Of a DNA stretch of 38,738 bases, positions 1 to 38,738 are shown in pieces (positions within the stretch are counted from its first letter, which is position 1; each line of letters starts with the position of its first letter). Origin of the DNA: a virus; IMG/VR virus record IMGVR_UViG_3300005663_000115, positions 1 through 38,738 of that record, one strand, 5' to 3'. Below the pieces are notes generated by a model. The model was not told the origin of the DNA, did not search any database, and saw only the letters and a list, made by a program, of their open reading frames with translations. A program made the translations under genes and the position numbers.

Positions 1-17
1 GATAGGAGGATCGACCG

Positions 18-227
18 ATGGCGCTGACAGAAATGGATATCCGCTTAGCCCTGGTGTGCTGTCTGGAGGCGGGCGGACACCCAGACCGCGGGCCGTACCA
101 ATGGGATGCCGACACGGACATTTACACTATACGGACAATCAGTTTTCGCGGTGACGCTGTGCGGGCCATGATGGAAACGGCTCGGTTCCGAGAAGCTAAG
201 GCCCTGGTGAAAAATGATGGATCATGA
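18..227 (+). CDS. small hypothetical protein
   Basis: A 69-residue soluble protein of unknown function and the first gene of the window. The start is supported by AGGAGG at 4-9, eight bases before the ATG. I see no motif, membrane segment or metal-binding cluster; the two cysteines are adjacent (CC near residue 15). It lies in the chain of tiny genes that leads into the terminase genes, and its 3' end overlaps the next gene by 14 nt, which points to coupled translation. Reality as a gene is likely from the ribosome-binding site and the packing; the function is unknown. Confidence 0.6.
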   Translation: MALTEMDIRLALVCCLEAGGHPDRGPYQWDADTDIYTIRTISFRGDAVRAMMETARFREAKALVKNDGS

Positions 228-402
228 ATCAAGCCCAAAGGGATGGCTTACCAGGCCATTACTGTTAGGCCGATTCAATTTCGTTATCTCACGAGACGAT
301 TTTTGGATCGGTTTCTACTGGGGCCGGGATGACGGCTGCCTGTACTTTTGCCCGTTGCCGATGCTGGTGTTTGGCGTGCGGCTGCGCAAGGCCGCACCAT
401 GA
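214..402 (+). CDS. small hypothetical phage protein (FWIG...CPLPML type)
   Basis: A 62-residue protein rich in aromatic residues, with the string DDFWIGFYWGRDDGCLYFCP near the middle and a CPLPMLV stretch after it. From memory, short proteins with an FWIG-x-Y core followed by LYxCPLPxL recur in siphovirus genomes beside early or terminase genes; their role is unknown. It starts at ATG 214 or at the adjacent ATG 217, 14 nt inside the preceding gene, and its stop overlaps the next gene as ATGA (399-402). No membrane helix is obvious, although the C-terminal half is hydrophobic. Confidence 0.6.
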   Translation: MMDHESSPKGWLTRPLLLGRFNFVISRDDFWIGFYWGRDDGCLYFCPLPMLVFGVRLRKAAP

Positions 403-689
403 AACATCATTGCCATGCCGTCGGATGCAAAGCAGGTTGCCCACCCAAGTGGCTAATGTGTCGCCGTCACTGGTCGATGGTGTCCCCTGATGTCCAGAAA
501 TTGGTTTACGCTACCGTGGGAATACGTGGCCAGTACGTTGATCAAACGTGGGCCCCATGGTGGCGTGCGCAAGCCAGGGCAATTGCAGAAGTCGCGCACA
601 AAGAATGCCCTGACGATGAAAGGCGAGATTATTATCTGGAAAAGGCGATGGATTTTGCGGAGAGCCTAGAACAGAAGGGGCAACGCTAA
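399..689 (+). CDS. small Cys/His-rich phage protein (MCRRHW family)
   Basis: A 96-residue protein. The start at ATG 399 is chosen because it overlaps the previous stop as ATGA; the longer frame from 348 would run through the preceding gene. The N-terminus has cysteines at about residues 5, 10, 14 and 21, with the block LMCRRHWSMVSPDVQKLVYA. That block matches, from memory, a widespread phage family written roughly as MCxxHWxxVPxxLQxxVWxxY, usually uncharacterised. The cysteine and histidine spacing suggests zinc binding, which is inference. It ends with TAATG coupling to the next gene. Confidence 0.65.
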   Translation: MKHHCHAVGCKAGCPPKWLMCRRHWSMVSPDVQKLVYATVGIRGQYVDQTWAPWWRAQARAIAEVAHKECPDDERRDYYLEKAMDFAESLEQKGQR

Positions 690-913
690 TGCTAGCCCCG
701 TTTTTCGTCGGCGAAGACAGGCAAGGTAGGCAGGGGCGAGCCACGGTAGATGCCACAGGTAAGGCCTTTTGGTCCTGCGACAAATGCCCGTTCGGAGAGA
801 TCCATTCGGAGGTTGAGATTCAGACAACGCGTGCTGGTAGCATTGCGGTATGCGGCAGTTGCGGTAACGTGTATCGAGACCTCACCTGTAGGCTGCAGGA
901 CCGGCGCCCATGA
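689..913 (+). CDS. small zinc-ribbon-like protein
   Basis: A 74-residue protein with two CxxC pairs, CDKC near residue 30 and CGSC near residue 56, followed by a late lone cysteine. The spacing of the pairs is that of a classical zinc ribbon, so zinc binding is likely. The start ATG overlaps the preceding stop as TAATG, and its own stop overlaps the terminase small-subunit start as ATGA (910-913). Its place directly before the terminase genes is typical for tiny accessory phage proteins, but no function can be assigned. Confidence 0.6.
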   Translation: MLAPFFVGEDRQGRQGRATVDATGKAFWSCDKCPFGEIHSEVEIQTTRAGSIAVCGSCGNVYRDLTCRLQDRRP

Positions 914-1347
914 CCGAGGAAAAACGAGGCCGCAAATCCGCCGCAGAGCTCGAGGCAGTGCCAGATGTCTCAGAGCTCCCAACGCCACCCCCGCCACCGG
1001 CTACGCTGGACGATGCAGGCTGTGAGCGCTGGCGCGAAATAGTCAACGAGCATGGCGCGGACCGATTCCGCAAGAGTGACCTGCAGCTGCTCGAGCAGCT
1101 GGTGCGATGTGAGCAGAGCACAGCAACGATGGATCGCAACATCGAGCTCCACGGCGAAATCATTGGGGACGGCACGCGGGCCGCAAGGCCGATCGAGAAT
1201 CCAGCGGTCAAGGTGCGCGACAAGCTGTTGCGCCAGACGTTGGCCCTGCAGGTCAAGTTGCGGCTCTGTCCGTCTACCCGTATGCGGGCCGACACAGCCA
1301 AGCTGGCTCGAGGGGTCAAGAAAAAGGAAAGGCCGTGGGCCAAATAA
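910..1347 (+). CDS. terS: terminase small subunit (P27-like)
   Basis: A 145-residue protein expected to recognise viral DNA and bring it to the large subunit for packaging. The order of features fits the P27-type small terminase family: a basic N-terminus (EEKRGRKSAAELEA), a proline-rich linker (PTPPPPPATLD), then helices beginning GCERWREIVNEHGADRF and ENPAVKVRDKLLRQTLALQV, and a lysine-rich tail. The family spacing 'L..A...W..I........LT..D...L' followed by 'NP..........R..A..L......L.L.P..R' is recognisable. It starts by ATGA overlap and ends in TAATG overlap with the next small gene. The large subunit follows about 570 nt downstream, with three small genes in between. Confidence 0.85.
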   Translation: MTEEKRGRKSAAELEAVPDVSELPTPPPPPATLDDAGCERWREIVNEHGADRFRKSDLQLLEQLVRCEQSTATMDRNIELHGEIIGDGTRAARPIENPAVKVRDKLLRQTLALQVKLRLCPSTRMRADTAKLARGVKKKERPWAK

Positions 1348-1520
1348 TGGCAGGACACTCAGCAGAACGGATCGGTCCCAAGGGAAAGCGTGATGCCGTT
1401 TGGGCTTGTAGATTATGTGGCCTACGTGGGCCGATTGGCAAAATGATGAAATCCGACTGTCCTCACCCGGGTGCCGGTACCGATGGCGCTGTTTTGGCGG
1501 CGGTCAAGGGGCCCAAATGA
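1347..1520 (+). CDS. small CxxC protein between terminase genes
   Basis: A 57-residue basic protein. The start ATG 1347 overlaps the terminase small-subunit stop as TAATG; a longer frame from 1335 exists but would overlap more. It contains CRLC near residue 21 and a later lone cysteine followed by PHPGAG, so a half-ribbon that binds zinc or pairs with a partner is possible. It ends as an ATGA overlap (1517-1520) with the next gene. Function unknown. Confidence 0.5.
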   Translation: MAGHSAERIGPKGKRDAVWACRLCGLRGPIGKMMKSDCPHPGAGTDGAVLAAVKGPK

Positions 1521-1621
1521 GCGACGACAAGCCATGCCGCTATTGTGGCGAAGACCTCGACGACTGCGATTGTGATGACATAGACGAGGACGATTACGAC
1601 GACGATGGCGACGACGAATGA
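1517..1621 (+). CDS. very small acidic CxxC protein
   Basis: A 34-residue peptide starting at ATG 1517 in an ATGA overlap with the preceding stop. It begins with CRYCGEDLDDCDC, that is CxxC followed by CDC, and then runs into an almost entirely Asp/Glu/Tyr tail. The acidic tail could mimic DNA or bind metal; both are speculation. The overlap supports translation. Confidence 0.45.
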   Translation: MSDDKPCRYCGEDLDDCDCDDIDEDDYDDDGDDE

Positions 1622-1721
1622 CTGCAATGAGACGAGGGCATCACCAGCCCGAATAGTATTGGGCAACCGATCGCGACGGGGTGGTGTCCTTGTCTGATTG
1701 CAGCAAAACACAGAGGGCAAG

Positions 1722-1925
1722 ATGGCAAAGAGACCGATTGAAGGGCAATATTGGATCGTGCGATTCAGGGAACGACTAACACTGGCCCGCCGTGGCGAGA
1801 TCTGTTGGTTTGGGTGCGAGGTCAACATTGCCCTGATGGAACACAGCGATTATGAAATAGAGCCGGTACAACTAGTCAACATAGACTTAGCCGAGGATGA
1901 ATTTGGAGGCGAGGCGGGCAAATGA
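1722..1925 (+). CDS. small hypothetical protein upstream of terL
   Basis: A 67-residue protein of unknown function. The ATG at 1722 is preferred over the one at 1698 because GAGGGCAAG lies just before it. The C-terminus is acidic (DLAEDEFGGEAGK) and the middle has mixed strand and helix character (GQYWIVRFRERL). Its stop overlaps the start of the terminase large subunit as ATGA (1922-1925), so the two are probably translationally coupled. The 100 nt before it (1622-1721) hold only a 12-codon frame. Confidence 0.55.
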   Translation: MAKRPIEGQYWIVRFRERLTLARRGEICWFGCEVNIALMEHSDYEIEPVQLVNIDLAEDEFGGEAGK

Positions 1926-3436
1926 AACGCTCAGCCCGCAACGCAGCCTGGATTGAAAAGCACTGCCGCGTGCCAGAGGGCCGCTTGATGGGTCAGCCGC
2001 TCAAGGTTCATTGGGTGCAGCGTGAAATCCTTGAGGCCATTTACGATACGCCAACGCGCACGGCGATTATCTCGATGGGTCGCAAAAACGCAAAAACCGC
2101 GTTTACCTCGTGCATTAAATTGCTGCATTTGGCCGGACCAGAGGCGACGCCAAATAGTCAGCTGTATGGCTCAGCCCAATCTCGCAAACAGGCGGCGGTC
2201 CTTTTCGATTTGTCAGCCAAAATCATTCGGCTGTCCTCAGAGCTCTCCGAATACATTGTAATCCGTGACTCTAGCAAACAGCTATTGTGTCGTGAGCTCG
2301 GCACGGTTTACGAAGCTCTATCGGCAGAGGCTGGCACTAAGCACGGGCTGAGCCCGAAACTAATTATTCACGATGAGCTCGGACAGGTGCGCGGCCCACG
2401 GTTTCCGCTTTATGACGCGCTCGAAACGGCCCAGGGCGCACACGATGAACCATTGACCATCATAATCAGCACGCAAGCTCCCAATGACGCCGATCTATTG
2501 TCGGTGCTGATTGACGATGCCAGGACCAAAGCCGATCCGCTGACCAAGTTGATTATTTACGAGGCGCCAGAGGACGCCGATCCATTCATCGAGGAAACTT
2601 GGAAGCTGGCAAATCCAACGCTTGGAGAAATTCTCAGCCTGGAATCCGTGCGCATTGACGCCGAAAAGGCCAAACGTATGCCATCGTTCGAATCGACTTT
2701 TCGCAATTTGAAGCTTAACCAGCGCGTTGAAGCTGATGATCCATTCATACCACCGGGCATTTGGCAGAAATGCGGCGGTGAGGTGGATACTGATGCGCTC
2801 GAGGGCGGGCTGGTCTATGCGGGCCTCGATCTTTCCGGGCGGCACGATCTGACAGCGTTGGCAATCATCGCCGAAGACAAAAACCGAGTGTGGCATGCTC
2901 GAGTTGAATTCTTTGCTCCCGAGAAAGGCCTATACGAGCGCGCCAAAAAGGATCGAGCTCCTTACGATGTTTGGGCTAAGGATGGTTGGATCACGCTGAC
3001 TCCGGGTGCCTCGGTTGATTACGAAATCGTGGCAATGCGCCTGATAGAGATTTGCGATCAGCTCGATGTTGCGGCGATAGGCTTCGACCGATGGCGCATC
3101 GACGTGTTGATAAAGGAGCTCAAGAGATTGGGCGCCGAGCTGCCGCTGATCGCGCACGGGCAGGGTTACAAAGATATGAGCCCGGCCCTCGATGAGCTCG
3201 AGTCGACGATCTCCAATGAATTGTTGCGCCATGGCAATAATCCTGTATTGACCATGTGCGCCGCTAATTCTCGCACGACAAAAGACGCCGCCGGCAACCG
3301 AAAACTAGACAAGGCCCGGGCCACCGGGCGCATCGATGGCATGGTTGCGTTGGCCATGGCTCGAGGGGTCGCCGCTGGCACTGAGCCCGAGAAAAAGGAT
3401 CGTGGTGTGTCAATTTACGAGCAAGGGGTGGTTTGA
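1922..3436 (+). CDS. terL: terminase large subunit (HK97/P27-type, ATPase and nuclease)
   Basis: A 504-residue packaging motor that hydrolyses ATP to drive DNA into the prohead and cuts the concatemer. The N-terminal ATPase shows the family-specific Walker A variant MGRKNAKT (residues 52-59) and Walker B LIIHDE (147-152), with Glu152 as the likely catalytic carboxylate; ISTQAP near 182 fits the coupling motif. The C-terminal RNase H-like nuclease has the expected three acidic positions: GLDLSG (Asp303), GFDRWR (Asp389) and GRIDGMVAL (Asp472). Length is normal for the family. It overlaps the preceding gene by ATGA and is followed within a few bases by a small membrane protein and the portal gene. 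Confidence 0.95.
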   Translation: MKRSARNAAWIEKHCRVPEGRLMGQPLKVHWVQREILEAIYDTPTRTAIISMGRKNAKTAFTSCIKLLHLAGPEATPNSQLYGSAQSRKQAAVLFDLSAKIIRLSSELSEYIVIRDSSKQLLCRELGTVYEALSAEAGTKHGLSPKLIIHDELGQVRGPRFPLYDALETAQGAHDEPLTIIISTQAPNDADLLSVLIDDARTKADPLTKLIIYEAPEDADPFIEETWKLANPTLGEILSLESVRIDAEKAKRMPSFESTFRNLKLNQRVEADDPFIPPGIWQKCGGEVDTDALEGGLVYAGLDLSGRHDLTALAIIAEDKNRVWHARVEFFAPEKGLYERAKKDRAPYDVWAKDGWITLTPGASVDYEIVAMRLIEICDQLDVAAIGFDRWRIDVLIKELKRLGAELPLIAHGQGYKDMSPALDELESTISNELLRHGNNPVLTMCAANSRTTKDAAGNRKLDKARATGRIDGMVALAMARGVAAGTEPEKKDRGVSIYEQGVV

Positions 3437-3438
3437 CG

Positions 3439-3621
3439 ATGAAATGGCCAAAACTTCCAAAAATTAGACCAGTAGATGTCGCTAGTCTCTTCGTTATGGT
3501 AGGATTGGGGTCACAAGGCTATGGATTGCATGAGTGGCTTGGGCTATGGAGTGCCTGTCTAATTGTGGGCACCGAGGTTGCGCTAATGGGTCTGTTCGGA
3601 GTCATGCGCCATGTTGGATAA
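3439..3621 (+). CDS. small two-helix membrane protein between terL and portal
   Basis: A 60-residue protein with a basic N-terminus (MKWPKLPKIRP) and two hydrophobic stretches, VASLFVMVGLGSQGYGL and LWSACLIVGTEVALMGLFGV. ATG 3439 is preferred; a TTG at 3433 would overlap the terL stop. It overlaps the portal gene by 11 nt. Small membrane proteins at this position occur in other HK97-type phages and remain uncharacterised. A role at the membrane during head assembly is only a guess. Confidence 0.6.
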   Translation: MKWPKLPKIRPVDVASLFVMVGLGSQGYGLHEWLGLWSACLIVGTEVALMGLFGVMRHVG

Positions 3622-5161
3622 GGTCTTTGGGGTACGAAAAACCCACCCGTCTCGATTGCAACACGCCCACCTTGTCCCGCTTCGATCCACCGCAGGCATT
3701 CACCTAAACGAACATACTGCGCTGAGTTTTTCAGCGGTTTGGGCTGCGGTCAAGTTGATCTCTGAGACCGTGGCGCTTTTGCCGTGGCGCGTGTTCCGTG
3801 AAGAGGGCACGCAAAAGGAATTGCAGGCTGGTACTCAGCTCGATGTGCTTTTGCACAGTGAGCCCAACCCGGAGATGACCTCTTTTTCGTTTCGAGAGTT
3901 TATTGTCGCTTCTGCACTGTTGCATGGCAATGGATACGCTGAAATCGAGCTCTCGAGGTCCGGAGAGCCGCGCGCATTGCATCCGATACACCCTAGACAC
4001 GTTCAACCGATGCGCAACGCGCAAAAAAAGCTTTTTTATCGCGTTAGAAGCGATAACGGCGATTCAGTCGACCTTCCACCGCGCCAAATGTTCCACCTAA
4101 AGGGCCCAACTATTGACGGAGTCGTCGGCAGATCAGTCATTTCAATCGCTAAAGAGTCGATGGGATTAGGCATCGCTGCCGAGCAATTCTCGGCTGCATT
4201 CTTTGGAAATGGCGGCACGCCATCGTATGTCATCAAACAGGGCAACGAATCGCCTGATACGAGTCTCGAGGCCGCTAGCAACATACTCGAGTCATTCGAT
4301 CGACGACACAGGGGCGCAAAGAATGCAGGTAAGGCAGCATATTTGGAGAAAGGATTTGAGCTTGAAACCGTTGGTATCCCGCAAAAGGATGCACAGTTTA
4401 TTCAGCAACGAAAGTTTAACGTTACTGAAATAGCTCGATGGTTCCGTGTCCCGCCGCATAAAATCGCCGACATGGAAAAAGCGACGTTTTCAAATATCGA
4501 ATCCCAAGAGCGTAACTTCGTAATGGACTCGATCTTGCCTTGGACGATTCGCCTCGAGCAAGAGGCCAACCATAAGCTCGTGCGAGATCTGCACAACATA
4601 ACGAAAATGAATGTGCGTGGCCTGATGCGCGGTGACAGTGCGGCACGTGGTGCATTCTATACCCAGCTGCGCGATCTAGGTGTGTTCAGCCCGAATGAAA
4701 TTCGAGCTCTCGAGGATATGAATCCCTTTGCAGGTGGCGACTTGCGTGTGATTCCTGCGAACATGATTTCGCTTGAGCGGGCAGCTCAAGGTGGCGGCAG
4801 CGATCCGGCCGGCGCGGTGCGCGGCGTATTGCTCGAGGCGCACGATCGCATGATTACCAAAGAAGACCGAGCGTCCCAGAGGGCGATTGACTCAGGCAAA
4901 GATCTTTGTGCTTGGTCACAAGACTTCTACTCGAGGCATGAGCCGCAGATGTGTGACGCGCTGATGATACCGGCTTCGACTGCCGGTGATTTGGTAGGTG
5001 TCGACGCTGATATCGTTCGGGGTATTGTCGAGACCCACGTGAGATTGCACTGTGAGCTCTCGATGTCTGCAATGGTTTCCGGTGGGTGGAAAGCCAACGG
5101 ACAAGCGGCACAACAAACTGATCGGCTGATGGGTCGACTGATAGGGGCCAGTAATGTTTAA
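3611..5161 (+). CDS. portal protein (HK97 family)
   Basis: A 516-residue protein that forms the dodecameric vertex through which DNA is packaged and where the tail attaches. Recognisable HK97-portal features in order are: ALSFSAVWAAVKLISETVALLPWRVFRE at 38-65, the LLHGNGYAEIE segment near 103, the LKGPTIDGVVGRSVI segment near 163, and the clip/stem region with PPHKIADMEKATFSNIESQE near 280-300, where the IADM..TFSNIE string is diagnostic. The last hundred or so residues extend past the usual core and are helix-rich. It starts within the preceding gene and overlaps the protease gene by 8 nt. Confidence 0.93.
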   Translation: MLDKVFGVRKTHPSRLQHAHLVPLRSTAGIHLNEHTALSFSAVWAAVKLISETVALLPWRVFREEGTQKELQAGTQLDVLLHSEPNPEMTSFSFREFIVASALLHGNGYAEIELSRSGEPRALHPIHPRHVQPMRNAQKKLFYRVRSDNGDSVDLPPRQMFHLKGPTIDGVVGRSVISIAKESMGLGIAAEQFSAAFFGNGGTPSYVIKQGNESPDTSLEAASNILESFDRRHRGAKNAGKAAYLEKGFELETVGIPQKDAQFIQQRKFNVTEIARWFRVPPHKIADMEKATFSNIESQERNFVMDSILPWTIRLEQEANHKLVRDLHNITKMNVRGLMRGDSAARGAFYTQLRDLGVFSPNEIRALEDMNPFAGGDLRVIPANMISLERAAQGGGSDPAGAVRGVLLEAHDRMITKEDRASQRAIDSGKDLCAWSQDFYSRHEPQMCDALMIPASTAGDLVGVDADIVRGIVETHVRLHCELSMSAMVSGGWKANGQAAQQTDRLMGRLIGASNV

Positions 5162-5999
5162 CGATCTGCATTGGAGCATCTACCCGGGAGCCGAAAAAGA
5201 CGTACTTGCTCGAGTCGCGGCGTATGCACAGCATTGCATCAAGCACAGCATTAGCGCGGGCCCTGCCCTCGATGCCGAGCGCGACGCGCTGCCGGTTCAA
5301 GTTGTCGGCACTACAGCGATCGTTGATCTCAAGGGCCTGATGGTCCGCAGTGCGGGCATGTTCGCCAGATTCTTTGGGATCACTGGATCCGACCAAATCA
5401 GGGCAGCCATCGAGGCCGCGGATCACGATGAGGACATCGACAATATCGTTTTGCGTGTGGATTCGCCCGGTGGCTCTGTCTCGGGCATTGCCGAGCTCGC
5501 CGATGCCATCAAAGCGACCGAGACGCCGATAGTTGCCCACGTCGAAGGCGTCGCGGCATCTGCAGCGTTTTGGGTCGCCAGTCAGGCCGATCGGATTACC
5601 GTTGGCCGCATGGATTTGGTGGGCTCTATCGGCGTGACCCTGACGCTTTTTGACCTTTCGAAAGCGTTTAGGGATGATGGGATCGAGACCGTTGTTATTG
5701 ATACGGGCGAGCTTAAGACGATTGGTGCACCGGGCACAGAGATCACGAAAGCTCAGCGCGATCAGCTCCAACATCTGGTCGATTTTTTCTTTGATGGTTT
5801 TGTTTCGGGGGTGGCCCAGGGCCGTGGGCTGACCGAAAAGCAGGTCAGGGCGATCGCCGATGGTCGAATGTTTACGCCAGCCGAGGCCCAAGAAAACGGG
5901 CTGATCGATGGCGTATCCACGTTTGACGAGGTTATGGCGGCTTTCCACGTCAAACCATTGCGTCGCACGAGCGCCTCGAGAGCTCGCCTAGCTATCTGA
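5154..5999 (+). CDS. prohead protease, S49/SppA-like serine peptidase
   Basis: A 281-residue protease expected to process the capsid scaffold during head maturation. It belongs to the S49 (signal peptide peptidase A-like, ClpP-fold) family rather than the S78 type of HK97 itself. VDSPGGSVSG (102-111) is the oxyanion/substrate segment. GVAASAAFWVAS holds the probable nucleophile Ser136, and GELKTIG holds the general-base Lys188; the 52-residue Ser-Lys spacing agrees with short SppA proteins. GSIGV (158-162) and the conserved LIDGV near the C-terminus also fit. It lacks a signal peptide, as expected for a cytoplasmic head protease. It lies between the portal and major capsid genes, with an untranslated leader after it. 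Confidence 0.9.
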   Translation: MFNDLHWSIYPGAEKDVLARVAAYAQHCIKHSISAGPALDAERDALPVQVVGTTAIVDLKGLMVRSAGMFARFFGITGSDQIRAAIEAADHDEDIDNIVLRVDSPGGSVSGIAELADAIKATETPIVAHVEGVAASAAFWVASQADRITVGRMDLVGSIGVTLTLFDLSKAFRDDGIETVVIDTGELKTIGAPGTEITKAQRDQLQHLVDFFFDGFVSGVAQGRGLTEKQVRAIADGRMFTPAEAQENGLIDGVSTFDEVMAAFHVKPLRRTSASRARLAI

Positions 6000-6001
6000 T
6001 T

Positions 6002-6187
6002 GTTTCACAAGAAACGTTGACAGCACGCCGGTAGTCGGCGAATCTAAGATCACTTCCACTTGAGCTCTACGCCGAGCCGTAGAAATCTCAAGAGGCGGCC
6101 TCTGGCCACCAGGCGACCCTGGACAGGCGCAGACGCAACACAACAATTGTTTGTGTCGCTGACGCGACCATAGTCCAGGAGGACGCC
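6002..6187 (+). promoter_or_regulatory. untranslated leader before the major capsid gene, with hairpins and a possible promoter
   Basis: This is the longest non-coding gap in the structural block. It starts with a perfect hairpin, GTTTC-ACAA-GAAAC (6002-6015), just after the protease stop. A perfect -35-like TTGACA follows (6017-6022). A second perfect hairpin, CGCCG-GTAGT-CGGCG (6026-6040), fills what would be the spacer, and only weak -10 candidates follow (GAATCT at 17 nt, TAAGAT at 22 nt). A third, imperfect inverted repeat centred on CAATTG lies near 6145. AGGAGG precedes the GTG start. A role in raising or timing capsid expression is inference. Confidence 0.4.
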
Positions 6188-7510
6188 GTGAAGCTCAAAG
6201 ACCTACTCGCAAGACTCGCTGCAATCAAGACCGAGGCTAAGGCCATCTGTGATGCAGCTGATTCCGACAACGCTGGCGACATCACCGAGGATCAAAAAAA
6301 GGTCTTCGACGCCTTGATGGTCGAAAAAGACGAGGTCAACGCAAATATCAAGCGCCTCGAGCAGCTCGGGGACATGGACGCCAGCGCGGGCCGGGTCACT
6401 GAGCCCAGCGCACCAGCCAATCCGGACCCAGGGCCGCGGGCCACCGTTCATGATCGAGCCGAGGAAGATCCGATGCGCGGGTTTGCTCACGTCGCAGACT
6501 TTGCCATGGCCGTCAGGGCTGCTAGCGCGAGGCCCGGTGCAGAGGCTTATGGGTTGGATCCGCGCCTGAATATCGGCGCCGATGCACCTACCAACTTTCA
6601 CCGCGAGACCGGATCCTCTGATGGTTTCATGGTGCCCCCCATGATTGTCCAGACGGTTTGGGACATGATTTTCGATGGGGAGGGTATTCTCAATGCAGTC
6701 GCTCCGGAGCCGACTGAGTCAAACCAGGTGCAGATCAGTCGAGACGAGTCGACTCCTTGGAGCTCCACAGGGCTGCAGGCAAACTGGGCTAGCGAGGGCG
6801 TGCAGCTCAGTCCAAGTCGTCTCTTGACTGAGCAAAGCAATGTGCAGCTGCACAAGCTACACGCCTTTGTCACTGCGACAGAGGAATTGCTCAGCGATGC
6901 CCCGCGCCTCAACAACCGTTTAACCAAGGGCGCCGCTGCCGTGATTAAGTGGGTAGCCGATGACGCGATCGTCTTGGGCGATGGCGTTGGTAAGCCCCTG
7001 GGCTGGCAGACCTCTGGCGCGCTCGTAACCATCGCCAAAGAAGCGGCTCAGGCGGCTGACACGATTGTCTCAGCCAACGTGCTCAAGATGTTTGCGCGGC
7101 TCTTGGCGATTCAGTCCCGCGGGGCCTTTTGGCTGGCGCACAAGTCGACGCTGCCACAGTTGGCAGTGTTAACCATCGGCAATCAGCCGGTCTACACTCA
7201 AGTTGGCACCGGCATTCAGGATATGCCGGCAGCCAGGTTGCTCGGCATGCCGATCGTCTGGTCGGAGCACGCGCAAGTTGTTGGCGATCTGAATGACATC
7301 AACTTGGTGTCGCCAATGGGTTACTACGCAACAACCAAGGCCGGCGGGATGAAATTCGCCCAGTCAATGCACTTGTTCTTTGACTTTGACGTTCAGGCAT
7401 TCCGCTGGACGTTCCGTCTGGGAGGGCAGCCTTATCTCTCAGCTCCAGTCACCCCCGCCAACGGCGGTGACACGCTGTCCCATTTCATTACCTTGGCAGC
7501 AAGAGCCTAA
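6188..7510 (+). CDS. major capsid protein (HK97 fold)
   Basis: A 440-residue capsid subunit with an N-terminal scaffolding delta domain. Residues 1-65 are charged and helical (coiled-coil-like KLKDLLARLAAIKTEAKAI...EVNANIKRLEQLG), followed by a proline/alanine linker and the mature shell domain from about residue 110-130. Shell features typical of the HK97 family include the E-loop region with STPWSSTGLQANWASEG, FVTATEELLSDAP, the KPLGWQTSGALVT segment, and the C-terminal FAQSMHLFFDFDVQAFRW block. The start is GTG 6188, supported by a strong AGGAGG. The protease directly upstream probably removes the N-terminal domain. Confidence 0.95.
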   Translation: MKLKDLLARLAAIKTEAKAICDAADSDNAGDITEDQKKVFDALMVEKDEVNANIKRLEQLGDMDASAGRVTEPSAPANPDPGPRATVHDRAEEDPMRGFAHVADFAMAVRAASARPGAEAYGLDPRLNIGADAPTNFHRETGSSDGFMVPPMIVQTVWDMIFDGEGILNAVAPEPTESNQVQISRDESTPWSSTGLQANWASEGVQLSPSRLLTEQSNVQLHKLHAFVTATEELLSDAPRLNNRLTKGAAAVIKWVADDAIVLGDGVGKPLGWQTSGALVTIAKEAAQAADTIVSANVLKMFARLLAIQSRGAFWLAHKSTLPQLAVLTIGNQPVYTQVGTGIQDMPAARLLGMPIVWSEHAQVVGDLNDINLVSPMGYYATTKAGGMKFAQSMHLFFDFDVQAFRWTFRLGGQPYLSAPVTPANGGDTLSHFITLAARA

Positions 7511-7557
7511 GAGTAAACCAGGAACCGAAAGATCAACTTTTTTAGGAGAACAAGACA

Positions 7558-8010
7558 ATGAGTGGAAATCTCAACATTCCTGCATCAACCAAGTTTCGAA
7601 TCCAGGACGTCATTGACCCGGATGCTTACGCAGCTGGTACCGAAGTAACGGATTGGCTCCCCGCCGCCGATTACGCCAACCATATGTCGCTGATTTCGGT
7701 CGGCACGATGGCGGCAACGTCGACGGTAGATGCCAAGCTCGAGCAGGCCCAGGATGCGGCCGGGTTGGGCGCCAAGGATATCGCAAACAAGGCCATCACC
7801 CAGCTGACAGCAGCCGGGGCGGACGATGACAAGCAAGCGATCATCAATCTGCGGCCTGATGAGCTGGATACGATCAACGACTTTACGCACTTTCGTCTGT
7901 CGGTAACGACTGCGGTGGCTGCGTCTGATTCAGCGGCCTATGTTTTCGGCACCGATGCGAGATACGAGCCCGAGACTGATGCAACGTCGGTTGACGAAAT
8001 CGTCAGCTAA
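7558..8010 (+). CDS. putative head protein downstream of the capsid gene
   Basis: A 150-residue acidic protein of unknown fold with a strong AGGAGA ribosome-binding site. It contains QDAAGLGAKDIANKAITQL, which resembles conserved strings in uncharacterised proteins coded after the major capsid gene of some siphoviruses. Position suggests a decoration or head-completion protein. The predicted content is helix in the middle and beta strand near the C-terminus (FTHFRLSVTTAVAASDSAAY). No cysteine, membrane segment or catalytic motif is visible. Confidence 0.65.
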   Translation: MSGNLNIPASTKFRIQDVIDPDAYAAGTEVTDWLPAADYANHMSLISVGTMAATSTVDAKLEQAQDAAGLGAKDIANKAITQLTAAGADDDKQAIINLRPDELDTINDFTHFRLSVTTAVAASDSAAYVFGTDARYEPETDATSVDEIVS

Positions 8011-8024
8011 GGGGAGCCGCAGTA

Positions 8025-8681
8025 GTGCGATACGGTTTGACAGTGGATGTAGCACCGGCTGCAGAGCCGGTGCTAACCGCTGATGCCAAGGAGCATCTGC
8101 GCGTCGAGATCACGACTGACGATGACTATATCGACACTCTGGTCGCATCGGCCCGGGATTTTGTCGAGGACCATTTACAGCGAAAACTGATAACGCAGAC
8201 GCTCGACATGACGCTTGATCGGTTTCCGCCGAGTCTCTCTTTTGTGTCGCTTCATCACAACCATCATCATCATGACCACGCCCTCGGGCATGATCCGTCG
8301 ATTTATCTGCCGCGGAGTCCGGTGCAGTCGATCACGTCGATCAAATATATCGATGATGCCGGGGTTGAGCAAACACTTGCCGTTGGCAAATTTAAGCTTG
8401 ATACAAAAAGCCTGGTGGCTCGAGTCGTTCCGGCATTCGGCGAAGAATGGCCGACTACACGCGCTGAAATCAATGCGGTAACAGTAAAATTCGTTGTGGG
8501 CTATGGCGCTGCTGGTGCCGATGTACCGGCGGCGATCATTCACGCCATCAAGCTGTTGGTGGGCACCTTTTATGATCCGGTACGTGCGACCGTGATTGTG
8601 GGCTCTGCCACAAAGATGCCAGACGCCGCTGATTTCTTGCTAGGTCCATTTCGCGTCGCTACACGTGCGGGGTCTTACTGA
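8025..8681 (+). CDS. head-tail connector, gp6/phiE125 gp8-like
   Basis: A 218-residue protein that probably forms the adaptor ring below the portal. The N-terminal pattern AKEHLRVEITTDDDYIDTLVASARDFVEDHLQR is diagnostic of the gp6-like/phiE125 gp8 connector family (L.eAK.HLR...D.DD..I..li.aAr..vE...gR). The remainder has PRSPVQSITSIKYIDDAGV and a C-terminal helical segment IHAIKLLVGTFYDPV, as in the family. Unusual is a histidine-rich loop (HHNHHHHDHALGH, about residues 77-89). The start is GTG 8025 after GGGGAG. It ends in an ATGA-type overlap with the next gene. Confidence 0.85.
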   Translation: MRYGLTVDVAPAAEPVLTADAKEHLRVEITTDDDYIDTLVASARDFVEDHLQRKLITQTLDMTLDRFPPSLSFVSLHHNHHHHDHALGHDPSIYLPRSPVQSITSIKYIDDAGVEQTLAVGKFKLDTKSLVARVVPAFGEEWPTTRAEINAVTVKFVVGYGAAGADVPAAIIHAIKLLVGTFYDPVRATVIVGSATKMPDAADFLLGPFRVATRAGSY

Positions 8682-9103
8682 TGGTTGCCCTCAGATTCGA
8701 AATCCAGGGTGAGGAGGACATCCGGAAACAGCTCGAGCTCAAGACCCCTAAGGAAGCCAAATCAATATTGCGCCGCACCATGGTCGGCTTGGCCAAAGGT
8801 GTCCGCGATGATGCTCGTGTAAGAGCTCCTCAGGCTACCAGGACGCTACGCAAAGCCATTGTCCACAAGCGGGATCGCGGCACTAAAAACTCAGTAGAGG
8901 CATCCGTGTGGGTGAAGCACGGCAGAGGTGTGAAGCACAGCGCGTTTTACTGGCGATTTGTCGAATGGGGAGCCAAGCAAGCCGCGGGCACGCCGTTTTT
9001 GACACCGGCTTTTGTCAGAGGCCGTGCTGTGTTCAACAAATTCTTTCGAGCCGAGTTTTTCAAGCAACTGGTAAAGAAAATCAAAAAGTCGGGGTCAAAG
9101 TGA
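8681..9103 (+). CDS. HK97 gp10-like tail-joining protein
   Basis: A 140-residue basic protein resembling the HK97 gp10 family of neck/tail-completion proteins. Signs are the helical ALSILRRTMVG-type segment (KSILRRTMVGLAKGVRDDAR), the APQATRTLRKAI stretch, the beta strand VEASVWVKHG, and the very typical FYWRFVEWGAKQAAGTPFLTP, in which 'fvEfGT....a.PFlrPA' is the family hallmark. The C-terminus is rich in lysine. The start overlaps the previous stop by one base (TGATG). It precedes the head-tail adaptor gene, which is the reverse of the most common order. Confidence 0.85.
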   Translation: MVALRFEIQGEEDIRKQLELKTPKEAKSILRRTMVGLAKGVRDDARVRAPQATRTLRKAIVHKRDRGTKNSVEASVWVKHGRGVKHSAFYWRFVEWGAKQAAGTPFLTPAFVRGRAVFNKFFRAEFFKQLVKKIKKSGSK

Positions 9104-9445
9104 GTGCTCGACAATCGCAACATACAAGCCGGCAGCCTGCATCACCGTGCCGAGCTCCAGAAAAAAGTTATTGTCGAGGACGCAATCGGCGGCGACTCCG
9201 TAACATGGGTCAAGGATCGCGATCTGTGGTGTCACATCCAAGAGGACAGCGGTCGCATGACTCAGGAGGCGATGCAGCGCGAGGAACAGATAATGACCAA
9301 GATTTTCGCGCGCTTCAATGCGGATCTGGAAACCGGAAAGCGGATTGTTCACGACAGCAAAACTTACACGATCAAGGCCGTGCTGCGGGCCGGGTTGCGG
9401 AAAGAATTCGTAGTCATCCTGGCAGACGAGGGGGTATCCAGCTAA
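9104..9445 (+). CDS. head-tail adaptor / stopper (SPP1 gp16-like)
   Basis: A 113-residue protein of the phage head-tail joining family, expected to close the connector after packaging. AGSLHHRAELQKKV near the N-terminus matches the 'iG.LrhRI.iq' start of the family, followed by a WVKDRDLWCHIQ strand, then the IFARFNADLETGKRIVHDSK segment and the C-terminal YTIKAVLRAGLRKEFVVI. The start is GTG 9104, directly after the stop of the previous gene. The length is normal. Confidence 0.85.
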   Translation: MLDNRNIQAGSLHHRAELQKKVIVEDAIGGDSVTWVKDRDLWCHIQEDSGRMTQEAMQREEQIMTKIFARFNADLETGKRIVHDSKTYTIKAVLRAGLRKEFVVILADEGVSS

Positions 9446-9901
9446 ATGACCCCCATAGAATTACAGACAGCAATTCTTACCCGTTTAAGTGGATTCACGG
9501 ATCTGACAGACCTGTTAGCTACAGACGCCGATGGCACGGGGCCAGCGATTTACGATCATGTGCCGCAGGAAGTAAGCGACGACGATGGCACCGGCAGCAC
9601 ACCAAATCCATTTTTCCCGTACATTCGAATCGGGGAATACACTGCGATTCCATTCGACACTCACAGCTCGAGCGGCAGCGACAATACAATTACGATCCAT
9701 TCATGGAGTCGCTATCGCGGGATGCTAGAGATCAAACAGATCCAACGCCAGACTTATCTTGCGTTGCACCGATTCAATCTTGTAGTGGCTGGCGTGGATA
9801 TGATCGACAGCCAGTGGGATTCAGCGGATGTATTTTTAGACGACGACGGCCTAACGCGCCACGGCGTGCAACGCTTTCGCATACTGTTGGATGAGGGGTA
9901 A
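9446..9901 (+). CDS. tail terminator-like protein (DUF3168 type)
   Basis: A 151-residue protein that probably caps the tail tube where it meets the head. Family-like features are the N-terminal ELQTAILTRLSGFTDLTDLL, the IYDHVPQ string, FPYIRIGE, and the later HSWSRYRGMLEIKQIQRQTYLAL helix, corresponding to the 'vh.ws...g......i...v...L' pattern of DUF3168 proteins. The C-terminal HGVQRFRILLDE also fits the family ending 'g..rf.v..e'. It starts immediately after the stop of the adaptor gene, in the standard place ahead of the tail tube gene. Confidence 0.85.
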   Translation: MTPIELQTAILTRLSGFTDLTDLLATDADGTGPAIYDHVPQEVSDDDGTGSTPNPFFPYIRIGEYTAIPFDTHSSSGSDNTITIHSWSRYRGMLEIKQIQRQTYLALHRFNLVVAGVDMIDSQWDSADVFLDDDGLTRHGVQRFRILLDEG

Positions 9902-9904
9902 TCG

Positions 9905-10264
9905 ATGCGTATTTATTTGACAGACAAACGCGACGTTGACGGGACTTCCTATCCAAGGGCTGGCTTTTACAACGCGCCAGAGGAACAAGCGGAATCATGG
10001 ATCGATGAGGGCGTAGCCTTCGAGGCCACCGAGGACAACAAAGTGAACGCTTTCCGTCCCGGCTCTGACGTTGCCGAGCTCGTGGACTTCGACGCAGGCG
10101 ACAATCTCGACGGTCTCTTTAGCACATACCAGCCATTGCCAGAGCCAAAGCCAGAAGCTGCGGAGGCCGTCGAATCCGAGGATCCCTCTGTTACATCAGG
10201 CGAGTCAGAGATGGTCGCGATAGAGCTAATCGAGGGCAACGACGACAATGAGGAGGGTTTTTAG
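9905..10264 (+). CDS. acidic hypothetical protein in the tail module
   Basis: A 119-residue, strongly acidic protein of unknown function. The first half has a compact feel (MRIYLTDKRDVDGTSYPRAGF...QAESWIDEGVAFEA), resembling small phage proteins in which a modified side chain or ring domain sits before the tail tube. The second half is low-complexity Glu/Pro/Ser (EPKPEAAEAVESEDPSVTSG). No cysteine. It starts 3 nt after the previous stop, with GAGGGG upstream, and ends directly against the next ATG. Confidence 0.6.
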   Translation: MRIYLTDKRDVDGTSYPRAGFYNAPEEQAESWIDEGVAFEATEDNKVNAFRPGSDVAELVDFDAGDNLDGLFSTYQPLPEPKPEAAEAVESEDPSVTSGESEMVAIELIEGNDDNEEGF

Positions 10265-10624
10265 ATGCCGCCAACTTCACTTACAAAAGTTACCGCTTCG
10301 AGCTTTGCAGACGGTGTTGCCGATGTTGGGTATGAGGCAGCCGATCAGCCCAACGGCAACGATTTTGTCAACACCGGCAAGACGATTTTGCTGGTAGACA
10401 ACGCTAGTGGCGGCAACGTTACGCCAACTTTTGCCGTGGGTGCGTCAAAGTTTACGGTTAACGACGCGATCACCAAGACTCCAAACACGCCAGTAGCTGC
10501 GGCGAAAGTGGGGTTTTATGGGCCGTTCCCTACTGCGATTTATGGATCGACGGTAACAGTTAACTACGATGTAGGCGCATCAATTACCGTCGCAGTAGTA
10601 GAGCTCGAGCAAACACCGCTTTAA
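10265..10624 (+). CDS. putative beta-sandwich decoration protein
   Basis: A 119-residue protein predicted to be almost all beta strand, with a pattern often seen in small phage head or tail decoration proteins: NDFVNTGKTILLVDNASGGNVTPTFAV, in which 'n.G...l.v.N.sg....vtv' is the recurring core, then YGSTVTVNYDVGASITVAVVELE at the C-terminus. It begins at the base after the previous stop. It sits directly before the tail tube gene. A minor structural role is likely but not proven. Confidence 0.6.
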   Translation: MPPTSLTKVTASSFADGVADVGYEAADQPNGNDFVNTGKTILLVDNASGGNVTPTFAVGASKFTVNDAITKTPNTPVAAAKVGFYGPFPTAIYGSTVTVNYDVGASITVAVVELEQTPL

Positions 10625-10645
10625 GAAAAAACACGGAGGCATCAA

Positions 10646-11047
10646 ATGGCAAAGATTCATGGACGGCTAAGTAATTTTCAGTGGAATGCGATCGACGTCA
10701 AAGGGATTATGGACGCCAATCAGAATCTTGAGCGGCCAGAGATCAACGTCACTACGCACGATACGGGTGATTTTGAGGAATTCATCTTTGGCAGGATGGC
10801 GGGCACTGTTGACCTCACCATGAAATGGGATGAGGCCGATCCAGGTCAGGGCGCAATGCAAACGGATTTTTTCACGCCGACATCGCGCGCTATCGTTTTC
10901 CGAATGGAGACCGGATCCGGATTGCATGAGTTTACCGGCAACGGCCAGATCACCGCGTGGGCTAAGACCGGCCCGAATGCGGACGCAAGTGAAGTTACAG
11001 CAACGGTTCGTTTTAGCGGGACCATCGTAGAGGCGACCCAAGCATAA
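10646..11047 (+). CDS. tail tube (major tail) protein
   Basis: A 133-residue protein expected to stack as hexamers into the tail tube. It is beta-rich, with INVTTHDTGDFEEFIFGRMAGTVDLTM, the 't.d.s.w.e...g...w.l...g' style of small tail tube proteins, a GNGQITAWAKTGPNADASEVTATVRFSG C-terminal half, and a short length that suits the compact gpV-like core without an Ig domain. A strong GGAGG lies before the ATG. It directly precedes the tail-assembly chaperone genes and the tape measure, which fixes its identity by position. Confidence 0.8.
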   Translation: MAKIHGRLSNFQWNAIDVKGIMDANQNLERPEINVTTHDTGDFEEFIFGRMAGTVDLTMKWDEADPGQGAMQTDFFTPTSRAIVFRMETGSGLHEFTGNGQITAWAKTGPNADASEVTATVRFSGTIVEATQA

Positions 11048-11056
11048 GGAGCTTTC

Positions 11057-11512
11057 GTGACGATAAGTAAACGAGGCGAGATCGATCTAGAGCTCGATGG
11101 TGAGACCTACACCATGGTGTTCAAGTACGAGACATTGATGGCTATCGAGGATGCCTTTGGTGGCACATCCATTGATGATCTGTTTTTGAGTGGCAACATT
11201 AGCCGATCGGCGCTTGCCGAGGGCATCCGGTGTGGTCTCGAGAAAGGCTATCGGAAAAAGACACGAAAGCAGATCGCAAGATTGATCGGTGCCACTGTCG
11301 AGGACGATGAGAATGCATATAACAAGATTACTCGGGCCGTGGTCAAAGGAGTCTTGATTGCCAACGGTGCTAGCAAAACTCAGATCGAGGAGCTCGATCG
11401 AGAAATTGATGAGGAGCTCGGAAAATTGGAGCCCATCAAGAAATTAAAAAAGGAGCTGGATAACGAGGACCCTACGAAGGCCCCTCCGGTCCAATTGACT
11501 TCGACTGGCTAG
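11057..11512 (+). CDS. tail assembly chaperone, first frame (gpG-like)
   Basis: A 151-residue protein expected to coat the tape measure while the tail is assembled. It has a beta-strand N-terminus (EIDLELDGETYTMVFKYE) followed by helices (TLMAIEDAFGGTSIDDLFL) and a charged C-terminus, as in gpG-type proteins. The start is GTG 11057 after AAGGAG. A perfect A-AAA-AAG slippery heptamer (11446-11452) is in the correct phase near the 3' end, but shifting there meets TAA at 11461. The second chaperone frame lies in the -1 frame. Confidence 0.8.
   Translation: MTISKRGEIDLELDGETYTMVFKYETLMAIEDAFGGTSIDDLFLSGNISRSALAEGIRCGLEKGYRKKTRKQIARLIGATVEDDENAYNKITRAVVKGVLIANGASKTQIEELDREIDEELGKLEPIKKLKKELDNEDPTKAPPVQLTSTG
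11464..11512 (+). other. inferred -1 frameshift window of the tail chaperone pair
   Basis: The -1 frame is open only from 11464, just after TAA 11461, while the first frame ends at 11512, so the ribosome must change frame within these 49 nt. Within this window the -1 frame codes GPIDFDWLVRTAAAIGLT; such an FDW-type start is familiar from the second chaperone domain in related tail modules and lies upstream of any start codon in that frame. The only slip-like run is AAG-GCC-CCT-CCG (11477-11488), which allows re-pairing of a Pro tRNA on CCC. The exact site is inference. Confidence 0.45.
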
Positions 11513-11550
11513 TAAGGACAGCCGCAGCCATTGGGCTGACTTCGGATCAA

Positions 11551-11787
11551 GTGTGCGCGATGTCGCCGCATGAATTCAGGCTGTATCGAGAGGGCGCTGC
11601 CGACAGAAAAGAGGATGAATACGCAATGTTCGCATGGGGGCAAGCAAACCTTATGACGATGTGGTGCGACAAGGGCAAAAGCGTTTCGCCTGAGCAGCTC
11701 TTTAAGCGTCGCGATGCTCCCCCGGAATTTGCAACCTCTGCAGAATTCACTGCCTATATGCGAGAGCAAGACGAGGACGATGAGTAA
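11551..11787 (+). CDS. tail assembly chaperone, second frame (gpT-like)
   Basis: The frame is open from 11464 to 11787; a GTG at 11551 is the first conventional start and would give 78 residues (CAMSPHEFRLYREGAADRKE onward). Conserved-looking coding, DFDWLVRTAAAIGLTSDQV, lies before that GTG, so the natural product is probably a fusion to the preceding protein made by -1 frameshifting, as with lambda gpG-T. The position between the chaperone and the tape measure gene, the acidic C-terminus (EQDEDDE) and the one-base overlap with the tape measure start all fit. Confidence 0.7.
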   Translation: MCAMSPHEFRLYREGAADRKEDEYAMFAWGQANLMTMWCDKGKSVSPEQLFKRRDAPPEFATSAEFTAYMREQDEDDE

Positions 11788-14321
11788 TGGCTACTGCTGT
11801 AATCGGCACCATGGCCATCAAGCTTATCGCGCAAACCGATAAATTTGATAAAGACCTAAAAAAAGCCGGCGGCAAACTGAAAGCGGTAGGAGCTGCAGCG
11901 AAAAAAGTTGCGGCGGCATCTGCTGGTGCGTTGGCTGCTATTGCCGGCGCTGCGGTCATTGCGATACGAGCGGCCGATCAACAAAGACAAGCCGAGCTCA
12001 AGCTTGCCGCCGCGCTGCAGGCAAGCGGGCAGGCCGTCAACTTGCAAGTTTTTCGGGATATGGCCGATTCGCTGCAGGATGCCACAGGACAGGGTGATGA
12101 GCTCACACTGTCACAGGCGGCGTTGCTCACCAGTTTTGGCGCCAATCAAAAGGCGATTGCCGCGCTGCTCCCCGGTATCGCTGACTACGCTGCAGCGACC
12201 GGCAAAAACGCGACCAAAGCCACACAGAATTTAGGTAGAGCCATACAGGGCGAATTCTCCTTACTCAAGACGATGGGGATCGGCTTGTCTGATGCTGAAA
12301 CGGCTACCTTCAAGCTTGCCAACCAAACACAGCGCGCCGCTATTATTGCAGAAAAATTGGGAACCTCGTTTGGAGGTACGGCGGAGGCCCTGAGCAAAAC
12401 GGCTGTCGGCGCCTTCGCCAGAGTGCAGGGTAGGATCGGCGATCTGATTCAAGAATTTGGATTCATGATAGACACGCCTGTGGCCGGTTTCTTTTTGAAA
12501 ATCGAGGGTCTAATCAAGAGGGTCACGGGGTTTTTTGCGGGACTAAGCAAGCAAACAAAACAGAACGCTGTCCGTTTTGGAATCCTTGGCACAGGAATCA
12601 TCGCCGTGGCAGGCGCGATTGCTGGGCTGATCGCATTGGCCCCCTTGATCGCGATCATCGCTCTGCCATTCATCAAAATCGTTGCCGTCATAACGCTGGT
12701 GACTTTGGCCATTGCCGGCATGAGAGTGGCATGGAAAAAAGACCTAGGCGGCATACGAACCGGGGTGTTGAGCTTTATTGATATTGTCATTTCGTCATTC
12801 GAAAAACTGAAAAACAAAATACTAGAGATCACCGATGCGATGTCGGAGACGTTTGCGACGTTCATCGCTTTCATTAAAGGCGAAAGCGCCGATGAGGCCT
12901 TTGCTCGTGTACAAGCCGTTAGGACGGCAAGAGCAGAAGGCGGGCTGGGCGCGGCAACGGGTGCGGCATTAGGCGGAGCAGGCGAGGCCATTTCAGGCGC
13001 AGCACAGACCGTAATCGGTGGAGCCAAGGCCGGGCTCGGAGCGCTGAAGCAATTTGGTGGAGAGATTGCAAAGGAAATCAAGGATGGCATGGATCCATTT
13101 TTGAAAGCGCTTGGAATCGACATAGACACGGTTGGAGACAAAATCAAGACTCCCCTTGGCACTGGCGCGAAGGCTGCCGGTGAGAGCCTGAAAAAAACCG
13201 CAGTCGCGGCCGAGAAAGCGGCAACAACACTACAGGGCGCAATCGAGGGCGTTGTCATTGAAGCCATCGCGGGATTTGTTGCTGACATGGGCGAGGGTGC
13301 TGCCAATGCTGCCAACGCAATGCTTGCCGCGTTTTCTGTTATCGGTCCCGCTGTTCAAAAGGGCGGCAAAGAAATGTCTGATGCCTTTTCTGGCGCCACT
13401 AAGGGATTCGAGCAAGGCGGCCCGGTTGGAGCTGCAGTAGGTGCTTTGGCTGCTTTGGCGACTAGCACTGAGGCATTTAGGCAAATAATGGAAAGCGTTA
13501 ACACTTTGTTTGTTGCGGTCAAAGATGTGCTGCAGAGAATCCTAGAGCCATTGGTGCCGCTCATTGCGGCAATTTCGGAAATCGCGTTGTTGGCGTTTGA
13601 GATATTTCAACAGCTCGTGGCGTTTGGCACAGTAATGGAAGTGTTGAAAGTTGTGATGCAGATAGTTGTGCCGGTGGTCCGTTTCGTTAACAGCGTTGCT
13701 AAAAAAATCTTTGACGCCTTCAAAGCGCTCGGTGCGATTTTCGGTGATGGATTCAAAAAGCTTGTGCGCTTCAAAGAGGTCATGGAATTTTTCGGTGAGC
13801 AACTCAGCAAGGTTGCTGGTGTCTTTATCAGGGTGATTAACAAAATCACTTCCAAGTGGAATGAGATGATCGAAAAAATTGCCAGAGCTCTCGGAAAGAT
13901 TCCCGGCGTTGGCGGCAAGATCAAAAAGTTTGTTCGTAGGGCCAAGATCGGATCCATCGAAGCGGCTGCAGAGCAGGCCGTTGATCCACCGGGCGGCGGG
14001 CCTGGTCTAGCTGACGTTTTGCCGAGAGCCATTGAAGGCTTGGAGACTTTGGGGGAGGCCGCACGTACGGTCACAGCGCAACTAACAAATGTTCCCAAGG
14101 GATTCAAAATCGCCCTGCGTCGATTTCAGGCATCGGCTGGCGAACAGTTATCGCCCGAGCTCGGTGGATCGGCTGGCGGCATGACGGTGTTTGTTCAGGC
14201 CAATGACGCAGAAGAGATTGCGACCAAGTTAAAAGAGATCGAGTCAGGGCGTGCTTCTGGATCTTTCCGTGCTAACCAGGCACCAGGCGGAGATTTCCAG
14301 ACCCCTCGTGGTGGATCCTGA
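11787..14321 (+). CDS. tape measure protein
   Basis: An 844-residue protein that sets tail length and leaves the virion with the DNA. Evidence is the size, the position after the chaperones, an N-terminal helical region with a typical 'kfdkdLkkaggklkavgaaak' opening, long alanine-rich helices, a strongly hydrophobic block at about 264-312 (several membrane-capable segments separated by Pro), and glycine/alanine linkers around 390-470. If the usual figure of roughly 0.15 nm of tail per residue applies, the tail would be about 125 nm long. It begins by TAATG overlap and ends in a TGATG overlap with the next gene. Confidence 0.93.
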   Translation: MATAVIGTMAIKLIAQTDKFDKDLKKAGGKLKAVGAAAKKVAAASAGALAAIAGAAVIAIRAADQQRQAELKLAAALQASGQAVNLQVFRDMADSLQDATGQGDELTLSQAALLTSFGANQKAIAALLPGIADYAAATGKNATKATQNLGRAIQGEFSLLKTMGIGLSDAETATFKLANQTQRAAIIAEKLGTSFGGTAEALSKTAVGAFARVQGRIGDLIQEFGFMIDTPVAGFFLKIEGLIKRVTGFFAGLSKQTKQNAVRFGILGTGIIAVAGAIAGLIALAPLIAIIALPFIKIVAVITLVTLAIAGMRVAWKKDLGGIRTGVLSFIDIVISSFEKLKNKILEITDAMSETFATFIAFIKGESADEAFARVQAVRTARAEGGLGAATGAALGGAGEAISGAAQTVIGGAKAGLGALKQFGGEIAKEIKDGMDPFLKALGIDIDTVGDKIKTPLGTGAKAAGESLKKTAVAAEKAATTLQGAIEGVVIEAIAGFVADMGEGAANAANAMLAAFSVIGPAVQKGGKEMSDAFSGATKGFEQGGPVGAAVGALAALATSTEAFRQIMESVNTLFVAVKDVLQRILEPLVPLIAAISEIALLAFEIFQQLVAFGTVMEVLKVVMQIVVPVVRFVNSVAKKIFDAFKALGAIFGDGFKKLVRFKEVMEFFGEQLSKVAGVFIRVINKITSKWNEMIEKIARALGKIPGVGGKIKKFVRRAKIGSIEAAAEQAVDPPGGGPGLADVLPRAIEGLETLGEAARTVTAQLTNVPKGFKIALRRFQASAGEQLSPELGGSAGGMTVFVQANDAEEIATKLKEIESGRASGSFRANQAPGGDFQTPRGGS

Positions 14322-16009
14322 TGGTTTTTGTCCGTGTCAACGGCTACACGCTTGATATCGAGCACGGATCGGTCCAACTCAGCTATCTGGACATAGGCGA
14401 GCGCAAGCGATCGTTCTCCGGAAAGATGCTGACCGATCGACGGGCTCGCAAACGCATCTGGTCGATGCGGACGATTCCTCTTGAGGAGGAAGAGGCCAAA
14501 CTTGTTGAGGGGCTGGTCGCTGGTTTGGGCGATGTGTACCGACCCGGTTGGCTGAAATTCGATAAAGACTTTGGAGATGAAGACTTTAACACCGTAAAAG
14601 GAAAGATTGCACAAATCGTGAATCCTGGAGGGATTCGTTGGGGCATTGCCGCAGACAGGGCGCCTGTTGTTGATTCCTCGCAAGAGCCAGAAAGTCAATT
14701 CGGTCTTACTGCGTTGGAGCCCGAGGCGTTTATCGGTGCGAGTTACACCAATGAGGCAACTGTCACAAACATTTTGCAGGCCAATACACGCGACGGAACA
14801 GAAAACGGCACAACAGGCGGTTGGGCGATTGTCGGTGCCGGATCGCTTTTTTCTGATTTGGCTAACAAACTACAGGGACTCCGATCGTTGCGTGTCTCAC
14901 CCACCGCAGCTGGTGACGGCGTAGAAACGGGCGGCGTAACCGCAACAGCCCTTACGACATACACCGCTAGCGTTTATGTCAAGCCAAGCCTTGCCGGTCA
15001 AACATTTAGAATCGAGATATTTGAAACCGGACTGGTAAGCATTGGATTCACCGACTACACCAATCTTGCGGTAGGCGTATGGCAGAGGATCCATACCACG
15101 CAAGCAACTTCCGTTGCCGGTCTATCTATTCTTTTTCGTGTCACCACACCTGCGATCGGAATTCCTCTGACCTATCACGTCGACGCTGCTCAACTAGAAG
15201 TTGATGCAGGTCTATCAACATCGGCGCCAACTACTTGGGCGAACCCAACACGAACGTTGGGATCAGGTCTTCAGCAGTTAAATTGGGTGCTGGGCTATAG
15301 CGATGTCACAGTCAATTTTTGGTTCAAAGCGTTCACGACAGAGCCGTCAGGCACTAGGAGATTTTTTCGAATTCAGGACGGCGGCTCAGATGACAACATC
15401 TTGAGCATTCAACGCGAATTGTTCACAGACAAAATTAACTTTCAAACGATAGCGGCACCATTTGGCGCAGCTCCTGTGCAAGATGATCTCACCGTTGTAG
15501 TTGCTGGTGGGGGCTTTGTTGGCTTTGATGGTACCTGGCATATGCTCACGTGCGTGATGCGCCAAGATCCCGAGGGCGCCCAAAGCAAAAAAAGGATCTA
15601 TCTCGATGGCGTGGCTCTGGCGAGCTCTAACCCTAGTGCTTTGCCAGACTTCAGGGAGCTCGTTGTTGATGTAACTGACGGATCCTTGCCCGACATTCAA
15701 ACAATTATTGGCGGTCAATCGTCTGGCTCCAAAATGGATGAAGCACAAATTCAGGACATGATGGTGCTGCCATTTGCGGCAAGCGATCAACTTGTTTCAG
15801 ATTGGTTTAACGTGCTTGGTGCTGCCGGTGTTCCCATGTCGCCACTGCCCCGCGTGTATCTGGATGGCGACATAATGCCCGATCGGCCCTTTGGTGTATT
15901 GGTCGATGGTGAGATCGCTGATGAATTGTTTTTGTCCGCCACTGCAAACAATACCACGGGATTTCGCAGCAACTTGCGTCGGCTGTCGCTGAGATTTCAG
16001 GAGGTATAG
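14321..16009 (+). CDS. distal tail (Dit-like) protein with carbohydrate-binding-like insertions
   Basis: A 562-residue protein placed just after the tape measure, where Dit proteins are found. Residues 1-110 and 510-562 look like the two halves of one tail domain: the N-part has LSYLDIGERKRSFSGKMLTD and WSMRTIPLEEEEAKLVEGLV, and the C-part has PFGVLVDGEIADELF and LRRLSLRFQEV. Between them are two beta-sandwich-like insertions. One (about 130-310) shows the CBM-like pattern NGTTGGWAIVGAGS...TYTASVYVKP...YHVDAAQLEV. The other (about 310-495) has a LamG/concanavalin-like FWFKAF...GTWHMLTCVMR...KRIYLDGVAL. Sugar binding at the tail tip is inference. Confidence 0.75.
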   Translation: MVFVRVNGYTLDIEHGSVQLSYLDIGERKRSFSGKMLTDRRARKRIWSMRTIPLEEEEAKLVEGLVAGLGDVYRPGWLKFDKDFGDEDFNTVKGKIAQIVNPGGIRWGIAADRAPVVDSSQEPESQFGLTALEPEAFIGASYTNEATVTNILQANTRDGTENGTTGGWAIVGAGSLFSDLANKLQGLRSLRVSPTAAGDGVETGGVTATALTTYTASVYVKPSLAGQTFRIEIFETGLVSIGFTDYTNLAVGVWQRIHTTQATSVAGLSILFRVTTPAIGIPLTYHVDAAQLEVDAGLSTSAPTTWANPTRTLGSGLQQLNWVLGYSDVTVNFWFKAFTTEPSGTRRFFRIQDGGSDDNILSIQRELFTDKINFQTIAAPFGAAPVQDDLTVVVAGGGFVGFDGTWHMLTCVMRQDPEGAQSKKRIYLDGVALASSNPSALPDFRELVVDVTDGSLPDIQTIIGGQSSGSKMDEAQIQDMMVLPFAASDQLVSDWFNVLGAAGVPMSPLPRVYLDGDIMPDRPFGVLVDGEIADELFLSATANNTTGFRSNLRRLSLRFQEV

Positions 16010-16010
16010 C

Positions 16011-19000
16011 GTGCGAGCGATCACCGCCGGACAATCGCGCGCATTGCAGAATCAAGATCGCGCAACACAAATGAGAGTACAGGTTAGCGCTGATGGCGGC
16101 ACAACATTTGTAGACCTGTCACGCCTCAAAGGGCTCGATTGGGTTGACTCCGTTTCCTATGGTGGCGGCATCGATATGCCGATCGTGACGGCAGGCATCG
16201 AAATAAGACGCCAGTCTTACAACCATTCATTTGCGACGCTGCTGGATTCCAGCGCGTTCAATAGAACGTTCGGCACGTTGCTTGACGTTAACAATCAGAT
16301 CTTTGTCGAGATCGCCGTTGTTGGACACGATCAGGCAAGGCCAGGCGAAAGTGAATGGGTAGAAATCTTTCGCGGCAATATTGACGATGTTGATTGGAGC
16401 GGTCCGACAGTCAAAGTCAAAGCACGCGACGGTGGCAACGTTTTGGTCGATACCTTCATAGAGACACAACGCCTCTATGGTTCGGGCGCTGGCGTCACCA
16501 TCGAGGCTGTGATCCGGGGTATCCTTGACGACAACATAAACATTCCCGAGGTTGGCGGTTTTTCTGTGGCCAATCCGCTCGAGCTCTATTCAGTCAACGG
16601 GACGGGCGCCCCTGCATTCAACCCCGCCGATTCGCCTGGCTTTTTGATTCTGGAATACATCCAAAGCAAAGAAAGCGTACACGCGGCGATCCGCAGACTG
16701 GCGTTAATGATTGGATTTGATGCCAAGTATTTATTTCATACGATAACCGATCAGTTTCAACTCGTATGGCGCTCCCCGGTTCGTCCTATTCCAGCGCAAG
16801 GCAAGTTGACCCTGACAGGCCAACCGATCGCCGCTGAAACATTCACTATCAACCTAACAGCTATGACGGCTGTAGCGGGTGCGCCAGCTACATCGTCAGA
16901 GTTTCAAATAGGCGCCACCAAAGAAGACACTGCGCAGAACATTGCCGATGCACTCAACAACAGCCCGGAGGCTGCTAATATCTTTGCAGACAAAATCGAG
17001 GACGCCTCAGTTGTACTCATTGAGTGGTTTTTGCCCGGGACCGCTGGAAACTCCATTGTCTTTACGGAGGCGATGACAAACACAACAGCCGATGGCGGCG
17101 GCACTCTTGGCGGAACAAAGACAGGTGCCATCGGCAACGAGATCCCTGACTTCACTTTTGACCAAGACGATTACGCTTCTATCGGTCGGTTGAGCATTTC
17201 AAAGCAAAATATCCGAAACGTGCAAAGGGTAACGTTTCAAGATCCTGCTGACCTTAACAGTCGAATAACTGTTGTACGGTCAGATGCCGCATCTGTTTTG
17301 AAATACGGCCGGCGCTTTATGGAGATAACGGAAGATTCGAATTCTCAAATCGATACTGTGGAGGAAGCTGCAAATTTTGCCAACATAGCCTTGCGGGATC
17401 TGTCCGAACCGGATGTTCAACAATCGGTTGACATGAGATATTTTTGGCCTGTTGAGGATTTTGATCTCTACAGATTTAAAGCCAACGATCAGCACTACGA
17501 CACAGACCAGGATTTGGCCGTGGTCAAATTCTCTCACAAGCTTTCCAAGGATTCAGCGCGCTCATCAATTGAGACGCGCGGCAAGCCCTCTGGAGGTATC
17601 GAGCGCTGGCTGAGCATTGAAGGCGACAACATTCGAAATGCAGCGCAAGATCTCAGAAGCGATAACGCTGCAGACAATATGTCCCTATCCCCTGGTATTG
17701 GTGGGATCATTGTCACCTATGACGACCCCAGAACAATGTCGCCGCCTATACCCGATTGGGCTACTACCAAATGTCATGTGATCGATGATGATGATGTCGG
17801 GTTTCCGGACTTTGCCCCGACTGATGCTAACCTTGTAGCGGTCGGCAGACAGACACGTTTCGAGATTGCAAATTTACAGCCAGGCAAGCAACACGCTGCA
17901 AAAGTAGTAATTGTTGATTTGCTTGGTAACGAAAGCGTTGTCAGTACATTTTTACAAATCGCTACAGAGCGCGTGGGAAGTTTCCACGAAAACAACGAGC
18001 GGGAATTCGGCACTGTCAATCCCAACCCATCCTTCGGCATTTTTACCAAGTCCCCGAAAGATCCTCCGCCGGGCAGTGATACGATTCCGCCAGATTTCTG
18101 GTTCGTCAGTGTAGGCACTTGGGGAGTTGCCGACACGAATTGGTTTTTTTCGGCGACAAAATCATGTAGTGGAGATGTCGCATTGGTTTGGAATGGCGCA
18201 GCAACTGGCGCTTTTGCCCAATTCATATTTACAAGCGAGCCATGGATCGCCGAAGAGGACGTTATCTATTCAGCACAATTCACGTGGTCTCATGATGGCG
18301 ATGATGGAAACAAGACAGCATGGTCAGCTCGGGTCGAATTTTTCGACAAGGACAAAGTTTCCTTGGGGGCGGCCGGCACAATCAGGGATACCTTGGGGGC
18401 CTACGGGGATACCCCGATTGCAATAACGCCAGCAAATACCCCCTTTGTCGATCGAGGCTGGATAACCTCCCCTGTTGGGGCGCGGTACGCCGCGGTTGTC
18501 ATCAGGAGCACGGTACCTGTGTCGGCGTCAGGTCAGACGAAAATCCCCACGATATTTTTCGATCACTTCAACATTGCTCGAGCCTTGGCTAAGCTCGATG
18601 CGTTTGGCGCCACCGATCGAGTAATAGCAGCCAACACTTTCCTTGCTCCGTTCCTGAGCTCTACACCGAACATCGACACGGCCGACAAATTCACACCAGG
18701 ACTTGCGGCCGGTCCAATCGAACACAAGTATACGATCCCGTTCACCAAAGAATATTCGATCGTAGGAAAGATCGCCCTAACTGATTTGACCTCAGGCAAA
18801 GCGCTTGTGGCCAGGTTACTCAACAATGGATCGCCGCTCGTTGTCGGCTCTCCTCACGTTGGCCAGGGCACAACTTTCTCGACTCCCGAGGCTTATGCTG
18901 TTACCGGGGTAATCGTTCTGGCCAAGGGTGACATAATCACACTAGAGGGCAAGCACAATGACACAGTGTCGAGGACTCTTGACGATTCGGAATGCTTTTT

Positions 19001-19031
19001 AAGAATCACCCAAACATCAGATCAAGGTTAG
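16011..19031 (+). CDS. tail hub / tip attachment protein, 1006 aa
   Basis: A large tail protein expected to form the tip that contacts the host. The N-terminal 260 residues have the feel of the lambda gpJ/tail-hub core (EIFRGNIDDVDWSGPTVKVK, AIRRLALMIGFDAKY). A small inserted domain at about 264-373 (LTLTGQPIAAETFTI...IGATKEDTAQNIADALN...GTAGNSIVFTEAMTNTT) matches a repeat-like domain found in various phage head and tail proteins. The part from 600 on holds Ig/fibronectin-like and jelly-roll-like modules (WATTKCHVIDDDDVGFPDF, FEIANLQPGKQHAAKVVIVD) and ends in a beta-rich region. The start is GTG 16011 after GGAGG. Confidence 0.8.
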   Translation: MRAITAGQSRALQNQDRATQMRVQVSADGGTTFVDLSRLKGLDWVDSVSYGGGIDMPIVTAGIEIRRQSYNHSFATLLDSSAFNRTFGTLLDVNNQIFVEIAVVGHDQARPGESEWVEIFRGNIDDVDWSGPTVKVKARDGGNVLVDTFIETQRLYGSGAGVTIEAVIRGILDDNINIPEVGGFSVANPLELYSVNGTGAPAFNPADSPGFLILEYIQSKESVHAAIRRLALMIGFDAKYLFHTITDQFQLVWRSPVRPIPAQGKLTLTGQPIAAETFTINLTAMTAVAGAPATSSEFQIGATKEDTAQNIADALNNSPEAANIFADKIEDASVVLIEWFLPGTAGNSIVFTEAMTNTTADGGGTLGGTKTGAIGNEIPDFTFDQDDYASIGRLSISKQNIRNVQRVTFQDPADLNSRITVVRSDAASVLKYGRRFMEITEDSNSQIDTVEEAANFANIALRDLSEPDVQQSVDMRYFWPVEDFDLYRFKANDQHYDTDQDLAVVKFSHKLSKDSARSSIETRGKPSGGIERWLSIEGDNIRNAAQDLRSDNAADNMSLSPGIGGIIVTYDDPRTMSPPIPDWATTKCHVIDDDDVGFPDFAPTDANLVAVGRQTRFEIANLQPGKQHAAKVVIVDLLGNESVVSTFLQIATERVGSFHENNEREFGTVNPNPSFGIFTKSPKDPPPGSDTIPPDFWFVSVGTWGVADTNWFFSATKSCSGDVALVWNGAATGAFAQFIFTSEPWIAEEDVIYSAQFTWSHDGDDGNKTAWSARVEFFDKDKVSLGAAGTIRDTLGAYGDTPIAITPANTPFVDRGWITSPVGARYAAVVIRSTVPVSASGQTKIPTIFFDHFNIARALAKLDAFGATDRVIAANTFLAPFLSSTPNIDTADKFTPGLAAGPIEHKYTIPFTKEYSIVGKIALTDLTSGKALVARLLNNGSPLVVGSPHVGQGTTFSTPEAYAVTGVIVLAKGDIITLEGKHNDTVSRTLDDSECFLRITQTSDQG

Positions 19032-19042
19032 AGGGGTCTCAA

Positions 19043-19543
19043 ATGTTCAAACGTTTATTTTTCATCTTTGCACTGGTCATGGCTACTGCGTCAACGGCAG
19101 GCGCCCAAACGCAGATCCTTGTTCATGGTGACAGTGCAGGCAGCCACAACATATTAAGCGGTGTTGCGCTCAATGCGTCCCCCGCGGCTCGCACAATAAC
19201 CCTGACTCTCGGCGCGATGCCACCGGGCGGACAGGGATCAGGCTTTGACAAGTTGCGTGCATTTGTTTTCTTTACGCAATCAGCTGCGTCAAGCGTCACT
19301 GCGTTATTCAGCTGTTCTTTGGATGGTACCAACTTCGGCAGTCTCACCTCGAGGAAAATTACCGATGGTGCGTCTGCACTGAGTATAGTCACCGATACGC
19401 ATCTAACTGGTGTCGATGCTGATCTTGCAATTGAATACGATACGCGCGGCTGCGCTAAAGTTAAAATTCTTTTTGGTGGAGCCGGTGCGGGTGTCGGAGA
19501 CCTGGTTGATATTCAGGCTGTTTCGATTGGGGGCCGATCATGA
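19043..19543 (+). CDS. beta-rich secreted-type tail protein
   Basis: A 166-residue protein with a textbook Sec signal peptide: a basic start (MFKRLF), a hydrophobic core (FIFALVMATAST) and an AGA cleavage site before QTQ. The mature part is beta-rich (ARTITLTLGAMPPGGQGSG, SSVTALFSCSLDGTNFGSL). ATG 19043, preceded by GAGGGG, is better than the upstream ATG 18992, which overlaps the hub gene. It overlaps the next gene as ATGA. Its position among fiber genes suggests a virion protein, yet an export signal is unexpected for one. Confidence 0.7.
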   Translation: MFKRLFFIFALVMATASTAGAQTQILVHGDSAGSHNILSGVALNASPAARTITLTLGAMPPGGQGSGFDKLRAFVFFTQSAASSVTALFSCSLDGTNFGSLTSRKITDGASALSIVTDTHLTGVDADLAIEYDTRGCAKVKILFGGAGAGVGDLVDIQAVSIGGRS

Positions 19544-21114
19544 GATATCTGTGGGTAGGCTTTGGCTTGTCACTTTTGCTGCTGGTCGTGTCTGTCAGTA
19601 TGCAAACGGGCATGGCTCAAGATCTTGGATCGGGCGATGAATACGGGCTGATTGAAGGCGATGGCGCTGGGGCTGGTGGCGATGTTGTTGGGCCAGGCAG
19701 CTCGATCGACGAATCGATTTGTCGATTTGATGGCCTTACCGGAAAGATCATCCAAGGTAGCGGCTGGACAATTACGGACACCAACGTGCTGATCGGCGCA
19801 GGCGACTACGACCAGAGCGGAGGGAACATCAACGACGACTCCGGTGACGGCATCGTAGATATCGCCGGCGACATGAATGTCACCGGAGAGTACGCATTCA
19901 ACGACTCAGGTGAATTTAATGGAAACACCCTGAACGACATTGGACAAATCAACTACACCTTGGGGGGGTCTACCGATGGACCCCTCTACCAGCAAATAGA
20001 AAAGGCTGCAGAGACCGCACCCGCTGCTGGATTTGGTAGATGGTGGATTCGCAATGACGCACCTAACACACCGATGTTTACCGACGACACTGACGTTGAT
20101 CATGTTTTGAACACAGGCGGGGACGTCACCGGCCCAGCTAGCAACACCGACAACCATATTCCGTTATTCTCAGGAACTACCGGGAAGGTTTTGGATGATA
20201 CGAGCACGATCGCTGTAACGGCTGGCCCGACACTGACGCCGACTACCGGATCAATGACTATCGCGGCAGACCTAACCATTTCAGGGAACCCGACAACGAT
20301 CGGCAGCGATGCCCATATCGGTGGCCAGGTTGTTTTGGATGCTGGAACCATAGCCGCAGACGATGTGACGCCATCCATTGTGTCGGATTCAATTTTTGTC
20401 ACGTCGGCAAATACTATCAGCACAGGGATCACCACGTTTGACGATGCAACGATCGATCAGATTTTTTGGGTGTGCGGTGGATCCAATACCAACAGCACGA
20501 CTATTGCAGATGGCGGAAACTTTGCACTTGAAGCGGAAATCACTCTGTCACTCGATGTCTGCATATTCCTGTGGGCGCAGGGGACATCAGATTTTATTGA
20601 GATATCTAGAAACGTAGCTGTCCCGTTTGAACTCAACTTCCTGATGGGTTTCGGTCCAAACGATGGGATCTTTCCATCGACAGCCCCAGCGGGGGCGGTA
20701 ACGCGCAACGGTCGGGCCCTGGTGGCCTTCGACTCAACGACCGACGAGAACCTGATCTTTGAAGCGGCATGGCTGACCGATGACTACGACCCGGCAAATA
20801 ACCTCCGCGTCGAGGTCGATTCGATCTGCGACGGTATCACGAGCGGCGCGGTTCGCTGGTGTCTGGAAGTCGAGAGCACCGCGACTCAGGATTTTGATAC
20901 CGATGGGTTCGCTTCAGCCGTGTGCGCAAATTCAACCTGCAGCGCTACGGATGGTGTAGCAAGTACTGCGATCATAACTTTTACGTCTGGGGCCTGGGAT
21001 GGCGGGGGTAGAAATATCCCTTATCGGTTGCGCCTCTCAAGAGATGCAGATAACGCCGCCGATACGGCTGCCGGGGACGCCCAGTTTTTTCACATAGCAG
21101 TTAGACAACAGTAG
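19540..21114 (+). CDS. fiber-like, receptor-binding candidate with signal peptide
   Basis: A 524-residue protein and the best candidate for the main side or tip fiber. The N-terminus is a clear signal sequence (MRYLWVGFGLSLLLLVVSVS... to a MAQ cleavage region). The central part is glycine/Asp/Thr-rich, with repeat-like blocks reading 'GGDVTGPASNTDNHIPLFSGTTGKVLDDT', a string familiar from phage tail-fiber shafts. The C-terminal third has paired cysteines (FWVCGGSN, DSICDG, VRWCLEV, AVCANSTC) that could form disulfides, which would make sense only for an exported or extracellular protein. ATGA overlap at the start. Confidence 0.75.
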   Translation: MRYLWVGFGLSLLLLVVSVSMQTGMAQDLGSGDEYGLIEGDGAGAGGDVVGPGSSIDESICRFDGLTGKIIQGSGWTITDTNVLIGAGDYDQSGGNINDDSGDGIVDIAGDMNVTGEYAFNDSGEFNGNTLNDIGQINYTLGGSTDGPLYQQIEKAAETAPAAGFGRWWIRNDAPNTPMFTDDTDVDHVLNTGGDVTGPASNTDNHIPLFSGTTGKVLDDTSTIAVTAGPTLTPTTGSMTIAADLTISGNPTTIGSDAHIGGQVVLDAGTIAADDVTPSIVSDSIFVTSANTISTGITTFDDATIDQIFWVCGGSNTNSTTIADGGNFALEAEITLSLDVCIFLWAQGTSDFIEISRNVAVPFELNFLMGFGPNDGIFPSTAPAGAVTRNGRALVAFDSTTDENLIFEAAWLTDDYDPANNLRVEVDSICDGITSGAVRWCLEVESTATQDFDTDGFASAVCANSTCSATDGVASTAIITFTSGAWDGGGRNIPYRLRLSRDADNAADTAAGDAQFFHIAVRQQ

Positions 21115-21124
21115 GGAGAAGACA

Positions 21125-21484
21125 ATGCCAAGAGCCAGACATAGGATCGGATTCCAGCTAGACACATCGAAACCCGAGGGCGACGCCGACGCAGCCGACT
21201 GGCTGTACGGGTTCGATGAATCAGCACTCGATGGTGCGGGGGTACCCGACAAATACCGTAAGGTCGTCGGCGAGACTGTTGTCGAAATGACCGAGACAGA
21301 GAAAGTCGACATCGAGCGGCCCATCCTGAAAAATACCGTGCAATCGAAAACTCGAGCACTGGCAGAGGCAGACGCGATTGCCAAATTCGACATAGCCGAC
21401 TCGGGAAGGGGACAGGCCTTGCTCGACTCATTGGATGCGGCGACGACTCTTGCAGAGCTCGCGGCGGTAGAGGATAGCCGATGA
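21125..21484 (+). CDS. small fiber-associated or assembly protein
   Basis: A 119-residue acidic, helical protein between two fiber-like genes. The segment KYRKVVGETVVEMTETEKVD resembles a short conserved block seen in small proteins coded next to fiber genes, where a 'v..g.vvemt..Ek..ie' pattern is common. No signal sequence, unlike its neighbours. A chaperone role for fiber folding is possible. It starts after AGGGAGAAG and ends in an ATGA overlap with the next gene. Confidence 0.55.
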   Translation: MPRARHRIGFQLDTSKPEGDADAADWLYGFDESALDGAGVPDKYRKVVGETVVEMTETEKVDIERPILKNTVQSKTRALAEADAIAKFDIADSGRGQALLDSLDAATTLAELAAVEDSR

Positions 21485-22206
21485 TCAAGCGACTTCTACT
21501 CACCTTTGCTTTAGCGTTCAGTGGCCCATCTGCCGCGAATGGCGCGCGTCTGTTCGACGATTCAGTGGGCGATTTTCTAGATGCTGCTACAGCAGCGGTC
21601 ACCGCCCCACCGTTTACCGCGTGTGGTTGGTTCCGCTCGGACGATTCGACGGATACTGCACAGGTAATCTTTGCGGTTGGTCAAGCGGGAACCGATAACT
21701 TTTGGAGGGTAAGGGCTAGAAATGCGCCTTTGAGTATTGAGTTTGGTGTTGAACAAACAATGCCGGCTGTGGATATTAAGATCAACACCACCAATACATG
21801 GGCTCAAGACGTTTGGGCGTGCTGGTGTGCTGTTGAGGCGGCGACGGATGATCATAGGATATTCCTGGAGGGGGCGGGCAAGAGCACGTCAGCCACTGAC
21901 ATCGCGCCTAAATCGGTGGACACCACAGAGATCGGACGCTCCGATGACGGCAGCCCGGGGGACAACTTTTCGGGGGACCTCGGACACATCGTTATGTGGG
22001 ATTTCGCGCTGTCTGACAATGAAGTCGCGACAGTTTGCCAGCCGACGATCAGAATGTGGAACTATCGACCCGCTGACCAGATACGCTACTGGGGAGTAAA
22101 CGGCCAGACTGTGGAGCCCGACTCGCGTGGGACCGTAAATCTGACAGTGACTGGCGCCACTGTGTCCGAGGAACCGCCAATACCTCACCCGATCATTGCA
22201 CCGTAA
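21481..22206 (+). CDS. LamG/concanavalin-like protein with signal peptide
   Basis: A 241-residue protein. The N-terminal signal sequence is MIKRLLLTFALAFSGPSAANG with a plausible cleavage after ANG. The mature part matches the concanavalin/LamG pattern: PPFTACGWFRSDDSTD, a strand WRVRARNAPLSIEFGV, the WACWCAVEAATDDHRIFLEG block, and GDLGHIVMWDFALSDNEVATV, which is the typical closing strand and helix. It probably binds glycans. Cysteines are few but could pair after export. ATGA overlap with the upstream gene. Confidence 0.7.
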   Translation: MIKRLLLTFALAFSGPSAANGARLFDDSVGDFLDAATAAVTAPPFTACGWFRSDDSTDTAQVIFAVGQAGTDNFWRVRARNAPLSIEFGVEQTMPAVDIKINTTNTWAQDVWACWCAVEAATDDHRIFLEGAGKSTSATDIAPKSVDTTEIGRSDDGSPGDNFSGDLGHIVMWDFALSDNEVATVCQPTIRMWNYRPADQIRYWGVNGQTVEPDSRGTVNLTVTGATVSEEPPIPHPIIAP

Positions 22207-22220
22207 AGGAGACAGACAAG

Positions 22221-22523
22221 ATGAAAAATGCAGCGAAAGCTCTAGCACTCTTGGTGACTGGAGCAGCGATAGGCGGCGGCACGGTGACCCTTGCAGCACC
22301 CGACATCGCCTACCATGACAGAGCATATTCCCAGGTGTTGACTCGTGATGTCCGTGTCTACCGCGATGAGCTTGCCCGTGCAGCCAATTGGACAGGCTCA
22401 TTGGACGATGTTCGCAAGGCCTGTATCGAGAGCAACGGCGAAAAATCTAGCGTTGTCGTCCGTGGTAAAAATTACGCACCGAAAGCGGACGTGCCAGACG
22501 GCGTGAAGCTGATCAAGGAATGA
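22221..22523 (+). CDS. small exported or membrane-anchored protein
   Basis: A 100-residue protein with a hydrophobic N-terminus (KALALLVTGAAIGGGTVTLA) that reads as a signal sequence or anchor ending at an APD site. The mature part is charged, with one cysteine, and shows no family I recognise. A ribosome-binding site AAAGGAG lies 11 nt before the ATG. The stop overlaps the next gene as ATGA. It sits between fiber-like genes and the lysis genes, so it could belong to either set. Confidence 0.6.
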   Translation: MKNAAKALALLVTGAAIGGGTVTLAAPDIAYHDRAYSQVLTRDVRVYRDELARAANWTGSLDDVRKACIESNGEKSSVVVRGKNYAPKADVPDGVKLIKE

Positions 22524-22795
22524 CCTTGAGTCTCGAAATCATCATTGTATTGCTTGCTGAGTTGCCGGCGTTTGGGTTTGTGCTGTGGCTTTCTCATCGA
22601 ATGACCACGCACACGATCCCGAGACTTGCCGGTGATTTTCTAAGAGGACTCGAACAGCAACGCGATGATTTCAAAGATGCACTGAAAAGCCAGCGTGAAG
22701 AATTCCACAGGGAAATGGAGCGCGAACGCCAAATACACGGCGATCACGTAGAGCGGATTGTTCTAGCGATTCGGGACTCTAACAAAGGAGCATAG
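22520..22795 (+). CDS. single-pass membrane protein with coiled coil (lysis cassette)
   Basis: A 91-residue protein: an N-terminal membrane helix (LEIIIVLLAELPAFGFVLWL, residues 5-24), then a long charged helix (RGLEQQRDDFKDALKSQREE...) with coiled-coil character. This shape is seen in small inner-membrane lysis proteins and in phage proteins coded beside the holin. Identity is unclear: it could be a holin partner or an inner-membrane spanin. It overlaps the previous stop as ATGA and is two bases from the next gene. Confidence 0.6.
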   Translation: MTLSLEIIIVLLAELPAFGFVLWLSHRMTTHTIPRLAGDFLRGLEQQRDDFKDALKSQREEFHREMERERQIHGDHVERIVLAIRDSNKGA

Positions 22796-22797
22796 CC

Positions 22798-23250
22798 ATG
22801 GAAATCGAACTACCATTTTGGGCCAACCTATTGATCGCTGCAGCGCTTTTATTTTCGGGAACCATTGGGACTTATCTTGTCGGCGGCGTGCGAAAAGGAA
22901 TGAAGTGGCTCGATGAAAAAATTGATAACGAATATATTAGCGGCGTAATTCAACGTGCGACTCCGGTCCTCGAGGAGTTAGTCGACGAAACTTATAAAAC
23001 TTTTATCAAGCCGTTGAAAAAATCCGGCAAGTGGAATGCGGAAACTGCGCGCGAAGCCAAAGCAAATGTTGCCGGAAAATTCAGAATCCTTTGGGGCGCA
23101 GAAGGCGCAAGAAAACTCGTACATATTTTTGGGGCCCCTGACACGGTCGACGACTTTATCGGTGGGCTAGTTGAGCGCGCGGTTACGACACGCAAAACCG
23201 TAGGACGCAGGGCGAAGGCGCTCAAAGTCAAAAACCCTTCGAAGGGCTAG
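22798..23250 (+). CDS. putative holin (one membrane helix, long cytoplasmic tail)
   Basis: A 150-residue protein with one N-terminal membrane segment (WANLLIAAALLFSGTIGTYLVGG, residues 8-30), then GVRKGMKWLDEKIDNEYI and helices ending in a basic tail (RKTVGRRAKALKVKNPSK). The segment layout resembles the one-helix 'phage holin, LL-H-type' class and its neighbourhood (coiled-coil membrane protein before, endolysin after) supports holin. The 3' end carries C-AAA-AAC (23229-23235) just before the stop, next to an open -1 frame described separately. Confidence 0.6.
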   Translation: MEIELPFWANLLIAAALLFSGTIGTYLVGGVRKGMKWLDEKIDNEYISGVIQRATPVLEELVDETYKTFIKPLKKSGKWNAETAREAKANVAGKFRILWGAEGARKLVHIFGAPDTVDDFIGGLVERAVTTRKTVGRRAKALKVKNPSKG

Positions 23251-23465
23251 AGCTTGGCCTCGATGATTCGTTAGCTCTGGCCCCTGGACATGGATCACTC
23301 AAATTCACCGCGTTTGCAGACCCTCTGGGGCTGGGCGGCAAACTGAGATACAACCATCGATGGACCGATCACTGGTATGGGTTTGCAGAGGGCACAGCAA
23401 CGCTAGACCTGACGACGCGGCGTCCGGATTATTCCCTGGGCCTTGGCATAGGAGCAAGCTGGTAA
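23235..23465 (+). CDS. open frame without a standard start codon; beta-strand, outer-membrane-like product
   Basis: The frame is open from 23175 to the stop at 23463-23465 and contains no ATG, GTG or TTG. From about 23235 it reads like a real protein: GLELGLDDSLALAPG, LKFTAFADPLGLGGKLRYN, HRWTDHWYGFAEGTATLDL, and an end SLGLGIGASW. Alternating strands with aromatic girdles and a terminal Trp are typical of outer-membrane beta-barrel ends. It is in the -1 frame relative to the holin gene, so frameshifting at 23229-23235, a non-standard start (CTG 23277), or an assembly indel could explain it. The next gene starts one base after its stop, as expected for a translated cistron. Confidence 0.5.
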   Translation, partial: PFEGLELGLDDSLALAPGHGSLKFTAFADPLGLGGKLRYNHRWTDHWYGFAEGTATLDLTTRRPDYSLGLGIGASW

Positions 23466-23933
23466 ATGAGCAGACGACAAAAGGCAGCAAGTTGGACTCT
23501 GGTGATAGTGGTGATGGGTGGCCTCGCCTCAGATGTTTTCAATTATTTCACCAATCGGGACGATGCACACGAAACGGTCGCTGCAACGATTGCAACAACT
23601 GATGAGTTGCGTTGGAGGGCTCACGATCGAGAGCACGATCTTCATCACCTGGATAACATCAGAGTACTAGTTGATTTGCGTGGTGCGTTGGCAGCGATAG
23701 AGGAACTCAAGATCGCAATCGCATCTGTGCGCAAACAGGCGTTACTATATGACCAGGGATACGATAAAGCGGCCAAGCTCGAGGCGTCTAAAGCCGATGC
23801 CCTTTTGATGCCAAAGGAGCCGGCGTTGCCGCACCCACGGATCAAAAGCAGACGGGCCAATATTGCCGACATGGAGATCGAGCTCGAGCCCAAGGCTGTG
23901 CAGAAAAAAGCTGAGGAGCTCTATGCCGATTGA
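23466..23933 (+). CDS. membrane-anchored periplasmic protein, candidate inner-membrane spanin
   Basis: A 155-residue protein with a short basic start (MSRRQKAAS), one membrane segment (WTLVIVVMGGLASDVFNYF, about 10-28), and a long charged helical region (ELRWRAHDREHDLHHLDNIR..., AALAAIEELKIAIASVRKQAL). An N-in single anchor followed by a periplasmic coiled coil, coded between holin and endolysin, fits an i-spanin. No lipobox-bearing partner is visible. It overlaps the endolysin gene by 11 nt; TAAATG couples it to the preceding open frame. Confidence 0.55.
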   Translation: MSRRQKAASWTLVIVVMGGLASDVFNYFTNRDDAHETVAATIATTDELRWRAHDREHDLHHLDNIRVLVDLRGALAAIEELKIAIASVRKQALLYDQGYDKAAKLEASKADALLMPKEPALPHPRIKSRRANIADMEIELEPKAVQKKAEELYAD

Positions 23934-24381
23934 CCTACACGAAAAGCTATCGCCGCATTTCACGCTATCCGAGCTTGTCCACACATCGCATCGGTACATC
24001 GACAACAACCCAACGCCGGAAATCGTCGAGCAACTACGGACCCTCTGCCGGGATTTCCTCGAGCCGGTGCGGACCATTTTCGGACCGCTTCGAATCAATA
24101 GCGGCTATCGGTGCCCCGAGCTCAACACGGCGATCGGTGGGTCGAAGACCTCGGCGCATATGCACGGCTGTGCGGCTGATTTCGTGCCACTGCACGACTA
24201 CACGACGAATCAGATCGTTAAGTGGATTGCAGACAGCGGTCTGCCCTTTGACCAGGTGATCGACGAATACAGCTCAACGTCGAATTGGGTCCACATGGGG
24301 ATCGTGCCGCCTGTTAGGGATCCGCGCCGTCAGGTGCTGACGATGAGACGGGGCAAGTATTCGCTGTTTGATGGCAGCTGA
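23923..24381 (+). CDS. endolysin, zinc peptidase M15 family
   Basis: A 152-residue cell-wall peptidase. FTLSELVHTSHRYIDNNP at the N-terminus, RINSGYRCPELNTAIGGSKTSAHMHGCAADF in the middle, and WVHMGI near the C-terminus give the M15_3-type pattern 'SgyRs...N...gG...S.H..G.A.D' and 'WvH': His and Asp of H-x6-D and the late His are the zinc ligands. It is short and without signal peptide or wall-binding domain, so export depends on the holin. The start at ATG 23923 follows GAGGAG, within the previous gene. It ends in a TGATG overlap with the last plus-strand gene. Confidence 0.92.
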   Translation: MPIDLHEKLSPHFTLSELVHTSHRYIDNNPTPEIVEQLRTLCRDFLEPVRTIFGPLRINSGYRCPELNTAIGGSKTSAHMHGCAADFVPLHDYTTNQIVKWIADSGLPFDQVIDEYSSTSNWVHMGIVPPVRDPRRQVLTMRRGKYSLFDGS

Positions 24382-24572
24382 TGAAATTCCCAACGCCCCT
24401 CGATGGTCACAACGCCGGCTGCCAGTGCAGGCCCTGCTTAGCCTACCGCGGTCAGATTCGCCGCCTATCCAATATGCCGTGCCGATTGTCCAACGGCAGG
24501 GGGCACAAGACAAAAAACCGCCTGTGCCCGCCCTGTCAGGCCAGGGAGTGTATCAGGGAGGGTCGGGCCTAG
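24381..24572 (+). CDS. small cysteine-rich protein at the end of the late block
   Basis: A 63-residue basic protein with cysteines in the arrangement CQCRPC near residue 14, one at about 34, and CPPCQAREC near 49-57. This looks like zinc binding. It starts with a TGATG overlap on the endolysin stop, so translation is plausible. It ends 4 bases into the convergent minus-strand gene; no transcription terminator separates the two blocks. Function unknown. Confidence 0.5.
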   Translation: MKFPTPLDGHNAGCQCRPCLAYRGQIRRLSNMPCRLSNGRGHKTKNRLCPPCQARECIREGRA

Positions 24573-24778
24573 CCGCAGCACATACAGGCCTCAACACCAT
24601 CGCCGTGTTGTGTACGTCTAAACATCTTTTCGGCGCATTGCTCAGAGCAGTACGCAGATACCGGCTCTGAGCCACGGCACCCGCCGGGCTCTACATCGTA
24701 GAATTCGCCATTCCCGCCAAGTGAAATGAAGCGCCCACAGGTTGGGCATTTATCTCCGAGTTTTTCTTGATCGCTCAT
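24569..24778 (-). CDS. small zinc-ribbon protein
   Basis: A 69-residue protein with CPTC (11-14), a cysteine in PGGCRG, CSEQC near 44-48, and CMCC at the C-terminus. Two zinc sites are likely. It is the last gene of the minus-strand block and its start overlaps the upstream RHH gene stop as ATGA. The CPTCGRFISLGGNGEF pattern resembles rubredoxin-like ribbons in small phage proteins. Function unknown. Confidence 0.6.
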   Translation of the reverse strand: MSDQEKLGDKCPTCGRFISLGGNGEFYDVEPGGCRGSEPVSAYCSEQCAEKMFRRTQHGDGVEACMCCG

Positions 24779-24972
24779 AGATTCCCTAGCTTTCTATCTT
24801 CGATGAGCTGCCGCACGGCAGCCGATACCCCAGACAGAGCGTGACTAATCGCAAAGGATAGCAGCCAATCAACATCGTTGGCTGACAGGGTTATCGTAGT
24901 GCGTGTGACGCCATCGAGCTCTCGAGGGCGTCCGGCACCCTTGCGGGCGCCTCCGTGGGGCGAGGTGGTCAT
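24775..24972 (-). CDS. RHH-type DNA-binding regulator with basic GRP arm
   Basis: A 65-residue protein. Residues 7-17 (GGARKGAGRPR) form a basic glycine/proline arm like an AT-hook, common at the front of phage RHH proteins. TRTTITLSANDVDWLLSFAI and GVSAAVRQLIED then give strand-helix-helix of a ribbon-helix-helix fold (dimeric, strand in the major groove). The start is taken at the ATG in ATGA overlap with the preceding gene (24969-24972) rather than at 25017. It probably regulates its own operon, whose promoter carries a palindrome 190 nt upstream. Confidence 0.65.
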   Translation of the reverse strand: MTTSPHGGARKGAGRPRELDGVTRTTITLSANDVDWLLSFAISHALSGVSAAVRQLIEDRKLGNL

Positions 24973-25127
24973 GTGGCCACCCTGCTGCTCTCGGGGTGCA
25001 CGGTGGCGCAGCAGCATTTAGATTTTTGAAAGGTGCCGGATGTGGTGGTTACACTGATGGTGCCGCACAACCACCCGCAAGAGGAACAGGTGGTTCGGGG
25101 GGTGTTTTTTGTTGTTTTTGTATTCAT
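24969..25127 (-). CDS. small Cys-rich protein, first gene of the RHH mini-operon
   Basis: A 52-residue Thr/Ser-rich protein with CSSCGWLC near residues 14-21 and CCC at 38-40, so metal binding is likely. The start at ATG 25127 is preferred because GGAG lies ten bases upstream, and the longer frame to 25181 would cover the promoter. It is coupled to the RHH gene by ATGA overlap. Function unknown. Confidence 0.55.
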   Translation of the reverse strand: MNTKTTKNTPRTTCSSCGWLCGTISVTTTSGTFQKSKCCCATVHPESSRVAT

Positions 25128-25158
25128 GCTTTTTTCTCCGTTGTTCGTGTTCCTCATC

Positions 25159-25194
25159 ATGTATACATCATACCAAATCAACCGAAATGATCAA
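25159..25194 (-). promoter_or_regulatory. sigma70-like promoter with overlapping palindromic operator (minus strand)
   Basis: Reading the minus strand, -35 TTGATC (25189-25194), a 16-nt spacer and an extended -10, TGG-TATGAT (-10 hexamer 25167-25172, five of six consensus bases), point to transcription into the genes below 25127. The perfect 10-bp palindrome ATGTATACAT (25159-25168) overlaps the -10/+1 region and is flanked by direct CATCAT copies on the plus strand. This is a standard place for a small dimeric repressor such as the RHH protein in the same operon; the pairing is inference. Confidence 0.55.
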
Positions 25195-25245
25195 GCAAAA
25201 TCGTCATACTTTATCAAGTTTTTTTTGCCCCTGAAATCCGGGGAC

Positions 25246-25728
25246 TTAGGGCCGAGCGTGCTTCAGCGGTAACGGGCAGACCAGGAAATAACCGTTTTTC
25301 TGTTTGTTTTCGAATTGCGGACCAAGCCCAAGGATCATTGTGTCGCGATCTGCGCCCGGATCTGGCTTGCCGTTTGGCAGGTTGAAGCTGATACGGCAAT
25401 CCGGCATAAAGATCGTGTAGTCTTTGGCATAATGGTGCATCCATTCTTGCGTGCAACCTGTTGGTACCAAGAGGATTGAATGGTTGGCACTGAACATTGC
25501 CTCGTACCAGGCTTTTTGCACCCAAAGTGTCGTATCTTTAAATTCCATATTGCAAAACGTCCAATTGATCCACGGCTGAATCAATCCGTTTTCTTTTTTT
25601 GTCCAAAACGCTTTACAGAGCGCGTCACGTTTTGATGCAGCTGCGTCGAGCCGAAATTTGATCTGGAAATAATCCTGCAATGCTTCGAACAACCATGGCG
25701 GCGTTCGTCTATTTTGAATTTTGGCCAT
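25246..25728 (-). CDS. Dam-type phage adenine methyltransferase relative with altered active site
   Basis: A 160-residue protein resembling the phage DNA N-6-adenine methyltransferase family. RRTPPWLFEALQDYFQIKF (7-25), FRLDAAASKRDALC, and the AFWTKKENGLIQPWINWTF string match the family's 'TP.wlfdaL...f...lDvaA...na.c..y.t...dGL...W....vw'. SILLVPTGCTQEWMHHYA and IFMPDCRISF match the later parts. However, the catalytic N-P-P-Y that normally follows W is here FCNMEF. The C-terminus also deviates (GADRDTMILGLG). It may be inactive or have changed its role. It overlaps the upstream gene by 20 nt. Confidence 0.7.
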   Translation of the reverse strand: MAKIQNRRTPPWLFEALQDYFQIKFRLDAAASKRDALCKAFWTKKENGLIQPWINWTFCNMEFKDTTLWVQKAWYEAMFSANHSILLVPTGCTQEWMHHYAKDYTIFMPDCRISFNLPNGKPDPGADRDTMILGLGPQFENKQKNGYFLVCPLPLKHARP

Positions 25729-25939
25729 TTGCTTTTTTTCCGCAGAGTTCTAGGTGATATTCCCAGAGCTCTAGTTTTAGTTGATGCCATCGACCCAGCA
25801 CGGTGCCGCGTCTTTTGTTTCGCCACGTGCTAGGGTCTTCGCTACCGCTCCAAAACATTTGGAAAATGTCCCGGTAGGTGTAGCCCGTCCGCATGTCTTG
25901 ATACTTGAGCCCGCAATTTGCGCACGTCTCGCCATTCAT
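25709..25939 (-). CDS. small hypothetical protein with CxxC start
   Basis: A 76-residue protein beginning MNGETCANCGLKYQDMRTGY, a single CxxC (6-9), followed by aromatic and basic residues (YRDIFQMFWSGSEDPSTWRN, RWHQLKLELWEYHLELCGKK). The TYRDIF and LELWEYH.EYC strings recall small proteins coded with phage replication genes. It starts in an ATGA overlap with the helicase stop (25936-25939). Function unknown; a zinc half-site with one later cysteine is possible. Confidence 0.55.
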   Translation of the reverse strand: MNGETCANCGLKYQDMRTGYTYRDIFQMFWSGSEDPSTWRNKRRGTVLGRWHQLKLELWEYHLELCGKKANGQNSK

Positions 25940-27669
25940 GTTCCTGCCGGTTTCTGGAGTGGCGGCGGGAACGGCAAGGATCTGTTTATGTCGCTAAAGT
26001 CGTGCCGCAATATCCGAGGAAACTTTTGGGCAATATCTACCAGGATCTTTGTTGGCTTCTGGAGGTTTCCGGATCTCTCGATCGCCTCATCAACGGTGCT
26101 TGGCGTCTTGAGCTCTGCTCTACTTACCCCGCTATCGCTGTGACGCCGCCACCATCCGGCGGCCTTGTCTCGAGGATATCCTGTATGCTCGAAACAGATC
26201 CATTCGCTGTACTGTGTGATCCCGCAATAATAAATCACGCGCATCGATGGGGGCTTGCCTGGCTTGGCGTGCTTTGTGTATCGGATTTTGTCGACTTCAG
26301 CCCAACCCGGAAATTGCGCTTTGGTACTGGTCATTACGTCAGCGCCAATGTTGGCCTTGGCTTTGTGTCGCGGCTCCTGTGCGATCACAAATTCGTATCC
26401 GCAATCAGGGCAGGCGGTTTCCTTTTTCTTCACCAGTGCATGGCATCGAGGGCATTCTTTGCGGTCAAAGTCGTAACCGCAATCGGGGCATTCCTTTGCG
26501 GACAGCTTGCAGGGCAGCCCGCAATCAGGGCATTCCTTTTGCGGTGACTTGACGACGTGATTATTTTTGACCTTGATTTCGGCAAGCGGGCCATGCTTGA
26601 GGATGTTGCCGGCAAAGTCGAGCACCAAGCAATTTTCTTTGCCGGGCGCCATTCGCATGCCACGGCCCATCATTTGAACATGCAGGCCCGTTGATTTTGT
26701 GGGACGCAGCACGATCATTGCGTCGATGTCTGGTACGTTAAAGCCAGTTGTCAGAACGTTGATGTTAGTTAACGCGCGGATCTCTCCGCGTTTGAATCGA
26801 TCAATGATCACAGCGCGCAAGCCTTTGGGTGTTTCTCCTGTGATGGTTTCACTGGAAATCAATCGTTCACGAAATTCATCGCGTACATGGTGCGCGTGTT
26901 TGACTCCGGAACAAAAGACCAGCCATTTTTTTCTGTCGCTGCATTTGTCGATCGTCTCAGTGACCGCAGACACAACAACATCGTCCTTATTCATGGCTTT
27001 CTCGAGGTCACCGGGGACGTATTCGCCGCCACGGATTTTGACTCCACCCAGATCGGCGCGTTTCTTACCGAGCCTAGTTGTCAGCGGTGCAAGGTAGCCA
27101 TTGCGCACAAGGCGCAAAATGTCTGTGTCGTAACAGATGTCAGTGAAGATCGAGCCAACGCCTCGATGCAGCATGCCAGAATCCAGGCGATAGGGCGTCG
27201 CCGTCATACCGATGATCTTGAGCCTTGGGTTGACCTCGCGGAGCTCGTTGATAAATTGCAGGTACATGCCAAAGCCTTTTTTTGGCACCAGGTGCGCTTC
27301 ATCGATCCAGATCAGGTCAATGGCGCCGAACTCGAGCGCCCGTTTATAGACGCTTTGAATGCCCGCGATCGTGATTTGACTGTCGGTGTCGCGGCTCTTG
27401 AGACCTGCACTGTAGTACCCGAGGCGCAAGCTAGCATCTGGCCATTGCTGTATGAGCTCGGCACCGTTTTGCTGCAGGAGCTCTTGCACGTGCGTCAACA
27501 GCATCATGCGTTGCCTTGGATACTGAGTGATAACGCCGCGCACAAATTCGGCTTGCACGACTGATTTTCCGCCACCAGTTGGAATGACGATCAGCGGATT
27601 GCCGTCGTTACTGCGAAAGTAATCGTAGATTGAATCGATCGCTTCGTTTTGGTAATCGCGAAGTTTCAT
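25936..27669 (-). CDS. SF2 DEAH-box helicase with C-terminal zinc ribbons
   Basis: A 577-residue superfamily 2 helicase/translocase of the SSL2/UvrB-like class. Motifs in order: Q-like start RDYQNEAI (4-11), Walker A IPTGGGKS (29-36), motif Ia LLTHVQEL, motif II DEAH (123-126), motif III MTATPYR (155-161), motif IV LVFCSGVKHAHHV (about 250-262), motif V TNINVLTTGFNVPDIDAMIV (301-320), and motif VI QMMGRGMR (332-339). After it, three CPDCG/CPRCH units (380-425) form zinc ribbons, then a C-terminal domain of unknown fold (IYYCGITQYSEWICFEHTG). ATGA overlaps link it to both neighbours. It is likely used in replication or recombination. Confidence 0.92.
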   Translation of the reverse strand: MKLRDYQNEAIDSIYDYFRSNDGNPLIVIPTGGGKSVVQAEFVRGVITQYPRQRMMLLTHVQELLQQNGAELIQQWPDASLRLGYYSAGLKSRDTDSQITIAGIQSVYKRALEFGAIDLIWIDEAHLVPKKGFGMYLQFINELREVNPRLKIIGMTATPYRLDSGMLHRGVGSIFTDICYDTDILRLVRNGYLAPLTTRLGKKRADLGGVKIRGGEYVPGDLEKAMNKDDVVVSAVTETIDKCSDRKKWLVFCSGVKHAHHVRDEFRERLISSETITGETPKGLRAVIIDRFKRGEIRALTNINVLTTGFNVPDIDAMIVLRPTKSTGLHVQMMGRGMRMAPGKENCLVLDFAGNILKHGPLAEIKVKNNHVVKSPQKECPDCGLPCKLSAKECPDCGYDFDRKECPRCHALVKKKETACPDCGYEFVIAQEPRHKAKANIGADVMTSTKAQFPGWAEVDKIRYTKHAKPGKPPSMRVIYYCGITQYSEWICFEHTGYPRDKAAGWWRRHSDSGVSRAELKTPSTVDEAIERSGNLQKPTKILVDIAQKFPRILRHDFSDINRSLPFPPPLQKPAGT

Positions 27670-27911
27670 AAATTGCGTATTTTATTTTCTATTTTCATTA
27701 GTATGACTGGCGGTGATTGTGGTCTATCGCCATAGTTGTAACTCTCAAACGCATCCGAGATTACATGCAATGCTTCCCTTAATCCGATACGGCGCCCCTC
27801 GGTCATTCCCGCTTGGGCTATTCCTATCAGACAGCAATGATCAACCTTTAGCGTCTCGGATGGGTGGTCTTTGCATAGGTATTTTCTTGCGATTTTTTCT
27901 GCCGTTTTCAT
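27666..27911 (-). CDS. small hypothetical protein in the replication operon
   Basis: An 81-residue protein. ATG 27911, two bases after the upstream stop (TGAAATG), is preferred over in-frame starts at 27932 and 28004, which overlap the preceding gene. It begins KTAEKIARKYL and has a helical, mixed-charge middle (MTEGRRIGLREALHVISDAF). Some phage small proteins of this layout have a C-terminal helix pair that binds a partner. No recognised domain. ATGA overlap with the helicase start. Confidence 0.55.
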   Translation of the reverse strand: MKTAEKIARKYLCKDHPSETLKVDHCCLIGIAQAGMTEGRRIGLREALHVISDAFESYNYGDRPQSPPVILMKIENKIRNL

Positions 27912-27912
27912 T

Positions 27913-28113
27913 TCAACCCCATGCCGTGCCATCTGGATGCGTTTGTACTTTGGCTGTGCGTCTTGTATCTGAGTGCTTGCCGGCAACTGCAAACTGTGGT
28001 GCAAGCGGTGTGTATGCTACTGCCCTGAATTCGCCGCGTGGTGTTTTGCAGTTTTCACACCGTGTTGACCACCGACCGTTGACCCATTGGCAACTGCGGC
28101 ACCTGTAGCTCAT
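27913..28113 (-). CDS. small RanBP2-like zinc-finger protein
   Basis: A 66-residue protein with CRSCQWVNGRWSTRCENC (5-22): C-x2-C, W-x-N, then C-x2-C ten residues later. This is the RanBP2/double-ribbon type of single zinc finger. The rest is a basic, Thr/Pro-rich tail without obvious fold. In the family such fingers bind single-stranded nucleic acid or protein. ATGA overlap with the upstream gene and close coupling to the next. Function unknown. Confidence 0.6.
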   Translation of the reverse strand: MSYRCRSCQWVNGRWSTRCENCKTPRGEFRAVAYTPLAPQFAVAGKHSDTRRTAKVQTHPDGTAWG

Positions 28114-28487
28114 TGTTCGGACTTTGGCTTAAATAATGAGGATGGCTCGGGCAGTCCCTGCATAACAAGCAACACTGCAAGAAACTCACGAGTATGATCG
28201 GATCCAAGGCATGCCTGTAGGGCAATTCTCCCAAGTGCACTCACTGGCCTATCGAGTTTTACGACCACATGCATATTACCGGGAGTCTTGGATTGCCATC
28301 GATCAATCTCTATGGCTCCCAAGTTGTTGCCGAGACGCTTTAGCCTTGCCTCGTAAATAGAAACGGCCAATGGTCCGTCCAGGTCAAGCAAAAGCAAATC
28401 TGGCTTACTGCCCACAACGACTTGACCGTCCTCTACAGCTTTATCGATCGCCGCATTTGTGATCTCCGGTGAACAGCTGTAGCTCAT
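28110..28487 (-). CDS. small protein with primase-polymerase-like motifs
   Basis: A 125-residue protein. PDLLLLDLDGPLAVSIYEARL has a strand then D-x-D (DLD near 35), and RWQSKTPGNMHVVVKLDRPV has a strand with GNMHVV, the pair resembling motifs I (DhD) and II (sxH) of archaeo-eukaryotic primases. A conserved helical end follows, GRIALQACLGSDHTREFLAV, which I know from a widespread phage family of unknown function ('eRiaLQa.LGSDp.rE'). At this size it would be only a minimal catalytic core. The alternative is a divergent regulator. ATGA overlaps at both ends. Confidence 0.55.
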   Translation of the reverse strand: MSYSCSPEITNAAIDKAVEDGQVVVGSKPDLLLLDLDGPLAVSIYEARLKRLGNNLGAIEIDRWQSKTPGNMHVVVKLDRPVSALGRIALQACLGSDHTREFLAVLLVMQGLPEPSSLFKPKSEQ

Positions 28488-29536
28488 CCAATGACCTCGC
28501 CCCCTAAAATGTTTCGAGCTGCGTCGACTGTCTCATTGCCGATTGCATTGGGGTGAATCGCTGCAAGTTCTTTGGAGCTGTAGTGACTCGATTTGTCCGC
28601 CGGGAATCCGTCCCGGGCACACTCTACGAATTCTCTGCCGTCCGCCATTTGATATTTTATCCAGTCGTCGCCGGCATCGATCGGCGTCGCATAGGGTATG
28701 AGCTCGGGAATATGCAAATGATTCTCACAGCCCTTGCGCTGATTGTCTTCGGGTATGTCGCAATCGTAGCGCGCACAGGTCCAGCGCGCCTTGCCATCGA
28801 GCTCAGGGGTCGCGTGTACGCACGTGCGACAGTTTACATCGGCTACTTGGTCGCCGTGGCACTGGTCTTTTGCTGGGCACCATTTGCATTCAAACCAATC
28901 CGGATCCTGGCTGATTTTCTCGAGCGGCGTTTTTGATTCGATGATCCGGAGGGCCTTTGTGTGGATCGCTTTGGATTTCTTTGGCTCGTATTTGATCCGC
29001 TTAACATAGATCGTGTCAGTGTCTTTACAGATTCCAATGTACACCGCGCGCTTTAGCTTGGCCATCCGCATATAGCTTTGACATTGTGCGAAGTGTTTGG
29101 GCTTCGACTTTTCAACACCGTGCTTTTTGAGCGCGGCAAAGCTCTTTTTGTTGTGCGTCTTGACTTCGAGCAAGTGCCAGGTCTTTGGGGCCTCTGGCAG
29201 CTCGAGCACAACGCCATCGAGTCCTCCGGAATAGTGGCCAGCGTGATCCGTGTAACGAAACTGATCGCCGTTTGCGTCTTTTTCGTGAACAGTGCAGCCG
29301 ATGGCTTTGAGGTTTTCTATCACGCGAGTTTCCTCGCGGTGGCCTGTTTCGAATAGGCGCAGGATGCGCCCCTCAAACTTTTGAGAAAACGCCCACCGAA
29401 AGCTATAAAACAGAAAACGCTCGCACGATTCACCGATCTGAGAGCCACCGAGGTAAGCTCTGGCGGGCTCGGATTGGCTTTCATATAGATCGTAAATCGC
29501 GCGTTCTGTTAGGCCTTCGGTGGGCAGCTCAACCAT
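28484..29536 (-). CDS. Cas4/RecB-like PD-(D/E)XK nuclease with putative iron-sulfur cluster
   Basis: A 350-residue nuclease of the exonuclease type used with phage recombinases. GSQIGESCERFLFY starts the core and gives Cys38. The catalytic set is His66 (ETGHREE), Asp107 (GGLDGVV), Glu124-x-Lys126 (LLEVKTH) and Gln151/153 (AQCQSYM). CKWCPAKDQC adds Cys217, Cys220 and Cys226, so the four-cysteine cluster layout of Cas4 and AddB is complete. A further Cys group (236, 239, 254, 259, 270) extends it. Coded three bases after the DUF669 protein and near a Sak4-like ATPase, it probably resects DNA ends for single-strand annealing or recombination. Confidence 0.88.
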   Translation of the reverse strand: MVELPTEGLTERAIYDLYESQSEPARAYLGGSQIGESCERFLFYSFRWAFSQKFEGRILRLFETGHREETRVIENLKAIGCTVHEKDANGDQFRYTDHAGHYSGGLDGVVLELPEAPKTWHLLEVKTHNKKSFAALKKHGVEKSKPKHFAQCQSYMRMAKLKRAVYIGICKDTDTIYVKRIKYEPKKSKAIHTKALRIIESKTPLEKISQDPDWFECKWCPAKDQCHGDQVADVNCRTCVHATPELDGKARWTCARYDCDIPEDNQRKGCENHLHIPELIPYATPIDAGDDWIKYQMADGREFVECARDGFPADKSSHYSSKELAAIHPNAIGNETVDAARNILGGEVIG

Positions 29537-29539
29537 GAC

Positions 29540-30025
29540 TTAGTTGGCCCACGGCGGCTGGTCTGCTGTCGCTGGCGCGGCTGGCGCGCTTGTGCTTGCT
29601 TGTTCAGGCTGCGCCGCCTGTTGACCTGCCTGTGCGGGCCCGTAACCCTTGATGACGTTTGTCAGCTCGCCATTGTCTTCGCGTTTTTTTACGCCAACCT
29701 TGAGGATGACTGGCACCCCATGGAGCTCGCTCGAGTCCTTTGGCCGTAGGACCTTGCATGCTTTACAAATATCGCCGAGCTCGCGCTGTGCAATCTCGAC
29801 GGCCTTGGTGCTTTTGTTGTCGAGATTCAGGCGCGACCAGAGCAGGTGTCCCTTGTGCGCTCCATCCATGATCTGCCAAGTGAATTTAAGAAAGCTGCCC
29901 TCGCCATTCTTGGTGGCCACCATTTCGCTTTCTGTCGCCATGCATAGGTAATCAGCTTTCGGTATGGCGTCAAAGCTTGCCATCGGTTTGTGTTTGTCGG
30001 CGTCGAAGCCATCGAGTGAGGCCAT
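29540..30025 (-). CDS. DUF669-type, single-strand DNA-binding-like protein
   Basis: A 161-residue protein. The start at ATG 30025 (TAAGATG after the upstream stop) is preferred over the longer frame. The pattern ADYLCMATESEMVATKNGEG, LKFTWQIMDGAHKGHLLWSR, LNLDNKSTKAVEIAQRELGD, CKACKVLRPKDSSELHGVPV and a C-terminal PPWAN tail preceded by Ala/Gln/Pro-rich sequence fits the DUF669 family coded next to Sak4-type ATPases. The family is thought to bind single-stranded DNA; the disordered tail is reminiscent of SSB tails but is not acidic. Confidence 0.8.
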   Translation of the reverse strand: MASLDGFDADKHKPMASFDAIPKADYLCMATESEMVATKNGEGSFLKFTWQIMDGAHKGHLLWSRLNLDNKSTKAVEIAQRELGDICKACKVLRPKDSSELHGVPVILKVGVKKREDNGELTNVIKGYGPAQAGQQAAQPEQASTSAPAAPATADQPPWAN

Positions 30026-30026
30026 C

Positions 30027-30536
30027 TTATACCACCTTTTGTTGTGTGTGTTGATTGTGATTACGCCGATTGGCGTATTGTTCTTGATTGGTAGACCACT
30101 TGCAGTTTTCCGGCGAGTAGTTTCCGTCTGAGTCAATCCTATCTATTGTACATCCTTCCGGTCTTTTGCCTATATCCTTATAGAATTTTTCGAACGATGA
30201 CCACCTTTCACAGACACGGATACCTCGTCCGCCGTACCATGGGTACGATCCATTCGTTGGATTGTTGCATCTGTTTCGCATTGATTTCCATGTTGAATGG
30301 GTGGGCGTTCCTGACATGCCATGGGTTACTTGTTGCTGGCTTACTCTGTATCCGTGCTCACGCAAAAGACAACCGCAGCTTTTTGTCATCCCTGATTTCA
30401 GGGTCTTGCTGAACACAGGATCTTTTTTTGCTTCGCCGCAGTCACACCGGCAATCCCATTTTCCAGCACCCGCGTAACTGGTCACTATTAGTCGGCCAAA
30501 TCTTCGACCGATCATTGTCATGTCTGGTCGTCTCAT
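30027..30536 (-). CDS. HNH/AP2-type homing endonuclease-like protein
   Basis: A 169-residue protein of a mobile endonuclease type. Residues 5-60 (MIGRRFGRLIV...WDCRCDCG...LKSGMTKSCGCL) form the zinc-binding front with CRCDCG and SCGC, typical of phage AP2-containing endonucleases. Then follows THGMSGTPTHSTWKSMRNRC, PWYGGRGIRVCERW, GKRPEGCTIDRIDSDGNYSP and ENCKWSTNQEQYANRR, the well-known HNH-like/AP2 core. It lies between the ATPase and DUF669 genes, which usually adjoin. Genes of this type insert by self-homing, so it may be a passenger. ATGA overlap with the ATPase stop. Confidence 0.85.
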   Translation of the reverse strand: MRRPDMTMIGRRFGRLIVTSYAGAGKWDCRCDCGEAKKDPVFSKTLKSGMTKSCGCLLREHGYRVSQQQVTHGMSGTPTHSTWKSMRNRCNNPTNGSYPWYGGRGIRVCERWSSFEKFYKDIGKRPEGCTIDRIDSDGNYSPENCKWSTNQEQYANRRNHNQHTQQKVV

Positions 30537-31291
30537 GTCAGCGACTTGCTTATGCAGTCAGATAAGGCGCCCCACTCCAGAGGGATGCTCTCTGGAAGGC
30601 TGTATCGATTCTTCGCAACGAATGCAGGCCGCTCTTGGGTCCAAAGGAGGCGCTCGCCCACCGCGACTCCGCGCCTAGCTGTCTTGTCAAAACCGACATC
30701 CTCTGTCTGCACGATCGTGCGTTGCGAGGCATAGCCGATAATGTCACACCATTCCGACAAAACAGATGAAGTCCGCTGGTGCATCTTGAGGATATAGCGA
30801 TCGTACGGCTCGGTTTCAGGATCGTCAAAGCGTTTGACTTGGCTGTGCGCTGTCATGCCGACAACCATTGACCTGCTAAGCCTCAGGGCGTTAAGGCCCT
30901 CCAGGATTTTACGGAAAGCATCGGCGGCAAAAACGTAACCCTTGCCGTATCCGAATGCCTCGATGTTGTCTTTGCCGTTTTCTTCTGCAACATGCTTCCA
31001 AGTCAGGGCCTCGAGCCAATCGGCGGAGTCGATTACGATCGTTTTGAAATCATGCTTTTGAGTGTAGAGCTCTGTGATGACCTCCATCACATACGCATAG
31101 CTCTTGGCTGTTCCTTCCTTTGGCAGCTTTGCAACCTTGAGCTCATCAAGGCCATCCTCGGTTTGAATGAACAGGGGCTTTGGCGCCTTGCTGAAGAAGG
31201 TTGACTTGCCGATGCCCTCGTTGCCGTGTATCAAAATTCTGGGTGGCTTGGGTGTTTTGGAGGCTTTGATTGCCGATAGGTCGATGGCCAT
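30533..31291 (-). CDS. Sak4-like RecA-fold ATPase
   Basis: A 252-residue AAA/RecA-type ATPase. RILIHGNEGIGKST (19-32) is Walker A with the G-x-x-G-x-GKS/T form, TIVIDSADWLEALTW (about 84-98) has the Walker B strand with Asp, and MVVGMTAHSQVKRF (about 145-160) matches the sensor region of the phage 'nucleotide-binding protein' family called Sak4. Members promote single-strand annealing with SSB-like partners. It is the first gene of the minus-strand operon, reading away from the 106-bp divergent region. Confidence 0.88.
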   Translation of the reverse strand: MAIDLSAIKASKTPKPPRILIHGNEGIGKSTFFSKAPKPLFIQTEDGLDELKVAKLPKEGTAKSYAYVMEVITELYTQKHDFKTIVIDSADWLEALTWKHVAEENGKDNIEAFGYGKGYVFAADAFRKILEGLNALRLSRSMVVGMTAHSQVKRFDDPETEPYDRYILKMHQRTSSVLSEWCDIIGYASQRTIVQTEDVGFDKTARRGVAVGERLLWTQERPAFVAKNRYSLPESIPLEWGALSDCISKSLT

Positions 31292-31397
31292 GGACGATCC
31301 TTGTGTTTGATTGTGTCTGGGTCACTACGCGAAATAAAAAAGAATGGCAACAATTTTGTTGTTGATTTCTTCAGATTGATTCTGTAAACGGTCTGGC
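31292..31397 (+). promoter_or_regulatory. divergent control region between the two transcription blocks
   Basis: A 106-bp gap separates the start of the minus-strand block from the start of the plus-strand block, and it is the only divergent gap of the window. It holds AT-rich sequence with the inverted repeat CAACAA-TTTTG-TTGTTG (31348-31364), a possible operator. Candidate hexamers are TTGATT (31362-31367) with TAAACG (31385-31390) at 17 nt on the plus strand; both are weak. I infer bidirectional promoters, likely controlled by the Cro-like protein coded nearby. Confidence 0.45.
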
Positions 31398-31637
31398 ATG
31401 GCGTCGACTGAATCGAGAAAACAATCCTGGAAAAGATATGATGACAAACGACAAGGCACGCAACCTAGACTCCTAAGGGAACGCGCACGCAATGCGATGC
31501 GCGGTGTGCCCAAGTCAGGCCGGTGTGAGTACTGCAACACGCCTGCATCGACCGTTTGGCATCATACTGACTATAGATTTCCAAACGAGGCCGTTGAGCT
31601 GTGCCACAAGTGCCACAGAAAGGAGCACCCACGATGA
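31398..31637 (+). CDS. small HNH-like zinc protein
   Basis: A 79-residue protein, first gene of the plus-strand block. The N-terminus is basic (SWKRYDDKRQGTQPRLLRER), then CEYCN, VWHHTDYRFPN and ELCHKCHRKEH give the pattern C-x2-C...HH...C-x2-C-x-x-x-H of small HNH nucleases and related zinc proteins. Whether it cleaves DNA is unclear, since the core is very short. It overlaps the next gene by ATGA. Confidence 0.7.
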   Translation: MASTESRKQSWKRYDDKRQGTQPRLLRERARNAMRGVPKSGRCEYCNTPASTVWHHTDYRFPNEAVELCHKCHRKEHPR

Positions 31638-31804
31638 AAGCCAAGGCCCTGCCTGAAATTGCACCCGAGGAATTAGAAGCACGGCGCGACGTGCGCGATC
31701 GTTGCATCGAGACCGTGAAGGACGCGAGGCGAAAAGGCCATACGGTCGAGCGATTGCTGTTTATGCTCGAGACGATGCCGCTGAAATTGGACAAAACGAA
31801 ATGA
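31634..31804 (+). CDS. small helical protein before the Cro-like gene
   Basis: A 56-residue, probably helical protein (EIAPEELEARRDVRDRCIET, ERLLFMLETMPLKL). Starts by ATGA overlap with the HNH-like gene and ends by ATGA overlap (31801-31804) with the HTH gene. No domain recognised. Its position in an early regulatory cluster makes a regulatory accessory role possible but unproven. Confidence 0.5.
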   Translation: MKAKALPEIAPEELEARRDVRDRCIETVKDARRKGHTVERLLFMLETMPLKLDKTK

Positions 31805-31998
31805 CTACACGCAAATATAATTCGAAACTGAAAGCAGTAATCAAGTCGAGCGGCCTGTTCCAATGGTGGATCGCTGAGCAATGCGGGATCAGCAAATTCA
31901 AAATGTCGCAAATTGTTAACGGACATGAGGCGCCTAGCGCCAGCTCGAAAAGGGCGATCGCCAAAACGTTGCAGGTTAAGCAGTCGGCGATATTCTGA
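31801..31998 (+). CDS. Cro/CI-type helix-turn-helix regulator
   Basis: A 65-residue HTH protein. SSGLFQWWIAEQCGISKFKM, followed by SQIVNGHEAPSASSKRAIAK, gives the XRE-type arrangement: helix 2 with 'qwwiAeqcGIS', recognition helix 'SKFKMSQIVNG', and the 'g...Ps...a..IA..L.v....if' end. Length fits a one-domain Cro or early switch protein; there is no dimerisation or cleavage domain like that of CI. It probably binds the divergent region 31292-31397. ATGA overlap with the upstream gene. Confidence 0.75.
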   Translation: MTTRKYNSKLKAVIKSSGLFQWWIAEQCGISKFKMSQIVNGHEAPSASSKRAIAKTLQVKQSAIF

Positions 31999-32006
31999 GG
32001 TTTCCA

Positions 32007-32462
32007 ATGCTGAAATGGATTCAAAAGCATTTACTTGGTCGAAGCGATATCTATTTTGGAGAGAGCCTGTATATGCGTAGGTGGCGTTTCGGTCCGCGAA
32101 AATTCTTTGGCGTGCGCCTTCATCACACGATGCATGGAGACCTGGATCGCGAGCTCCACGATCACCCGTTCACTTTCATCACGATTATTTTGTCAGGCGG
32201 TTACTGGGAGCACTTACTTGATGGTGGCAAAAAATGGCACGGCCCAGGATCTGTGCTTTTGCGTCAGGCTGAAGTATTTCATCGTCTCGAGTTGGACGAA
32301 CCAACTTGGACGTTGGTATTTCGTGGCCCAATACGCCGCATGTGGGGATTTCTCACTGACACTGGATGGATCTCGTGGAAGGAACACGTGGCTCGGCGTG
32401 AATCGAAGGCCATCAAGGGTACACGATCGTCTACTTCTTTTGTTTCGGAATCATCGATTTAG
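32007..32462 (+). CDS. cupin-like phage protein
   Basis: A 151-residue protein of a widespread phage family with cupin features. YMRRWRFGPRKFFGVRLHHT starts the barrel, GDLDRELHDHPFTFITIILS gives the H-x-H metal motif (HDHP), GGYWEHLL follows, then GPGSVLLRQAEVFHRLEL provides the later His, and WTLVFRGPIRRMWGFLTDTGWISW ends it. The family occurs in many tailed phages, and its substrate is unknown. A GAGG lies before the ATG. The C-terminal 20 residues are low-complexity Ser/Arg. Confidence 0.75.
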   Translation: MLKWIQKHLLGRSDIYFGESLYMRRWRFGPRKFFGVRLHHTMHGDLDRELHDHPFTFITIILSGGYWEHLLDGGKKWHGPGSVLLRQAEVFHRLELDEPTWTLVFRGPIRRMWGFLTDTGWISWKEHVARRESKAIKGTRSSTSFVSESSI

Positions 32463-32474
32463 AGCATAGGGCCA

Positions 32475-34718
32475 ATGACCACCAAAGATGCTCTGATCGC
32501 AGCTGCGCATCTGGCGCACCAGTACGGGATCTCGGTCCTACCGCCTGCACAGGACGGCACCAAGCGGCCTGACTCAAAAAGCTGGAAGCAATACCAAAAG
32601 CGCCAATCGACACAGGACGAAATAGATGCATGGTATGGCGATGGCCGCACCGGCGTCGGCTGGGTTACGGGTTACGTCTCAGGCGGGCTCGAGTGTATCG
32701 ACTTTGACGATCGCACCGTTTACCGCGAATTCAAGTCGCTAGCCGAAAAGTGTGGGCTCGGAGAGCTCGTTGTCAAAATCGAAAACGGTTATCTGGAGTA
32801 CTCGCCCAATGGCGCCCATTGGATGTATCGATGCGGCGAAATCTCAGGCAACACCAAGCTAGCACAGCGCGCCGATGGCAAGTCCCTGATCGAGACTCGA
32901 GGCGAGGGCGGATTTATCATCGTTGCGCCCACCTATGGTAGCGTAAACAAGGGCGGCAAGTATGAGCTCGTCTCGGGCTCCATTCAGACCATTGCAAAGA
33001 TCCAACCGAGCGAGCGCCGAGAGCTCTTTAACCTCGCCAGTTTCTTTGACGAAAAGAAGCGGACCGAAAAAGTTGTTTCGGTATCCGTTCGAGATGACAG
33101 GCCCGGCGACGATTACAACGATCGTGCAACGTGGGGCGAAATCCTCGAGCCGCACGGCTGGCGGTTATTGTTCAGTCAGAAAGGAGCGGGCTATTGGCGT
33201 CGACCTGGAAAAACCAACGGTTCACACAGCGCAACGACTTGTCACGATGGCACCGATTACCTGTACGTTTTCAGCACGTCTACCAACTTCGAAAGCGAGC
33301 GCGCCTACAGCAAGTTTTCGGCCTATGGGATCCTGAATCACGCCGGGGACTTCGAAGCGGCAGCCAAAGATCTGCAGCTCCTGGGATATGGCGGCAAGGC
33401 GCCACAGTCAGATCTGACGGTGGATATCTCGGCTCTCCTGGACAACCTCACTGCAAAAAAGCCGACGATCGGCACATTCCCCGAGCACCTGCTAAAAGTG
33501 ACCGGGGCTGTGGGTGAGTTTGCCGACTGGATCAACGAAACGAGCCCAAAGCCCCAGCCCATTTTGGCCCTCGGTGCCGCCCTTGCGGCGATGAGCACAA
33601 TCTGTGGCCGCAAGGCGCAAACGGGCACGGGCCTGCGGTCTAACATGTACATCCTCAGCGTTGCCGAGTCTGGCGGTGGCAAGGAGCGAGCTCGGGAGGC
33701 AATCCGCCGGTTGTATGCCGAGGTAGGAGCCATCGATTATGCGGCCGTCGATGCGCTGGCGAGCTCGAGCGCAATCGAGACGCGGCTCTCGAGCTCCCCG
33801 AGCTCGCTTTTCTTGCTCGATGAATTTGGGATCTTGCTGCAGTCGATCAACAGCCGCCGGGCAGACAACCACATTGCAAGCATCAAGTCCGTGCTGCTCA
33901 GGCTGTACGGTGCCACAAGCGGGCTCTACATGGGCAAGGCACACGCCGATGCCAAAAACGACGTTGGGATCGAACAGCCCAACCTGAGCATCTACGGCAC
34001 GACCACCCCGAGGCTATTTCTCGAGTCGATCAACGATGACTCGATCCATGAGGGGCTATTCTCGAGGCTCCTGGTGTTCAACTCCGAGGACCCTGATCCC
34101 GAGTACCGCGAGATCCCCTACGCGGCGTCAATGGAGCTGCCGCCGGCTGTCATATCTGTGTTTGTGGGCTGGCTCAAAAGGCCGATCAACGTCGATCCCG
34201 AGGCCGGCGATATCGAGGCCGCTACCAAGCCCAGCCCGCTAATCGTGCCCGATTCGTTGCCAGCGCTCAAGATCTTCAAAGACGCCGAGACCAAAATGCG
34301 GGCCATACGCAAGCGCCTACGGGCTGCAGGCAAAGAAGCGGCTGCGTACACTCGAGTCGTTACCAACGCGCGCAAACTGGCCCTTGTGCGGGCCTGCGGT
34401 GAGTCAGTCGAGGCGCCCGAGATAACTCGAGACTGTGCCGCATGGGCCTGTGAGCTCTCCGAGTACATAACGACGTTTCTGTTTCAGGCTGCTATCGACC
34501 ATGGGGCCTCATCTGAGACAGAGACCGTTGTGAAGGCCGTACGCCGAGCTGTCAAAAACCGTGGGGGGATGGCGACGCAGAGCGAGATCACGCGGTCGAC
34601 GCAACGCTATCCAAAGCGCCAACGAGACGAGGCGATTTTTACGCTGGTGGAGTCCGGTCAGCTCGTGACGAGCAAATCCAAAAAGGGCGGGACAAAATTC
34701 CTGTTGGTGGAGTCATGA
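32475..34718 (+). CDS. Prim-Pol primase fused to a helicase-like ATPase
   Basis: A 747-residue replication protein. N-terminal Prim-Pol: YGISVLPPAQDGTKRPDSKS (17-36), the DxD catalytic pair in LECIDFDD (72-79), the sxH motif in PNGAHWMYR (His115), and IETRGEGGFIIVAPT (139-153). A linker domain (about 210-310) includes LFSQKGAGYWRRPGK and the TTCHDG/YVFSTST block. The C-terminal part is a DUF3987-like ATPase with Walker A AESGGGKE (about 397-404, Lys403) and Walker B LFLLDE (445-450), then SIYGTTTP and EGLFSRLLVF. It probably synthesises primers and unwinds the fork. The start follows GGGCCA, and the stop lies in an ATGA. Confidence 0.9.
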   Translation: MTTKDALIAAAHLAHQYGISVLPPAQDGTKRPDSKSWKQYQKRQSTQDEIDAWYGDGRTGVGWVTGYVSGGLECIDFDDRTVYREFKSLAEKCGLGELVVKIENGYLEYSPNGAHWMYRCGEISGNTKLAQRADGKSLIETRGEGGFIIVAPTYGSVNKGGKYELVSGSIQTIAKIQPSERRELFNLASFFDEKKRTEKVVSVSVRDDRPGDDYNDRATWGEILEPHGWRLLFSQKGAGYWRRPGKTNGSHSATTCHDGTDYLYVFSTSTNFESERAYSKFSAYGILNHAGDFEAAAKDLQLLGYGGKAPQSDLTVDISALLDNLTAKKPTIGTFPEHLLKVTGAVGEFADWINETSPKPQPILALGAALAAMSTICGRKAQTGTGLRSNMYILSVAESGGGKERAREAIRRLYAEVGAIDYAAVDALASSSAIETRLSSSPSSLFLLDEFGILLQSINSRRADNHIASIKSVLLRLYGATSGLYMGKAHADAKNDVGIEQPNLSIYGTTTPRLFLESINDDSIHEGLFSRLLVFNSEDPDPEYREIPYAASMELPPAVISVFVGWLKRPINVDPEAGDIEAATKPSPLIVPDSLPALKIFKDAETKMRAIRKRLRAAGKEAAAYTRVVTNARKLALVRACGESVEAPEITRDCAAWACELSEYITTFLFQAAIDHGASSETETVVKAVRRAVKNRGGMATQSEITRSTQRYPKRQRDEAIFTLVESGQLVTSKSKKGGTKFLLVES

Positions 34719-34990
34719 TCCTTCACCTTCACCAGACCCTTCACTTGAACGATTTTCGGCTACAAGCCTATGACAACGTTAAACAAGTTGTGACTCTTCA
34801 CCATTTCACCGGGACGTATACTAAGAGGGGCGGAAGGCGGGGTGAGAAAATGGAAAATGTGAGATCAAGGTGTGTCGGTGAAATGGTGAAGAGTGGTAGT
34901 AGTTATAATATATATATATTAATTATATATACTTACGTACTCTCAACCCTTCACCTGAACACTTCACCCTTCACCGGGCGGCAACCATGA
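34715..34990 (+). CDS. doubtful frame across the repeat region
   Basis: A 91-residue frame that starts in ATGA with the primase stop and ends in ATGA with the nuclease start, which is exactly the packing of the real genes here. Its content argues against a protein: HLHQTLHLNDF, YNIYILIIYTYVLSTLHLNT and the rest simply mirror the TTCACC repeats and the TA-rich run. It may be an accident of the candidate origin, or a ribosome path that keeps the nuclease coupled to the primase gene. Confidence 0.25.
   Translation: MILHLHQTLHLNDFRLQAYDNVKQVVTLHHFTGTYTKRGGRRGEKMENVRSRCVGEMVKSGSSYNIYILIIYTYVLSTLHLNTSPFTGRQP
34722..34975 (+). repeat. TTCACC repeat region with 19-bp inverted repeat, candidate replication origin
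   Basis: TTCACC occurs at 34722, 34728, 34797, 34805, 34950, 34963 and 34970, and the inverse GGTGAA at 34877 and 34885. Two blocks form a perfect 19-bp inverted repeat: 34793-34811 (ACTCTTCACCATTTCACCG) and 34876-34894, with 64 nt between. A TA-rich, easily melted tract follows (34904-34931). Iteron-like copies, a large palindrome and an AT-rich stretch next to the primase gene are usual parts of an origin. Replication activity is inferred, not shown. Confidence 0.55.
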
Positions 34991-35349
34991 CACAAGAATC
35001 AGAGCACATCGCACAGTGTAAGGTCGTTCAGTACCTGAGGTCTCGAGGCATCGGTGTGTTTTCGGTGCCTAACGGTTTCATGGTCGGCGGCAAAAACAAA
35101 TGGGCCCTAATCACCAAATTCAAAGCCGAGGGCATGCTCTCCGGAGCTCCCGACCTGATTGTCATGCGTCAGACGTTCGTGGATCAGGAATTTCGCCCCG
35201 TGGCCATCGAGATGAAAAGAGAGGGGCTCTCACAGGTGCTGCCTGAGCAAAAAGAAATCCACGAGCGCATGCGGCGCGAAGGCTGGCACGTCATTGTTGC
35301 CTATGGGTCACAGGATGCCATCCGCCAGATTGATGAGCTGTCATTTTGA
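34987..35349 (+). CDS. VRR-NUC domain nuclease
   Basis: A 120-residue nuclease of the PD-(D/E)XK superfamily. VVQYLRSRGIGVFSVPNG, TKFKAEGMLSGAPDLIV (Asp of the PD), AIEMKREGLSQVLPEQKEIH (E-x-K as EMK) and HVIVAYGSQDAIRQI follow the VRR-NUC pattern 'G...G.pDl......g....iEvK...g.ls..Q......l...G..v.va.s.....'. Stand-alone phage VRR-NUC proteins often sit beside primase/helicase genes and may cut structured DNA. It starts by ATGA overlap. Confidence 0.9.
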   Translation: MTQESEHIAQCKVVQYLRSRGIGVFSVPNGFMVGGKNKWALITKFKAEGMLSGAPDLIVMRQTFVDQEFRPVAIEMKREGLSQVLPEQKEIHERMRREGWHVIVAYGSQDAIRQIDELSF

Positions 35350-35387
35350 TTGACCGTCCCTAGGGTCGGCACGTACAGGAGATTTCT

Positions 35388-35477
35388 GTGATTATCGTTA
35401 GTGTCCTAATCGGTTGGCTGATTCTTGGGCTGTTGTTTGCTGCGGCATGGTGTTGGGCTCACAGGGTGAGCCGATGA
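35388..35477 (+). CDS. 29-residue membrane peptide
   Basis: A tiny gene: GTG 35388 after AGGAG, then a hydrophobic helix (IIVSVLIGWLILGLLFAAAW) with a basic end (CWAHRVSR), and a stop in ATGA overlap with the next gene (35474-35477). The good ribosome-binding site and the overlap support reality. A single-span peptide of this type could act at the membrane during infection; no function is known. Confidence 0.45.
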   Translation: MIIVSVLIGWLILGLLFAAAWCWAHRVSR

Positions 35478-35644
35478 AGTGCAAACGCCACCCAACGCAG
35501 ACCATGCTGTGCGACTATAACGACAAGGATGAGCAAGAGTGGTATTGTCCTAGATGTTGGTGGCTGTACATCGACAACATGCCTCCGAGCCTGTTTGAAG
35601 CAAAGGCAGCGCGGCAGATTGGCATTCAGGGGATAGGCGAATGA
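35474..35644 (+). CDS. small zinc-binding-like protein
   Basis: A 56-residue protein: CKRHP near residue 3, LCDYNDKDEQEWYCPRCWW in the middle. A first Cys/His pair and a CPRC pair indicate a small zinc ribbon. Begins at ATG 35474 in ATGA overlap with the membrane peptide gene and ends in ATGA overlap with the next gene. Function unknown. Confidence 0.55.
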   Translation: MKCKRHPTQTMLCDYNDKDEQEWYCPRCWWLYIDNMPPSLFEAKAARQIGIQGIGE

Positions 35645-36033
35645 TCATGTGGATCCTTTCAACGATTTGGATGCTGCCAGCCACAATCCCGATTTGGCTC
35701 TTCTATATTGGCCCGGCGTTGCTATTGGGTTGGCTGCGATTCGATGGTTGGGCAGAGCCAGGCATCGCGCGATTGTTTGTCAACGCAGACAACGACAATT
35801 GGCACAGTAGGGCGTGGGAAAAATGGGGCGGGCTGTGTTTACCTCATGCGGTGATCCTTGCAATTCACAATGTCAAGAATGAGCGCCACGAGCTGCGACA
35901 CCATCGACAATGGGAAATCCTTGGCGGCGTTCTGTTTCCGATAGTCTATGGCGCGTTGTTGGCTGTGTACGGTTACGAGAATCATCCGCTCGAGCAGGAC
36001 GCAAAAAAAGCGGCGGACAGGGGTGAGTCATGA
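35641..36033 (+). CDS. membrane protein with HExxH motif
   Basis: A 130-residue protein with an N-terminal hydrophobic segment (ILSTIWMLPATIPIWLFYI, about 5-23, continuing into GPALLLGWL), a second hydrophobic region with IVYGALLAVYGY near 101-112, and between them NERHELRHHRQWEILGGVLF, which contains HELRH (83-87), a zincin HExxH motif. The family 'HE..H..Q......L' is found in small membrane proteins of bacteria and phage; catalysis is unproven. It could be a membrane peptidase or a structural remnant. ATGA at both ends. Confidence 0.6.
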   Translation: MIMWILSTIWMLPATIPIWLFYIGPALLLGWLRFDGWAEPGIARLFVNADNDNWHSRAWEKWGGLCLPHAVILAIHNVKNERHELRHHRQWEILGGVLFPIVYGALLAVYGYENHPLEQDAKKAADRGES

Positions 36034-36290
36034 TCTCAACTGCAGGCGAGGGTTGGACGGCGCTGTACAAGTACACCGAAGGCGGTAGCGATGTTGTGTT
36101 AGCGCGCATGGTGGCGGCGTGGGTGCATGATCCCGATACACTGAGAGATCCTGATGCCAGGACAATGGTGGGCATTGTTATTGACGATATGGGCAAGCTG
36201 CAAGTGGCGCACGATGTCGAGCGCTTCATTTGCTATTGTGCGCCAGACGATAATCCAGAGGAAATTATAAAGCGACGGGCAAACAAGTGA
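36030..36290 (+). CDS. small hypothetical protein
   Basis: An 86-residue, slightly acidic protein without a domain I recognise (WTALYKYTEGGSDVVLARMV, TMVGIVIDDMGKLQVAHDVE). Two cysteines in ICYCAP near the C-terminus could bind metal together with others. It overlaps the gene before and the gene after by four-base ATGA and GTGA junctions, so it is almost certainly translated. Function unknown. Confidence 0.5.
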   Translation: MISTAGEGWTALYKYTEGGSDVVLARMVAAWVHDPDTLRDPDARTMVGIVIDDMGKLQVAHDVERFICYCAPDDNPEEIIKRRANK

Positions 36291-36403
36291 GCAAGTGGCA
36301 CAACAAAAAGCGCTGTTGTGTTCATGACTGCAGGCGGTCAGCCGTTGCTGGTGGTTGGTGCTTGGGTCATGTTTCTGTGCATTGGTTGAAGTGGTGGAAA
36401 TGA
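36287..36403 (+). CDS. 38-residue Cys/His-rich peptide
   Basis: A tiny gene starting at GTG 36287 (GTGA overlap) and ending in ATGA overlap with the HNH gene. The sequence SKWHNKKRCCVHDCRRSAVA then WCLGHVSVHW has two Cys and His clusters, a plausible single zinc finger. Overlaps on both sides and the metal-binding pattern support it as real. Function unknown. Confidence 0.5.
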   Translation: MSKWHNKKRCCVHDCRRSAVAGGWCLGHVSVHWLKWWK

Positions 36404-36696
36404 GCAGCCCCTACAACTACAAGTGGCAACGCTTTCGCGCTGGTAAGTTAGCGCGTGAGCCGTTGTGTGTATGGTGTCTCGAGCTCGGCAAAACAGAGGC
36501 AGCAACCGAGGTGCATCACGTGATTCCATTACGAGATAGGCCGGATTTGAAATTGTCAGATGCGAATACTGTTTCACTGTGCAAGGCCTGCCACGATGGG
36601 CCAGCGCAACATGAGGAACGGACAGGGCACAAACGTGGGTGCAGTGTAGATGGCATACCGCTAGATACCAACCATCCATGGCGGCAGTTAACCTAA
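36400..36696 (+). CDS. HNH endonuclease (packaging-associated type)
   Basis: A 98-residue HNH nuclease. YNYKWQRFRAGKLAREPLCV fits the usual front 'W...R...L...PlC', CVWC is the first zinc pair, TEVHHVIPLRDRPDLKLSDA has the HH and the catalytic His, NTVSLCKACHDGPAQHE the Asn and second pair (CKAC) with the last His. In HK97-type phages an HNH enzyme of this type is coded next to the terminase and assists in DNA cleavage at packaging. If the contig is circular, it lies about 3 kb ahead of the terminase genes. ATGA start. Confidence 0.88.
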   Translation: MSSPYNYKWQRFRAGKLAREPLCVWCLELGKTEAATEVHHVIPLRDRPDLKLSDANTVSLCKACHDGPAQHEERTGHKRGCSVDGIPLDTNHPWRQLT

Positions 36697-36708
36697 GGAG
36701 ACAAGACA

Positions 36709-37167
36709 ATGATGGGTAGAACACCACCGAGTACAACGATGGGTAGTGATAGCGGCACAGACGACAAGAAAGCAGCAGCAGAAAAGGCGGCAGCTGATAA
36801 AGCAGAAGCCAAAGAAAAAGCAGAGGCTGAGAAGGTAGAAGCCAAAGAAAAGGTTGAGGCTGAGAAGTTAGAAGCCAAAGAAAAGGTTGAGGCTGAAAAA
36901 GCTGCGGCAAAGCAGGCCGAGGTATTGGAGGGGCTAGGCGAAGAGGCCAAGTCATTGTGTGACGTGCTCAAGGGCCCTGGTGTGCTCGATCCTGAAACGG
37001 AATACGGCAGCGACTTCGAAGCATTCCTTGAGGCAGCCGAGGGATCAGGCCTGGACCTTACTGGGCTCGACGTCAGTATCATGGATGAGGACGTTAGTGA
37101 TTCGAGGGCCTACAATAAACGTGTTGCAGGTCGCAAGTACTGGGCTGGTAAGTTGGCAGAGCTGTAG
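36709..37167 (+). CDS. coiled-coil protein with 11-residue repeats
   Basis: A 152-residue protein. After a Ser/Thr-rich start, residues about 16-70 are Ala/Glu/Lys repeats (TolA-like) with three tandem 11-residue units EAKEKAEAEKV, EAKEKVEAEKL and EAKEKVEAEKA, coded by 33-nt DNA repeats. The C-terminal part is acidic and globular (LDPETEYGSDFEAFLEAAEG). AAGGAG lies before the ATG. The repeat suggests a long helix, either a scaffold or a spacer; no function known. Confidence 0.65.
   Translation: MMGRTPPSTTMGSDSGTDDKKAAAEKAAADKAEAKEKAEAEKVEAKEKVEAEKLEAKEKVEAEKAAAKQAEVLEGLGEEAKSLCDVLKGPGVLDPETEYGSDFEAFLEAAEGSGLDLTGLDVSIMDEDVSDSRAYNKRVAGRKYWAGKLAEL
36805..36903 (+). repeat. three tandem 33-nt repeats
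   Basis: Three adjacent 33-nt units at 36805-36837, 36838-36870 and 36871-36903, each beginning GAAGCCAAAGAAAA, differ at only a few positions. They code 11-residue helical units within the preceding gene. Such repeats change copy number easily by slippage. Confidence 0.7.
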
Positions 37168-37170
37168 CAA

Positions 37171-37386
37171 GTGAAGTCACCTACCAAATACCGCAAGGGC
37201 AGGATGGGCTACATGCTCGACATGCGCAAAGAGATGAGCCGTCTGTCTGAGGTAACAAAGGAATGGTGCAGAGCTTTTGACACGGGAGATGAAGAGGCTG
37301 TTGGAAGTTTGGGTGAGTTATTCAAAGAAATTATGGGTGACTTTGCAAAGGCAGCTGCAGGCCTAGAGGAAAACAATAGTGAGTGA
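37171..37386 (+). CDS. small hypothetical helical protein
   Basis: A 71-residue, probably all-helical protein starting at GTG 37171, three bases after the previous stop (TAGCAAGTG). The front is basic (KSPTKYRKGRMGYMLDMRKE), the rest amphipathic (GDEEAVGSLGELFKEIMGDF). It overlaps the next gene by 8 nt. I recognise no family. The ribosome-binding site is poor, so expression may rely on coupling. Confidence 0.45.
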   Translation: MKSPTKYRKGRMGYMLDMRKEMSRLSEVTKEWCRAFDTGDEEAVGSLGELFKEIMGDFAKAAAGLEENNSE

Positions 37387-37516
37387 GCGCGGCATAGCGT
37401 ACGGGATAGGCGCGACGGTAGTGTACACGTGCGCGTCTGTCCTGTTCGCTGTTGTGTTGGGTGCGTGGTGTAAGTTGGTGTACCTGGCTTTCGTTTGGGG
37501 TTGGGGGTTGGTGTGA
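37379..37516 (+). CDS. 45-residue membrane protein
   Basis: A small frame from GTG 37379 to TGA 37514-37516. The product is mostly hydrophobic (YGIGATVVYTCASVLFAVVL, then AWCKLVYLAFVWGWGLV), enough for one or two membrane spans. It starts within the preceding gene and overlaps the following GTG start by four bases (GTGTGA). Base pattern and overlaps favour a real gene; function unknown. Confidence 0.4.
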   Translation: MSERGIAYGIGATVVYTCASVLFAVVLGAWCKLVYLAFVWGWGLV

Positions 37517-37698
37517 TTCATAGAGTGACACAGATGCTCTTGCGCCTCGAATGGATTGAGGATCGTGATCACTGCATCGAATGCACAGAGCTATTGCACT
37601 GCCAAGTCTGTGATGCATGCAAGGGATCCGGACACATTGTTGGATGCGAATTCAAGAAGCTGATTGATGAGCTAACGGATCTAAGGGAGTTGATGTGA
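37513..37698 (+). CDS. small zinc-binding-like protein
   Basis: A 61-residue protein read from GTG 37513 in overlap with the preceding stop. CIEC, CQVCDACKGSG and a later GCEF give a DnaJ-type CxxCxGxG-like zinc arrangement (CDACKGSG), with flanking helices. The CxxCxGxG unit is typical of DnaJ zinc domains and many small phage proteins. It may act with nucleic acid or as a structural module. Its last codon overlaps the next GTG. Confidence 0.5.
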   Translation: MIHRVTQMLLRLEWIEDRDHCIECTELLHCQVCDACKGSGHIVGCEFKKLIDELTDLRELM

Positions 37699-37769
37699 AG
37701 GTAGTAGTCAAGCGATGTGAATGCGGTAGAGCTGAGGGCAAGGCACACAGCGTTCAGGGGATTGCTTGA
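37695..37769 (+). CDS. 24-residue CxC peptide
   Basis: A tiny frame from GTG 37695, overlapping the previous stop, to TGA 37767-37769. The product KVVVKRCECGRAEGKAHSVQ has CEC, which could be half of a metal site. Only the overlap supports it, so it may be spurious. The following 54 nt are non-coding. Confidence 0.25.
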   Translation: MKVVVKRCECGRAEGKAHSVQGIA

Positions 37770-37823
37770 CGCTATGTTGAAACCGTTTGTTCGTATACTG
37801 CGGCGTTGTCGGAAGTGGGCACA

Positions 37824-38060
37824 GTGAGCACAACAAAGGCGAACCTGCGAATAGTGGACGCACCAAAGGGTCAGCCCTTTAACGTTGAGATCAGTGTTGA
37901 GCATGGGCCAATGCCAACTGGATTATCGGGCTATCAGATCGATGCGATGATTAAAGAAATGGAAAAAGAAACGAGCGACTACAGTGACAGGTTGAATGCA
38001 ATCGCAGACAAGTATGAAGCCATGCGCATCAAATATATTCCAGCAAGAAGCGAACCATGA
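37824..38060 (+). CDS. small hypothetical protein
   Basis: A 78-residue protein. GTG 37824, after GGAAG, is preferred; a TTG at 37806 is also in frame. The first half is beta-like (TKANLRIVDAPKGQPFNVEIS), the second a long charged helix (DAMIKEMEKETSDYSDRLNA). No family recognised. It follows a 54-nt gap (37770-37823) and ends in an ATGA overlap with the next gene. Confidence 0.5.
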   Translation: MSTTKANLRIVDAPKGQPFNVEISVEHGPMPTGLSGYQIDAMIKEMEKETSDYSDRLNAIADKYEAMRIKYIPARSEP

Positions 38061-38380
38061 AGCGACGTAAGTTTATCCAAGGCGTTGGCGCTGCATTGTT
38101 GTCAATGAATCTGTTGCTGTTCACAAAGCCTGTTGAGCCCCCTGCTTTGTATCTGGACACAACCAAGGTACGCAACGCAATAAAGATATCGTTCTATGAC
38201 CCGAGCAGCGTTAGGGTTGTCTTCGACGGTAAGGAGATCACCGGGCTCACAGATGGACAGCTGATGAGTGAGCCAGAGGAACACACAACTGAGTGGATGG
38301 AATCTGAGGCCTTCACTCATCTGCAGTTGTATGGGGTAGCTTATATGGCAGTGGAGAACGGTGATGACGATGAAAGTTAA
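38057..38380 (+). CDS. small protein with twin-arginine-like signal sequence
   Basis: A 107-residue protein. The N-terminus MKRRKFIQGVGAALLSMNLL has RRKFI followed by a hydrophobic core, close to the twin-arginine (Tat) pattern S/T-R-R-x-F-L-K. The mature part is acidic and mixed strand/helix (NAIKISFYDPSSVRVVFDGK, SEAFTHLQLYGVAYMAV). No AxA cleavage site is obvious, so it may stay anchored. Tat signals are uncommon in phage proteins. ATGA overlap with the preceding gene. Confidence 0.55.
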   Translation: MKRRKFIQGVGAALLSMNLLLFTKPVEPPALYLDTTKVRNAIKISFYDPSSVRVVFDGKEITGLTDGQLMSEPEEHTTEWMESEAFTHLQLYGVAYMAVENGDDDES

Positions 38381-38573
38381 CCACGGTACACCAAAGTGTG
38401 CGCGATGCAAGGGCGACCCGACTGTCGAATGCACGTGCCCAACAATCTATTTAACTACATGCCCTTGTGGCGTGCACCATGAGCATTTGAAAGAGCAAGT
38501 GTTCAAGTGCTGGAATTGTAGCAGACTTTACAAAGAACACAGCGTGATGGGGGTGAGTAATGAAATTTCTTAG
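38370..38573 (+). CDS. small multi-cysteine zinc protein
   Basis: A 67-residue protein starting at ATG 38370, 11 nt inside the preceding gene (a GTG at 38361 is also in frame). Cysteine pairs at CARC, CTC, CPCG and CWNC point to two zinc ribbons (KCARCKGDPTVECTCP, TTCPCGVHHEHL and FKCWNCSRLYKEH). It resembles other small ribbons of this genome but shares no obvious sequence with them. Its 3' end overlaps the last gene by 14 nt. Confidence 0.55.
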   Translation: MKVNHGTPKCARCKGDPTVECTCPTIYLTTCPCGVHHEHLKEQVFKCWNCSRLYKEHSVMGVSNEIS

Positions 38574-38727
38574 TGACCTAATCGAAGATGTCATAGAAAC
38601 TGGCGAAAAGATTGTACGCTCACCCCTGCGAATGTTTTGCGGTGTAGAGGAACACGAATGGGTGCAGCAACCAGATGGCTCAGTAAAATGTGCGACGTGT
38701 GCCGCAACACAAAAGATAAAACGGTGA
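38560..38727 (+). CDS. last small gene, Cys-pair protein
   Basis: A 55-residue protein from ATG 38560, overlapping the preceding gene by 14 nt, with GGGGGTGAG upstream. KFLSDLIEDVIETGEKIV is an amphipathic front helix; MFCGVEEHEWVQQPDG and VKCATCAA give one Cys/His and one CxxC pair, so zinc binding is possible. The arrangement 'C....H.W......dG..kC..C' is common in small phage proteins. Eleven non-coding bases remain before the window ends. Confidence 0.55.
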   Translation: MKFLSDLIEDVIETGEKIVRSPLRMFCGVEEHEWVQQPDGSVKCATCAATQKIKR

Positions 38728-38738
38728 GGGGTAGGGGG

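Follow-up and report, generated by a model that had tools for sequence, protein, structure and literature searches.

The window analysed here, the whole 38,738-nucleotide stretch of a 38.7-kb IMG/VR virus record, is that of an HK97-like siphovirus, judging from its terminase, portal, capsid and tape-measure genes. Its lysis cassette lies on the plus strand. A small gene for a predicted membrane/coiled-coil protein of 91 aa (22520-22795; PHROG 17962, unknown, E 6e-4) is found directly upstream of a gene of 150 codons (22798-23250) which matches the holin family PHROG 13712 (E 8.4e-6). The product of this second gene has one N-terminal transmembrane segment and a helical C-terminal part. Both the family match and the position in the cassette, two genes upstream of a peptidase M15 type endolysin, identify it as a predicted holin, which would permeabilise the membrane. 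The endolysin gene (23923-24381; PF08291, 8.4e-14; PHROG 894 endolysin, 2.6e-40; start ATG 23923 chosen by eye) encodes no signal sequence. It is preceded by an i-spanin-like gene (23466-23933), so called from reading its sequence, which has an N-terminal transmembrane segment and a long soluble part and no family match in Pfam or PHROG. Elsewhere in the window, on the minus strand, a Cas4-domain exonuclease (28484-29536; PHROG 1990, 5e-100) and a Sak4-like annealing protein (30533-31291; PHROG 124, 2e-49) apparently form a phage recombination pair, and a short DNA methyltransferase of 159 aa (25246-25728; PHROG 111, 5e-25) covers only part of its family profile.

Between the holin gene and the i-spanin-like gene an ORF scan detected a frame on the plus strand that is open over 96 codons from stop to stop (23175-23465). 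As the original prediction had described, it contains no ATG, GTG or TTG, it is in the -1 frame relative to the holin ORF, and its TAA (23463-23465) is immediately followed by the ATG of the next gene at 23466. Such a length alone is not rare, as the window holds 15 start-less frames of at least 60 aa. About 215 nt of this frame are located outside any other gene; the other start-less frames appear, by eye, to be inside genes. Over 23236-23465 its codon usage ranks at the top of the six frames; its score (0.00) exceeds that of about 97% of out-of-frame stretches but falls short of the 0.11 that marks the 5th percentile for true genes. We judge from sequence comparison that the frame is coding, because a homologous beta tail sits at the same place in another phage, and this homology is the decisive support.

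The homologue was found in L002, an independent podovirus-like contig that was reached as an endolysin relative. Here a 72-residue frame (LDYAGTLRPGSGRLDIGAIAD...GGLRMTW) is located between holin and endolysin and aligns end to end with the window tail (LDDSLALAPGHGSLKFTAFAD...GIGASW). The alignment score is 60, compared to 30 for the next unrelated segment among 4920 six-frame segments and 37 for the next unrelated frame in a six-frame comparison with all loci, and the shuffle z is about 4.1-4.4. On this sequence evidence the L002 tail is shown to be a homologue of the window tail. A second locus, L077, has a candidate tail (415-627) directly after a holin gene, and its holin resembles the L002 holin (z 4.2). 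The L077 tail is similar to the L002 tail (z 3.2) and, weakly if taken alone, to the window tail (z 1.2), making it a probable homologue. The family thus consists of three known members. In L002 an analogous small gene takes the place of the 22520-22795 gene; the genome as a whole is of another type and gene layout than that of the window. Because the holins of window and L002 cannot be aligned and the gene layouts differ, the holin-tail arrangement looks like a module common to both phages.

Further relatives were sought in several ways. The original prediction had proposed a comparison with phage proteins; this gave no family and no near relative, and L002 came to light through the endolysin relatives instead. 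No tail homologue was detected by tblastn in phages, in a single-sequence scan of viral contigs, or in Pfam, PHROGs and NCBIfam. Among terminase relatives, where the tail was compared with 43 records and a two-sequence profile with 50 records, only L002 was recovered, and a tail profile run against about 1150 proteobacterial genomes gave only noise. The closer endolysin relatives L003, L137 and L138 have cassettes without such a tail. A PDB sequence search with the tail remained at chance level, with the C-terminal strands of TamA as best match (E 1). A search for the DNA pattern encoding YNH..FAEG returned one match, in a transposase, which was rejected as chance. No relatives were found of the holin, the i-spanin-like gene and the 1006-aa tail gene of the window.

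The 3' end of the window holin gene reads GTC AAA AAC CCT TCG AAG GGC TAG, with the stop codon at 23248-23250. Five codons before this stop, in the holin frame, is the heptamer A-AAC-CCU (23232-23238, plus strand), a canonical X-XXY-YYZ slippery sequence. It overlaps C-AAA-AAC (23229-23235), which the original prediction had placed correctly but had taken for the end of the holin gene; the gene continues with CCT TCG AAG GGC TAG. As the main slip site C-AAA-AAC was replaced by A-AAC-CCU, which is canonical, common to L002 and correctly spaced from a stem of 11 bp. The spacer, TCGAA (23239-23243, plus strand), is 5 nt long, and the spacer in -1 frameshift signals is usually 5-9 nt (PMC5009743). 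The predicted minimum free energy (MFE) stem-loop (23244-23283, plus strand) has arms at 23244-23254 and 23273-23283 forming 11 bp, including one G-U, around an 18-nt loop, and it encloses the holin TAG. With an MFE of -22.4, the segment 23241-23290 is among the lowest 0.6% of the 50-nt windows in genes of the phage, and the z of the stem at the holin end is -2.7 to -2.9. Among the 69 canonical and near-canonical sites listed in the scanned window genes, the fold downstream of A-AAC-CCU is the most stable. An upstream Shine-Dalgarno stimulator was looked for, and nothing special was found in the window or L002.

Inspection of the two relatives revealed the same -1 geometry in L002 and, with the probable status of its tail, in L077. 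The L002 holin ends GGA AAC CCT CAA TAG, its tail is in the -1 frame, and A-AAC-CCT, identical to the window heptamer, is found at 4738-4744, three codons before the holin stop. The heptamer is followed after 6 nt by a 7-bp stem (TCCCGGA/TCCGGGA), which is significant in a short window only (z -2.9 for 31 nt versus -0.8 for 52 nt). As the holins are unalignable and the two genomes differ in type, simple descent of one holin does not account for the shared heptamer. The L077 holin ends GTG GGA AAG TCA AAG GGC TGA, again with the tail in the -1 frame, and carries G-GGA-AAG five codons before its stop. This is the heptamer of the lambda G-GT shift. A GGAGG sequence lies 13 nt upstream of it, and Shine-Dalgarno-like pairing of this strength occurs at 0.6% of control positions; the downstream stem is not special (z 0). 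L077 carries less weight than L002, because its heptamers stand in front of an ATG and consist of purine-rich, Shine-Dalgarno-like sequence. The signal is thus kept in divergent relatives, in full in L002 and without a notable stem in L077, across a family of three members. As background, 2042 ORFs that can be extended in an open -1 frame were examined; 2.7% of them have a canonical heptamer within the last six codons, so that its presence in all three by chance has a probability of about 2e-5; L002 and L077 had been picked by protein homology before their DNA was inspected for slip sites.

The heptamer, the frame and the homologous tail are established from the sequence, and slippage of the ribosome is what we infer from them. 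The explanation we favour, with a confidence clearly better than even, is that programmed -1 frameshifting yields two products, the 150-aa holin and a holin-beta fusion of 222 aa. The majority of ribosomes would read the holin gene to its TAG and release the 150-aa protein. A minority would pause when they meet the 11-bp stem, with the P site occupied by AAC and the A site by CCU. By moving back one base on A-AAC-CCU they would come to read AAA-CCC, and they would continue in the -1 frame to the TAA at 23463. The result would be a holin of 222 aa that ends in a beta tail of 75 residues and five strands. The tail-coding part of this predicted product (..KVKNP-FEGLELGLDDSLAL..GIGASW) would correspond to 23238-23462 on the plus strand. 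A frameshifted holin with a barrel tail was one of three options in the original prediction and is the best supported of them, with the slip site moved from C-AAA-AAC to A-AAC-CCU. Against frameshifting counts that the A-site slip would be on C-CCU, a strong pairing, and no documented A-AAC-CCU slip site was found in the literature searched.

The strongest competing explanation, which we consider unlikely, is that the tail has a small gene of its own, which lost its start codon when a single base was inserted or deleted at about 23254-23262, through either an assembly error or a natural mutation, and that ribosomes finishing the holin would otherwise restart at TTG 23254. Possible tail starts do stand at the beginning of the conserved tails in both relatives, so that separate synthesis of the tail is possible in each: ATG 415 in L077, which overlaps the holin stop, and TTG 4783 in L002. 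In the matching place the window has a Shine-Dalgarno-like GAAGGG (23241-23246) followed 7 nt on by TTG 23254 (together 23241-23256, plus strand), but this TTG is one frame off and its reading stops at TAG 23272. The Shine-Dalgarno pairing (-4.5 kcal/mol) is weaker than that of most starts in the window, and in L002 the SD-like GGGAG is about 12 nt from the TTG, with part of it base-paired in the hairpin. The window genes checked included no other broken one, and as most of these are intact and of full length, there is no sign of an indel-rich assembly. An assembly indel, also considered in the original prediction, is further weakened by the same geometry in the independent contig L002. A lost start would moreover leave the heptamer, the spacer, the stem and the identical L002 heptamer as coincidence. 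At the upstream edge of the conserved tail Gly-Leu is kept in all three members (GL-DD, GL-DY, GL-MD); lying before the possible start position or the following Asp, it fits translation from upstream.

It is improbable that the frame is a decaying remnant of a tail gene, unexpressed in the window phage: the lack of a start codon and a codon score that is low for a gene would agree with decay, but the frame is intact up to the conserved C-terminal Trp, shows strong strand alternation and abuts the next gene exactly. Least probable of all is initiation at a non-standard codon coupled translationally to the holin stop, either at CTG 23277, as originally suggested, or at CTC or CTT near 23253-23259: although GAAGGG lies 6-12 nt before CTT 23253 and CTC 23259, no ATT, ATC, ATA or CTG codon stands at the right distance, and CTG 23277 lacks Shine-Dalgarno pairing (+0.3 kcal/mol) and falls within the conserved domain (start at about 23256-23259), so that initiation there would remove conserved residues.

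The conserved part of the tail (GLDDSLALAPGHGS...GIGASW; 23256-23462, plus strand) was modelled with AlphaFold2 from the three-sequence alignment. A five-stranded antiparallel meander was predicted (pLDDT 86), and the same meander was obtained for the L077 tail (pLDDT 87). The C-terminal Trp and the beta-strand alternation noticed in the original prediction are both real: the alternation exceeds that of all but 0.02% of shuffles, with strand limits taken from the model, and all three tails have a terminal Trp preceded by an alternating pattern of hydrophobic residues (p 0.03, 0.01 and 0.006 for the C-terminal pattern). In Foldseek searches no match to the tail had an E value below 0.001; the best rows include cyanophage outer-membrane-like domains and phage YadA-like anchors, all weak (E 0.015 and 0.05 at best). 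VIA-align gave matches of mixed fold at Z of about 8, which comprised pieces of BtuB and PorB as well as soluble proteins. The modelled fold may thus be called outer-membrane-like, with matches to named folds that are all weak. No profile match to PF24653 or YadA anchors and no Pfam or PHROG family was found at E up to 1. The cyanophage domain (PF24653, PHROG 417) and the YadA-like anchors have in common with the tail a small antiparallel beta sheet, an aromatic C-terminus and a weak fold similarity, and differ in giving no profile match to it. A PF24653 member (5e-20) of Synechococcus phage S-TIP37 (L134 2806-3150), to which the L077 tail shows weak similarity in tblastn (E 0.6), differs from the window tail in having a signal-peptide-like start and in lying outside a lysis cassette.

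The proposed outer-membrane barrel holds as a sequence pattern only. Reading of the start-less frame identified no signal peptide. The charges flanking the holin transmembrane segment, none positive before and R-K-K after, suggest that the holin is probably N-out, C-in. Together these two features predict that the tail would face the cytoplasm. Because the tail is expected there, we favour, at about even confidence, a minority holin isoform which would alter hole formation or lysis timing. That the fusion, if made, acts instead at the outer membrane in a spanin-like manner with the 23466-23933 product is a reading we regard as unlikely to, at best, tentative. It would agree with the i-spanin-like gene directly following the tail, with the alternating strands, with the weak resemblance in fold to YadA-like anchors and to outer-membrane domains of cyanophages, and with the result of a simple and crude scan of the window (1-38738), in which no lipobox protein or spanin lipoprotein, and hence no lipobox of an o- or u-type spanin, was found. 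Kongari et al. remark that in spanin-less phages, among which cyanophages feature, an outer-membrane protein could serve as o-spanin (PMC6139136). Against it stand the lack of a signal peptide and the charge distribution, from which a cytoplasmic tail is predicted.

Among tailed phages, the best-known cases of frameshifting concern tail and capsid genes. The proposed mechanism resembles that of the lambda G-GT tail chaperones: a canonical heptamer shortly before the first gene ends, a -1 frame, and a minority product with a C-terminal extension. In lambda this product is a tail chaperone, whereas here it would be a lysis-cassette holin with an outer-membrane-like beta tail. The window also contains a G-GT type tail chaperone pair (11057-11787) before the tape-measure gene, consisting of an ORF at 11057-11512 (PHROG 2115, tail) and a -1 frame open over 11464-11787 (PHROG 7377, 3e-5). 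No canonical heptamer was found in the overlap of this pair; at G-GAC-CCT (11467-11473) and at G-GCC-CCT the A-site codon would be CCU, as it is at the holin site.

Lambda offers a known case of a single gene that yields two isoforms of a holin: its dual-start gene for holin and antiholin gives S105 and S107, which differ by two N-terminal residues. Similarly, the fusion would alter lysis as the longer S107 does relative to S105, but through a 75-residue C-terminal domain added by frameshifting rather than two N-terminal residues added by two starts. With the unimolecular spanin gp11 of T1 and the two-component Rz/Rz1 of lambda, the predicted fusion shares its place in the lysis cassette and a possible link between inner and outer membrane; unlike them it has no lipobox, and it combines an N-terminal inner-membrane segment with a C-terminal beta part. 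A search of open-access papers, which was not exhaustive, found no frameshifted holin. Programmed frameshifting and holins are each known, and their combination would be what is new here.

Taken more broadly, we hold at somewhat less than even confidence that these loci represent a lysis module common to unrelated phages, in which a minority of holins would gain an outer-membrane-like beta domain by programmed -1 frameshifting. Should frameshifting set the ratio of the two holin forms, lysis would be timed in a new way, and start-less frames behind holins would merit a systematic search. A tail that reaches the outer membrane would suggest a testable solution to the question, raised previously (PMC6139136), of how this membrane is broken by phages that lack spanin lipoproteins. 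The module may be either a ratio-set regulator of lysis or a case in which, in such phages, the holin joins the inner and outer membranes by itself.
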